Positions 1 through 43,699 of a stretch of DNA of 43,699 bases are shown here, in pieces (the first letter of the stretch is position 1; the number at the start of each line of letters is the position of its first letter). Made by a program: the position numbers and the translations under genes. The stretch is from Patescibacteria group bacterium. GTDB lineage: Bacteria > Patescibacteriota > Patescibacteriia > JAACEG01. The DNA is taken from positions 1-43,699 of the forward strand of contig JAYEJU010000021.1 of assembly GCA_034660655.1 (NCBI GenBank), written 5' to 3'. Below the pieces are notes generated by a model, which worked only from the letters and a program-made list of their open reading frames with translations, had not been told where the DNA came from and made no database searches.

Positions 1-46
1 TTTGCTTGTCTTCCTTATTTATATTATTGTTTTTATCTTTTTTCAT
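1..46 (-). CDS. possible N-terminus of a hypothetical protein, cut by the window edge
   Basis: An ATG on the minus strand at 46 opens a frame reading MKKDKNNNINKEDKQ to the window edge without a stop. Only 15 residues are visible, all hydrophilic, and no ribosome binding site is seen. The hairpin at 66-88 lies just upstream. It may be the start of a real gene or a chance frame. Confidence 0.25.
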   Translation of the reverse strand, partial: MKKDKNNNINKEDKQ

Positions 47-65
47 AAAAATTTTTTAAAAAAAT

Positions 66-93
66 AAAAAAACGGCAGTCGTTTTTTTATTTT
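66..93. terminator. hairpin with A/T arms, possible terminator
   Basis: AAAAAAACG (66-74) pairs with CGTTTTTTT (80-88) around a 5-nt loop. The T-rich side makes it terminator-like on the plus strand, but no plus-strand gene ends here inside the window, and the symmetric arms could act on either strand. Confidence 0.35.
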
Positions 94-130
94 GATTTTT
101 ATACAGTGTGTATATTATTTCCTGCCTGTG

Positions 131-303
131 AGATGGTTGCAAAATTATTTCTGCTGCAATTTTATATTTTAGGCTGTGACTTCGTCAGATTGCGTAAAAA
201 GATTTTCACCGTAGCATTGCTACGTCTCAAATCTTTTTACTTATCTTCCTTGCCTCGCTCTAAAATATAAAATTTCGCGACAAAATAATTTTACAATCAT
301 CTC
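131..303. repeat. large palindromic element with nested hairpins (element 1)
   Basis: An imperfect inverted repeat about 173 nt long. The outer arms (131-174 and 257-303) align over about 45 nt with few mismatches. Inside lie a perfect 12-bp stem, GTAAAAAGATTT (194-205) with AAATCTTTTTAC (229-240), and a central hairpin GTAGC-ATT-GCTAC (211-223). The AGCATTG core at the tip also occurs at the tip of the palindrome at 3951-4083, which suggests related elements. No ORF is present. It looks like a non-autonomous (MITE/REP-like) element or a folded transcript. Confidence 0.6.
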
Positions 304-582
304 TATATAATTTATCATAGGCTTAAAGTTTTTGCAAGACTAAACTGTTTTTATTTTTTTATAAAAATTATAGATTTGATTATTAATTTTTTCATCAAAA
401 GTTAATGCGATATTATAAATCATAATATTAAAGAATATTCTTTATTTATTAAATTTTTCTAAAAGCCGCAAAAGATTATTAAATACAACAAGCATTATCT
501 GAACTTATTATTATTTATCTTAAAATAAATATTATCTTACGACAAACGCGCGATTGGTTATAATATTTTTTAGAAAATAAAA
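304..582. other. AT-rich spacer downstream of the toxin gene
   Basis: No convincing ORF, RNA gene or strong terminator is seen in this stretch. It is low-complexity A/T sequence between the palindromic element and the end of the toxin gene. Confidence 0.4.
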
Positions 583-840
583 TCAGGGCTTTTTCAAAAT
601 ATCGTGAGTCCCGATGTTTCTTAAAAGGTAAATTTTTTTATTAATTTGAAATGTAAAACGATAAGAATCGCTAATTCTTGCTTCCCAAATATTTCTTGGG
701 TCTTGCATTTTTTTAATATTTAATGATGGATGTCGCGGGTCGGATAATAAAAGCTCCATCTGTTTTTTGCTTAATTTTTTGATATGTTTTGGCAATTTTT
801 TATATTTCTTTTTAAATTTTTTGGTTATATAAAATTTCAT
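583..840 (-). CDS. RelE/ParE-superfamily toxin
   Basis: An 85-residue basic protein with the size and pattern of RelE/YafQ-type mRNA interferases: an N-terminal strand (MKFYITKKFKKKYKKLP), two helices (about 17-35), then strands with the family pattern of NIWEARISDSYRFTFQI (about 50-66) and a C-terminal LLRNIGTHDILKK. Known family members are ribosome-dependent mRNA endonucleases, using basic and aromatic C-terminal residues; H79 and K83 are candidates. It starts 9 nt after the stop of the AbrB-like gene, as expected for an antitoxin-first operon. Activity on mRNA rather than gyrase (the ParE alternative) is inferred. Confidence 0.8.
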   Translation of the reverse strand: MKFYITKKFKKKYKKLPKHIKKLSKKQMELLLSDPRHPSLNIKKMQDPRNIWEARISDSYRFTFQINKKIYLLRNIGTHDILKKP

Positions 841-849
841 ATCAAAAAT

Positions 850-1155
850 TTAACCTTCTAATTCTTGAAATAAATCATCTGCTGTTTTAAAAGGTCCTGT
901 AATCTTATTTTTAGCAATATCTTTGTCAGCGTCTGCTTCGTCTTTTTGCCATTCTTTAGTATAAAAATATTCCTGATCAGGGTGGACTATCTTAATAGGT
1001 TTGATAATGATTTCTTGATTTCTATTTTCAATTTTTACATAATCGCCTTCATCAAGATTAAACTTTTTTCGCAAACTATATGGCAAGGTAATCTGGTGAT
1101 GCTTTTTTATTTTTGCTAAAGTTATTAAATCACTTGTTTTATTTTTTTGTAACAT
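850..1155 (-). CDS. AbrB/MazE-family antitoxin
   Basis: 101 residues. The N-terminal half (about 12-55) is a SpoVT/AbrB swapped-hairpin DNA-binding domain: LAKIKKHHQITLPYSLRKKF, then EGDYVKIENRNQEIIIKP. The acidic C-terminal half (from about 60, with KDEADADKDI and DDLFQELEG) is the likely toxin-wrapping segment. It is the first gene of a two-gene minus-strand operon with the RelE-like toxin. Antitoxins of this kind usually bind their own promoter, and a 7-bp inverted repeat overlapping the -10 box (1166-1188) is a good candidate operator. Confidence 0.8.
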   Translation of the reverse strand: MLQKNKTSDLITLAKIKKHHQITLPYSLRKKFNLDEGDYVKIENRNQEIIIKPIKIVHPDQEYFYTKEWQKDEADADKDIAKNKITGPFKTADDLFQELEG

Positions 1156-1165
1156 AATTTTAATT

Positions 1166-1213
1166 TTATGAATTTAATAATTTCATAATATCAGAAAAAT
1201 ATTTTTTTGTCAA
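1166..1213 (-). promoter_or_regulatory. promoter and likely operator of the toxin-antitoxin operon
   Basis: Read on the minus strand, TTGACA (1213-1208), a 17-nt spacer and TATTAT (1190-1185) lie about 30 nt upstream of the antitoxin ATG. A perfect inverted repeat, TTATGAA (1166-1172) and TTCATAA (1182-1188), overlaps the -10 box, the usual place for autorepression by the antitoxin or toxin-antitoxin complex. Confidence 0.6.
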
Positions 1214-1268
1214 ACAAAAAAACTTATCTTAATTAATTTTGTCAAAAAATTAATTACGCGATAAGTTT
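1213..1268 (-). terminator. strong intrinsic terminator
   Basis: On the minus strand AAACTTATC (1268-1260), then further A/T pairing, pairs back with GATAAGTTT (1228-1220), followed by a run of seven T. It separates the candidate ncRNA unit from the toxin-antitoxin promoter directly downstream. Confidence 0.65.
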
Positions 1269-1467
1269 AATACATTTTTTTTATTTTTTTAAAACTGATG
1301 ACAGCGCATAAATAAGTTCCACCTTATTTTTAAACCAACAAAGTACATATACCTTGAAAAATTTAGCTCTGCCACCAGCATCAAAAAAATAAAAAAATTT
1401 GCCAAAAGAAAAAGGTATATGGGTTGGGTTGTTTGTTGGTTTGGGTGGTGGAACTGTTTGATTTGTT
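1213..1467 (-). ncRNA. candidate structured ncRNA of about 250 nt, family unknown
   Basis: A long rod-like hairpin fills 1315-1455: AGTTCCACC (1315-1323) with GGTGGAACT (1447-1455), AAACCAACAAA (1332-1342) with TTTGTTGGTTT (1432-1442), and CATATACCTT (1346-1355) with AAGGTATATG (1412-1421), separated by internal loops. On the minus strand a TTGACA box lies just upstream and an intrinsic terminator follows, so it can be a free-standing unit. The rod with a bubble recalls 6S RNA in outline only; no SRP, RNase P or tmRNA motif is seen. A frame of about 60 codons without an ATG also crosses it, but three matched stems favour RNA. Confidence 0.45.
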
Positions 1468-1473
1468 ATTTAC

Positions 1474-1501
1474 ACAATATCATATTTAAAAATCGTGTCA
1501 A
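1474..1501 (-). promoter_or_regulatory. possible promoter of the candidate ncRNA
   Basis: Minus-strand TTGACA (1501-1496), 16-nt spacer, then TATTGT (1479-1474). The -35 box is perfect and the -10 box matches 4 of 6. Confidence 0.4.
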
Positions 1502-1522
1502 GAAAAGTTATCCACAGTAATA

Positions 1523-2398
1523 TTATCTTTCTGTTTTAACTAAAAAATTATTATTTCCATTAGAGATAATATTTACTGTACCGTTGTGATCAGTGCGATA
1601 GACTCTCGCGCCAAGTCTTTCTAATCGTTTGATAACACGGCGGGAAGGATGCCCAAATTTATTATCAGCGCCAACTGAAATCACAGCAATTTTAGGTATA
1701 ACTTCTTTTAAAAATTCTTTTGAGCTTGAATTAATCGCGCCTTGATGTCCGACTTTTAAAATATCAGCATTTAAGTTCAAATTGTTTTCTAATAATACCT
1801 GCTCTTCTTCTAATTCCGCGTCTCCAATCAAAAGAATAGAATCGTTTTTGTATAACAGCTTTGCCACTATTGAAGTATTGTTTAAATTTGGAATTTCTTT
1901 TCCGCGCAAATCTTTGTCTGGAAAAAGAATTTTTAAAATTAGATCATTGCCCAACTTTACTTCTCTTGGTTCTTTAATTAAAGTGAGTTTAATATTTTTT
2001 TCTTTAATTTTGCGCAACAGCTCGCCATAAGTTTTTGTTGGATAAAAAACGCCATTGTAATAAATTTCTTTTACATTATATTTATTTAAAACTTTTATTA
2101 TTCCTGTTATGTGGTCGCTGTGATGATGGGAAATAATTATCAGATCAATGGTTCTGTCGTAAAATGGCATCACAGAATTTAATCTTTTGATAATTGTATT
2201 GTCTGGCCCGCCGTCAATTAAAATATCTTGTTTATACGGAGTTTGGATGAAAGTTGAATCGCCTTGCCCTATATCAAAAAAATTTATCCGCAGTTTATCA
2301 TTATCCTGATTAGATGAAATAACATTAAAACCTAGGAAGCCAGACAATAAAATAATTAAAAAAAGAAAATTTATTTTTTGTTTTTTAGAAAAATACAT
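1523..2398 (-). CDS. ComEC C-terminal-type metallo-beta-lactamase-fold protein
   Basis: 291 residues: an N-terminal membrane segment or signal (about 11-28), then an exported MBL-fold domain. Visible motifs are FDIGQGDS (41-48), ILIDGG (59-64), SHHHSDH (90-96, the HxHxDH metal site), GDAE (192-195), VGHQG (217-221) and FGHPS (249-252). This matches the C-terminal domain of ComEC/Rec2, thought to degrade the non-transported DNA strand during uptake. It follows the membrane half of ComEC with a 67-nt gap, so the two halves of a usual single protein are separate genes. Other MBL hydrolases are less likely given the neighbour. Confidence 0.85.
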   Translation of the reverse strand: MYFSKKQKINFLFLIILLSGFLGFNVISSNQDNDKLRINFFDIGQGDSTFIQTPYKQDILIDGGPDNTIIKRLNSVMPFYDRTIDLIIISHHHSDHITGIIKVLNKYNVKEIYYNGVFYPTKTYGELLRKIKEKNIKLTLIKEPREVKLGNDLILKILFPDKDLRGKEIPNLNNTSIVAKLLYKNDSILLIGDAELEEEQVLLENNLNLNADILKVGHQGAINSSSKEFLKEVIPKIAVISVGADNKFGHPSRRVIKRLERLGARVYRTDHNGTVNIISNGNNNFLVKTER

Positions 2399-2429
2399 AG
2401 AATGACTTTAACATATAAATATTTTAAAA

Positions 2430-2464
2430 TCCCCCTTTATCCCCATTTTCTAAAGTGGGAACTA
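2430..2464. repeat. short C/G-rich inverted repeat, degenerate repeat remnant
   Basis: A C-rich run followed by an imperfect hairpin TCCCCATTTT-CTA-AAGTGGGA between the two ComEC halves. The same CTAAA-GTGG pattern appears in the larger inverted repeat at 43478-43550, suggesting a remnant of one repeat family. Confidence 0.4.
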
Positions 2465-2465
2465 T

Positions 2466-3908
2466 TTAATTAAAAAATGTTTCAAATTTATTATTCTTTT
2501 TCCAATAATGAACTCCTATAATAATTAACGCGTAAATTATCAGTATTATTAAAAAATTAATTTTTTCCATATAAAAATGGCTTAACGGCAACGAAACAAA
2601 TAAACTAACTATTTTCAAAAACATATTTAAAATAGCCCAAACTATCCATCCAATAACAACAGCTAATTTAATCGCGATAAATCCTGAAAATATTAATATT
2701 AGCCCTAAAAAAAGAATAACAGGCAGAATAGGAACGGCAATTAGATTAACAGGCAAAGCCAAAAAGGGAATATTTCCAAAATGATAAACAGCTACCGGAA
2801 GTGTGGCTGCTTGAGCTGAAAGCGTGATAATTAAAATTTTTTTTAATCCGTAAAAATCAGGGATATTTTTAAGCCATTTGTAAAAAATTGGGGATAGATA
2901 AATAATTCCTAAAATTGCTAAAAATGATAATTGAAATCCAACATCTCCAAAAAGAAATAACGGGTTAATAATAAGGAGAAAACTGGCCGTGAGCGATAAA
3001 ACGCTGATTAAATTATTAACCCTGCCTAAATGTCGCGCCCACATAATTACGCTAATCATAATTCCGGCTCGGAACGCTGAAGCTGGAAATCCAATCATTA
3101 TAATGAACAGCCATAATAAAATAAGTGTTATATAAAACGCTTTTTGCCGCCATATTCCAATAGAAATTAAAATAGACAGTAAAATAAAACTAATAATGAC
3201 AAGATGCATTCCAGAGATAGCCGTAATATGGCTGATTCCGACTTGCGCGAATTTTTCCCGCCAATCATTTGGAATTTGTTTTTTATATCCTAAAATAATT
3301 GCTGAAAGTATTTTTGATTCAGGGTCTGGCAAAGTTTTTTCAATAATATTTCTGCTTTTTTGTTTTTGTTTTAAAATTTTTGCGTAAAATTTATTTCCAT
3401 TGTTTTTGGATTGCAAACTGATTTCAGGATAATAGCAGATAAATTTTATTTTGTTTTTTGTCAAATATCTGCCATAGGAGCTTTTCGCGTCTATAATTTT
3501 TGGCTTACATTTTATTTTAATCTTATCGCCGTAAGAATATTCTGGATAAAGATCTGTTCTTAATAATATTTTTTCTTTTGTTAAAACATTTTTAATAATT
3601 AGCTCGCTACAATTTTCTCTATCTTCAGGCTCTTCTATTATTATTCCTTTTAAAACAATTTCTTTTTGTTGATTAGAGATTGTTTTTTCAGGCTCTGTTA
3701 ATTCGCATCGTAATACTCCTATTAAAAAACAAATAGAAAAAATGATTAAATAATGCAGGAATAATTTTTTTTTATTTAAAAAAAAGGCAACAATAAATAT
3801 AATTAATAAAAAATAACTCCCAAAAAGAGGCAGTCTTATCAGGCTGGCAATTCCGATGCCAGTAATAAAAGAAATAGAGCATAAAAGCAATATTTTAGAT
3901 CTGTTCAT
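2466..3908 (-). CDS. comEC: ComEC/Rec2 competence membrane channel (membrane part only)
   Basis: 480 residues. N-terminal membrane segments (about 8-65) precede a DUF4131/OB-like extracytoplasmic region (about 85-165) and then the competence domain with many membrane helices (about 200-470). Diagnostic sequences are HITAISGMHL (227-236) and FPASAFRAGIM (274-284). ComEC forms the channel that passes single-stranded DNA across the cytoplasmic membrane. The MBL domain normally fused at the C-terminus is encoded by the next gene. With the pilus operon at 36256-43472 this supports natural DNA uptake. Confidence 0.9.
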   Translation of the reverse strand: MNRSKILLLCSISFITGIGIASLIRLPLFGSYFLLIIFIVAFFLNKKKLFLHYLIIFSICFLIGVLRCELTEPEKTISNQQKEIVLKGIIIEEPEDRENCSELIIKNVLTKEKILLRTDLYPEYSYGDKIKIKCKPKIIDAKSSYGRYLTKNKIKFICYYPEISLQSKNNGNKFYAKILKQKQKSRNIIEKTLPDPESKILSAIILGYKKQIPNDWREKFAQVGISHITAISGMHLVIISFILLSILISIGIWRQKAFYITLILLWLFIIMIGFPASAFRAGIMISVIMWARHLGRVNNLISVLSLTASFLLIINPLFLFGDVGFQLSFLAILGIIYLSPIFYKWLKNIPDFYGLKKILIITLSAQAATLPVAVYHFGNIPFLALPVNLIAVPILPVILFLGLILIFSGFIAIKLAVVIGWIVWAILNMFLKIVSLFVSLPLSHFYMEKINFLIILIIYALIIIGVHYWKKNNKFETFFN

Positions 3909-3950
3909 ATTAGATTTGTTGTGTAATTAGTTTCTATCGCAATTTCTATA

Positions 3951-4083
3951 TTCCTGCCTGACGGCAGACAGGTTGGTCAAATTTTCCAAAAATTTTTCCT
4001 CCCGCAGCATTGTGGGAAAGGCTAAACCTTAAAAATTGTTTGAAAAATTTGTCTCATCCGCCCAGGGTGCCTTGGTCGGACGT
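3951..4083. repeat. palindromic repeat element 2
   Basis: An intergenic imperfect palindrome of about 133 nt. GGTCAAATTTTCCAAAAATT (from about 3975) pairs with the complement of AATTGTTTGAAAAATTTGTC (about 4034-4053). The centre carries CCCGCAGCATTGTGGG. The left flank has CCTGCCTG-ACGGCAGACAGG (3953-3972), a degenerate copy of the perfect palindrome at 21072-21091. The arm sequence recurs in the element at 19536-19697. No ORF is present. Confidence 0.6.
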
Positions 4084-4117
4084 TACAAAATTAATTACGC
4101 AACAAGTCTATAAATTA

Positions 4118-5218
4118 TTATTCATATTTATTTTTTGTTAAAACACTTGAAATAATTCCAAGCATTATAAAGGTTGTTATTAAAGAGCTTCCGCCATAAC
4201 TTAAAAGAGGAAGTGGAATTCCCATGACAGGAGCTACTCCTATATTCATGGCAATATTTAAAAAAATTTGTGAAATAAAGTAAATTAAAATACCGATTAT
4301 TAAAAAAATTCCAAAATCGTCGCGGACCATTTTTAAATTTTTAATTATTACATAAAAAAACAGAGCGTAAAAAAACAGCGCCAAACTTATGCCTAAAAAT
4401 CCAAGAGATTCCGCAAGGCTCGCGAAAATAAAATCAGTATGCGCTTCTGGCAAAAAATTAAGCTGGCTTTGCGAACCAAATGAAAATCCTCTTCCAAATA
4501 TTTGTCCGCTTCCGATAGCGATTTTTGATTGTATTACATTATATCCTATTCCAAGCGGGTCAGAAGACGGATTTAAAAAAGTTAGAATTCGCGCTTTTTG
4601 ATAATCTTGAAATCCAAAAAACCAAGCAAAAATAAAAATGATAATTAAAGCCAATAAAAGAAAAAATAAATGTTTTTTTTTAATTCCGCTAACCAAAAGC
4701 ATGCCAAACCATAAAATGAAAAGAATTATTGCTGAACCTAAATCAGGCTGGCGCATTATTAGTATAAAAGAGGGCGCAAATAAAATTCCGCTTAAAGCAA
4801 TAAATTGAAATTTTTTTATTTCATAAGCCCGAATAGAAAAAAAGCGCGATAAAACTATAATCAAAGCGATTTTGGAAAATTCAACTGGCTGGAATTGAAA
4901 ACCGCCAATAACAAACCAGCCTTGAGTTCCGCGTATAGATTGCCCAAAAAACAGAACTGTTATTAATAAAAATAAAGAAAAAAAATAAATACAATAACTG
5001 TAAGTTTTAAAAATTTTGTAATTAATCGCATTGAATATGGCAAAAAATAGGATTCCCAATATTGCGAAGCTTAACTGTTTTTTAAAGAAAAAAAGATTGT
5101 TTTCATTCCCCAAATCAAGAGAATAAAGTATAAGAAAACTAAATGAAATTAAAATAAGGGTTATTGCTAATAACCCTTGATTAAAACGATATAAATTTTT
5201 TATTGGGAAAAACAACAT
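4118..5218 (-). CDS. rodA: RodA/FtsW-family (SEDS) peptidoglycan glycosyltransferase
   Basis: 366 residues with about ten membrane helices. SEDS motifs are clear: RGTQGWFVIGGFQFQPVEFS (96-115), LPEAHTDFIFA (256-266) with the conserved catalytic Asp in HTDF, and LPLLSYGGSS (336-345). RodA polymerises lipid II glycan strands for cell elongation. The QPVEFSK loop and short N-terminus favour RodA over FtsW, though FtsW cannot be excluded without its partner. The start lies 1 nt after the stop of the upstream gene, so the two are probably translationally coupled. Confidence 0.88.
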   Translation of the reverse strand: MLFFPIKNLYRFNQGLLAITLILISFSFLILYSLDLGNENNLFFFKKQLSFAILGILFFAIFNAINYKIFKTYSYCIYFFSLFLLITVLFFGQSIRGTQGWFVIGGFQFQPVEFSKIALIIVLSRFFSIRAYEIKKFQFIALSGILFAPSFILIMRQPDLGSAIILFILWFGMLLVSGIKKKHLFFLLLALIIIFIFAWFFGFQDYQKARILTFLNPSSDPLGIGYNVIQSKIAIGSGQIFGRGFSFGSQSQLNFLPEAHTDFIFASLAESLGFLGISLALFFYALFFYVIIKNLKMVRDDFGIFLIIGILIYFISQIFLNIAMNIGVAPVMGIPLPLLSYGGSSLITTFIMLGIISSVLTKNKYE

Positions 5219-5219
5219 T

Positions 5220-6107
5220 TTATTTTGGCAATCCTATGATATTGTTTTTACTCATAATAATACTGCTATCCAAGATGTTAACCTCTGGCAGGATAACAAT
5301 TTTGTCAGGTATTGGTATTGAATCGCGCCATCTTACTTCTATCGCTCTTTGTTCTCCTGACAAGATATTATTAGATAAAAAATAATTAATGCTAGTCATA
5401 GCGGGACCGTTGTATGTCGCGATATAAAAACCGACTTCATAGTAATCAAAGATTGTATTATTTTCAGCTTTAAAACGAATAACGCTTATTTGATCGTCAT
5501 CTTCAATCCCTAAAAGGTAGGAATTTAAATATTGGGAATCTTTAATGTCAAAATTAATATATTTTTTTACTTCATTCGCGAATTTTTCTTCGTCAGCTTT
5601 TTTGATTCTTTTCCATTGAATGTTGATAATTATTATGTTAGGCTTAAAAATTTTTTGATCGCTTTTAATTCCAAAACTTGTTATATATTTTTTTTCGCCA
5701 GGAAGTATAAATGTTTTTTTTATGTCGGTTTTTAAATTATTATATATGAAATAATATTCTACTTCTTTTACAATCCATTTTGTCTTGTTTGGATTATGAA
5801 TTTTGGCAACAAAATTATATTTATTTTTATCTAAAGCAATTGAATCAAGCTCTGTAACGCGTATGTCCTTTGGTTTGTTTTTTTCTTTGTATGATTCGTA
5901 ATCAATGTTGTGAGATAAGATTTGAGACATTGTTTTTTCAAAAGCAACTTTTTCTGAGGAATAAAATCTCGTTAATTTTATCGCTGAAAAACTGATTAAG
6001 AAAACTTCAGTTAAAATTAAAATAATTAAAAATAATTTTTTTGTTAAAATTTTATGGCTGACAATCCAATATCCTATTTTTAATTTTAAATCGCTTAATT
6101 TATACAT
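5220..6107 (-). CDS. membrane-anchored extracytoplasmic protein of unknown function
   Basis: 295 residues: one N-terminal membrane helix (about 23-42), then a mostly beta-strand exported region. The segment around LDKNKYNFVAKIHNPNKTKW and the later WRDSIPIPDKIVI suggest two immunoglobulin-like or FxLYD-like beta-sandwich modules, as in cell-surface proteins; this is inferred from strand pattern only. It is first in a two-gene operon with rodA, coupled at the stop/start junction, so a role in envelope growth is plausible. I do not recognise the family. Confidence 0.7.
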   Translation of the reverse strand: MYKLSDLKLKIGYWIVSHKILTKKLFLIILILTEVFLISFSAIKLTRFYSSEKVAFEKTMSQILSHNIDYESYKEKNKPKDIRVTELDSIALDKNKYNFVAKIHNPNKTKWIVKEVEYYFIYNNLKTDIKKTFILPGEKKYITSFGIKSDQKIFKPNIIIINIQWKRIKKADEEKFANEVKKYINFDIKDSQYLNSYLLGIEDDDQISVIRFKAENNTIFDYYEVGFYIATYNGPAMTSINYFLSNNILSGEQRAIEVRWRDSIPIPDKIVILPEVNILDSSIIMSKNNIIGLPK

Positions 6108-6184
6108 AACGATTTAGAGATAAATAAAAAAATTTATTATTTAGTGTTTGTTGGTGGAAGCGTTCTAGTTATCGGATTTTATTT

Positions 6185-6214
6185 ATTATAACAAAAAAAT
6201 AATTTTTTTCACAA
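6185..6214 (-). promoter_or_regulatory. promoter of the rodA operon
   Basis: Minus-strand TTGTGA (6214-6209), 18-nt spacer, TATAAT (6190-6185), about 80 nt upstream of the first ATG. A perfect -10 box and a weaker -35 box. Confidence 0.5.
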
Positions 6215-6221
6215 TTAATTG

Positions 6222-6293
6222 TAGCCCGTAGGGGAATCGAACCCCTGTTTCCAGGATGAAAACCTGGTGTCCTAACCACTAGACGAACGGGCC
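6222..6293 (-). tRNA. tRNA-Glu (anticodon TTC)
   Basis: A 72-nt cloverleaf on the minus strand. The acceptor pairs GGCCCGT with ACGGGCT (terminal G-U pair), the D-arm contains TAGTGGTTAGGAC, the anticodon stem-loop is CCAGG-TTTTCAT-CCTGG with TTC at 34-36, and the T-arm is CAGGGGTTCGATTCCCCT. The discriminator is A and CCA is not encoded. Confidence 0.95.
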
Positions 6294-6336
6294 AAAACAA
6301 AAATAAAAATAAAATAAACAGATTTCTGTTTGTTTT

Positions 6337-6365
6337 ATACTAATATAGAATGGTAGTCTTGTCAA
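6337..6365 (-). promoter_or_regulatory. likely promoter of the tRNA-Glu gene
   Basis: Minus-strand TTGACA (6365-6360), 17-nt spacer, TAGTAT (6342-6337), about 45 nt upstream of the tRNA. A small inverted repeat AAACAG-N4-CTGTTT lies between promoter and tRNA. Confidence 0.45.
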
Positions 6366-6408
6366 TATTGTAATATAATAATAAATATATAAACAGCATT
6401 TTTTAATC

Positions 6409-6935
6409 TTAAAATGATATTGAAATGATTTTGGCGATTTTGTAAAATATTATAATTGTTATGTCGCCAGCCACTGTCGTGTCTGTCGCAGAATTATATT
6501 CATTATAAGCAGGCTTTTCATTTCCAATCATAAAAATTATTTTAGGTGCGCTATAAGTATTATTTAAATAATGCAGATTAGCGGTTAAGATGCGTTCTCC
6601 ATTTGGATAATTTTGGCTATAAAATTTTGCGACCCAATAACTGTTATTGGTTGAATCAATTTTTGTTGCTAGTATTTTTTTTCAATAATACTGTTGTCAG
6701 AACTGCTTAAAACAAACTCGCATCTTGATTCATACAAAAACGGAATAATTATATTTGCTCCAGCCTTTAATGTTGTTTTTCCTAAAACCATTAATCCTTC
6801 TTGCGGAATTATGATTTTAAAATTAAAGCTTTGACCTTCTGACAAATTTGTTAAGTTAGTTATTTAAGCAAATAAAAAAGTTGCTGGAAATGATAAAAAA
6901 GAAAAAACTAAAATAATAATTAAAAAAGAAATCAT
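6409..6935 (-). pseudogene. broken gene for a small secreted protein
   Basis: From an ATG at 6935 the minus strand reads a clear signal peptide (MISFLIIILVFSFLSFPA...) of about 23 residues. Codon 24 is TAA (6866-6864), and the frame then continues with protein-like sequence (LSEGQSFNFKIIIPQEGLMV) to a T8 tract (6675-6682, A8 on the coding strand), where one base is missing. In the next frame it continues (NSYWVAKFYSQNYPNGERIL) to a stop at 6409. Total length is 527 nt, one short of 176 codons, as expected for a single deletion. The product would have been an exported beta-rich protein of about 175 residues. The family is not recognised. The homopolymer lesion could be a sequencing error, but the TAA is separate. 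Confidence 0.7.
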
Positions 6936-7095
6936 TTTTTTAAAAAATTTCACATCATAAATAATAATACTTAAAAAATTAATTAACAATTTTGTTATAC
7001 TACAAAAAATAAAAAAATAAACTGTTTTTTTGATAAGTTATTTAATTATATTTTAATTATTTGATATTAAAAATAATGCGGATTAGTAAAAAAAT
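6936..7095. other. AT-rich spacer between divergent units
   Basis: No ORF or RNA gene is seen. The spacer separates the minus-strand pseudogene from the plus-strand ABC transporter operon. Confidence 0.4.
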
Positions 7096-7123
7096 TTGAC
7101 AAACTTTTTTTTTGTTTTAAAAT
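7096..7123 (+). promoter_or_regulatory. promoter of the ABC exporter operon
   Basis: TTGACA (7096-7101), 16-nt spacer, TAAAAT (7118-7123). The transcript would have a leader of about 70 nt before the ATG at 7202. Confidence 0.5.
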
Positions 7124-7201
7124 AAAAATTAGTTTAAAAATATTTTTTTGAATATAAAAAATTGATTTGGATTTTAACATATATTTTTACATTGTGTTTT
7201 T

Positions 7202-8131
7202 ATGATTAACATAGAAAATTTAACAAAAAAATATCAAGATAAAAAGGTTTTAGATAATATTTCTTTTAATATAAAAAAAGGAGAAATTTTAGGTTTTCTC
7301 GGGCCGAATGGAGCAGGTAAAACAACAACTTTAAAAATCATCACAGGTTTTATAGCGCCGACAAAAGGAAAGGTAAAAGTAGGCGGAATTAATTTATCAA
7401 AAGATTCATTAAGTATTAGAAAAAAAATAGGATATTTAGCTGAAAATAATCCATTATATGAAGATATGAAAGTTTATGAATTTTTATATTTCATCGCTAA
7501 TCTAAAAGGCATTAAAAAAGAAAGGATTGTCAGCAAAATCAGAAAAATAAATAAAACTTGCGGATTAGAAAAAGTTATAAGCAGAACTATTAATGAACTT
7601 TCAAAAGGATACAGGCAAAGAGTCGGCTTGGCGCAGGCAATGATTAATGATCCTGAAATTTTAATTCTTGATGAGCCAACAAGCGGGCTTGACCCAAACC
7701 AAATAGTTGAGATTAGAGAATTAATAAAAAAAATAGGGAAAGAAAAGACAGTTATATTTTCTACTCATATTTTGAACGAAGTGCAGGCTGTTTGCGACAG
7801 AATAATTATTATACATAACGGAAAGATTGTCGCGTCAGGCACTCCTGATGAATTATTAAAATCAGCTGGCTCTGAAAAAAATATTTATGTAAAAATTAAA
7901 GGGACAAGAGACGAAGTTTTGAGCAGATTAAAAAAATTAGAAAACGCTAAATCTGTTAAAATAAAAGATAAAGAATCAGACAATATTTATGGGTATGAAA
8001 TCAAATCAGACAAAGGAATTGACTTAAGAGAGAAGTTGTCAGCGGAAGTTATGCGTAATAATTGGAGCATTTTGGAATTTAGAAAAGAGGAAAAAGGATT
8101 AGAAGATGTGTTTAGAAAATTAACAAATTAG
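7202..8131 (+). CDS. ABC transporter ATP-binding protein (GldA/NatA type)
   Basis: 309 residues. Walker A GPNGAGKTT (34-42), Q-loop region GYLAENNPLYED (the usual Gln is Glu here, common in this subfamily), signature LSKGYRQR (133-140), Walker B ILILDEPT (153-160) and H-loop STHIL (about 183-187). The C-terminal 80 residues form the accessory domain typical of ABC-2 exporter ATPases. It energises the permease encoded 6 nt downstream. The four-gene context (ATPase, permease, GldG-like, DUF4340) matches the GldA-GldF-GldG arrangement, whose cargo is not established here. Confidence 0.88.
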   Translation: MINIENLTKKYQDKKVLDNISFNIKKGEILGFLGPNGAGKTTTLKIITGFIAPTKGKVKVGGINLSKDSLSIRKKIGYLAENNPLYEDMKVYEFLYFIANLKGIKKERIVSKIRKINKTCGLEKVISRTINELSKGYRQRVGLAQAMINDPEILILDEPTSGLDPNQIVEIRELIKKIGKEKTVIFSTHILNEVQAVCDRIIIIHNGKIVASGTPDELLKSAGSEKNIYVKIKGTRDEVLSRLKKLENAKSVKIKDKESDNIYGYEIKSDKGIDLREKLSAEVMRNNWSILEFRKEEKGLEDVFRKLTN

Positions 8132-8137
8132 TTTTTT

Positions 8138-8854
8138 ATGAATAATATTTACACAATTTTTCGGAAAGAAATAGCAAGTTATTTTAACAGTCCGATTGCT
8201 TATATTTTTATCGCAGTATTTTTGATTTCATCAGTTTGGCTGTTTTTCCAAAATTTCTTTTTGGCTGGGCAGGCAAGTATGAGGGGATATTTTTATTTTC
8301 TGCCTTGGATATTTCTTTTTTTGGCTCCAGCAATTTCTATGCGAAGTTTTGCCGAAGAAAAAAGAAACGGGACATTAGAATTGTTGCTTACTTTACCAAT
8401 AAAAGATTGGGAGGTTGTGTTAGGAAAATTTTTATCAAATGTAGTTTTTGTTACGGTTACAATTTTGTTGTCAATTTCTATTCCTATTAGCATAAGCAGC
8501 TTAGGCGAGATGGACATGGGATTGATTGTTGGCGGATATTTAGGAGCGATTTTATTGGCAAGCAGTTATCTTGCTTTGGGGCTTTTTGTTTCTTCGTTTA
8601 CCAAAAATCAAATTGTGGCTTTTATTATCGCAATTGCTGGTTTATTTTTTCTGTTTATTTTAGGTTCAGGATTTGTTTTAAATGTTGTCCCAGCTTTTTT
8701 AGTTCCTATTTTTAGTTTTTTAGGATTGGGGACTCATTTTAATAATATTATTAAAGGAGTTGTCGACACTCGGGATTTAGTCTATTATTTTTCTTTTATA
8801 TTCTTATTTTTATGGCTTACGGTAAGAAGCATAGAAAGCAGAAATTGGAAATAA
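8138..8854 (+). CDS. ABC-2 type permease (GldF-like)
   Basis: 238 residues with about six membrane helices. MNNIYTIFRKEIASYFNSPI at the N-terminus and SMRSFAEEKRNGTLELLLTLPI (about 67-88, the ABC-2 cytoplasmic coupling segment) are typical of gliding-type and NosY-like permeases. Its partner is the ATPase immediately upstream, and the auxiliary protein starts 4 nt after its stop. The substrate is unknown. Confidence 0.85.
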   Translation: MNNIYTIFRKEIASYFNSPIAYIFIAVFLISSVWLFFQNFFLAGQASMRGYFYFLPWIFLFLAPAISMRSFAEEKRNGTLELLLTLPIKDWEVVLGKFLSNVVFVTVTILLSISIPISISSLGEMDMGLIVGGYLGAILLASSYLALGLFVSSFTKNQIVAFIIAIAGLFFLFILGSGFVLNVVPAFLVPIFSFLGLGTHFNNIIKGVVDTRDLVYYFSFIFLFLWLTVRSIESRNWK

Positions 8855-8858
8855 TTTT

Positions 8859-10457
8859 ATGAATTTAAATCGCAAAATTAAAAATCAAGCAAATTTAATA
8901 ACAACAACCTTGATTATTGTTGGAATCTTAGCAGTTGTTAATTTTTTAAGTTATCAAATTTTTTATAGGTTTGATCTTACTGAAGGCAAAGATTATAGTA
9001 TTTCCTCAACAACTAAAAATTCTTTGAAATCTTTAGACGATGTTGTGTCTATTAAGCTTTATTTTTCCAAAGAATTGCCGTCAGAATATATGAATTTAAA
9101 ACAGGATATAAAAGATATTTTAGATGAATATAAAAGCTATTCAGGAGGAAAAATAAAAATAGAAGAAATAAATCCGGGCGACAGCGAAGAAGAACAGCAA
9201 AAAATTCAGATGCTGGGCATTCCAAAACTTCGTTTTAATGTTGTAGAAAATGACAAGTATCAAACTTTAGGCGGTTATTTGGGGATGGTAATTTATTTTG
9301 AAGACAAAAAAGAGGTTATTCCTGTTGTAAGTAGCAGTAAAAATTTGGAGTATGAAATTACTATGGCAATTAAAAAATTAACACTGGACAAAATTCCTGT
9401 GATAGGATTTACTGTTGGCAACGGTGAAGTCAGTTTAAATGACGAGTTAACAATTATTGGAAAAGAATTAAAAAAACAGTATGGTATAACAGCCGTTGAT
9501 TTATCTGACGGAAATTTAATTAGCGACAATATTGACACTTTGATTATTCTCGGACCGACTGCTGAAATCAATGAAAGATCAAAATATGTAATTGATCAAT
9601 TTTTAATGAGAAGCGGCAGTTTATTGATTGCGCAGGATAGTGTTGTTGTTGACCAGCAAATGGCGGTTTCTCAAAACAGAACAGGATTAAATGACATTTT
9701 AAATTTTTATGGCTTAAAAATAAATGATAATTTGATATTAGACGGCGCGTCTAATGAAATAGTAAGTTTTTCAACAGGAGGATTTTTCCCGTCTCTTGTG
9801 AATTATCCTTTTTGGCCAAAAATTTTAAAAGAGAATTTTGACAAAAGCAATCCTGCCACAGCGAACTTGGAAACAGCATTTTTTCCATGGGCAAGCTCTG
9901 TTGACGTTTTGCCAGAAAAAATAGGAGACAATAAAATTTTAGAATTAGTTAAAACAACGGATGAAAGCTGGGCAGTTAGCGAAAATATTAACTTGGATCC
10001 TTTCCAAAAATTTGCTCCTCAACCAATGGGACAGCAAACTTTAGCCACAAGTATTTTTGGCAAATTTGAAAGTTTTTATAAAGATAAGGATATTCCTAAA
10101 AAAGAAAACGAAGAGTCTGACAGTGATGGCAAGGAAGAATTTGTTTCTTCTGTTGACAGCGCGCGTATAACAGTTATTGGAGACGCTGATTTTGTAAAAG
10201 ACAACTTTTTATCAAGAAATATGAATAATTTGATTTTTTTCCAAAATGTTATTGACTCTTTAACTCTTGATCCTGATTTAATAAATATTCGTTCAAAAGG
10301 CGTAACAAGCCGTCCAATAGAAGAAGTGAGTGAAGCAAAAAAAATGTCAATAAAATATTTTAATATCTTTGGAGTAACAGTTTTAGTAATTGTTTTAGGA
10401 ATAATAAAATATAATTTGAGAAAAAGAAGAAGGTTTGTAGAAGAAGACGAAGAATAA
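8859..10457 (+). CDS. GldG-like ABC transporter auxiliary protein
   Basis: 532 residues. An N-terminal membrane helix (about 17-36) is followed by a large extracytoplasmic region beginning FYRFDLTEGKDYSISSTTKN, the start typical of the GldG/ABC_transp_aux family, and a second membrane helix near the C-terminus (about 503-522) before a basic tail. Two alpha/beta halves flank an acidic segment (about 413-430, KKENEESDSDGKEE). In Bacteroidetes GldG works with GldA and GldF in gliding and secretion; in this lineage the role is unknown and the protein is probably an envelope component of the exporter. Confidence 0.8.
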   Translation: MNLNRKIKNQANLITTTLIIVGILAVVNFLSYQIFYRFDLTEGKDYSISSTTKNSLKSLDDVVSIKLYFSKELPSEYMNLKQDIKDILDEYKSYSGGKIKIEEINPGDSEEEQQKIQMLGIPKLRFNVVENDKYQTLGGYLGMVIYFEDKKEVIPVVSSSKNLEYEITMAIKKLTLDKIPVIGFTVGNGEVSLNDELTIIGKELKKQYGITAVDLSDGNLISDNIDTLIILGPTAEINERSKYVIDQFLMRSGSLLIAQDSVVVDQQMAVSQNRTGLNDILNFYGLKINDNLILDGASNEIVSFSTGGFFPSLVNYPFWPKILKENFDKSNPATANLETAFFPWASSVDVLPEKIGDNKILELVKTTDESWAVSENINLDPFQKFAPQPMGQQTLATSIFGKFESFYKDKDIPKKENEESDSDGKEEFVSSVDSARITVIGDADFVKDNFLSRNMNNLIFFQNVIDSLTLDPDLINIRSKGVTSRPIEEVSEAKKMSIKYFNIFGVTVLVIVLGIIKYNLRKRRRFVEEDEE

Positions 10458-10469
10458 TAAATTAAATAT

Positions 10470-11393
10470 ATGCAAATAAAACGAACTTACATATTAGGAA
10501 TTATTTTTATTTTGCTTTTAGGAACGGCTTATTTTGTTAAAACAGCTCCTTGGGCAAATCATAAAGAAACAAGCAGTAATTTTTTTGTATTTGATAAAAA
10601 TGTTGTTGATAAAATAGAAATCGTTAGTGAAGTAAACAGCTCGATTTTAGAAAAACAAAATGATTTATGGGTTGTTGCTTCAGCTAATAATTTTAAAGCT
10701 GACCAAACAACGGTTGAATCAATGTTAAAAACAGTTTTGGAAATAAAAATTGGGACTTTAATTTCAGATAATGCTGACAAGCAATCTATTTATGAGGTTG
10801 GTGAAAAAAAAGGCATAGCTGTTAAAATTTTCAGCAATGATAAAAATTTCGCTGATTTTGTAATAGGGAAAAACGGTCCTTCATATAATACTAATTATTT
10901 CAGGATTGCGGGGAATAATAAAGTTTATTTGTCAGATGTTAGTATGAGAATAGATTTTAGCCGTCCTGATTATCGCGATATGCGAATTTTAACATTAAAT
11001 CAAGCAAATATTAGCAAAATAGAATTTGATTATCAAAGCAAAGCAAAAAATGTTGTTATAGAAAAAGAGAATGAAGGATGGAAAATTGTTTCTTCTGAAA
11101 AAATATGCAAACAAGAAATTGTTGATGAAATTTTAAGTATAATCAGTAATTTGAACGCTCAAGATATTGTGGAAGACGAAGAAAAAGAAAAAATTAGTTT
11201 AGACAAGCCAGAATTAAAGTTATCAATTTTTCAAGGTGATGATAAAAAAGTTTTATTAATTAATTCTGTTGAGCAGGAAGAAAATGAAGGTAAAAAATAT
11301 TATTTAGTTTTAGAAGGCAATGAAATAATTTATTCTGTTAGTGGATATTTAGGAGAAAAATTAATGAAACAGAAAAAAGATTTTGTAGAATAA
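10470..11393 (+). CDS. DUF4340-type membrane-anchored protein
   Basis: 307 residues: an N-terminal membrane helix (about 6-24), then repeated beta-rich modules. FFVFDKNVVDKIEIV, VASANNFKADQTTVESMLKT and the later VIGKNGPSYNTNYFRIAGNNKVYL fit DUF4340 proteins, which very often follow GldG-like genes. Last gene of the four-gene operon and followed by an intrinsic terminator, so it is probably an exported subunit of the same system. Function is not established. Confidence 0.75.
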   Translation: MQIKRTYILGIIFILLLGTAYFVKTAPWANHKETSSNFFVFDKNVVDKIEIVSEVNSSILEKQNDLWVVASANNFKADQTTVESMLKTVLEIKIGTLISDNADKQSIYEVGEKKGIAVKIFSNDKNFADFVIGKNGPSYNTNYFRIAGNNKVYLSDVSMRIDFSRPDYRDMRILTLNQANISKIEFDYQSKAKNVVIEKENEGWKIVSSEKICKQEIVDEILSIISNLNAQDIVEDEEKEKISLDKPELKLSIFQGDDKKVLLINSVEQEENEGKKYYLVLEGNEIIYSVSGYLGEKLMKQKKDFVE

Positions 11394-11452
11394 AAATATT
11401 AATTTAGTATGGATTAGTTTTAAACCTATCCATCTATCTGCTAAATTATAAA

Positions 11453-11477
11453 AATAAGGCATAAGCCTTGTTTTTTT
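11453..11477 (+). terminator. intrinsic terminator of the ABC exporter operon
   Basis: AAGGC-ATAA-GCCTT (11456-11469) followed by G and seven T, 60 nt after the DUF4340 gene stop. Confidence 0.75.
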
Positions 11478-11547
11478 GTCGCATAAAAAAAGGGTTGGCA
11501 GTTGTATAATTAAAATAATTATTTTAGATAAAAAAATTGATGAGATA

Positions 11548-11574
11548 TTTTGTTAGTTGCACAATCTAACAAAA
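11548..11574. other. 9-bp hairpin in a gene-free stretch
   Basis: TTTTGTTAG (11548-11556) and CTAACAAAA (11566-11574) pair perfectly around a 9-nt loop. No gene is adjacent; it could be an operator-like site or part of an RNA. Confidence 0.35.
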
Positions 11575-11675
11575 GAGGAAAATAAAATAATTGATAATAA
11601 TTTATTGGTTAATATGTTTTAAATATTTATAGAAATATAATAAAAAAAATAGAGGACGAATGATTTTTTAGATAA

Positions 11676-11774
11676 TAAAAAAAATCCTTTAAAAGGGCTT
11701 TCCCAACCACGTTCTTATGTTGGATGTCCTAGCCACGCCGCTGTTCGGCGACAGTTCGGAATATAGGTTTTTGT
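11676..11774 (-). ncRNA. candidate small structured RNA of about 95 nt, family unknown
   Basis: An island of much higher GC than its surroundings with no ORF. On the minus strand it shows hairpins CGCCG-AACAG-CGGCG and CCAAC-N11-GTTGG, the second enclosed by GGCT/AGCC, then a short CCTT/AAGG stem followed by eight T. A minus-strand promoter (TTAACA-N16-TATACT, 11808-11781) places a start near 11774. It is not a tRNA (no T-arm), and no SRP, RNase P or known riboswitch signature was recognised. Confidence 0.5.
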
Positions 11775-11780
11775 ATTTTT

Positions 11781-11808
11781 AGTATAACAAATTTATATAT
11801 TTTGTTAA
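11781..11808 (-). promoter_or_regulatory. promoter of the candidate small RNA
   Basis: Minus-strand TTAACA (11808-11803), 16-nt spacer, TATACT (11786-11781). Each box matches consensus at 5 of 6 positions. Confidence 0.5.
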
Positions 11809-11870
11809 AAAGTTATTAATAGGTTAAAATATAGCATTATATTAAATTGATAGAAAAAAAACAAAATTCG

Positions 11871-11935
11871 GCGCGGGATATATGGACGATAAACAAATAA
11901 TTTATTGCTGTCCTCTGTGGAGAAACTGTGGCGCG
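11871..11935. other. nested inverted repeats upstream of the small AbrB gene
   Basis: GCGC motifs at 11871-11875 and 11931-11935 bracket a stem GGAC (11884-11887) plus ATAAA (11889-11893) pairing with TTTAT (11901-11905) plus GTCC (11910-11913), and a direct repeat CTGTGG-AGAAA-CTGTGG (11915-11931). It is GC-richer than its surroundings and could be a leader structure or another small RNA. Confidence 0.35.
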
Positions 11936-11951
11936 ATAAATAAAATTATAT

Positions 11952-12004
11952 TATAATAAAGGCATTTATAGATGCCTCTATAGAGGCCTCTATAGAGGCA
12001 TCTA
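11952..12004 (+). promoter_or_regulatory. -10 box and perfect 36-bp palindrome in front of the AbrB-like gene
   Basis: TATAAT at 11952-11957 is followed by a perfect palindrome at 11969-12004, made of two copies of GCCTCTATAGAGGC sharing a central GGCC and flanked by TAGAT/ATCTA. With one mismatch the symmetry extends to 11964-12009. It ends 16 bp before the ATG at 12021, in the position of an autoregulatory operator or a leader hairpin. The -35 region (about 11929-11934) is poor. Confidence 0.65.
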
Positions 12005-12020
12005 AAAATAATTTTTATTT

Positions 12021-12185
12021 ATGAAAAATATTATTAGAAAATTGGTCAGAAATAGCTCTTATAGCTATTCTCTGAATATTCCCAAAGAAATTGTGGATAA
12101 ATATGGCTGGAGAGCTAAACAAAAATTAGTTATTAAAGACAAGGGAAGGGGATTGTTGGAAGTGAGGGATTGGAAAAGGAGATAA
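12021..12185 (+). CDS. 54-residue AbrB/SpoVT-like DNA-binding protein
   Basis: Reads MKNIIRKLVRNSSYSYSLNI, then PKEIVDKYGWRAKQKLVIKD and a basic end RGLLEVRDWKRR before TAA at 12183. The strand - IPKEIV helix - GWRAKQKLVI strand pattern is that of the AbrB swapped-hairpin fold, with the whole protein being only this domain. Such proteins bind DNA as dimers and are often stand-alone regulators or antitoxins; no toxin partner follows here (the next gene is a cyclophilin 118 nt away with its own promoter). The large palindrome immediately upstream is its likely binding site. Confidence 0.75.
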   Translation: MKNIIRKLVRNSSYSYSLNIPKEIVDKYGWRAKQKLVIKDKGRGLLEVRDWKRR

Positions 12186-12236
12186 AAAAATGCAAATAGA
12201 AAAAATATTGCAATATGATTTCTACAATATAGCGGA

Positions 12237-12265
12237 TTGACTAGTTGATTTTTAATTTATATAAT
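12237..12265 (+). promoter_or_regulatory. promoter of the cyclophilin operon
   Basis: TTGACT (12237-12242), 17-nt spacer, TATAAT (12260-12265), 38 nt upstream of the ATG at 12304. A near-consensus sigma70-type promoter. Confidence 0.7.
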
Positions 12266-12303
12266 TGTAATATAATTTATCTAATCATTAAGTTTAAAAA
12301 AAT

Positions 12304-12978
12304 ATGAAGAAGATTTTTTTATTTTTATTTTTGGCGTTTTTAATTTCTGGGTGTTCAAATAATCAAACGAAAAAATTAGATGCTGTAAATAAAAATATAA
12401 CTAAAAATTTAAATATTAATAATATGAATTCAACAAATATTATTGAAAAACAACAAACAACAATTCAAGATGATTTTAAGGATTTAGCGTCAGAATATAA
12501 TCAAGCGATTATTAAAACAAATTTTGGGGATGTAAAAATTGAATTTTATTCTGATGATTCACCTGAAACAGTTAATAATTTTTTAAATTTAGCTGAAATT
12601 AGATTTTATGATAACACAAAATTTCATCGCGTAATAAAAGATTTTATGATACAGGGCGGAGATCCAAACAGCAAAGACGATGATTGGTCTAATGACGGAA
12701 CAGGCGGACCAGGATATAAATTTGCTGATGAATTTAACAGCCATAAATTAGTAAAAGGAAGCCTGGCAATGGCAAATTCAGGTCCGAACACAAACGGCTC
12801 GCAATTTTTTATTGTTACAAAAGAAGCAACTCCTTGGTTAGACGGGATGCATACTAATTTTGGTTATGTAATTGAAGGCATAGATATTGTAGAAAAAATA
12901 GAAGAAGTGGAAATTAATAATCGCGACCATCCGCTTAAAGATGTTATTGTTAAAAGCATAGAATTAATAAAAAAATAA
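12304..12978 (+). CDS. cyclophilin-type peptidyl-prolyl isomerase, lipoprotein
   Basis: 224 residues. A lipoprotein signal (MKKIFLFLFLAFLISGC, lipobox LISGC) puts it on the outer face of the membrane after a short Asn/Lys-rich linker (about 18-60). The cyclophilin domain (about 68-222) shows FHRVIKDFMIQGGDP (residues about 112-126), GSLAMANSGPNTNGSQFFIV and LDGMHTNFGYV, covering the catalytic Arg, the Phe/Met pocket and the Gln. It accelerates prolyl isomerisation in exported proteins. It is first of three genes with envelope or redox roles. The overall assignment is firm. Confidence 0.93.
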   Translation: MKKIFLFLFLAFLISGCSNNQTKKLDAVNKNITKNLNINNMNSTNIIEKQQTTIQDDFKDLASEYNQAIIKTNFGDVKIEFYSDDSPETVNNFLNLAEIRFYDNTKFHRVIKDFMIQGGDPNSKDDDWSNDGTGGPGYKFADEFNSHKLVKGSLAMANSGPNTNGSQFFIVTKEATPWLDGMHTNFGYVIEGIDIVEKIEEVEINNRDHPLKDVIVKSIELIKK

Positions 12979-12986
12979 AATAAAAT

Positions 12987-14489
12987 ATGTCTGAGAATAT
13001 ATCAAGGAAAAAACTTTATTTAGTTGTTTTTTTAACAGGAGCTATTGTTATGATTTTAGAATTAATAGGATCTAGAATTTTGGCTCCAATTTTTGGAACA
13101 TCTATTTTTGTGTGGACGAGTTTAATAGGAATCATATTGGGCGCGATGAGCTTAGGATATTATTACGGCGGAAAGATCGCGGACAAAAATCCAAATTTGA
13201 AATTTTTTTCTTCCATTATTCTTTTTTCAGGATGTCTTGTATTTTTGATTTTAATTATTAAAGATTTTGTGTTGTATTCAGGCCTGTTTTTAGGGATAAG
13301 GACAGGAACTGTTGTTTCAGCAACAATTTTATTTGCTTTGCCAGCTATGTTTTTGGGAGCTGTTTCGCCTTATGCCGTGAGGCTGTCAATGAAAGCCGTG
13401 GAAAGTTCAGGCCATACAGTGGGAAATTTATACGCTGTTTCAACTTTTGGAAGCATTGTCGGCACTTTTTTAGCTGGTTTTTATTTAATTCCGAGATTTG
13501 GAAGCGCAACAATTTTGTATGGAATAGCAATAGCGTTATTTTTTATATCAGCGCTTGTTTATTTAGAAAAAAAATTCGCGATAAGAACAATATTTATTTT
13601 ATTGTTTCTTGTTATTGTTTCTTTTAGCGCGAGCGCGATGAGCAATAGTAATTTTATTGTTGATAAAGATAGCGCTTATAATCATATTAGAGTTTATGAC
13701 ACAGAAGACGAACACGGACGCGTTATAAGGATTATGTCTGTTGAAAATTTTTTTGATTCAGGAATGTTTTTAGATTCTGACGAGTTGGCTTTTGAATATT
13801 CTAAATTTTTTAGATTAGGGGGCATTTTTAACAAGGAAATAAAAAAAGCTGTTATTTTTGGAGGCGCCGCTTATTCAATCCCGAAAGATTTTTTATCAAA
13901 AAATAAAAATGCCACAATAGATGTAGTTGAAATTGATCCAATGACAACTGAAATAGCAAAAAAATATTTTAGGCTTAAAGATAACTACCGTTTAAATATT
14001 TACCATCAGGACGCGAGAATATTTTTGAATAAAACAGACAAAAATAAATATGATATTGTTTATAATGACGCTTTTAGCTCTGCTTGCGCTGTTCCATTTC
14101 ATTTGACAACAAGAGAAGCAATAGAAAAAATTTATAATATTCTTAATGATGATGGAGTATATGTTATAAATTTGATATCAGCGATAACCGGCGATTATTC
14201 GGATTTTTTTAGAGCAGAATATAAAACAATAAAAGAAAAATTTAAAAATGTATATGTTTTTCCAATAGAAGAATATAGCCAGAATTTTTTAAAGACGCAC
14301 CAGAATATTGTTATTATAGCTAGCAAAAGAAATATTAATATTAATGATCTTATGGAAAAGGCAAAAGATAAGGAAACAAAAAAAATGCTTAAGCATTACT
14401 GGACATATAAGATAAAAATTGATAATATTAGAACATTGACTGATGATTTTGCGCCTGTTAATTATTATGCCGTTAAATATTGCAATTAA
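12987..14489 (+). CDS. membrane protein with spermidine-synthase-like domain
   Basis: 500 residues. The first 215 form six to seven membrane helices starting LYLVVFLTGAIVMILELIGS, the signature of fused MFS/spermidine-synthase proteins. The C-terminal part (about 225-495) is a Rossmann methyltransferase-like fold with FGGAAY (291-296), VVEIDP (313-318), QDAR (341-344) and YNDAFS (359-364). The GGGDG loop of true spermidine synthases is changed to FGGAA, so polyamine synthesis is doubtful; the substrate is unknown. It starts 8 nt after the cyclophilin stop and lies in the same operon. Confidence 0.85.
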   Translation: MSENISRKKLYLVVFLTGAIVMILELIGSRILAPIFGTSIFVWTSLIGIILGAMSLGYYYGGKIADKNPNLKFFSSIILFSGCLVFLILIIKDFVLYSGLFLGIRTGTVVSATILFALPAMFLGAVSPYAVRLSMKAVESSGHTVGNLYAVSTFGSIVGTFLAGFYLIPRFGSATILYGIAIALFFISALVYLEKKFAIRTIFILLFLVIVSFSASAMSNSNFIVDKDSAYNHIRVYDTEDEHGRVIRIMSVENFFDSGMFLDSDELAFEYSKFFRLGGIFNKEIKKAVIFGGAAYSIPKDFLSKNKNATIDVVEIDPMTTEIAKKYFRLKDNYRLNIYHQDARIFLNKTDKNKYDIVYNDAFSSACAVPFHLTTREAIEKIYNILNDDGVYVINLISAITGDYSDFFRAEYKTIKEKFKNVYVFPIEEYSQNFLKTHQNIVIIASKRNININDLMEKAKDKETKKMLKHYWTYKIKIDNIRTLTDDFAPVNYYAVKYCN

Positions 14490-14508
14490 AATTAATTTAG
14501 TTATTTAT

Positions 14509-15978
14509 ATGAAAAAAACAAAAAATTTATTTTTAACAACCATACTTATTTTTTCTTTTCTGTTTGTTTGTTTTTTGCCGACAAATTTCAGCTCTGCCGA
14601 GGTTGATGACAAAGATGTGGTGCTTGCCATTTATTTCACTGGAATTGGGTGTTCGCATTGCGCTAAAGTTGATCCAATAATTTTTGAACAATCTTTGACT
14701 GAGAGGGATAATTTTGCTGTTATTGAATATGAAATTTATCAAGATAGAAATAACGCGCCTTTGTTTGACCAATGTTGCGACAATCTTGATTTGCCTGCTT
14801 GCAGACCGTTTGGTCCGACTCCTTGTAAGGGAATTCCTTTGATTTCATTTTCTAATGAACATAGCAATATTTTGACAGGCGATAAAATTATTTTAAAAGA
14901 ATTGGATAACAAGCTATCAACAATCAGAAATAATCATTGTTCTTTGTTGGGCGACACGATAAATTTTTCTGATTTGGATTTTAACAATCTTCCAGGCAGC
15001 CCGAAAATTTGGATGCACAGTAAAATTTTAATCAGAAATTCAGACACAAATTTTAATAGCGCGATATTAAAAGATTTATTATTAGCGGATAATGTTGAAA
15101 ATGTTTTGCGAAATAAAAAATATAATAAAGTTGAGCCACGAGCAGTCTCATTCTCTGGCGGAAAAACAAAATTTGACAACGCGATAAGTTTAGGTGGATG
15201 GATTTTTCAGTGGAATGGAAATAGCATAGATGGAGCAATCAGTGAAAATCAAAACAATAATTATCAAGCAAAAGAAATAAAAAACGAGCTTACTATTTTT
15301 AAAATTATTTCATTAGCGTTAGTTGACGCGATAAATCCTTGCGCTTTAGCGGCAATGCTTTTAATGTTAACCGCAATTTTGGCTTATAATCCTAAAAACA
15401 GAAAAAATATAATTTTAGCCGGCTTAGCTTTTGTTTTTTCTATTTTCGTAATGTATTTTTTATATGGATTGATTATAATTAAATTTTTTCAAATAATTCA
15501 ATCCTTGACTGAAATCAGAATTTGGGTTTATAAATTTTTAGGATTAGCGGCAATTATTTTAGGTGTTTTAAATATTAAAGATTTTTTTGGTTATAAGCCC
15601 GGAACATTAGGGACAGAGATGCCGATATTTATGCGTCCAAAATTCAAAAAAATAATCTCTGGAATTACTTCACCTAAGGGAGCTTTTGGTGTTGGAATTT
15701 TTGTTACTTTGTTTTTATTGCCTTGCACAATCGGACCTTATATTATTGCTGGAGGAATGTTGTCTATGATGGATATTTTTAAGACTATTTTGCCTTTGCT
15801 TTTATATAATTTTATTTTTATTCTTCCTATGCTTGCGATAATAGGTTTTGTTTATTTAGGTTTTAAAAATGTAAAAGATGTTGACGATTGGAAAGAAAAA
15901 AATATTCATAAATTGCATTTAGTCGCGGGCTTGATTATGTTTGGGTTGGGAGTTTCTATGGTTATTGGTTTGGTTTAA
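14509..15978 (+). CDS. thioredoxin-like/DsbD-CcdA-type thiol-disulfide transporter
   Basis: 489 residues from the ATG at 14509; a longer frame from 14443 would overlap the previous gene and hide the signal peptide, so it is rejected. Signal peptide 1-30, then an exported thioredoxin-like region with GCSHC (C48, C51) and additional cysteines (C89, C90, C98, C106). The C-terminal half (about 263-489) has six helices with the CcdA/DsbD marks VDAINPCALAAM (C278) and LLPCTIGPY (C406). It should carry electrons from the cytoplasm to exported thiols. The membrane and thioredoxin parts are in one chain but in an order unlike E. coli DsbD. Confidence 0.82.
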   Translation: MKKTKNLFLTTILIFSFLFVCFLPTNFSSAEVDDKDVVLAIYFTGIGCSHCAKVDPIIFEQSLTERDNFAVIEYEIYQDRNNAPLFDQCCDNLDLPACRPFGPTPCKGIPLISFSNEHSNILTGDKIILKELDNKLSTIRNNHCSLLGDTINFSDLDFNNLPGSPKIWMHSKILIRNSDTNFNSAILKDLLLADNVENVLRNKKYNKVEPRAVSFSGGKTKFDNAISLGGWIFQWNGNSIDGAISENQNNNYQAKEIKNELTIFKIISLALVDAINPCALAAMLLMLTAILAYNPKNRKNIILAGLAFVFSIFVMYFLYGLIIIKFFQIIQSLTEIRIWVYKFLGLAAIILGVLNIKDFFGYKPGTLGTEMPIFMRPKFKKIISGITSPKGAFGVGIFVTLFLLPCTIGPYIIAGGMLSMMDIFKTILPLLLYNFIFILPMLAIIGFVYLGFKNVKDVDDWKEKNIHKLHLVAGLIMFGLGVSMVIGLV

Positions 15979-16033
15979 ATATTAGATATTTTTTATAATT
16001 TGTATATTTGTTAAATGTCATATATTTTTAGTC

Positions 16034-16061
16034 TTGACATTTTTTTTATTATTTTTATAAT
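16034..16061 (+). promoter_or_regulatory. groESL promoter
   Basis: TTGACA (16034-16039), 16-nt spacer, TATAAT (16056-16061): consensus in both boxes. The start should fall near 16068, just before the CIRCE operator. Confidence 0.8.
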
Positions 16062-16074
16062 TAAAACATACTGA

Positions 16075-16101
16075 TTAGCACTCACAATATTAAAGTGCTA
16101 A
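16075..16101 (+). promoter_or_regulatory. CIRCE operator (HrcA binding site)
   Basis: TTAGCACTC (16075-16083), nine bases, AAGTGCTAA (16093-16101). This is the CIRCE inverted repeat with one change in the right arm (A for G at its first base). It lies just downstream of the promoter, so groESL is expected to be repressed by HrcA and released on heat or folding stress. Confidence 0.92.
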
Positions 16102-16181
16102 ATTTAATTAATTTAGTCTTATAAAATATATAATAGAAATAGAGAAAAATTCTGTTTATATTTTATAGCAAAACCATTTTT

Positions 16182-16472
16182 ATGAGTATAAAACCATTGG
16201 GCGATAATGTTATTATAAAAGCAATCGCCAAAGACGAAAAAACAAAATCAGGGATTGTTTTGCCTGAAACAATTGATAAAGAAAAGCCTGAGGAGGGCGA
16301 AGTCATTGCGATAGGTCCCGGCAAAATGCTGGATAATGGCAACAGATCTGTTGTCGGAGTAAAAGAGGGGGATACAGTTTTATTTAAAAAATATAGCCCA
16401 GACGAAATAAAAGCTGACGGAAAAAATCTGTTGGTTATATCAGAAAGCGATATCATCGCAATAATTAAATAA
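16182..16472 (+). CDS. groES: GroES co-chaperonin
   Basis: 96 residues, full length for the family. MSIKPLGDNVIIKAI at the N-terminus, GIVLPETIDKEKPEEGEVIAIGPG (about 24-47, including the mobile loop) and VGVKEGDTVLFKKYSPDEIK are standard. It caps GroEL during ATP-driven folding in the cytoplasm. First gene of the CIRCE-controlled operon; groEL follows after 112 nt that contain a short tandem repeat. Confidence 0.97.
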   Translation: MSIKPLGDNVIIKAIAKDEKTKSGIVLPETIDKEKPEEGEVIAIGPGKMLDNGNRSVVGVKEGDTVLFKKYSPDEIKADGKNLLVISESDIIAIIK

Positions 16473-16540
16473 TTTAATTTTGAATGATACGAATTAATAT
16501 ACAAATATTGTAAATTTAAGTATAAAAAATATATTTAATA

Positions 16541-16580
16541 TTTGCGGCATTCGCATATAATTCGCGGCATTCGCATTATA
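16541..16580 (+). repeat. two tandem copies of a 20-nt repeat in the groES-groEL spacer
   Basis: TTTGCGGCATTCGCATATAA (16541-16560) is followed at once by TTCGCGGCATTCGCATTATA (16561-16580), ending 4 nt before the groEL ATG. Pieces of the same sequence (TTCG-GGCATTC and GGATATAATTCG) flank the palindrome at 21072-21091, so this is a dispersed spacer repeat. Confidence 0.6.
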
Positions 16581-16581
16581 A

Positions 16582-18240
<1,659 letters not shown>

Positions 18241-18262
18241 AAAATTTGTAAAATTTTTAAAT

Positions 18263-18297
18263 AAAAAAGTGGGATTAAACTCCCGCTTTTTATTTTT
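18263..18297 (+). terminator. intrinsic terminator of groESL
   Basis: AAAAAGTGGGA pairs with TCCCGCTTTTT across a 6-nt loop (18265-18291) and is followed by more T, 25 nt after the groEL stop. Confidence 0.8.
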
Positions 18298-18368
18298 GAC
18301 ATTGATTTTTTTAAAAAATACGCACCATTTTTTTATTTTATTATACAAAAAATTCAACCTACCCACAA

Positions 18369-18520
18369 TTGCAATCTATTTTTATTTTTGTTATCATCAA
18401 AATATGTCATCAATAAAAAAACAAAAAGGAAGATAGATAAAATTAGTTTAGATGGTAAAAAAATAAAAAAAGAGAGCAATTTTTACTATTGTGGGAAAGT
18501 TGCTTTCTCTCATTTTTTTT
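18369..18520 (+). ncRNA. possible small RNA or leader ending in a terminator
   Basis: TTGCAA near 18369 with a TATCAT box 17 nt later resembles a promoter. The transcript would end at a hairpin, AGAGAGCAA (18471-18479) with TTGCTTTCTCT (about 18500-18510), followed by eight T (18513-18520). A 10-codon frame (ATG at 18404, MSSIKKQKGR) lies inside. A longer TTG-started frame from 18388 would run through the terminator into the next membrane protein and is not trusted. It may be an sRNA or an attenuated leader. Confidence 0.35.
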
Positions 18521-18612
18521 ATCAAATATTTTACACTATTTTTATAAAAAGAATAAAAATAATTTGTAAATATTCAACAATATTTTTTATTTATATTTTA
18601 ACCAAAAAAATT

Positions 18613-19014
18613 ATGAAAATCACATTTACAAAATCATTAATTCTAAGTTTTCTTATCATTTTTTTCGCAAATATTTATGAAATTATAAATACTATCCCGC
18701 CTGATGGAAGATGGAAAGTTCAAATACCCATAACAAGTATTTTTATGATTATATATTCAATTTTATTTGTTATCATTAATAAAAAATTGCTTAAAAATCC
18801 AAAAAATTATTATTTTATGTTGTTATTCAGCGCGATATTGTCAATAGTGTTTATTAATTTTGCCCATGAATTACAAATAAAATTTCAAGACGCTACAGCG
18901 TTTTATGTAATGCAATATATCCCTACTCTTCAATATATAATTATATTAGGATTGGGACTTATTTTGTATATTCCTATGATAATATTTTTAGAAAAAAAAT
19001 TAAATAAAGAATAG
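18613..19014 (+). CDS. small four-helix membrane protein, unknown
   Basis: 133 residues from the ATG at 18613. An upstream extension with a TTG start at 18388 crosses a terminator hairpin and is low-complexity, so the internal start is preferred. Four hydrophobic helices (about 5-22, 37-56, 66-84, 105-126) with a charged end LEKKLNKE. No motif is recognised. It leads a run of small genes (19024, 19337) that may form an operon. Confidence 0.65.
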   Translation: MKITFTKSLILSFLIIFFANIYEIINTIPPDGRWKVQIPITSIFMIIYSILFVIINKKLLKNPKNYYFMLLFSAILSIVFINFAHELQIKFQDATAFYVMQYIPTLQYIIILGLGLILYIPMIIFLEKKLNKE

Positions 19015-19023
19015 AATATAAAA

Positions 19024-19296
19024 ATGAAGTTAATAGATGTAGTAAAAAAATTTTTATTTTTGTTTGGTTTATCTATTTGTTTGTTTGTCGCTGTTTTTAT
19101 TTTTACAGGGATAGATGAAATTTGGAATAATGGCAAAATTTGGATATATGGATTAGGGATGGCTGGATTTTTATTTACGCTTGGAATATCAAGTATTATT
19201 ATTTCAATAAGCCAAAAAAAACAGGCGCCAAAATTTCTTCTTTATTTATTATTACTGTTTTTTATATTGATTATTATAGGATTTTTTAATTCTTAA
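19024..19296 (+). CDS. small three-helix membrane protein, unknown
   Basis: 90 residues with three hydrophobic segments (about 8-28, 38-60, 70-88) separated by short polar loops. It starts 9 nt after the previous stop, so the two membrane proteins are probably cotranscribed. No family is recognised. Confidence 0.65.
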   Translation: MKLIDVVKKFLFLFGLSICLFVAVFIFTGIDEIWNNGKIWIYGLGMAGFLFTLGISSIIISISQKKQAPKFLLYLLLLFFILIIIGFFNS

Positions 19297-19336
19297 TTTA
19301 CTTAATTAATTTTTGAATAAAAATAATTATAAATAT

Positions 19337-19546
19337 ATGGAACAAATATTAAATGAAATTTTAGACGCCGTAAAAATGAAAATGGAAAACCAAGGCGATT
19401 ATTCTCGTGAAGCCTACAAAGGATTTATTGACGAAGCTATTGATGATTTTATAAAAAAAGGAGTGCTGACCGATGCTGACAACACAGAAATGATGATAGA
19501 TAAACTTATGTCGCAATATAAAGATGTTTTGAACAGGGTCTGCTGA
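19337..19546 (+). CDS. 69-residue acidic helical protein, unknown
   Basis: Reads MEQILNEILDAVKMKMENQG from the ATG at 19337; a TTG 24 nt upstream is a less likely start. It is an all-helical, acidic soluble protein (DEAIDDFIKKGVLTDADNTE, then MMIDKLMSQYKDVLNRVC). The stop codon and the last three to four residues lie inside the palindromic element that begins at 19536, so the element appears to have replaced the original end of the gene. Confidence 0.6.
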   Translation: MEQILNEILDAVKMKMENQGDYSREAYKGFIDEAIDDFIKKGVLTDADNTEMMIDKLMSQYKDVLNRVC

Positions 19547-19697
19547 CGAGAGCACTTTCGTTAGTGCAATTTTCAGATTTTGAGACAAATTTTTCAAATA
19601 ATTTTTTTAGCCTACCCATAGGTAAGGTAAAAAAATTTAGGGAAAATTTGACCGAAATATGGAAATTGCAGTAGAAATGGCTCTCGTTAGCAGACCC
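19536..19697. repeat. palindromic repeat element 3
   Basis: A 162-nt imperfect palindrome. The ends GGGTCTGCTGACGAGAGC (19536-19553) and GCTCTCGTTAGCAGACCC (19680-19697) match in inverted orientation at 17 of 18 positions. The inner arms (about 19565-19610 and 19625-19670) also pair. The arm GACAAATTTTTCAAATAATT and the AGCCTAC centre correspond to the element at 3951-4083 read on the other strand. No ORF is present. It is MITE-like and overlaps the end of the gene at 19337. Confidence 0.65.
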
Positions 19698-19754
19698 CCA
19701 AATGACAGAAGAATAATATTTAAAATATAAAAAATAAATTTATTATTTTATATT

Positions 19755-19776
19755 GTTATTTTTTTAAAAAAATAAC
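19755..19776. repeat. 22-bp perfect A/T palindrome
   Basis: GTTATTTTTTT followed by its exact reverse complement, just before the convergent terminator. It may add a second termination hairpin on either strand. Confidence 0.4.
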
Positions 19777-19782
19777 AAAAAC

Positions 19783-19808
19783 CGTTGAAAAATATTCAAC
19801 GATTTTTT
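19783..19808. terminator. bidirectional intrinsic terminator
   Basis: CGTTGAA (19783-19789) pairs with TTCAACG (19795-19801), with six T on the plus side and TTTTTG on the minus side. It sits between the plus-strand small genes and the convergent isomerase gene and can serve both. Confidence 0.75.
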
Positions 19809-19828
19809 GTCTACAATGAGAATAATTA

Positions 19829-19870
19829 ATTGTTGTAAAATGAATGCGACCGCGTCAATTTTACAACAAT
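19829..19870. repeat. 13-bp inverted repeat after the isomerase gene
   Basis: ATTGTTGTAAAAT (19829-19841) and ATTTTACAACAAT (19858-19870) are perfect inverted copies around a 16-nt GC-richer loop (GAATGCGACCGCGTCA). It lies in the 3' region of the isomerase transcript and may protect its 3' end. Confidence 0.5.
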
Positions 19871-19888
19871 CGATAAATTTTTTAATTT

Positions 19889-20944
19889 TTATTTCATCTG
19901 TTTTTTTAGATAATCAACATAAGGATTTGGCGACGGATCTAAATTATTCAACATTGCCAAATAAAAACTCGCATAGCTCCCCAAGACAAGAAATTCCATA
20001 GATTGTTGTAATTTAGTTTTTGACGCTAATTTATATTCAATAAAATAAATTTTATTTTGCTTTAAAATTTTTTGTGTTATTTTATATCTAAGCTGATTTC
20101 GTTTGTGATATAAATTAGAATTGAAAAATAGAAATATCAAATTTTTGCTATTGGTTTTTGGATTTTTTAGCCCTTCTAAAAGATGATGGTTAATTTCCGG
20201 AATTTCCATAAATGTTGAAAAATTTTTAGGTCCTTCGTTTATCTGATTTCTAAAAGCGCGGCAGTTTCCAGTTAAAAATTCAGATCCGATAATAATAGGA
20301 ATTTTATTTAGCATTGCTTTTGCTATTTTTATTGCCTGATTATTTGTTTTTTGCAAAGCGAATTTTTTATTAAAAATTTTTATTGTTTTTATATTTTTTT
20401 CCAATTCACTTTTTGAGATTTTAATTAAACCAACTTTCTGAAATAACAACAGCTGGGCAAAAATAGAATATCCCAAAGCCATTCGCGGCGTATTACAGCT
20501 GTTATGTTTTGGATTAAAAATATAAGACGGGATATTGTATTTTTTAGCCAAGCCTGCCAATTTTCCGCCTGAGGCAATAATAAAAATTTTCGCTTTTTGT
20601 TTTTTTGCCTGATTAAAACATGAAATTGTTTCTTCTGTATTTCCTGAATAGCTGGATATCACGCACAAACTATTTTTATTCAGACAAGCTGGCAACTTGT
20701 AGTTATTAACAATTTCCATTGGAATTTTAAGCTCTTCTAAAAAAACAGATTTTATAATGCGCGCTCCAAGGGCTGAACCTCCCATTCCGCTTACAATAAT
20801 ATTGTCTGATTTTTTGTAATATGATGGAATATTTATTTTTTTCATTTCATCAACAACCTGACCGCATTGCAAATCTAATTCTTGAATAGAATTATAAAGA
20901 TTTTTTTTATCAAGTTTTTTAATTGTTTTTAAATTGATTGGCAT
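19889..20944 (-). CDS. bifunctional phosphoglucose/phosphomannose isomerase
   Basis: 351 residues, two SIS-type halves. Motifs: SGMGGSALGA (52-61), SSYSGNTEET (97-106), PRMALGY (153-159) and MEIPEINHHLLEG in the C-terminal half, where the conserved Glu and His act in ring opening and isomerisation. The family interconverts fructose-6-P with glucose-6-P and mannose-6-P and replaces classical Pgi in many archaea and CPR bacteria. It would connect central sugar phosphates to the polysaccharide genes at 23207-35199. Single-gene unit, convergent with the small membrane-protein genes. Confidence 0.88.
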   Translation of the reverse strand: MPINLKTIKKLDKKNLYNSIQELDLQCGQVVDEMKKINIPSYYKKSDNIIVSGMGGSALGARIIKSVFLEELKIPMEIVNNYKLPACLNKNSLCVISSYSGNTEETISCFNQAKKQKAKIFIIASGGKLAGLAKKYNIPSYIFNPKHNSCNTPRMALGYSIFAQLLLFQKVGLIKISKSELEKNIKTIKIFNKKFALQKTNNQAIKIAKAMLNKIPIIIGSEFLTGNCRAFRNQINEGPKNFSTFMEIPEINHHLLEGLKNPKTNSKNLIFLFFNSNLYHKRNQLRYKITQKILKQNKIYFIEYKLASKTKLQQSMEFLVLGSYASFYLAMLNNLDPSPNPYVDYLKKQMK

Positions 20945-20950
20945 ATTTTT

Positions 20951-21021
20951 TTGTCATTCCGTGCTTGACACGGAATCTGCTTTATAAATTTAGAGATTCT
21001 GAATCAAGTTTAGAATGACAA
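20951..21021. repeat. palindromic repeat with TTGTCATTC/GAATGACAA ends
   Basis: TTGTCATTC (20951-20959) and GAATGACAA (21013-21021) bound 28-nt arms that also share CTTGA and GAATCT blocks. Inverted repeats of this type, with NGTCATTC ends, are scattered between genes in many bacteria. No coding content. Confidence 0.65.
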
Positions 21022-21045
21022 TTTTATAATTTAATAATTCAAAAT

Positions 21046-21122
21046 AATTCGGATTATTTTTTCGTGGCATTCCTGCCTGCCGGCAGGCAGGCGGATATAA
21101 TTCGTAGATTCGGATTATATAT
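21046..21122. repeat. ATTCGGATTAT direct repeats around a 20-bp perfect palindrome
   Basis: CCTGCCTGCCGGCAGGCAGG (21072-21091) is fully self-complementary and strikingly GC-rich here. Two copies of ATTCGGATTAT lie at about 21047-21057 and 21109-21119. Degenerate copies occur at 3953-3972 (palindrome) and 16541-16580 (flanks). Confidence 0.65.
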
Positions 21123-21881
21123 TTATTTCTTCGCGATTGTTATAATATTCCCGCCTTGAAAACGACCTACTTTTTTGCCGTTCTTGCTGTAATAAGAATT
21201 TAAAATTTTAAAACCGCTTTCTTTTGTTAATTTGTCCAGTTCTTTTTTTTCAAAAGCGTAATAATAAAGAGGGCTTGATTTTTCTCCGGCTTTCCATTCA
21301 GTCATTATGTCTTTTATTTTAAATTCTTTTTTATCTATACCGTATTTTTCTTTCCACTTTTTAGATGAAATTTTTAATTTTTTAAAATTATAACAGAATA
21401 TATTTTTTTTAAAATTAAAATTCCAAAGATTCCAATTTGTCATTAAAAGAATTCCGCCGGGTTTTAATGTTTGATATAATTTTGATAAAGCCTTTTTTTG
21501 CGCTTCTCTGCTCGGAATGTGATTTATAATGGCAATGGCAAAAATAGCGTCAAACTGATTTTTCGCGAACGGCATATTATCAATATCAGATACGGCAAAT
21601 TGAATATTTGATGAAAAATGCTTATAACGATTACGCGCTATGTCAATCAATTTTTCGCAATAATCTATTCCAAAATATTCAATATTTTTATTTTCTAATT
21701 CTTCAAATATGCGTCCGTTACCACAACCAACATCCAGCACTTTATAATCATTGCGTATATATTTCGCCAAATTTTTCAAATCTTTCCAAATATAATTTCT
21801 GGTAACAGAAAAATGCTCAGCGATTTCTTCATAACTGTCTTTATTTAACTCAATAATTTTTTCAACAATTTGTTTATCCAT
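21123..21881 (-). CDS. SAM-dependent methyltransferase, Trm9-like
   Basis: 252 residues from the ATG at 21881. The longer frame to 22031 overlaps the Fic gene by over 100 nt and adds a low-complexity start, so it is rejected. Motif I VLDVGCGNGR (about 46-55), FGIDYCEKLI, VSDIDNMPFAKNQFDAIFA and LKPGGILLMTNW define a class I methyltransferase. The C-terminal PLYYYAFEKKELDKL and GRFQGGNIITIAKK resemble the Trm9/ABH8 branch, which methylates wobble uridine side chains of tRNA. That substrate is inferred. It lies 31 nt downstream of the Fic gene and is probably cotranscribed. Confidence 0.75.
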   Translation of the reverse strand: MDKQIVEKIIELNKDSYEEIAEHFSVTRNYIWKDLKNLAKYIRNDYKVLDVGCGNGRIFEELENKNIEYFGIDYCEKLIDIARNRYKHFSSNIQFAVSDIDNMPFAKNQFDAIFAIAIINHIPSREAQKKALSKLYQTLKPGGILLMTNWNLWNFNFKKNIFCYNFKKLKISSKKWKEKYGIDKKEFKIKDIMTEWKAGEKSSPLYYYAFEKKELDKLTKESGFKILNSYYSKNGKKVGRFQGGNIITIAKK

Positions 21882-21912
21882 AAATTTATTATTCTCAAAT
21901 ACCTTACAATTA

Positions 21913-22965
21913 TTATAAAAAATAGTTTCCAACAGCAAATTTAAACTGTTCAATAAACAACTCTTTAAAAAATCTTGCGCTATTTTGCTCATAAAAAATG
22001 ATTGTTGCTTTTTTGTAATCTGCTTCATCAATGCTTCTATAAGAAAGAGGACAAATATTATTAGCTAAAAGTATAGCATTACTCAAAAGCCGAGCAGTTC
22101 TTTTGTTGCCGTCTTCAAACATTTGGATATAAGAAACTATTAGCACTGAAACAAGCGCCTTGGAAAACGGATCTCTTAATTTATTTATAACTTTAACAAA
22201 TTTTTCTACAGCTTCAATAATTTGATGCTGATTACCTAACGGTTTGTATCTTGTGCCGACTATGCCCACAGGAATGCTTCTTAACCCATCTTGAATATCT
22301 AAATTTTGTACAATTAATTTATGTATATTTTCAATTTTATGCAAGGTAATTTTTTTAAAATTGTTTCTTTCATCAATAACATAATCCAAAGCTTTTTTAT
22401 GATTAAGAATCATTATTGCTTCTTCTTTGCTTTTGCCCTTTGCTTCTTTATTCTGCTTTATTAGAATCTCCGTATCAATTAAAGAATAGGTGTTTCCTTC
22501 AAGCCGTGAAGATTTCCAGCTTAATTCAATAGTTAACCTCTCAAATTCTTTTTTAAGAATAACTGAAGAAAGTTTTTTAATTCTTTCTTGATAATTATTA
22601 TTCAACTTTTCCAGCTCTGCCAGTTCTTCTGAAATAAAAATTTCTTTTAAATTTTTAAATATGTCAAAATTAAAATTCTCAAAAGCAATTTCTCTTTTGT
22701 CGGTAGATTGCTTAAAATATTCTTCAGTGTCAAAATAAGCAAGCAAGTCGCCTGGCGAAAATTCTTGATAATAAATATTTCTGCCTTTTCCATATTTTTG
22801 AATTAAGCTATTTTCCAAAAGTTTATTAATATTCCGCACTATTGTTACTCTGGAAACAGAACCAAAATTTTTTTCCAAATATTTTTTAATTTCTTGATTA
22901 TTCGCTTTTTTGTATTTTCTGATAAAATTTAAAATATTTAATTGTCTTTTAGTTAATTTTTGCAT
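21913..22965 (-). CDS. Fic-domain protein with N-terminal winged helix and altered catalytic motif
   Basis: 350 residues. A winged-helix DNA-binding domain (about 1-62, GSVSRVTIVRNINKLLENSL) precedes a Fic N-terminal region with an inhibitory-helix motif SSRLEG (152-157, SxxxEG class) and the Fic core. The active motif reads QMFEDGNKRTAR (281-292): DGNKR and the last Arg, which bind nucleotide phosphates, are present, but the catalytic His of HxFxxGNxRxxR is Gln281. Normal Fic enzymes transfer AMP from ATP to target hydroxyls. Here activity may be lost or changed, and the wHTH suggests a regulator. Confidence 0.82.
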   Translation of the reverse strand: MQKLTKRQLNILNFIRKYKKANNQEIKKYLEKNFGSVSRVTIVRNINKLLENSLIQKYGKGRNIYYQEFSPGDLLAYFDTEEYFKQSTDKREIAFENFNFDIFKNLKEIFISEELAELEKLNNNYQERIKKLSSVILKKEFERLTIELSWKSSRLEGNTYSLIDTEILIKQNKEAKGKSKEEAIMILNHKKALDYVIDERNNFKKITLHKIENIHKLIVQNLDIQDGLRSIPVGIVGTRYKPLGNQHQIIEAVEKFVKVINKLRDPFSKALVSVLIVSYIQMFEDGNKRTARLLSNAILLANNICPLSYRSIDEADYKKATIIFYEQNSARFFKELFIEQFKFAVGNYFL

Positions 22966-23170
22966 AATTTAATTGTATCATTAATTTTAATTAATTATAT
23001 CATTTTACAATAACAAATGCAACAATTAATTTTCGCAATCAATTTTCAAAATATTCAATATTTTTATTTTCCAATTATTCAAACATTGTATTAGTCCACC
23101 TCATTCTGGACAAAAAGTTATTTTTAATTTGTTTATATTTTTTAATGAAGTTTAAAACATCTTGAAACTG

Positions 23171-23199
23171 TTGGCAAAATATTTTTTTTGTATTATCAT
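23171..23199 (+). promoter_or_regulatory. possible promoter of the first glycogen synthase operon
   Basis: TTGGCA (23171-23176), 17-nt spacer, TATCAT (23194-23199). The start would fall almost at the ATG (23207), implying a very short leader. Confidence 0.4.
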
Positions 23200-23206
23200 T
23201 ATTGAT

Positions 23207-24691
23207 ATGAATAATCTTCCAAATAAGTCTAAAAAATTTAATATCGCGCATATAACTTCGCAAATTGCGCCTTTTTCAAAAACAGGAGGAATGGCTGATG
23301 TTGTAAACGCGCTTTCTAAAAAGCAATCTTATTTTAAACATAATGTAATGATATTCAGCCCCTATTATGGTTTTATTAGAAAAAAAGATTTTGAAAGAGA
23401 GACAATCGCTAAAAATTTGCAGGCTAGACTAGGAGAAAAAAAATATAGTTTTGCTGTTAAAAAGGTAAAAATTTTTGATAATGCCAATATTTATTTTATT
23501 TGCAATGATAAAATGTTTGGAACTCATAAGATTTACGGAACTGATTTTGACGGTTTGCGTTTTTATTTTTTTGAACTGGCTGTTTTGCAATTTTTGCGGC
23601 ATAAAAAAATGGCTCCTCATATTATTCATTGCCATGATTGGCATGCTGGATTAATTCCTAATTTGATTAGAAAATCAAAATTTTTTGCCAAAACAGCCAC
23701 GGTTTTTACAATTCATAATTTGGTTTTTCAAGGGGCTAAAAATTGGTGGGAAACGCCGACGAAAAAGAAAGACAGTGGCAGGGGGGCAATAACAACCGAT
23801 AAAAAAAAGATAGAATATTTGAATTTTACCAAAAGGGGAATTTTATATTCTGATGTTATTAATACTGTTTCTGAACGCCACGCGAAAGAAATATTAACTT
23901 CTAAATACGGGCAAGGATTGGAAAAATTATTAAAAAAGCGGAAAGACGATGTTTATGGAATTATTAACGGCATTGATTATAAAGTGCATAATCCTAAAAT
24001 TGACAAATATATTTATCGCAAATATGATTGGGATACGCTACGGCATAAAAAGATTAATAAATTAGCTTTGCAAAAAGAATTAAAATTAAAAGAATCAGAA
24101 GAAATACCTTTAATCGGTTTTTCAAATCGTTTAAGCGAACAAAAAGGAATTATTTTATTGCAAAAAGTAATGGATACTTTATTAAAGTTAGATTTGCAGT
24201 TTGTTATTGTGGGAGATCGTGGTGGGACAAAAGAGTATATTAATTTTTTTAAAAAAGTCGCGAGAAAACATCATGATAAGTTGGCAATTTATTTAAAAAG
24301 CCGTTTTCCAGAATATATGGAAAGCAAGATGTTTGCGGCAAGCGATATGTTTTTAATGCCTTCGCGTTTTGAACCATGCGGAATTTCGCAAATGAAAAGT
24401 TTGCGATATGGCAGTATTCCAATAGTGCATAAAACTGGCGGGCTTTCTGATACGATTGAAAATTTTAATCCCAGAACGAGGCATGGAAATGGATTTGTTT
24501 TTGATTTTTATAATGAGCAGGAATTTTTATCAGCCATTATAAGAGCTTTGGAAAATTATAAATATCCGAGCTGTTGGGAATATTTGACATGGAGGAGCAT
24601 GAAATTGTCTTTTTCATGGGAATTGCCAGCTAAAAAATATTTGCAACTTTATAAAATAGCAATTAAAAAAAGAAATGATAAAGATTTTTAA
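23207..24691 (+). CDS. glgA: glycogen/starch synthase, GT5 family (first copy)
   Basis: 494 residues from ATG 23207; a TTG-started extension from 23162 covers the promoter region and is not used. GT5 marks: IAPFSKTGGMADVVNAL (KTGG 25-28, sugar-nucleotide binding), IHCHDWHAGLIPNL, FTIHNLVFQG, NGIDYKVHNP, SRFEPCGISQM (the Glu-Pro-Cys-Gly catalytic region) and KTGGLSDTIENF. It adds glucose from ADP- or UDP-glucose to an alpha-1,4-glucan. The donor is unclear because no glgC is in the window. First gene of an operon with GH57 and two kinase-fold genes. Confidence 0.88.
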   Translation: MNNLPNKSKKFNIAHITSQIAPFSKTGGMADVVNALSKKQSYFKHNVMIFSPYYGFIRKKDFERETIAKNLQARLGEKKYSFAVKKVKIFDNANIYFICNDKMFGTHKIYGTDFDGLRFYFFELAVLQFLRHKKMAPHIIHCHDWHAGLIPNLIRKSKFFAKTATVFTIHNLVFQGAKNWWETPTKKKDSGRGAITTDKKKIEYLNFTKRGILYSDVINTVSERHAKEILTSKYGQGLEKLLKKRKDDVYGIINGIDYKVHNPKIDKYIYRKYDWDTLRHKKINKLALQKELKLKESEEIPLIGFSNRLSEQKGIILLQKVMDTLLKLDLQFVIVGDRGGTKEYINFFKKVARKHHDKLAIYLKSRFPEYMESKMFAASDMFLMPSRFEPCGISQMKSLRYGSIPIVHKTGGLSDTIENFNPRTRHGNGFVFDFYNEQEFLSAIIRALENYKYPSCWEYLTWRSMKLSFSWELPAKKYLQLYKIAIKKRNDKDF

Positions 24692-24693
24692 TT

Positions 24694-25872
24694 ATGAAAT
24701 GGATAAATTTTTTACATTTTTATCAGCCACCAGGCACAGATAAAAACACAATTAGGGAGGTTGTTAAAAATAGCTATTCTTTTATAATTAAGATTTTAAA
24801 AGAAAATAGAAAAGCGAAAATAACTGTTAATATAAACGCTTCACTTTTGGAATGCTTGAATGAATTCGGCTACAATGGCTTGATTGAAGAAATAGAAAAA
24901 CTTGCTTTAAAAGAAAAAATAGAGTTGGCAATAAGTGCGGCTTATCATCCTATTTTGGCGTTGATCCCTTTTGAAGAATCAATAAGACAGATAAAAATTA
25001 GCCAAAGAGCGAGCAAAAAATTTTTTCAACGAATTAAAATAAAAGGATTTTTTTTTCCAGAAATGGTTTACGACAAAAGAGTAGCTATTTATTTAAAAAA
25101 AATCGGGATTAAATGGATTATGTTAGATGAGCTGGCATATAACGGAAAATTTAATAAAGTTGACTATACAAAAAAATATATTGATAAAAATTCAGGATTG
25201 CAAATAATTTTTAGAAATAGAAAATATTCTAAAGATTACCCGCCAAAAATTATTTTGGATTTGCTAAAAAAAGAAAAAGATTTTTCTAAAATTATTGTGA
25301 GCGGGACAGACGCCGAACTTTACGGAGATCGGCACATTGATTATTCAGGAGATTTTTATTATGCGATTAGGGATAAGGAAGTAAAATCAATAACAGTGAG
25401 CGATTTTTTAACAGATTTAAAAGAAAAAGAAATCATAAATCCAAAAATTATTTCTTGGGACGGTTCTGAAACAATGTTAGAAAAAAAACAAGCTCTTTAT
25501 TTTTGGAATAATCCAAAAAATAGAATTCATAAAAAATTATGGGAGTTAACAAAATTTGCTTTGAAAGTAGTTGAGCAAAACAAAAAAGACAAAAATTATT
25601 GCTGGGCTAGAAAAAGATTAGATATGGGAATTTCCAGTTGCACTTATTGGTGGGCGAGCCAAAAAAATGTTTCTTTGTGGAATAATAAGACCTGGCATCC
25701 TGATTTGATAATTATTGGATCTAAAAATTTAGTAAGAAGTATTAGAAGTTTAAGCTCAATTTCCATAAGCCAAAAATTAAAAGCTGAAAAATTTTTTTTG
25801 CAAATAAACAAATTAGTCTGGTACAGACATTGGAAAAAATATTATAAGCAAGATAAAAAAATAAAAAAATGA
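24694..25872 (+). CDS. GH57-family glycoside hydrolase or transferase
   Basis: 392 residues. HFYQPP near the start (8-13) is the GH57 mark. GFFFPEMVYD (118-127) carries the likely nucleophile E123, and VSGTDAELYGDRH (202-214) the likely acid/base D206. GH57 members are alpha-amylases, 4-alpha-glucanotransferases or branching enzymes acting on alpha-glucans. At 392 residues this one is short (no large C-terminal domain), closest in size to the catalytic core of amylase/transferase types. Two nt after glgA and overlapping the next gene by 4 nt: tight operon. Confidence 0.82.
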   Translation: MKWINFLHFYQPPGTDKNTIREVVKNSYSFIIKILKENRKAKITVNINASLLECLNEFGYNGLIEEIEKLALKEKIELAISAAYHPILALIPFEESIRQIKISQRASKKFFQRIKIKGFFFPEMVYDKRVAIYLKKIGIKWIMLDELAYNGKFNKVDYTKKYIDKNSGLQIIFRNRKYSKDYPPKIILDLLKKEKDFSKIIVSGTDAELYGDRHIDYSGDFYYAIRDKEVKSITVSDFLTDLKEKEIINPKIISWDGSETMLEKKQALYFWNNPKNRIHKKLWELTKFALKVVEQNKKDKNYCWARKRLDMGISSCTYWWASQKNVSLWNNKTWHPDLIIIGSKNLVRSIRSLSSISISQKLKAEKFFLQINKLVWYRHWKKYYKQDKKIKK

Positions 25873-26864
25873 ATAATTTTTTTGCGCAAGATAATATTAA
25901 AAAAGCATTAAATGAAATTTTAGAAAATAACGGTTTAAATGTTCTTTATAATATGAGCAACAGCTGTGATTTTGTCGTGAAGCAATGTGAAGGGAAATGC
26001 GATAAGCGTTACATTTTGAAAATAAGAAAAAGAAACAACGATTTTTTAAAGCAACAATTTATTAATGAAATTTTTATTAATATTTTTTTAGAAAAAAAAT
26101 TTCCAGACAAATTTCCTTATAAGATTATAGATTATAATATAGAAGATGAGCCGGAATTTTTACTTTATAAAATGATTAAGGCGCGTCCTTTAAACGGATA
26201 TTATTTTTTAATAGGAGCTAGAAATAAAAAAAAATATAATCCAAAAGAGATTGTTGATTTAATTTGTTTATTGCAAAAACAGACTGATGTTTTTCAAAAA
26301 GAAAATTTAAATGTTAAATTACAAAGCAGCGGTTATGAAAATAGCTTAAATTCTTTTTTAAAATATAAAAAAATAAACGAACAATATCTTAATAATAAAG
26401 ATATTTTTTCAACTCAAAGTATAATAGAAAAAAACAGAAATTTATTAGACAAAAATTTAGTTTTGTCGCATGGCGATCTAAATCCCAAAAATATTTTGAT
26501 AAAAGATGATAAAAAAACAACATTTATAGATTGGACAGGCGTGGAATTAAATAATTATTTAAGCGATTTTGTTAGATTTTATTTTTCTAATTGGAATGTG
26601 AAAGAAAAACAGCAATTGCTGAAAAAAGAAATTTTTAAAAAATTCGGCAACGATGAGACGCTTTTTAATTTAAATATTTTAATTTTAACAGGAGATTTTT
26701 TGAGAATTTTGAATGATTCTTCAAATGGGTTAAATAGCGATTTTCAAAAAAATATTATTAATAAAGATACAAAAGAAAAAATGATTGATAAAATAAAGCA
26801 AGCTGAAATTAGCTCAATAAAACAATTTAAAAAGAGTTTGAAATATTTTAATAATTATGATTAA
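25869..26864 (+). CDS. aminoglycoside-phosphotransferase-fold kinase (first of two)
   Basis: 331 residues. Kinase-fold elements: KCDKRYILKIRKR (about 43-55, ATP-binding Lys), LSHGDLNPKNILI (199-211, catalytic loop with D203 and N208) and TFIDWTG (218-224, DFG-like metal Asp D221). The APH/choline kinase family phosphorylates small molecules, including sugars. Inside a glycogen operon a sugar or maltose kinase role is plausible, but no diagnostic residues prove it. It overlaps GH57 by 4 nt and the second kinase by 8 nt. Confidence 0.75.
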   Translation: MNNFFAQDNIKKALNEILENNGLNVLYNMSNSCDFVVKQCEGKCDKRYILKIRKRNNDFLKQQFINEIFINIFLEKKFPDKFPYKIIDYNIEDEPEFLLYKMIKARPLNGYYFLIGARNKKKYNPKEIVDLICLLQKQTDVFQKENLNVKLQSSGYENSLNSFLKYKKINEQYLNNKDIFSTQSIIEKNRNLLDKNLVLSHGDLNPKNILIKDDKKTTFIDWTGVELNNYLSDFVRFYFSNWNVKEKQQLLKKEIFKKFGNDETLFNLNILILTGDFLRILNDSSNGLNSDFQKNIINKDTKEKMIDKIKQAEISSIKQFKKSLKYFNNYD

Positions 26865-27903
26865 TAAAAATATTGATAAAATAATTGATTATTTGTCAAA
26901 CAAAAAATTTGTTGTTGATTTTTTGAATAAAAATAAAAAAAAGTTAGGTATTAAATATAATATCCGGAATTTGGAAATTAATATTTACCATAAAATGCGC
27001 AGCGAACGAAGCAAAAGGTTGGTTGTCCTTTATAATTTTAAAGATAAGAATAAGATTAAAAAACAGATCGCTAAAATCAGAATCTTTAAAACTAATGATT
27101 TAGCTAAAAAGGCGTGGATGGTAAATAGCCTTATTTGGGAGAGCGCTAAACATAACTGTGAATATATTGCTAAACCATTATATTATTTTCAAAATTATAA
27201 TCTATTTATATATGAATTAGCAAAGGGAAAACCGTTAGATAAGATATTAAAAGAAAAAGTTTTAAGTAAAAATGAATTGTCAAAAAAAATAAAAATAATA
27301 GCAAAATATTTATCTAAATTGCATAAAATCAAAATTAATAAAGCTAAAAAAGACAATTTTTTAGATAATTATAATGTTACTAGCCAAATAGACATTTTTT
27401 ATAAAGATTTAGAAAAAGATAAAATTGATTGCCGTAATGATATTTTGAAAGTTATAAAACAGACAAAACAAAAATTAAAAAGATTTTCAAAAATAAAAAA
27501 GAATTTAATTCATGGAGATTTTCAGGTAGAAAATTTTATTTTTAATAATAATAATTTACAATTTATTGATTTTGATTTAGCGGAAATTAACGATCCATTA
27601 ATTGATGTTGGAAATTTTTTAGTTCAGATTTATTATGGAGGGATTATGGGAAAAGACGTTGATTATTATAGAGAAACATTTTTGCAAGAATATTTTCGTT
27701 GCAATAAAGATTTTGACAAAAAATTTGTGAATGAACGGATAAATTTGTATATTATTATTGCTCAGATTAGGAATATCAGTTATCACATAAATATTATAAA
27801 AAAACACGGAGGAGGATTTGGCGCTGTTAATTATGATTTACTTAAAATCAAAAATAGATTAGAAAGTTTATCAAAAGATCCTTTGTTGCTTTTTGAAGAT
27901 TAA
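26857..27903 (+). CDS. aminoglycoside-phosphotransferase-fold kinase (second of two)
   Basis: 348 residues with the same fold and order of motifs as its neighbour but only distant sequence similarity: KIRIFKTNDLAKKAW (about 73-87), NLIHGDFQVENFIF (216-229, D221 and N226) and QFIDFDLAEINDPLIDVGNF (from 235, D238). The DPLIDVGNF segment is typical of APH-family sugar or choline kinases. Last gene of the four-gene operon, followed by an intrinsic terminator. The substrate is unknown. Confidence 0.75.
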   Translation: MINKNIDKIIDYLSNKKFVVDFLNKNKKKLGIKYNIRNLEINIYHKMRSERSKRLVVLYNFKDKNKIKKQIAKIRIFKTNDLAKKAWMVNSLIWESAKHNCEYIAKPLYYFQNYNLFIYELAKGKPLDKILKEKVLSKNELSKKIKIIAKYLSKLHKIKINKAKKDNFLDNYNVTSQIDIFYKDLEKDKIDCRNDILKVIKQTKQKLKRFSKIKKNLIHGDFQVENFIFNNNNLQFIDFDLAEINDPLIDVGNFLVQIYYGGIMGKDVDYYRETFLQEYFRCNKDFDKKFVNERINLYIIIAQIRNISYHINIIKKHGGGFGAVNYDLLKIKNRLESLSKDPLLLFED

Positions 27904-27955
27904 AATTATAAGCATATAAACATTTAAACAATTCAAAAAAATAAAAAGACAGAAG

Positions 27956-27985
27956 GAAGCGAATAGTAAATTTTGCTTCTTTTTT
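27956..27985 (+). terminator. intrinsic terminator after the second kinase gene
   Basis: GAAGC (27956-27960) pairs with GCTTC (27975-27979), followed by six T. It ends the glgA-GH57-kinase unit before the first RM cassette. Confidence 0.6.
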
Positions 27986-28032
27986 AAATTATTTTGTAAA
28001 TTCATTTTTTTGTGTTAAATTCAGAAAATTTA

Positions 28033-28041
28033 TGGTATAAT
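28033..28041 (+). promoter_or_regulatory. extended -10 promoter of the first RM cassette
   Basis: TGGTATAAT (TGnTATAAT) 26 nt upstream of the ATG at 28068. No good -35 box at normal spacing, as usual for extended -10 promoters. Confidence 0.5.
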
Positions 28042-28067
28042 ATAAAAAAGTAATTTTTTATAATCAA

Positions 28068-28472
28068 ATGAAAAAACAATTTGGACAATTTTTCACGACA
28101 AATTCCGATTATATTTTACAAGGATTTGAAAAATTTATAAAAGGTAAAAATGTTATTGATCCATTTGCTGGAAATCAAGATTTAATTAAATGGGCTCAAA
28201 ATAATAATTGTAAAAAAATTATTGGATTTGATTGTGATAAAAAATATTGCGATAATAAAAAAGTTTTTTATAACGATTCTTTAAATAATTCAAAAAAATA
28301 TAAATTTATTTGCGCTAATTCGCCGTATTTGCATAAAAATAAAGCAGATAAAAAAACAAAGCAAAAATTTTTTTCAGGGGTTTATTCTTACTTTGAAGAT
28401 TTGTATCAAATTTCTATTTTTTCAATTCTTAATTGTGAAAAAGGTGTTTTATATCGATTGATTTACAATTAA
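28068..28472 (+). pseudogene. truncated N6-adenine DNA methyltransferase (N-terminal fragment)
   Basis: 134 residues. GQFFTT (6-11), VIDPFAGNQDLI (29-40, SAM motif I), IGFDCD (52-57) and ANSPYL (83-88, an NPPY-like catalytic motif IV) are those of gamma-type N6-adenine methyltransferases. The protein stops shortly after SILNCEKGVL, where family members continue for at least another 150 residues with the target-recognition part, so it is a truncated, probably inactive remnant. The next ORF starts 13 nt later and may be its former restriction partner. It has its own promoter after a terminator, consistent with insertion into the polysaccharide operon. Confidence 0.7.
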
Positions 28473-28485
28473 AGAAATAAAAAAT

Positions 28486-29115
28486 ATGAGCAAGATAACT
28501 GAAAAACAAATTTTGTATATTTTTGAGCACAATATTAAAGATGTTTGTAAAATAGGTATTGGAACTTTTGAGCGAGCAAAAAATGCACATAGATATTTCG
28601 AAAGTAATGAAAAATCAAAGAAAAATAAATTAGCAATTTTTGATTTTGAAAGTACAAAAGTTTTAGTTATTGAAAAAATATGTAAACAAGTACTGAAAAG
28701 AATAAATACTACTGAGTTTTATCAAATTGAATTTTACAAAGCTTGTATATTATTTAAGTGTCTAGGTGGAAATTTAGATGATAAGAACTCTCAAAATATA
28801 GATAGAAGCAAAATTAGCGTTAAAATAACATCATCGACAACAAAAAATGAAATTCCATTAACCACTCGCTTTGCTGAACAAACAATTTCGTTAATAGATG
28901 AGGATAATGGTGAAAAAATAAATAAAATTAAAAATTTATTAAATAATAATGGCAACAGAAATATTTTATTAACTAAAAAAGAATTCGAGGAATTTAATAA
29001 ACACGGAGCAAGAACTGGCTGGAAAAAATATAAGGATTGGTATTACAGAACTGGTGTTGATGCCACATCTCTGTCTAATTTTATAAGAATAATGGAGCAA
29101 AATATGAATAATTAA
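28486..29115 (+). CDS. putative restriction endonuclease, GIY-YIG-like N-terminus
   Basis: 209 residues. The N-terminal stretch ILYIFEHN-IKDVCKIGIG-TFERAKNAHRYF resembles the YI...KIG...R pattern of GIY-YIG/T5orf172 nucleases. The middle is acidic and helical, and the C-terminal TGWKKYKDWYYRTGV is conserved-looking but not recognised. Position directly after a methyltransferase fragment suggests it is (or was) the cognate restriction enzyme. The nuclease assignment is tentative; a phage-type DNA-binding protein is possible. Confidence 0.5.
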   Translation: MSKITEKQILYIFEHNIKDVCKIGIGTFERAKNAHRYFESNEKSKKNKLAIFDFESTKVLVIEKICKQVLKRINTTEFYQIEFYKACILFKCLGGNLDDKNSQNIDRSKISVKITSSTTKNEIPLTTRFAEQTISLIDEDNGEKINKIKNLLNNNGNRNILLTKKEFEEFNKHGARTGWKKYKDWYYRTGVDATSLSNFIRIMEQNMNN

Positions 29116-29120
29116 CATAA

Positions 29121-29315
29121 AAAATAAAAATTTTTTATATTTCTTTTTTAGATGGAAATTATTCAAATATTATTTTGGAAAATAAAAAATGTGAAAATAA
29201 ATTAAAAATCCAACAAAAAGAGATTCAAAAATATTTAAAAAGCAATTCAAATAATTTTTGGTTAAATACGGCTGGGTTTAAAGAGCTGTTTTTAGATTTA
29301 ACAAAGAAAAAATAA
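29121..29315 (+). pseudogene. C-terminal remnant of an unidentified gene
   Basis: An open frame without a start codon runs from just after a stop at 29118 to TAA at 29313. It reads protein-like sequence (KIFYISFLDGNYSNIILENK ... FWLNTAGFKELFLDLTKKK). It lies 17 nt before the PHP gene and directly after the first RM cassette, so it is probably the 3' end of an operon gene whose front was lost when the cassette entered. I could not name the parent family. Confidence 0.45.
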
Positions 29316-29332
29316 TTTTAAACAATAAATTT

Positions 29333-30199
29333 ATGTCTTATATTGATCTACAATTCCACTCAACTTATTCAGATGGGTCTTTGACGCCTACTGAGTTAGT
29401 TCAATTTTTAGTTAAATATAATGTTAAAATAGCTGCTTTAACAGATCATAATACTGTTGCTGGAATTGATGAATTTTTTTCCGCTTGCAAAAAATTTAAT
29501 ATTAAGCCGATTACTGGAATAGAAATTTACGCGCGATATAATTCCGAAAGATTTAATTTGTTATTTTATAATTTTAATAAAGACAACCCAGATTTGCATT
29601 ATTTTTTAAGAAAAACACAAATACAACGACGAAGAAACGTTGTTAGAGCCTTGAAACATTGGCAAGAAAAAGGATTTGATATTAATATTGACAGGATTTT
29701 AGAAAAATATAATAAATATATTCCGATTAATGGAATTATTAGGCAAATTAGAAAAAATTCAATAAACGAAAAAAGAATTAAAGAAGATTTAAAAATAGAC
29801 AATCCGCATGAAGGCGAAATTATTAAATATTATTTTAAGACAAGGAGAAGATATTATTTGCCTGAAACAAGAGTTGACGTGATAAGGCTTGTTAAATTAC
29901 GCAAGCAAATAAATGGAAGTGTTATTTTAGCGCATCCGGCGAAAAATAGAGTTAGGCAAAGATTATTAGATAGATTATTAAAAGAAAAAATAATAGACGG
30001 GATTGAAATTTTGTCGCCCCATCACAGTTGGGATATTATTTCTTATTATCAGCATATTTTAAAAAAACATAATGTTATTTTTACTGGCGGATCAGATTTC
30101 CATGGATATTCCAAGCATTCGCAAATAGTTGATTGCTCTTGGAAATATTTTAAAATTCATTCAAAATTTTTGCTGAATATTCATAAAATAATCGGATAA
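29333..30199 (+). CDS. PHP-domain metal-dependent phosphoesterase
   Basis: 288 residues. PHP motifs in order: FHSTYSDGSLTP (8-19), ALTDHNTVAGI (35-45), GIEIYA (62-67), ILAHPAKNR (about 199-207) and TGGSDFHGYS (about 257-266), which supply the His/Asp/Glu metal ligands. The layout is that of TrpH/YciV-like stand-alone phosphoesterases; these hydrolyse small phosphorylated molecules such as nucleoside 3',5'-bisphosphates or short RNA 5' ends. It is coupled to the P-loop kinase gene 2 nt downstream. The substrate here is not known. Confidence 0.82.
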   Translation: MSYIDLQFHSTYSDGSLTPTELVQFLVKYNVKIAALTDHNTVAGIDEFFSACKKFNIKPITGIEIYARYNSERFNLLFYNFNKDNPDLHYFLRKTQIQRRRNVVRALKHWQEKGFDINIDRILEKYNKYIPINGIIRQIRKNSINEKRIKEDLKIDNPHEGEIIKYYFKTRRRYYLPETRVDVIRLVKLRKQINGSVILAHPAKNRVRQRLLDRLLKEKIIDGIEILSPHHSWDIISYYQHILKKHNVIFTGGSDFHGYSKHSQIVDCSWKYFKIHSKFLLNIHKIIG

Positions 30200-30201
30200 T
30201 T

Positions 30202-30771
30202 ATGACGCATCATATAATTTTTGAAGGGGCGGAGTTGGCTGGTAAAAGTTTTTTAATGTCGCAAGTTTATGATTATTTAGAGCCGAAATATAATCAAAAT
30301 AAAAAAGTGCTGGACGGATGCCATTGGTTTAATTGCGATGTTGGCGTGTATGGGACAAAATACGGCAAACCAGTAATTAAAAATTATTTAAAAATTTTTC
30401 AAGAATTAAAAAGTAAAAATTTACTTATAGAAAAATTTTATATTTCTGATAAAATTTATAATCGTCTTCACAATAATAAAGAGATAAAATATAATATTAT
30501 AGAAAAAAAGTTGCGTGAACTAAATTTCAAAATAGTTTTAATTATTTTTCCAGAGAAGAAAGAAGTATTAGAAAAAAGAATCAAAGACCGATTAAATCTT
30601 TATCCTCATTATGAAAAAATTTTGCAAGATTATAAATGGTATATAAAGCAGCAAAAAGAATATTTGAAAGAAATTAAAAAAAGCAAATTGCCTTATCTTA
30701 TTGTTGAAACCAAAAAATTACCAGATAATAATCTAACTAAAAAAATATTAAAATGGATAAAGGAAATTTAA
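30202..30771 (+). CDS. P-loop nucleoside/nucleotide kinase-like protein
   Basis: 189 residues. Walker A GAELAGKS (9-16) opens a thymidylate-kinase-like fold; KFYISDKIYNRL (about 78-89) fits the Asp-Arg region of that family, and EKRIKDRLNLYPHYEK (about 124-139) the lid. It lacks a classical TMK DRY motif, so the substrate may not be dTMP. It overlaps the following glycosidase fragment by 19 nt and follows the PHP gene by 2 nt. Confidence 0.6.
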   Translation: MTHHIIFEGAELAGKSFLMSQVYDYLEPKYNQNKKVLDGCHWFNCDVGVYGTKYGKPVIKNYLKIFQELKSKNLLIEKFYISDKIYNRLHNNKEIKYNIIEKKLRELNFKIVLIIFPEKKEVLEKRIKDRLNLYPHYEKILQDYKWYIKQQKEYLKEIKKSKLPYLIVETKKLPDNNLTKKILKWIKEI

Positions 30772-30953
30772 TAGAACAATGTTATCAAAAATCAATTGAG
30801 TTGTTACTTAAAAATTCTAACGAATTTGGTTTAATGGCTTCTTTTCCAAATAAAAAATCTAAGGAAAGCCTGTACACAAATATTTTTGGAAGGGATGAGA
30901 GTATTAGCTTGTTGGGAATAGTAATTAGATTAAATAATTTTATGTTAAAATAA
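30753..30953 (+). pseudogene. truncated glycosidase (debranching/GH100-like) N-terminal fragment
   Basis: 66 residues. NSNEFGLMASFPNKKS followed by YTNIFGRDESISLLGIVI has the W/F-GRD-(A/S)-I-LG pattern at the front of the (alpha/alpha)6 catalytic domain of debranching-enzyme and neutral-invertase-like glycosidases. Those proteins have several hundred residues, but here the frame ends with an unrelated RLNNFMLK after about 57 matching residues. The break lies 27 nt before the HNH nuclease gene of the second RM cassette, the likely cause. The family assignment rests on a short segment. Confidence 0.55.
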
Positions 30954-30979
30954 AAATATAATAATAAATTACAAATAAT

Positions 30980-31717
30980 ATGTTAGATAGTCTTATCTTG
31001 AACAAAAAATCAATAGAAAATATTTATAAAATGCTCTCTGAGTTTCATGAAAAATACTTAAAATCTTATGGCGTAAAATTGCCAAAACTTTACGATTCAA
31101 AAGAAAATTTTACAAAAGACGCTTTAGTTTTGGTTTATCTCGCATATGATTATCCAAAAACAAGAAAAGTAACAAAAGGAGAATTAACAAAATTTGTTAG
31201 AAGTTATTATCCAAATACAAACGATGTTCAACAAGCTAGACATCTTGGCGCGCAGTCTGGTTGGTGGATTGTTGCTGGTGGGCGAGATAATATTGTTTTA
31301 AAGATAAAAAGAGGAACATATCAATTATATACACTAGAAGAACCATATCCTGGATTTAAAAAAGGACATAGAATTTCCGAAACAGATGATTGGGAAGAAA
31401 TAAAAGCAATATATAATTATCGTTGTGCTACTTGTGGTTCACAAGAAAATAAGCCACATTTTCACTGGCCTGCGACAAAAACCAAATTGCAAAAGGCTCA
31501 TATGGATCCAAATAAACCATTAATTAGCGGAAATATTATTCCTCAATGTCAAAAGTGTAATAGAGCTGATAGAAATAGATGGATTTATGACGAAAAAGGC
31601 AGAGTTATAAAATTAGCTGACGCTAATTTTGTTAAAAATTTTGATAAAAATGTAAGAAAAAAAATTTATAAAATATTATACAAAGAATTTAAAAGTAAAA
31701 ACCATTATGAAAAATAA
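30980..31717 (+). CDS. HNH-family type II restriction endonuclease
   Basis: 245 residues. The N-terminal part (about 1-130) has a helical region and HLGAQSGWWIV; the C-terminal part carries a beta-beta-alpha-metal HNH nuclease with CATC (149-152), KLQKAHMDP (169-177, catalytic H174), SGNIIPQC (183-190) and CQKCNR (190-195). The two CxxC pairs bind a structural zinc. It overlaps the methyltransferase gene by 11 nt, so together they form a type II RM system. The recognition site is not predictable by eye. Confidence 0.82.
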   Translation: MLDSLILNKKSIENIYKMLSEFHEKYLKSYGVKLPKLYDSKENFTKDALVLVYLAYDYPKTRKVTKGELTKFVRSYYPNTNDVQQARHLGAQSGWWIVAGGRDNIVLKIKRGTYQLYTLEEPYPGFKKGHRISETDDWEEIKAIYNYRCATCGSQENKPHFHWPATKTKLQKAHMDPNKPLISGNIIPQCQKCNRADRNRWIYDEKGRVIKLADANFVKNFDKNVRKKIYKILYKEFKSKNHYEK

Positions 31718-32711
31718 TGATTTAATTAACAAAATAATTTTAGGTAATTCTTTAGAAATATTATCTGATATAAAAGATAATTCTATTGATATTGTTTTAA
31801 CTGATCCGCCTTATTTTTTGGATAAATTAGACAATAATTGGGAATATAAAAAAGTTGAAAATACCAAAAATCAACATACAATAAAATCGTTGCCAGCTGG
31901 AATGAAATTTGATAGAAAACAAGGTCAAGAATTTTATAAGTGGTATTTAATAATATCACAACAAATTTATAGGATACTTAAACCCGGCGGTTTTTTCTTT
32001 TCTTTTTCAAGCCCTCGACTATATCACAGAATGGCATCGGCGATTGATGACGCTGGCTTAGAAATTAGAGATTGTTTTTTATGGCTTTATACACAAAATC
32101 AAGCCAAGGCTATGAGCATAAATCATTTTATAGATAAAATGAAAATATCTGAAAAAGAAAAAGTTAAATTAAAGAAAAAATTTAAGGGCTGGAAAACTCC
32201 ACAATTAAAAAGTTGTTTTGAACCGATTGTTATGTCGCAAAAGTCTACTGATGAAACTTATTTAAATAATATGATAAAAAATAATATTGGTTTGATGAAT
32301 ACAAATATTAAAGTTGGTGACAATATGTTTCCGTCAAATGTTTTGACAGTAGACAATATAAATGAAATAATTGATAAATCTTTTTTAATTGGTAAACCTA
32401 CAAAAAAAGAAAAGGGAGATTTTAATAATCATAAAACAGTAAAACCATTAGAAATTTGTGAACACATAATTAAGTTAACAGCTTTTTACAAAAATGCTGT
32501 TATATTAGATCCATTTGTTGGAAGTGGGACAACAGCTATTGCAGCTAAAAAACTTGGATTAAATTATATTGGAATAGATGCAAACCCAGAATATGTAAAA
32601 ATATCAGAAATAAGATTAAGTGAATTAGATAAAAAAGTAAATTTATTTTCTAAGATAAAAAAAGAAAAACTAATAAATAATAATTTACAAACACAATTAC
32701 AATTTGCGTAA
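31707..32711 (+). CDS. beta-class site-specific DNA methyltransferase
   Basis: 334 residues. Motif IV comes first, VLTDPPYFLDKLDN (30-43), with the DPPY that flips and methylates adenine N6 or cytosine N4, then LKPGGFFFSFSSPRLY, and at the C-terminal end NHKTVKPLEICEHI and VILDPFVGSGTTAIAAKKL (SAM motif I). This order marks the beta class. It is the partner of the HNH endonuclease immediately upstream and appears full length, so this second RM system is probably functional. Confidence 0.88.
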   Translation: MKNNDLINKIILGNSLEILSDIKDNSIDIVLTDPPYFLDKLDNNWEYKKVENTKNQHTIKSLPAGMKFDRKQGQEFYKWYLIISQQIYRILKPGGFFFSFSSPRLYHRMASAIDDAGLEIRDCFLWLYTQNQAKAMSINHFIDKMKISEKEKVKLKKKFKGWKTPQLKSCFEPIVMSQKSTDETYLNNMIKNNIGLMNTNIKVGDNMFPSNVLTVDNINEIIDKSFLIGKPTKKEKGDFNNHKTVKPLEICEHIIKLTAFYKNAVILDPFVGSGTTAIAAKKLGLNYIGIDANPEYVKISEIRLSELDKKVNLFSKIKKEKLINNNLQTQLQFA

Positions 32712-32797
32712 ATTTTTAAATTTAGCTACGGAACATATTGAAAGAAATTAGGGTGGATTATTTTTTAATTATTATAAACTTTATAAGAGTGTAAATA

Positions 32798-32826
32798 TTG
32801 ACAAACTTCATAAAGTTTTATATTAA
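32798..32826 (+). promoter_or_regulatory. promoter of the second glycogen synthase, with an internal inverted repeat
   Basis: TTGACA (32798-32803), 17-nt spacer, TATTAA (32821-32826), 18 nt before the ATG. AAACTT-CATA-AAGTTT (32803-32818) fills the spacer and a similar ATAAACTTTATAAG lies 20 nt upstream, so a repressor site is possible. Confidence 0.5.
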
Positions 32827-32844
32827 AAATTTTAATAAATAAAT

Positions 32845-34266
32845 ATGAAAATTTTAATGTTATCTTCGGAGCTTGCTCCGTTCGCAAAAGTTGGCGGATT
32901 GGCTGATGTTATGGGTTCTTTGCCAAAAGCCATAAAAAAACAAGGAGCTGATGTCAGGTTGGCATTGCCATTATATGGAAATATCAACATTAAAAAGCAA
33001 AAATTAAAAAGAGTTTTATCAAATATTAAAGTTGCAGGATGTAATGTGAATATTTGGCAGGGCAAAATTCCAAATTCAAAAGTAATAGTTTATTTTGTAG
33101 AATGCAAAAAATATTTTTGCAAAAAACAAGTTTATTGTGATAATAATCAAGAAAGGTTTTTATTTTTTTCTATTTCTATTTTGCAAATTTTGTTTTTAAT
33201 AAATTTTAAACCAGATATCATTCATTGTAATGATTATCACACAGCTTTAATCCCAAGTTTATTAAAAAATTTAGACAATAATTTTTTAAAAGAAACAAAA
33301 ACAATTTTAACAATTCATAATTTACAATTTCAAGGTAAAACAAAAATAAAAAATTTTTCCAACCAATATTTAAAAAAATATTTAGAACAAATTTTTAGCA
33401 AAGAAAAATCAGAAAATATTAATTTTATGGTTAATGGAATTTTAAATTCCAATGCAATTAGCACTGTGAGCAAAACTTACGCAAAAGAAATAACAACAAA
33501 AAAGTTTGGAGAAGGAATAGAAAATATTATAAAAAGCAAGAAAAAAAATTTGTATGGAGTTGTTAACGGAATAGATGTTGATTTTTTTAATCCGCAAACT
33601 GATAAATATATTAAACAAAAATATTCTATTAAAACATTAAATAAAAAAACAGAAAATAAAGTTTATTTGCAAAAAATATTGGGCTTGCCTATTGATAAAA
33701 ACAAAGCAATTGTTGGATTGGTTTCGCGTTTAGTTTGGCAAAAAGGCATTGAGCTATTTTCAGAAAAATTCGCTAGATTAAATTGCCAGTTTGTTTTTTT
33801 AGGAACAGGCGAAAAAAAATATGAAGATCATTTAAAAAAAATAGCAAGAAAATATTCAGATAAAATTTCAGTAAATATAATGTTTGACATTAAATTGGCA
33901 AATCAAATTTATGCTGGATCTGATATTTTTTTAATGCCTTCACGTTTTGAACCGTGCGGTTTGGGGCAACTAATTGCTATGAGATATGGAGCAGTTCCTG
34001 TGGCACGCGCGACTGGCGGATTAAAAGACACAATAGAAAATTTTAATTTTAAAAAAGCTATTGTGAAAAATAAAAAAGCAACAGGATTTGTTTTTAATAA
34101 ATTTAGTTTAATCGCTTTTTATAGAAAATTAAATAATGCGATAAATTTGTATTATAATGACAAAAAAAGCTGGAAAAAAATTCAGTTAAATGGAATAAAA
34201 AGTGATTTTTCATGGGATAATTCCGCTAAACAATATTTAGATTTATATAAAAAATTAATTAAATAA
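32845..34266 (+). CDS. glgA: glycogen/starch synthase, GT5 family (second copy)
   Basis: 473 residues, standard length. SSELAPFAKVGGLADV (7-22, KVGG 15-18), IIHCNDYHTALIPSL, LTIHNLQFQGKT, NGIDVDFFNPQTDKY, SRLVWQKGIELF, SRFEPCGLGQL and ATGGLKDTIENF are canonical GT5 motifs. It is closer to typical GlgA than the copy at 23207 (usual EPCGLGQ, and VGG rather than TGG in the first loop), so the two may differ in donor or acceptor. The GalT-family gene follows after 9 nt. Confidence 0.92.
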   Translation: MKILMLSSELAPFAKVGGLADVMGSLPKAIKKQGADVRLALPLYGNINIKKQKLKRVLSNIKVAGCNVNIWQGKIPNSKVIVYFVECKKYFCKKQVYCDNNQERFLFFSISILQILFLINFKPDIIHCNDYHTALIPSLLKNLDNNFLKETKTILTIHNLQFQGKTKIKNFSNQYLKKYLEQIFSKEKSENINFMVNGILNSNAISTVSKTYAKEITTKKFGEGIENIIKSKKKNLYGVVNGIDVDFFNPQTDKYIKQKYSIKTLNKKTENKVYLQKILGLPIDKNKAIVGLVSRLVWQKGIELFSEKFARLNCQFVFLGTGEKKYEDHLKKIARKYSDKISVNIMFDIKLANQIYAGSDIFLMPSRFEPCGLGQLIAMRYGAVPVARATGGLKDTIENFNFKKAIVKNKKATGFVFNKFSLIAFYRKLNNAINLYYNDKKSWKKIQLNGIKSDFSWDNSAKQYLDLYKKLIK

Positions 34267-34275
34267 TTTTTAATT

Positions 34276-35199
34276 ATGAAAAACAAATCAGAAATCCGCA
34301 AAGCGTATTTTTTAAATAAGTATGTTATTATTACTCCTTCTCGCAGTAAAAGACCAAGGGATATTAAAGAACAGACCCTTATTAAAAGAACAGGCAAGTG
34401 CGTTTTTTGCCCTGAAAATATAGAAAATGATTTAGTTGTTAAAAAATTTAATGGTAAAAGAAAAGGATGGGAAATTTTAGTTTTAAAAAATAAATTTCCA
34501 GCGCTTACCTTGGATAACAAGCTGGCGTACGGTTATCAGGAAGTTATTATTGAAACGCCGGATCACACAAAAGTTTTGGCAGAATTTCCAGCAAGCCATT
34601 TTGTCAAATTGTTAAAAGTCTATATTGATAGAACGGAAAAGATAAGTAAAATAAAAAGAATGGAATATATTTTGATTTTTAAAAATGAAGGCTCAAAAGC
34701 AGGGGCTTCAATTGTTCATGATCATTCGCAAGTTTTTTCAACTGATATTCTGCCGCCTGATGTTTATGAAGAACTAAAATTGGCTAAAAAATACAAATTA
34801 AAAAATAAGACTTGTCCTTATTGCGACATAATTAAACAAGAAATAAAGACAGAACGCAAAATTTTTGAAGATAAAAATGTGGCTGTTTTCGCTCCTTACG
34901 CTTCTGAATATCATTATGAAGTATGGATTTTTCCAAAAAAACATCTTGATAATATAACTAAATTAAACGAGAGCGAAATTAAATCTTTTGCAAAAGCTTT
35001 AAAATTAATTTTATCTAAATTAAATGAAATAGGTTTAAGCTATAATTATTTTTTTCATCAAGTCTCATCTGACAATGATCAGCATTTTTATTTAAAAATC
35101 CAACCGCGCGACAGCATTTGGGCTGGAGTAGAGCTTGGTTCTGGGCTGGTAATCAATTCTATTTCTCCAGAACAAGCCGCTGAGTTTTACAGAGCATAA
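34276..35199 (+). CDS. GalT-family nucleotidyltransferase (hexose-1-P uridylyltransferase or NDP-glucose phosphorylase)
   Basis: 307 residues, two HIT-type halves. Zinc-type CVFC (42-45) and CPYC in the second half, FKNEGSKAGASIVHDHSQVF with the active motif HDHSQ (148-152; classical GalT has HPHxQ, with the second His as nucleophile), and the C-terminal FFHQVSSDNDQHFYLKIQPR. It exchanges nucleotidyl groups between sugar 1-phosphates, or phosphorolyses NDP-glucose. Cotranscribed with glgA, so it may supply or drain the glucose donor. Canonical galactose metabolism is less likely, as no galK or galE is nearby. Confidence 0.82.
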   Translation: MKNKSEIRKAYFLNKYVIITPSRSKRPRDIKEQTLIKRTGKCVFCPENIENDLVVKKFNGKRKGWEILVLKNKFPALTLDNKLAYGYQEVIIETPDHTKVLAEFPASHFVKLLKVYIDRTEKISKIKRMEYILIFKNEGSKAGASIVHDHSQVFSTDILPPDVYEELKLAKKYKLKNKTCPYCDIIKQEIKTERKIFEDKNVAVFAPYASEYHYEVWIFPKKHLDNITKLNESEIKSFAKALKLILSKLNEIGLSYNYFFHQVSSDNDQHFYLKIQPRDSIWAGVELGSGLVINSISPEQAAEFYRA

Positions 35200-35211
35200 A
35201 TATAATTTATA

Positions 35212-35262
35212 ATTAAAAGTGTTTGGATGTTTATATGTTAAAGTGTTAGATTATTAAAGTGT
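35212..35262. repeat. degenerate GTGTTTATATGTTAAAGTG repeat
   Basis: A T/G-rich stretch built from GTGTTT, ATGTTTATATG and TTAAAGTGTTA blocks between galT and the peptidase gene. The reverse complement of the same blocks is seen at about 37460-37510, and a shorter piece at 27911-27930. Confidence 0.45.
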
Positions 35263-35266
35263 TTAT

Positions 35267-36103
35267 ATGAAATATTTTATTTTTACATTTTTAGCAATAT
35301 CTATTTTTTTCTTGTTTTTTATTTTTAATATTAAAGACGCAAATAAAAATATAAATAAAAGAACAAATCAAATTAATTATGTTGTGCCTGATAATAATGA
35401 AAATTTAAATATTGAAAATAAAAATATAAAAATTTCAGTCAATATTGATGAAAAATATAAAAAAGATTTAGATTTTAGCAAAATTGAACATTTTGAATTT
35501 GAAAATAAAGTATTGCCAAGTGAAATTCATCATGATGTTCCTTTTACTTCGCAAGCTCCTTTTAGAGATTGGGGGATGCCCTATCAAGAAGCATGTGAAG
35601 AAGCAGCTGTTTTAATTACAATGCGTTATTTTGATAATAGCGGATTTAAAGATAAATATGACGCGCGGGAAGCGCTTTTAAAAATTATTGATTGGGAAAA
35701 ACAGAATTTTGGTTTTTATAAAGATAGTTCAGCAACAACAACAGCAAAAATAATAGCTGATTTTTATAATTATAAAAATGTAAAAGTAAGCTATAAAATA
35801 ACAATAGAAAAAATAAAAAAAGAGCTGGCGGAAGGCAATCTTATTATTATTCCAGTAGCTGGCAGAAATTTAGAAAATCCATATTTTACTCCGCCAGGAC
35901 CAATTTATCATAATTTAGTGATTGTCGGCTATAATGATAAAAAAGAAATTTTTTATACTAATGATCCAGGGATAATGAGCGGTAAGGATTTCAAATATAG
36001 TTATGAAAATATTATTAAGTCAATTGCTGATTGGAGCTATGAGAAAAAAACGATTGATAAAAATCGCAAAGTAATGATAATTGTCAAAAAAAATGATTTT
36101 TAG
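35267..36103 (+). CDS. exported C39-like cysteine peptidase family protein
   Basis: 278 residues: one N-terminal membrane helix (3-21), an Asn/Lys-rich linker (22-85), then a papain-like domain of the peptidase C39_2 type. MPYQEACEEAAV contains the likely nucleophile C110, GPIYHNLVIVGY the His (H215) and YTNDPG the Asp (D233); VPFTSQAPF is the usual family start. It should act outside the cytoplasmic membrane, perhaps on peptide or envelope substrates. It is just upstream of the pilus operon but separated by that operon's own promoter. Confidence 0.8.
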   Translation: MKYFIFTFLAISIFFLFFIFNIKDANKNINKRTNQINYVVPDNNENLNIENKNIKISVNIDEKYKKDLDFSKIEHFEFENKVLPSEIHHDVPFTSQAPFRDWGMPYQEACEEAAVLITMRYFDNSGFKDKYDAREALLKIIDWEKQNFGFYKDSSATTTAKIIADFYNYKNVKVSYKITIEKIKKELAEGNLIIIPVAGRNLENPYFTPPGPIYHNLVIVGYNDKKEIFYTNDPGIMSGKDFKYSYENIIKSIADWSYEKKTIDKNRKVMIIVKKNDF

Positions 36104-36123
36104 TTATCCCCACTCTATTTTTT

Positions 36124-36152
36124 TTGTCAATAACTTAAGAATTTGCTATAAT
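36124..36152 (+). promoter_or_regulatory. promoter of the type IV pilus operon
   Basis: TTGTCA (36124-36129), 17-nt spacer, TATAAT (36147-36152). The transcript would start near 36159 with a leader of about 97 nt before pilM. Confidence 0.7.
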
Positions 36153-36166
36153 AAAAGCTAACAAAT

Positions 36167-36236
36167 AGACGGTTCTATTATTATAGAAGTCTGAGTTTTG
36201 CCAGCCAGAGGCTGGTTAGCCTTTGGCTAAAATTTT
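36167..36236 (+). promoter_or_regulatory. pilus operon leader with three tandem hairpins
   Basis: Hairpin 1: AGAC-GG-TTCTAT (36167-36178) with ATAGAA-GTCT (36183-36192). Hairpin 2: CCAGCC-AGA-GGCTGG (36201-36215). Hairpin 3: TTAGCC-TTT-GGCTAA (36216-36230), followed by a weak A/T tail. All lie between the predicted start site and the pilM ATG, so they would be transcribed and could act as an attenuator or stabiliser. Confidence 0.55.
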
Positions 36237-36255
36237 ATTTGAATAATAAATATTT

Positions 36256-37443
36256 ATGGGTTTATTTAGTTCGGATTACAGTTACTTGGGGATTAATCTT
36301 GGGACTTCCAGTGTTAAGCTGGTTGAACTTGGGAATAATAACGGAGTCCCGCATTTGCTTACTTATGGTTTTACAGAGCAGTCTATTGATATCATTAAAG
36401 ATGATTCTGAGTCGGCGAAGCAAGAAATTGTAAGAATTTTAAATCAATTATGCAAAGAAGCAAAAGTAAGTAGCAATAAGGTTGTTACGGCTTTGCCTAC
36501 TTTTTCTGTTTTTTCTTCTGTTATTAGCATGCCAAAAATGAGTAAAAAAGATTTATCTTCCGCCGTGCTTTGGGAAGCAAAAAAAATTATCCCAATGCCA
36601 TTTGAAGATATTATTTTGGATTGGTATATTCTTAATGAGGATTCAAGCTCGCAAAAGTCTAAATTTAGAAATCTTTTTAATAAAATTAAAAAAGAAAAGC
36701 CGAAAGCAAAAGAAGGAAATATTGATGAAAAAAATACCAAAAATTCTTTGTTAAATAGTAATCAAGGTGAAAATAAAGGTGATGAAGATATCAAAGTTCT
36801 TTTAACAGGAGCGCCTAAAAATTTAGTTACAAAATATATTGATATTTTTCAGAGAGCCGACCTTAATTTATTAAGTTTAGAAACTGAAATTTTTGCTTTA
36901 GTCAGGGCATTGGTTGGAAACGATAAATCAACTTTAATTATTGTTGATATTGGAGCAATGTCAACTAATATTTCTTTAGTAAAAAATGGATCAGTAGTTA
37001 TAAACAGAAGTATTGAGTTAGGGGGAAAAAATGTTACTAGTGAAATTAGCCAAAATTTGAATGTCGCGTTTAAAAGGGCCGAACAGTTTAAATTTGACAT
37101 AGGGATTAATGCCGAAGGACAAGCAGACAGTTCAATTTTTAAGTCAATAGAAAATACAATAAGTCCAATTGTGGATGAAATAAAATATACAATCGATTTT
37201 TTTAAAAATCAGTTAAATTTCGGCCAGTCAGAAAGCGATGTTGTAGAAAAAATAATTTTAACAGGCGGGTCATCATCACTTTCTTATTTGTCTGAATATT
37301 TAGCTAAACAGCTGAATAAAAAAGTTTATATTGGAGATCCTATGGCAAGAATAGTTTATCCAGAGGATTTAAAGCCTATTATTGACGATGTTGGATCTAA
37401 ACTGTCAGTTGCGGTAGGTTTGGCAATGAGGGAGATAGAATAA
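36256..37443 (+). CDS. pilM: PilM, actin-like type IV pilus assembly protein
   Basis: 395 residues. YLGINLGTSSVKLVEL (phosphate-1 loop), IIVDIGAMSTNISLV (about 231-245, phosphate-2) and IILTGGSSSLSYLSEYLAKQ (about 335-354, adenosine motif) define the FtsA/PilM actin-like fold. PilM is cytoplasmic and binds the INLLP N-terminus of PilN, which is present in the next gene. A charged, low-complexity insert (about 136-180) interrupts the usual fold. First gene of the pilus operon. Confidence 0.9.
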   Translation: MGLFSSDYSYLGINLGTSSVKLVELGNNNGVPHLLTYGFTEQSIDIIKDDSESAKQEIVRILNQLCKEAKVSSNKVVTALPTFSVFSSVISMPKMSKKDLSSAVLWEAKKIIPMPFEDIILDWYILNEDSSSQKSKFRNLFNKIKKEKPKAKEGNIDEKNTKNSLLNSNQGENKGDEDIKVLLTGAPKNLVTKYIDIFQRADLNLLSLETEIFALVRALVGNDKSTLIIVDIGAMSTNISLVKNGSVVINRSIELGGKNVTSEISQNLNVAFKRAEQFKFDIGINAEGQADSSIFKSIENTISPIVDEIKYTIDFFKNQLNFGQSESDVVEKIILTGGSSSLSYLSEYLAKQLNKKVYIGDPMARIVYPEDLKPIIDDVGSKLSVAVGLAMREIE

Positions 37444-37454
37444 AAGCCAAAATA

Positions 37455-37630
37455 CTCAAATATTCAAACATTTTAACACTTTAACATTTAGACATTTAAA
37501 CACACTAACATTTTAAGATAATTTTCAATTTCCAAATTATTTTGTTATTTATTATTTGAAAATTGATAATTGAAAATTGAGTCATTGAGCATTCATTGAA
37601 AATTAAAAATTAGAAATTGAAAATTAAAAT
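37455..37630. repeat. low-complexity A/T repeat spacer between pilM and pilN
   Basis: The 190-nt spacer holds ACATTTTAACACTTTAACATTT-type blocks, the inverted version of those at 35212-35262, then many copies of ATTGAAAATT and AATTTTCAATT in both orientations. No ORF. Such spacers inside an otherwise tight operon suggest expansion by repeat slippage. Confidence 0.5.
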
Positions 37631-37633
37631 ATT

Positions 37634-39052
37634 ATGCCGATAAATTTATTGCCTAAAAAGTTTAAAGAAAAAGAAAAAAAAGAGATACGTAAAAAAGAGA
37701 AATTGGTTAAAAGCGTTGAAATGCGCGTTCCAAGCAAATCAGGAGAGGATGAGAATAAAAAAAATGAGAGAAATTTTTTTTCTAATTTTTTTTATTCTCT
37801 TTTTTTTAGAAAGGAAAAAGCAAGTAATAAGATTGATAATAGGGGAAAAGAGAAATTTTTAGAAGAAAAAAAAAGAAAAGAAATAACTAATTTTTTGAAA
37901 CATAAAAAAGAAATTGGGATAGATGACAAAGAAGCCAAAACAAAAATGCGTGAGACAAAATCAGGAGCTGGTAATAAAAAAACTTTGACAGATAAAAAAA
38001 CAAGAAGTTCTAATATCAAAAAGAAGTCTTTTTGGCAATGGTTTTTAGGAAATAAGCCAGCAATAGATTCTCAAAAAAGCAGAACATTGTCTGACGATTT
38101 TGATAAAGATGGAAAAGAATATAACATGAAAAATATTAAAAAATCATCAGAAGAAAAGTCGTTTTGGCAGAAAGGAAAAATCAAAGAAGAAAAAGATTTT
38201 TTAAACAAGCATAATAAAACAACGCAAGAGCCAGGCAATAAAGAAGAAAAAAAACAGGAAAAAAAGAAAAATATTTATAAAAAAGATTCTTTTTGGCAGA
38301 GATTATTTCGTAAAATAGGCAAGGATAAGGGAAAAAACAATTCTGCATCGCGTAAATCGCAAAAAACAAAAGAAAATAAAGGTAATAAGGCAAATAAAAG
38401 AAAAAAAAATGCAGGCAATCCAGATAAAAATAAAAAGAGAAATAGATTTAAAAAATTTTTTTACAAAAAAGCTGAGATAAATTTTATTGACGGAGAATTA
38501 ATTGGCTCAGTCAGGTTGAAAATTAAAGAAAGAGCATTGTCAATTATTTTTGTTTTATTTTTTTCTTTGATTATTATCTCTTCCGTGTATATGTTAGTGA
38601 ATTGGTATCAGCTTACCGTTATTGAAAGATCACGCAGTGTTGAAAAAAAATTGCAAGACTTAAAAAATAATATAGATGTTTTTGAAGTAAAAAAACAAGA
38701 AGCTTTAAAATTTCAAGAAAAATTAAAAGCAGTTGATTATTTGTTGAGCCAGCATATTTGTTGGACTGATTTTTTAAATGGTATTGAAAGAATCACATTA
38801 AGAGATGTTTATTATGAAAGCGCTATTGTTGATTTTGAAGGCAACATTTTTCTTTCAGCCGAAACAGATAGTTTTGAAACAGTTGCTGAACAATTATTGG
38901 TTTTTCAAGATAATAAAGATTTGATTGAATCAGTAAAAATAGATTCAGTTGATTCAGAAAATATCGGTGACAGCGATAATGAGATTCAAATAATAAAGTT
39001 TAATATAACATTAAAAATAAATAAAGAAAATTTTTTAAATATAGGCAAATAA
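37634..39052 (+). CDS. pilN: PilN-like protein with a long lysine-rich cytoplasmic tether
   Basis: 472 residues against about 200 for usual PilN. The N-terminus MPINLLPKKF carries the INLLP PilM-binding motif. Residues about 10-280 are extremely Lys/Glu/Asn-rich and disordered-looking, with short aromatic motifs NFFSNFFYSLFFRK (47-60), SFWQ (132-135, 176-179 and 219-222) and RFKKFFYKK (271-279). One membrane helix (about 302-325) is followed by a coiled coil (about 333-365) and a PilN ferredoxin-like exported domain. Normally the INLLP motif is within about 20 residues of the helix; here it is about 290 away. PilO follows after 16 nt. Confidence 0.82.
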   Translation: MPINLLPKKFKEKEKKEIRKKEKLVKSVEMRVPSKSGEDENKKNERNFFSNFFYSLFFRKEKASNKIDNRGKEKFLEEKKRKEITNFLKHKKEIGIDDKEAKTKMRETKSGAGNKKTLTDKKTRSSNIKKKSFWQWFLGNKPAIDSQKSRTLSDDFDKDGKEYNMKNIKKSSEEKSFWQKGKIKEEKDFLNKHNKTTQEPGNKEEKKQEKKKNIYKKDSFWQRLFRKIGKDKGKNNSASRKSQKTKENKGNKANKRKKNAGNPDKNKKRNRFKKFFYKKAEINFIDGELIGSVRLKIKERALSIIFVLFFSLIIISSVYMLVNWYQLTVIERSRSVEKKLQDLKNNIDVFEVKKQEALKFQEKLKAVDYLLSQHICWTDFLNGIERITLRDVYYESAIVDFEGNIFLSAETDSFETVAEQLLVFQDNKDLIESVKIDSVDSENIGDSDNEIQIIKFNITLKINKENFLNIGK

Positions 39053-39068
39053 TATTGATTTAATTTTT

Positions 39069-39698
39069 ATGCTTTTAGAAGATTCTAACGTAAGAGACAA
39101 ATTATTAAAAAATTTTATTAAATATTTCAATTATTTTTTATTATTGTTAATTGTTATTTTTTTCTTAAGCTGTTATTTCATTCTGCTTAAGCCAAAACAG
39201 GATAAAATAAGTGAAATTGAAAATGTTGAAATTTTTCAAGGAACAAAAATTTACGATGAAAACACGGAATATTTTAAAAAAGTTAAAAGTTTTGTGAAAA
39301 AATATGATAGTATAAGCGATGAAGATAAAAAAAGAATTGATTTGATGTTGCCTGACAAACTAGATTATCCGCAATTATTTGCCCAGCTTGAAAGTTTGAT
39401 AGAAAGCAATGGATTTAAATTAAATAGAATTACATTGTCGCGTTTAAGCGGTCAAAGTAATCAAGCGGATAAAGACAGGAAAGAAGTTTTTGATTTTATA
39501 AAAAAAGTTAATATAAGCATTACTATTGATGGCGTGGATAGTTTTTCAGATTATAAAAGGATGTTGGATATGTTTTATAGCAATCTTTTATTAATGGATA
39601 TTACATCAATCAATTATTCAGATTCAATGAGCGGTTCTTATTCTGTTGATATAATAACTTATTTTTTAGAAACAGAAAATTCAGACAATAAAAATTAG
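39069..39698 (+). CDS. pilO: PilO-like type IV pilus inner-membrane protein
   Basis: 209 residues: one membrane helix (about 20-43), a coiled coil (about 48-80), and a small alpha/beta exported domain (about 95-200, LDYPQLFAQLESLIESNGFK ... SFSDYKRMLDMFYSNLLLMD) with the pattern of PilO. It should pair with PilN in the membrane alignment complex. Sequence similarity across PilO proteins is low, so the name rests on topology and position between pilN and pilB. Confidence 0.75.
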   Translation: MLLEDSNVRDKLLKNFIKYFNYFLLLLIVIFFLSCYFILLKPKQDKISEIENVEIFQGTKIYDENTEYFKKVKSFVKKYDSISDEDKKRIDLMLPDKLDYPQLFAQLESLIESNGFKLNRITLSRLSGQSNQADKDRKEVFDFIKKVNISITIDGVDSFSDYKRMLDMFYSNLLLMDITSINYSDSMSGSYSVDIITYFLETENSDNKN

Positions 39699-39718
39699 CT
39701 TGAATTTATTATTTATTT

Positions 39719-40054
39719 ATGTCTAATTATATTGGAAAAAAAAGGATTGTATTTTCAACAATTGTTTTTCTAACAATGGTTTTGGCTATTATTGTTTCTG
39801 CTTTTTATTATACTCAGCTTAAAAAAAGATTTATTGACCCAACAGGCGATGTTTTTAAAAAAATTTTATTTAAGCAGGTGGATTTTGATTTGGAATTTAA
39901 TGAAAAAATTTTATTAGATTCTGTGTTTTTGAAGTTAAATGATAATCATATTTATTTTGTTAAAGAAGAAGCGGGCAACGGCAACGCTTTTGAAAATCCA
40001 AGAAATATTTCAGATGAGAAATTAGAGGAGGGCAATTTGGAAACTACTTATTAA
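39719..40054 (+). CDS. small single-helix membrane protein in the pilus operon
   Basis: 111 residues with one N-terminal membrane helix (about 9-31) and an exported, acidic tail containing VDFDLEFNEKILLDSVFLKL. It occupies the place of PilP in the classical pilMNOP order but lacks a lipobox and a recognisable PilP domain. A role in the alignment complex is plausible from position only. Confidence 0.6.
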   Translation: MSNYIGKKRIVFSTIVFLTMVLAIIVSAFYYTQLKKRFIDPTGDVFKKILFKQVDFDLEFNEKILLDSVFLKLNDNHIYFVKEEAGNGNAFENPRNISDEKLEEGNLETTY

Positions 40055-40071
40055 TTAATTGAAAATATAAA

Positions 40072-41826
40072 ATGAATCTTATCGACGCTTTATATGATAA
40101 GCTAATACAGGACGGTTTAATTTCTGCTGAGAATTTAGAAAAAGTAAAAGTTGAAAGCCAGAATAGCGGAATTTCAGTTGAAGATATTTTAGCAAGGAAA
40201 AAGATTGTTGAATCTGAAAGTTTTGCGCGAGCAAAATCTGAAATTTTTAAAATTCCTTATGTTAATTTAGAGGGAAAATCAATAGATCCTGAGATTTTTA
40301 ATTTTTTACCGTCTGATGTAATAAAAAATTATAAAATTATTCCTTTTGATAAAAGTTCCAAAATAATATCAATGGGAATGGTTAATCCGCAAAATCTTCA
40401 AGCGATTGAATCAATAGAATTTTTAGCTAAAAAGAACAGGCTTAAAATAAAATATTTTATTATATCTCAGAAGAATTTTGATGATACAATTAAAAAATAT
40501 GAGAGCATAGGCGTTGAAGTGAAGGAAGCTCTTGGGAGGGCGCGAAGCATTAGCGGGGCTCATGTAATGAAAAAAGAAAAAAAAGAAAGTATTGGAGAAG
40601 TTATTAGGGGAGCGCCAATTTCTAAAATAGTGTCTGTAATTATCAGGCACGCTGTTGAAGGGGGTGCTTCTGACATTCATATTGAGCCGGGAGAAAAAAA
40701 TACAAGAGTTCGTTATCGTGTTGACGGCATCCTTCATACATCTTTAATTTTGCCTATTTATGTCCATGATTCAATAGTTTCTCGCATAAAGGTTATATCA
40801 AATTTAAAAATTGATGAAACAAGAATACCGCAAGACGGAAGAATTAGATTAAATATTGGAAATAGGCAGGTTGACTTTAGAGTTTCAGCGCTACCATTAA
40901 TGGGAAAAGAAAAAATTGTTATGAGAATTTTAGATACTTCAGGCGGAGTATTAACCTTGCAGGATTTAGGATTTAATAAAAAGCACATTCTTATTTTAGA
41001 ACATAGTATTAAGATTTCGCATGGAATGATTTTGGTTACAGGTCCGACAGGTTCTGGAAAATCAACGACTTTATATTCTTTGCTTAATATGCTTAATAAA
41101 GAAGGCGTGAATATTATTACTTTAGAAGATCCTGTTGAATATCATTTAGACGGCGTTAATCAATCACAAATCAGGCAGGAAGTCGGCTTTACTTTTTCAG
41201 CTGGCTTGCGTTCTATTTTAAGGCAAGATCCTGATATTATTATGGTAGGAGAAATTAGGGATAATGAAACAGCTGAATTAGCGATTCACGCTGGCTTAAC
41301 AGGACATATTGTTTTATCAACATTGCATACCAACAGCGCTTTTGGAGCTATTCCTCGTCTGAAAGATATGAAAGTAGAACCGTTTTTATTGGGTTCTACG
41401 CTTAATATAGTAATCGCGCAGAGGCTAGTAAGAAAATTATGCTCTTTTTGCAAAAAGAAAGTTTCTCTGCCTCCTAATTTAGAGCAAGAGATATTAGAAA
41501 TTTTAAATCAAACACCTGATGTTTATATTAAAGCTTTTGGCATAAAAATTGATAAAAACAAAATTTTAGCTAAAGATTTAGTTTTTTATGGAGCAGAAGG
41601 ATGCTCAAAATGCGGCGGTATTGGTTATCATTCTCGCGCTGTAATAGCTGAAATTTTGGTAATGACTGACAATTTGAGAAAATTGATTGCTAATAACGGC
41701 AATGAGGATAAAATTAAAGAAGAGTTAAACGATCAAAAAATGATTACAATGAAACAGGACGGAATTTTAAAAGCTTTAAGCGGTGTGACAACATTAGAGG
41801 AGATAATGAAAGCGTCAAAAGATTAA
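40072..41826 (+). CDS. pilB: PilB/GspE-family type IV pilus extension ATPase
   Basis: 584 residues. An N-terminal T2SSE-N domain (about 1-145) is followed by the ATPase: SDIHIEPGEKNTRVRYRVDG (200-219), Walker A GPTGSGKST (324-332), Asp box IITLEDPVEY (348-357), Walker B DPDIIMVGEIRD (386-397) and His box GHIVLSTLHT (411-420). A zinc tetracysteine element (C457, C460, C511, C514) is typical of PilB/GspE and absent from the retraction ATPase PilT. It powers pilus extension as a cytoplasmic hexamer docked to PilC. Confidence 0.95.
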   Translation: MNLIDALYDKLIQDGLISAENLEKVKVESQNSGISVEDILARKKIVESESFARAKSEIFKIPYVNLEGKSIDPEIFNFLPSDVIKNYKIIPFDKSSKIISMGMVNPQNLQAIESIEFLAKKNRLKIKYFIISQKNFDDTIKKYESIGVEVKEALGRARSISGAHVMKKEKKESIGEVIRGAPISKIVSVIIRHAVEGGASDIHIEPGEKNTRVRYRVDGILHTSLILPIYVHDSIVSRIKVISNLKIDETRIPQDGRIRLNIGNRQVDFRVSALPLMGKEKIVMRILDTSGGVLTLQDLGFNKKHILILEHSIKISHGMILVTGPTGSGKSTTLYSLLNMLNKEGVNIITLEDPVEYHLDGVNQSQIRQEVGFTFSAGLRSILRQDPDIIMVGEIRDNETAELAIHAGLTGHIVLSTLHTNSAFGAIPRLKDMKVEPFLLGSTLNIVIAQRLVRKLCSFCKKKVSLPPNLEQEILEILNQTPDVYIKAFGIKIDKNKILAKDLVFYGAEGCSKCGGIGYHSRAVIAEILVMTDNLRKLIANNGNEDKIKEELNDQKMITMKQDGILKALSGVTTLEEIMKASKD

Positions 41827-41857
41827 TAAATAGGTTAATTAACTTAAATATTTTTTT

Positions 41858-42256
41858 ATGGCTTTTAAAAAACAAATAAAAATTTTGATTATTGAAGACG
41901 ATAGTTTTTTAAGTGATTTTTATGGCAAAAAATTATCAGATAAAAATTATGAAGTGTTTATAGCTTCTGACGGCGAAAAAGGAGTTAAAATAGCTAAAGA
42001 AAAAAAACCAGATTTGATTTTATTAGATTTGGTTTTGCCAAAAATGAGCGGTTTTGATGTTGTAAAAGAATTAAAATCAGGAGATTGTAAAAATATACCA
42101 ATTGTCCTGCTTACTAATTTAAACGAAAAAGAAAATATAGATAAAGCATTAGATATGGGAGTTGAAGATTATCTGATAAAAGTTTATTTTACGCCTTCGG
42201 AAATAGTTGAAAAAATAAAAAATATTTTGTCTAAACGATATAAATTTAACACATAA
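41858..42256 (+). CDS. stand-alone CheY-like response regulator
   Basis: 132 residues, receiver domain only. ILIIEDDSFLSDFY (about 8-21, acidic pocket), PDLILLDLVLPKMSGFDVV (about 50-68; phospho-acceptor Asp in LLD) and DYLIKVYFTPSEIV (conserved Lys) are present. No output domain. It sits between pilB and pilC and probably controls the pilus motor by protein contact, as PilG/PilH-type receivers do elsewhere. No histidine kinase is in the window. Confidence 0.9.
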   Translation: MAFKKQIKILIIEDDSFLSDFYGKKLSDKNYEVFIASDGEKGVKIAKEKKPDLILLDLVLPKMSGFDVVKELKSGDCKNIPIVLLTNLNEKENIDKALDMGVEDYLIKVYFTPSEIVEKIKNILSKRYKFNT

Positions 42257-42260
42257 TTTT

Positions 42261-43472
42261 GTGCCAATTTTTAATTATAAAGCTAAAACTAAAAAAGGCG
42301 CTGAAATCCATGGAAAAATTGAGGCAATAAACATTAATGTTGCCTCTAAAATTTTAAGTGAAAGAGAATTAACTGTTGTTAATCTAAAAAGAAAAAGAAG
42401 AATTAAATTTTTTGATAAATATTTTAGCAAGCTTTTTAATAAAATACCAGTAAAAGATCTTTTATTTTTTTTGCGAGAACTTTCTGTGTTGATTTCAGCA
42501 AACATTTCTTTAATTCAGTCTTTGCATATTATTGAAAAACAAATAGAAAATAAGGTGTTAAGAGGCGTTATTTTAGAAGTCGCTGACGATGTTGAAGGCG
42601 GAAGCAAATTGTCTGAAAGTTTAAGCAGATTTCCTGATATTTTTGACGGTTTTTACATCAATATAATAAAATCTGGAGAAACAAGCGGAAAATTAGATGA
42701 AGTTTTAAATTATCTGACTGAGGAAGAAGAAAAAAATTATGATATGATGAAGAAACTTAGGGGGGCTATGATTTATCCAGCTTTTATTTTTACCTCGTTA
42801 ATAGCTGTTGGCATTGTAATGATGGTTTTTGTTGTTCCAAAGTTAGCTGGAGTTTTAGAAGAAAGCGGCGCTGAACTGCCTATAACAACTAGAATTTTAA
42901 TGGGGGCAAGCGATTTTTTCACGAATTTTTGGTGGGCTCTCTTAATAGGATTTTTATTTATTTTTTTTGTTTTTAATGTTCTTGTCAAAACAAAAAAAGG
43001 AAAATTATATTGGGATATTTTAAAACTTAACTTGCCGATTGCTGGCAGTTTGTTGCGGAAAGTCTACTTAGTCCGTTTTGCCCGCAGTTTTATTACTTTA
43101 ATGGTCGGCGGAGTTTCTGTTGTTAAATCTCTTAATATAGTTTTAAATGTTGTTGATAACGCGCATTATCAAAATCTAATAGCGCGGACAATCAAAGAAG
43201 TTGAAGATGGGCGTGCCATAGCGGGGGAATTTTTTAATGATAAATATATTCCTCCAATGTTTTCTCAAATGATGTCAATTGGGGAGGAAACAGGGAAAAT
43301 TCCGTTTGTTTTAAAAAAAATAGCTGATTTTTATACTTTAGAAATTGACAATACAATGCGCAATATTATGACAATTATGGAGCCGTTTATTATGATTCTT
43401 ATGGGTTTGGCAGTAGGAGTTATGGTCGCGGCTATAATTTTGCCGATGTATAATTTGTCATCCAGTTTTTAA
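42261..43472 (+). CDS. pilC: PilC/GspF-family inner-membrane platform protein
   Basis: 403 residues starting at GTG 42261, 4 nt after the receiver gene. An N-terminal MPIFNYKAKTKKGAEIHGKI segment is standard for PilC. Two T2SSF repeats follow (about 63-188 and 265-385), each with FxRxLxxLxxAGxxL-like sequence (FFLRELSVLISANISLIQSL; FARSFITLMVGGVSVVKSL) and SGETSGKLDEVL / IGEETGKIPFVL. Three membrane helices lie at about 169-190, 220-240 and 375-397. It is the membrane platform on which PilB acts. Full length. Confidence 0.94.
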   Translation: MPIFNYKAKTKKGAEIHGKIEAININVASKILSERELTVVNLKRKRRIKFFDKYFSKLFNKIPVKDLLFFLRELSVLISANISLIQSLHIIEKQIENKVLRGVILEVADDVEGGSKLSESLSRFPDIFDGFYINIIKSGETSGKLDEVLNYLTEEEEKNYDMMKKLRGAMIYPAFIFTSLIAVGIVMMVFVVPKLAGVLEESGAELPITTRILMGASDFFTNFWWALLIGFLFIFFVFNVLVKTKKGKLYWDILKLNLPIAGSLLRKVYLVRFARSFITLMVGGVSVVKSLNIVLNVVDNAHYQNLIARTIKEVEDGRAIAGEFFNDKYIPPMFSQMMSIGEETGKIPFVLKKIADFYTLEIDNTMRNIMTIMEPFIMILMGLAVGVMVAAIILPMYNLSSSF

Positions 43473-43477
43473 TACCC

Positions 43478-43550
43478 AACCTGACCTCCCCTAAAAGTGG
43501 AGGAACCAGATTTTATAGCCCCCCTGATAAGGGGAGTCAGAGGTGGTTAG
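43478..43550. repeat. GC-richer inverted repeat after pilC, possible terminator
   Basis: AACCTGACCTCCCC at the left and GGGGAGTCAGAGGTGGTT at the right are inverted relatives, with inner hairpins CCTCC-N9-GGAGG and CCCC-TGATA-GGGG. A shortened relative lies at 2430-2464. It is a spacer repeat that could also end the pilus transcript. Confidence 0.55.
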
Positions 43551-43620
43551 TTTAAAAATTGAAAATTAGTTTGCTACATTCTAATCCAAACCTTAATTAA
43601 CTAAAAAAAGACATTTTTTT

Positions 43621-43629
43621 TGGTATAAT
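43621..43629 (+). promoter_or_regulatory. extended -10 promoter of the last gene
   Basis: TGGTATAAT (TGnTATAAT), 38 nt upstream of the ATG at 43668; the -35 region is poor. Confidence 0.5.
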
Positions 43630-43667
43630 TGTTTAATCTAACAAATTAACAATTAACCAATAAAAAG

Positions 43668-43699
43668 ATGCCTTATAAACATATTACATCAATACAGCG
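43668..43699 (+). CDS. start of a gene cut by the window edge
   Basis: ATG at 43668 opens MPYKHITSIQ and continues off the window. An extended -10 promoter lies upstream. Ten residues are too few to name it. Confidence 0.5.
   Translation, partial: MPYKHITSIQ

Follow-up and report, generated by a model that had tools for sequence, protein, structure and literature searches.

A candidate single-domain AbrB-fold autorepressor of Patescibacteria and the 12-bp-period palindromic array before its gene

Introduction

In Escherichia coli (E. coli), the mazEF operator is an alternating palindrome, the middle part of which can pair with either of its neighbours, and MazE represses its own promoter (PMC4803016), so that autoregulation by an AbrB-fold protein is already known. 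The choice of DNA by AbrB-fold proteins has been described as elusive, the known sites differing strongly (PMC4022651). MazE6 of M. tuberculosis binds its own -10 region, and because its paper assigns it an RHH motif, it offers only an analogy to the proteins considered here. The open-licence literature yielded nothing linking AbrB with Patescibacteria, nor AbrB with the candidate phyla radiation and palindromes, nothing useful on AbrB in Parcubacteria, and nothing on autoregulating transcription factors of the candidate phyla radiation together with their operators.

The locus described here encodes a 54-residue AbrB-type protein (mini-AbrB) and lies in contig JAYEJU010000021.1 of a Patescibacteria group bacterium (GenBank assembly GCA_034660655.1), the whole analysed stretch of which, 43,699 nucleotides, is referred to as the window.

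Results

Sequence features of the locus

A first-pass annotation of the window had reported two overlapping copies of GCCTCTATAGAGGC that form an exact 36-bp palindrome between a TATAAT box and an ATG. Both copies, the palindrome and its placement between TATAAT (11952-11957) and the ATG (12021) were confirmed. The palindrome is, however, a portion of a longer array with a 12-bp period, which had been overlooked. The features are as follows.

11952..11957, plus strand: TATAAT, probable -10 element, read from sequence
11956..12004, no strand: proposed operator, an array of alternating palindromes with a 12-bp period; 4.1 copies of ATAGAGGCCTCT by Tandem Repeats Finder
11961..11976, no strand: left imperfect unit GGCATTTATAGATGCC, with 1 mismatch to the unit in the promoter of the 90%-identical paralog
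11969..12004, no strand: exact 36-bp palindrome TAGATGCCTCTATAGAGGCCTCTATAGAGGCATCTA
11974..11987, no strand: copy 1 of GCCTCTATAGAGGC, exact sequence match
11986..11999, no strand: copy 2 of GCCTCTATAGAGGC, 2 bases in common with copy 1
12021..12185, plus strand: 54-residue single-domain AbrB/MazE-fold DNA-binding protein, proposed autorepressor (open reading frame, Pfam, AlphaFold2, structural matches)
12237..12265, plus strand: separate strong promoter-like site for the next gene, TTGACT, 17 nt, TATAAT, with 11/12 consensus matches
12304..12978, plus strand: next gene, not encoding a toxin: peptidyl-prolyl isomerase of the cyclophilin type, carrying a lipoprotein-like signal (PF00160, E 5e-50)

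The best self-repeat of the window array is at a lag of 12, with a score of 22. As judged by base composition, palindromes as long as 36 bp are expected by chance ~0.0003 times per whole genome, and the runner-up perfect palindrome in the window has 26 bp. A promoter scan found no good -35 element at 16-18 nt spacing for the TATAAT at 11952. Since the array begins where the -10 box ends, a protein bound to it would cover the transcription start.

An exact-match search of the 932,260-base genome gave no further copies of GCCTCTATAGAGGC. Hence, when the site search and the repeat test proposed with the first-pass annotation were carried out, the motif proved to be confined to this array, with only a handful of related sites, and is not an interspersed (REP-like) repeat. 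Sites of the window operator type, with up to 3 mismatches to a related unit, occur at 7 places in the genome, 3 of which are within the window array and one of which is probably a chance match. Two arrays of the window type, at C18 15926 and C2 136, are orphans with no mini-AbrB gene behind them. The C18 orphan (L024) matches the promoter array on contig C5 for ~35 nt, with mostly different flanks, and the adjacent gene on that side codes for a small secreted-looking protein. The C2 orphan region (L032, ~60-480) has a window-like 12-bp array beside what reads, from its translation, as the remnant of an IS200-like transposase.

At the Rfam gathering threshold, only tRNA was found in the whole window. 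Microrna-precursor matches of the array (E <= 1) reached 32.3 bits against a 95-bit cut-off and were set aside as chance matches to a hairpin. On the minus strand, 11701-11769 has a sub-threshold match to DUF3800-IX RNA (29.7 bits against a cut-off of 36.8, E 0.0003), and the surrounding block, 11664-11778, shows 81% conservation in a single related genome (G002). This block, upstream of the array, is possibly a small RNA.

Predicted structure of the protein

The 54-residue protein scores 20.3 bits against Pfam PF04014, under the 24.7-bit cut-off, which is passed by its paralog on contig C18 and by several other family members. The AlphaFold2 monomer model (mean pLDDT 90.3) has strands at residues 9-12 and 15-17, a helix at 22-28, and strands at 36-42 and 45-50, and it has the fold of the AbrB N-domain, i.e. 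of the swapped-hairpin superfamily. When the model was compared with known structures using VIA-align, nearly all rows were AbrB, SpoVT, MazE, VapB or archaeal AbrB-fold entries, the best match having Z 7.2 and an rmsd of 1.2 over 48 residues. Foldseek matches likewise resemble the AbrB superfamily, MazE included, with every E-value above 0.1; these high values are ascribed to the shortness of the chain. In a comparison of the family profile with PDB sequences, the first match was the N-domain of B. subtilis AbrB (E 0.00019). As judged by the model, the structural matches and the profile match, the protein is predicted to be an AbrB-type DNA-binding domain alone. This agrees with the earlier description of it as a single AbrB domain, as the open reading frame stops right after the domain, the last modelled strand of which ends at residue 50.

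Distribution of relatives

The genome carries two paralogs of the window gene: that on contig C5 shares 90% identity with it, and that on contig C18 shares 44%. In profile searches, 33 of the 380 class genomes (E <= 1e-5) and 33 of the 379 phylum genomes (E <= 1e-8) proved to carry members. Another scan, of named genomes, turned up 26 loci; where a group is given, the titles are those of Patescibacteria-type bacteria (Moraniibacteriota, Falkowbacteria, Campbellbacteria and Parcubacteria), a few being titled just 'bacterium'. No viral or plasmid origin emerged: 28 pattern matches in viral contigs gave 0 confirmed members, and none were found in phage and plasmid collections.

Arrays upstream of homologs

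From 116 profile hits, 7 were removed (no start codon, fragments, and one unrelated hit), giving 109 homologs, all from Patescibacteria-type genomes; left out of the homolog set were 4 weak class hits, 3 weak phylum hits and L013 (E 0.0099). A palindromic array is found upstream of most homologs, with letters that vary between genes. Over the 90 nt leading up to the start, the best self-repeat lag was exactly 12 bp for 76/109 homologs versus 12/220 control genes taken from the same loci, and the mean lag-12 score was 10.28 and 3.47, respectively. The score at lag 24 was likewise higher for homologs (5.2 versus 3.4), and homologs and controls scored about alike at the remaining lags. Significance at 0.05 was reached by the best palindrome of 83/109 homologs and of 23/220 controls. 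Because 8 of the 109 homologs favour a lag of 11 bp, the 12-bp period is the rule, not universal. In a fresh set of named records, in which 26 loci gave 22 usable new ones, the best lag was 12 in 12 and another lag in 10.

The period is specific to this subfamily. Among larger PF04014 proteins of the same class, lag 12 was seen in only 1/22 (L181 being excluded, as its upstream sequence was too short), and two members of the mini-AbrB family that stood within the larger-PF04014 list do show lag 12. Absence of the palindrome from orthologous genes had been named beforehand as a finding that would refute the proposed switch. It is kept before close orthologs, e.g. as ATAGAGGCATCTATAGAGGCATCTATAGATGCCTCTAT in the 80% identical L137, and the nearest orthologs, L137 and L140, retain the core operator letters of the window.

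Upstream of L208, L200, L198 and other larger PF04014 genes (TTVGERGQVVIP type), a different palindrome is often present, e.g. AAGTATGAAATTTCATACTT, with a 9-bp lag. These larger genes are possibly a second autoregulated group.

Arrays that give a clear lag-12 signal (78) contain a mean of 2.7 units. Each unit includes two dyads placed 6 bp apart: the phase ranking second lies at +6 in 48/78 arrays, and symmetry is 0.77 at the best phase and 0.55 six bases on, as compared with 0.33 at the median phase. With 2.7 units on average, the 'pair of dimers' suggested in the first-pass annotation is probably too few to cover an array. The distance from the array end to the ATG has a median of 11 nt. 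A -10-like hexamer lies no more than 25 nt upstream of the array in 30/99 homologs with an array versus 3/126 control windows. In the other arrays, the hexamer is located inside (10), downstream (5) or far upstream (10), and for 44/99 none was found by the strict rule.

Operator letters and protein identity

Co-variation was assessed for 99 genes with an array; 30/129 homologs, for which no array passed the thresholds, were excluded. Operator similarity rises with protein identity, with a Mantel rho of 0.244 as compared with 0.117 for the top of 300 permutations and 0.079 for the distant upstream flank in the same test. An operator similarity of at least 9 is reached by 72.6% of pairs with at least 70% protein identity but by ~4% of pairs below 40%; the corresponding values for the distant upstream flank are 0-2%. 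The residues most tied to operator similarity are 14, 4, 11, 30, 12, 19 and 17, the near-invariant columns, which cannot be judged, being set aside. They are located mostly around the first hairpin, 11, 12, 14, 17 and 19 being in or beside the modelled strands 9-12 and 15-17.

Within genomes, only 3 of 107 paralog pairs with less than 70% identity share operator letters, whereas pairs matched for identity predict 13.4 (stratified draw, p 0.0002; 0/1000 label permutations as low), and one of the three (G037) depends on an A/T-rich stretch. Paralogs with at least 70% identity share operators in 5/6 pairs, including the window gene and its C5 paralog. In genome G325, with nine paralogs and nine arrays, L039/L092 and L099/L108 are the pairs with letters in common. 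As paralog pairs are non-independent and the between-genome comparison pairs include orthologs, the lower sharing could partly be a paralog-versus-ortholog effect rather than selection for insulation. Hence, on the sequences compared, the pattern amounts to a separation of specificities and not to proof of selection for separation.

Stand-alone palindromes

Sites of the TTACGTARC type occur away from regulator genes as well, often 3' of genes. There are 17 per strand in one 1.1-Mb genome that encodes two matching proteins and 5 in another genome. Some of 15 extra places lie just before genes, which were named from sequence as two serine recombinases, prmC, a glycosyltransferase and alaS, and the remaining ones include sites between convergent genes or in terminator-like palindromes. 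In two genomes (L220 and L223), such a site immediately precedes large serine recombinase-like genes, which are related and were also named from sequence; this placement may link some mini-AbrB regulators to mobile elements.

It was expected that TTACGTARC arrays and RKVTRVG-type proteins would pair one to one. This was contradicted, as the sites are present in 11/380 genomes and the matching RKVTRVG-type protein was found in 5 of these 11 and not in the other 6. Of those 6 genomes, 3 have other mini-AbrB subtypes only and 3 have no mini-AbrB at E <= 1, and several of their sites follow stop codons. Sites in genomes lacking a matching regulator, several of them after stop codons, indicate that some stand-alone palindromes have another binder or another use. 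They weaken the claim that every array is a mini-AbrB operator, and the link between a gene and its own array is unaffected.

A palindrome of the type GTTACGTAGCNNGCTACGTAAC (L218, L219, L221, L224-L227, L231) is conserved across several families of the class and phylum. It is often just 3' of genes or terminator-like, and it was seen also where no matching mini-AbrB was found.

Gene context

As the gene following the window mini-AbrB gene has its own promoter-like site, sequence context suggests that the mini-AbrB gene may be a transcription unit of its own. A same-strand downstream gene no more than 30 nt away was present in 45 of 100 homologs, so many family members may control a small operon. 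The downstream genes are diverse: the commonest Pfam families account for 4/100 each and PIN for 2/100. A PADLOC scan of 100 same-strand downstream open reading frames returned nuclease and methyltransferase models as best hits and no shared defence system.

Discussion

Proposed mechanism

The most probable interpretation, on comparative grounds, is that the 54-residue protein is a minimal autorepressor, dimers of which would bind an alternating-palindrome operator at the core promoter. The earlier suggestion of a minimal autoregulated switch is thus strongly supported by the comparison, whereas the binding itself, like repression, its stoichiometry and the physiological role, is what we infer from it. 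Under this proposal, the protein, a member of the AbrB superfamily, would repress its own gene. Homodimers, as predicted from the fold, would bind the dyads of the 12-bp-period array, and several adjacent dimers over the edge of the -10 box and the predicted transcription start would block RNA polymerase, so that the protein limits itself to a low level. The proteins of the different lineages would each have co-diverged with their own operator, and paralogs within one cell would use different operator letters, by which their circuits stay separate. About half of the homologs have a close downstream gene that could come under the same control.

For the broader generalisation, the evidence tips only slightly in favour. 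It holds that a Patescibacteria-wide family of miniature AbrB-fold autorepressors would bind as stacked dimers to their own 12-bp arrays, with a small number of residues in the first beta-hairpin separating the paralogs into orthogonal protein-operator pairs; these would provide a readable recognition code and very small orthogonal repressors.

Alternative explanations

The array might instead act in RNA, as a stable leader hairpin controlling translation or mRNA stability, and the first-pass annotation had offered a version of this in which the hairpin hides the start codon region. The hairpin part stood: a structure of -28.9 kcal/mol is predicted (z -4.5, 0/200 shuffles as stable), and with the -10 upstream of the array, as in the window (30/99 homologs), the array would be transcribed. 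However, the start codon is outside the predicted hairpin, and because the -10-like hexamer is inside or downstream of the array in 15/99 homologs, a leader hairpin cannot be the general role. The palindrome mismatches, with G-T at 22 and A-C at 15 (p 0.32), reveal no significant wobble bias, and neither a strict 12-bp period nor two alternating dyads are needed for a hairpin. This explanation is therefore considered the weaker one and unlikely. Distinctly unlikely, too, is a small global or nucleoid-like regulator, for which the arrays would be chromosomal sites at promoters and gene ends and self-binding would be one case among them. It would account for the repeated TTACGTARC-type sites in single genomes, for their positions before genes, between convergent genes and in terminator-like palindromes, and for the pair of orphan arrays on C18 and C2 of the genome that holds the window. 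The window operator type is, on the other hand, restricted to the 7 places described above, and TTACGTARC-type sites are present in genomes without a recognised matching regulator.

An antitoxin of the MazE/VapB type, orphaned or still active, with the array as a toxin-antitoxin operator, is judged a very unlikely identity for the protein, even though the fold matches include MazE and VapB N-domains, NCBIfam antitoxin models gave weak, sub-cut-off hits in 2 of 4 family members tested, PIN genes follow two distant family members, and the mazEF operator of E. coli is of the alternating-palindrome kind (PMC4803016). MazF was absent among the 25 Pfam families listed, of 83 in all, for 100 downstream genes, PIN was found in only 2/100, and the next gene in the window encodes a peptidyl-prolyl isomerase. 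The 54-residue protein has no toxin-binding tail beyond its domain, and the sequence upstream of E. coli mazE has no 12-bp period, its lag-12 score being 2.5 versus 22 in the window. Hardly any credence is given to the array as a mobile or tandem-repeat element unconnected to the protein. Its tandem 12-bp structure, the existence of array-only copies and the apparent IS200-type transposase remnant beside the C2 orphan fit such an element, but arrays with unrelated letters occupy the same place before mini-AbrB genes and not before controls or other PF04014 genes.

Significance

Some 100 homologs display a palindromic candidate operator by the gene, with letters that track the protein, so that, if autorepression through the arrays is the correct reading, recognition rules of the AbrB fold become readable and testable. 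The ~100 relatives with the same layout would be a natural collection of matched protein-DNA pairs and could supply laboratory circuits with candidate orthogonal repressors of very small size. They would also point to a level of regulation in ultra-small bacteria without precedent in the open-licence literature searched.

Comparison with known systems

To our knowledge, no 12-bp array is known for the archaeal proteins Sso7c4, C56 of pSSVi and C68 of pSSVx, which resemble the mini-AbrB proteins in being single-domain, 53-60 residues long and of the same fold. The N-domains of B. subtilis AbrB, Abh and SpoVT share the fold too (2w1t, Z 7.2; 1yfb, Z 6.1). Unlike full-length Bacillus AbrB, mini-AbrB is without the C-terminal domain, and alignment of the family profile with the AbrB N-domain gives ~4 extra residues in the first hairpin. 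The proposed mini-AbrB operators are plainly palindromic; the sites bound by AbrB, by contrast, have been described as differing greatly (PMC4022651).

Like E. coli MazE, structures of which are among the top fold matches of the 54-residue protein, mini-AbrB has an AbrB-type swapped-hairpin domain, and like the mazEF operator, the array presents successive overlapping dyads at a promoter, here 6 bp apart. The present locus differs from E. coli mazEF in having no toxin gene, no toxin-binding tail and a regular 12-bp array. What is new relative to these systems is how large the family is, that its alternating operator keeps a regular 12-bp period, that any partner domain has been lost, and that the operators co-vary with their proteins and are mutually distinct.

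Follow-up and report, generated by a model that had tools for sequence, protein, structure and literature searches.

A Long, Two-Box PilN with Predicted Membrane-Anchor-Like Segments in One Class of Patescibacteria

Introduction

The locus described here raises the question of what the type IV pilus protein PilN would do with a cytoplasmic extension of ~280 residues. In the canonical system, as summarized in PMC7613929 (citing structure 2YCH), the PilN tail is about 30 aa long and binds the IA-IC cleft of PilM, a relative of FtsA. The window (the whole stretch of DNA that was analysed, 43,699 nucleotides) originates from an uncultured, ultrasmall bacterium of the Patescibacteria, a group in which type IV pili are widespread and have been linked to host contact (PMC6744442, PMC12206443). 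No description of such a PilN was found in the open-access literature.

The pil Operon and the PilN Protein

PilN is encoded by an open reading frame of 472 aa with an ATG start (37634-39052, + strand), recognized in part by its operon context. It lies between pilM (36256-37443, + strand) and a PilO-like gene (39069-39698), in an operon with the order pilM, pilN, pilO-like, small ORF, pilB, receiver and pilC. PilM (TIGR01175 above cutoff, PF11104), PilB and PilC were assigned by Pfam and NCBIfam, and the pilM-pilN-pilO synteny with pilB and pilC is present. The PilO-like gene has no family match in Pfam or NCBIfam and is labelled by position and topology alone. The small ORF (39719-40054, 111 aa), located between the PilO-like gene and pilB, has one N-terminal membrane segment and no family match; judging from where it lies, it may be a PilP- or pilin-like accessory. 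The receiver (41858-42256) is a stand-alone response-regulator receiver domain with pilB on one side and pilC on the other. The gap between pilM and pilN (37444-37633) is AT-rich and contains imperfect repeats around ATTGAAAATTA, both direct and inverted, which is unusual as the operon is tight otherwise. Elsewhere in the 43-kb window, two glycogen/starch-synthase-like ORFs (23162-24691 and 32845-34266) were identified by eye.

The membrane-bound and periplasmic parts of the protein are those of a PilN. A single transmembrane helix at about residues 302-325 (38537-38608, + strand) starts at ~302-304 by hydropathy and lies within a predicted helix, 287-372. It is followed by a coiled coil and a periplasmic alpha-beta domain (residues 331-472; 38624-39049, + strand), predicted by AlphaFold with blocks mostly of 87-98 pLDDT. 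This domain has a GspL/PilO-like fold, and its best PDB matches are EpsL, XcpY and PulL. GspL of type II secretion resembles the present pair not only in this periplasmic fold but also in the functional pairing of PilM and PilN domains; there, however, one chain unites the PilM-like domain with the transmembrane helix, whereas here PilM is a separate protein that would be held on a long arm.

Among the closest known systems is the canonical type IVa PilN (T. thermophilus PilM-PilN 2YCH, P. aeruginosa 5eou and M. xanthus 3jc8). The N-terminal INLLP box, the single transmembrane helix, the GspL/PilO-like periplasmic domain and the pilM-pilN-pilO gene order are common to both. The difference resides in the tail: the canonical one has a single box in about 30 aa, whereas that of the window PilN extends over about 280 aa and contains aromatic-basic segments in addition to two box positions. 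No Pfam or NCBIfam PilN model matches the window protein at E 0.1. A profile of the C-terminal part of the PilNs of the bacterium's own class, which begins at the juxtamembrane box described below (J-box), has M. xanthus PilN as its best PDB match (3jc8, E 2.3e-5), the alignment starting from 3jc8 residue 6. Since the class profile reaches this PilN, the missing family-model matches are read as divergence and not as non-membership.

Boxes and Motifs of the Tether

All elements of the tether are given on the + strand. The N-box INLLP (residues 3-7; 37640-37654), a putative PilM-binding box situated, as in other PilNs, in the cytoplasmic N-terminus, is followed by a predicted helix (8-24) and by a strand-like element, VEMRVP (residues 28-33; 37706-37735), found at the same place in many PilNs of the class. 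The aromatic-basic segment NFFSNFFYSLFFRK (residues 47-60; 37772-37813) comes next, then three SFWQ motifs: SFWQ-1 (SFWQWFLGNK, residues 132-141; 38027-38056), SFWQ-2 (SFWQKGK, residues 176-182; 38159-38179) and SFWQ-3 (SFWQRLFRKI, residues 219-228; 38288-38317). FF dipeptides start at 48, 52, 57 and 275, the last one within a basic aromatic stretch, RFKKFFYKK (residues 271-279; 38444-38470). Directly behind it lies the J-box INFIDGEL (residues 282-289; 38477-38500), a degenerate second INLLP-type box for which the class consensus is VNLIPEEL.

A preliminary description of this DNA had listed INLLP at 3-7, the membrane helix near 302, the SFWQs at 132, 176 and 219 and the FF motifs at 47-60 and 271-279; ORF analysis and hydropathy confirmed all of these, as well as the basic, lysine-rich nature of the tether. 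The second box at the membrane had been missed. In 20,000 composition-preserving shuffles of the tether, a single SFWQ occurred 13 times, and two or three never. Three SFWQs in one tether are not due to chance.

SFWQ-2 misses the second hydrophobic pair that is present in SFWQ-1, SFWQ-3 and the FF motif, and is thus an incomplete copy. AlphaFold places short helices at 48-57, 133-137 and 220-227, which coincide with the three full motifs, and none at SFWQ-2; these helices are of low confidence (pLDDT of about 41-62 in their ten-residue blocks).

Residues 8-282 contain 76 K, 15 R, 27 E and 14 D, resulting in a net charge of +50. Such a charge would suit nucleic-acid binding by the tether, as might occur in DNA uptake. 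This explanation is nevertheless very improbable: the linkers of many class members are Pro-rich and not strongly basic, positive cytoplasmic sides are common in membrane proteins, and what is conserved is an aromatic element rather than basic charge alone.

Conservation in Close Relatives

A PilN of the same genus (L002) aligns with the window PilN over its full length at 57%. All three SFWQs are kept, and the SFWQ-2 region (residues 174-182) is identical at 9/9 positions. The stretch ahead of the J-box is weakly conserved (4/10). Identity reaches 39/59 (66%) within five motif stretches and 72/185 (39%) outside them (Fisher p 3e-4). pN/pS is lowest for the motifs (0.31), followed by the transmembrane and C-terminal part (0.42) and the remaining tether (0.69); deriving from a single sequence pair, these motif conservation figures serve as an indication and not as a rate estimate.

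In L003, a member of the same family from another genus, the tether is shorter, with 153 residues between the boxes, and has no SFWQ. An aromatic cluster, NVFSNFSFFSKKR, is present where the first FF motif sits in the window PilN. The J-box is degenerate throughout this family, its proline being gone (INFIDGEL in the window, IDFIDGEL in L002, INFISGDL in L003).

The nearest PilN relative is encoded on contig JAACEG010000006.1 (L149), titled Lysobacteraceae OTbin.42. The contig appears to be the same as contig C40 of a same-genus genome (G001), and its source is probably a mislabelled or mixed MAG from a hydrothermal sample (PMC7039863).

Distribution of the Long PilN

Profile matches were obtained in 209/286 genomes of the class and in 192/287 genomes of a phylum-wide sample. 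Among the matches listed, the PilN frames, measured stop to stop and therefore slightly longer than the proteins, have a median of 374 aa in the class versus 202 aa in other classes; frames of at least 290 aa account for 124/150 in the class and for 1/143 in the other classes of the phylum. Even in the class the long PilN is not universal, as 26/150 listed matches have short frames.

Most of the sampled class PilNs follow a common order. An N-terminal INLLPEELRxKE box is followed ~43 residues on by an aromatic-basic segment, then by a variable linker, which bears extra aromatic-basic copies in some families, and by the second box (VNLIPEEL) 20 residues ahead of the membrane, the canonical PilN position. 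In a set of loci taken non-randomly, from better-scoring matches with a view to family diversity, an automatic test found both boxes in 87/95 long class PilNs. Among the eight others, L093 has both boxes by eye, and L082, L087, L115 and L117 have, next to the membrane, a variant of the form [TM]NLI. The two boxes are conserved to a similar degree in the 87 proteins: I83 N83 L87 L87 P75 (percent) for the N-box, at a median of three residues past the Met, and V72 N80 L91 [ILVM] P77 for the J-box, whose median distance to the transmembrane helix is 20 residues. In 17 canonical PilNs from other classes, the distance from box to membrane helix also has a median of 20 residues. The shared distance indicates that the J-box occupies the canonical position and that the N-box has moved out on the arm.

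Outside this class, the PilNs of the phylum have the short tail only. A short tail is also found in a second PilN of the window's own genome (L215, 6841-7401, 186 aa), which has an LNLLP close to the membrane helix. It belongs to a second pilM-pilN-pilO set on contig C47 (L215, 5767-7974), preceded by prepilin-like ORFs. The genome appears to encode two separate alignment subcomplexes in operation, as has been reported for Saccharibacteria (PMC12206443). Together with the size distribution, the short PilN of the second set shows that the tether belongs to one pilus system in one class. Judged by sequence, the long two-box PilN is a variant characteristic of this class of Patescibacteria.

The Aromatic-Basic Segment across the Class

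The linkers between the boxes of 87 PilNs were analysed, 85-528 residues long with a median of 190. In 32 of them a strict pattern, [SPGTK][FWL][FWLMI]xx[LFIMW][FLMIW], gives a total of 40 matches, where 3.3 would be expected and none of 300 shuffles exceeded 9; kinship among the linkers inflates such counts, the shuffles controlling composition and not phylogeny. The segment can be summarized as S-F/W-F/W/L-S-R-L-F-x-R-K (pooled consensus K-x-S-[FW]-[FWL]-[SRK]-[RK]-L-F-[GS]-[RK]-K-K). At key positions, K+R amount to 38-55% versus a background of 20%, and D+E to 1-5% versus 12%.

The position of the segment is nearly fixed. A loose form of the motif starts 30-50 residues past the N-box in 43/54 motif-bearing linkers, compared with 7.8 +/- 2.5 under uniform placement (maximum 17 of 2000), and is not found in 33/87 linkers. 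A leave-one-out matrix detects the segment significantly at this place in 62/87 linkers and fails in 25/87. The strand-like element of the VEMRVP type occurs in 52/87 linkers versus 17.3 in shuffles (one regex; maximum 28). Downstream copies are enriched as well, with 19 strict matches past linker position 60 versus 2.4, and the copy number grows with linker length (Spearman 0.53).

These data bear on another explanation of the extension, namely a plain flexible spacer that lengthens the reach of PilM, with the aromatic clusters as by-products of a low-complexity Lys/Phe-rich sequence. The large range of linker lengths would agree with a spacer, and so would a composition that depends on the family, with much Lys in that of the window and much Pro in others. 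In number, placement and conservation, however, the motifs exceed composition shuffles many-fold, and the spacer is already disfavoured and appears improbable.

SFWQ itself is ruled out as the conserved unit. S[FW]WQ occurs 14 times, against 0.0 expected, in only 10/87 linkers. Its conservation, which had been proposed as a check, holds in L002 but does not extend to the class. Loss of the motifs from close homologues with a freely varying tether, the outcome that would have spoken against the proposal, did not occur, as the generalised motif recurs in most sampled families. The idea of multivalent binding by the tether is retained in part: it fits a basic, disordered tether whose aromatic motifs are conserved and repeated, with a unit other than SFWQ. 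By sequence comparison, the FF motif at 47-60 of the window PilN is the class-shared segment; SFWQ-1 and SFWQ-3 repeat it in full and SFWQ-2 in truncated form, and the SFWQ-type copies are additions made inside families.

Candidate Protein Partners

The segments might be short linear motifs that bind proteins. The first one would then form, with INLLP and the strand-like element, a module of about 60 residues that docks on PilM, and further copies would recruit additional PilM, PilB or other subunits. The near-fixed spacing of N-box, strand-like element and aromatic segment would fit a composite docking site, and sequence specificity is suggested by SFWQ and by the conserved Ser (44%) that precedes the aromatic pair. 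In Thermus, moreover, the PilB-type ATPase PilF is bound by PilM and not by PilN alone (PMC6325625), so that the known contact to this ATPase is carried by PilM. The basic, acid-poor flanks, the exchangeability of F, W, L, M and I and the spacing shared with the FtsA anchor make lipid binding likelier than a specific groove, and binding to proteins is held to be possible but doubtful.

A charged insert of PilM had been suggested as the partner region of the tether. This insert (residues 129-175) is predicted by AlphaFold to be disordered and varies freely in length and sequence across the class, which does not support such a role. The window PilM contains KSKFRNLFNKIKKEK in this insert, which resembles the aromatic-basic motif, but this is not general. 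In L062, L066, L090, L098, L104, L109 and L110, the PilM insert ends with an IFSKPQKN-like stretch (LKKIFSKPQKN), aromatic-basic itself, which may be a separate conserved motif.

Resemblance to FtsA and MinD Membrane Anchors

The membrane was one of the three partners suggested in the preliminary description. The tails of FtsA and MinD are published membrane-targeting helices (PMC6803595, PMC6158289). Because the NCBIfam MinD matches in class genomes are all below the cut-off, the comparison was made with FtsA. The FtsA tails of the class end in KKWFKSLMP-like sequences (also KKLFKSLIP), with the spacing phi-phi-x-x-phi-phi in 24/33 versus 3.1 in shuffled tails. The C-terminal anchor of E. coli MinD has the same spacing. 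The PilN segments show it too, with the basic, acid-poor flanks of the FtsA membrane-targeting sequence. The FtsA anchor forms the C-terminus of the actin-like protein itself, whereas the PilN segments, with putative lipid binding, are internal, repeated and located on the partner of an FtsA-like protein.

The matrix derived from PilN selects the FtsA tail as best window in 25/33 proteins, versus 2.1 expected by position alone. Column-permuted matrices still do so in 15.0/33 on average (maximum 28), indicating that composition accounts for part of the resemblance. The helical hydrophobic moment of the motif 11-mers does not rise above the level of shuffled versions of the same 11-mers (median fraction 0.30), so that the segments are classed as MTS-like only and not as MTS. 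Membrane anchoring is therefore taken as the leading explanation, but with the chances about evenly balanced. The MinD MTS is weak and functional solely at a valency of two or more (PMC6803595), and a like need for at least two copies would explain the repeated segments in PilN.

Proposed Role of the Long PilN

With membrane anchoring as the preferred reading, we regard it as about equally probable as not that the tail acts as a long disordered arm which binds PilM through a box at either end and, between the boxes, the membrane through amphipathic segments of the aromatic-basic type; the architecture is read from the sequences, the binding to PilM and to the membrane is what we infer from it. 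PilM, an FtsA-like protein in which no membrane anchor was noted, would bind the N-terminal INLLP box as in the canonical PilM-PilN pair. The aromatic-basic segments would lie as short helices along the anionic inner leaflet, in the manner of the FtsA and MinD membrane-targeting sequences, each being weak alone and cooperative where several are present. The long, multi-anchored arm would keep PilM flat on the membrane, providing it with a membrane anchor in trans.

Most families have an intact juxtamembrane box, and in these a single PilN could hold two PilMs at once. For the window's family, whose juxtamembrane box is degenerate, PilM binding has probably passed to the N-terminal box. A further and more tentative proposal is a scaffold made of two-box, multi-anchor PilNs, in which the boxes bridge two PilMs and the segments give in trans the anchor that FtsA has in cis, creating a membrane-apposed layer of PilM in a secretin-less pilus machine.

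A further parallel is FtsN, a bitopic membrane protein like PilN, which contacts the IA-IC cleft of the actin-like FtsA through its cytoplasmic N-terminus (PMC7613929). Unlike that of the window PilN, its tail is short (about 32 aa in E. coli) and has no aromatic repeat. The two-box arm with its anchor-like segments offers a testable answer, for one class, to the question of how a secretin-less pilus machine is held together. If true, it would tie the PilM-PilN pair closer to FtsA-FtsN and would imply that an actin-like protein can borrow the membrane anchor of its partner.
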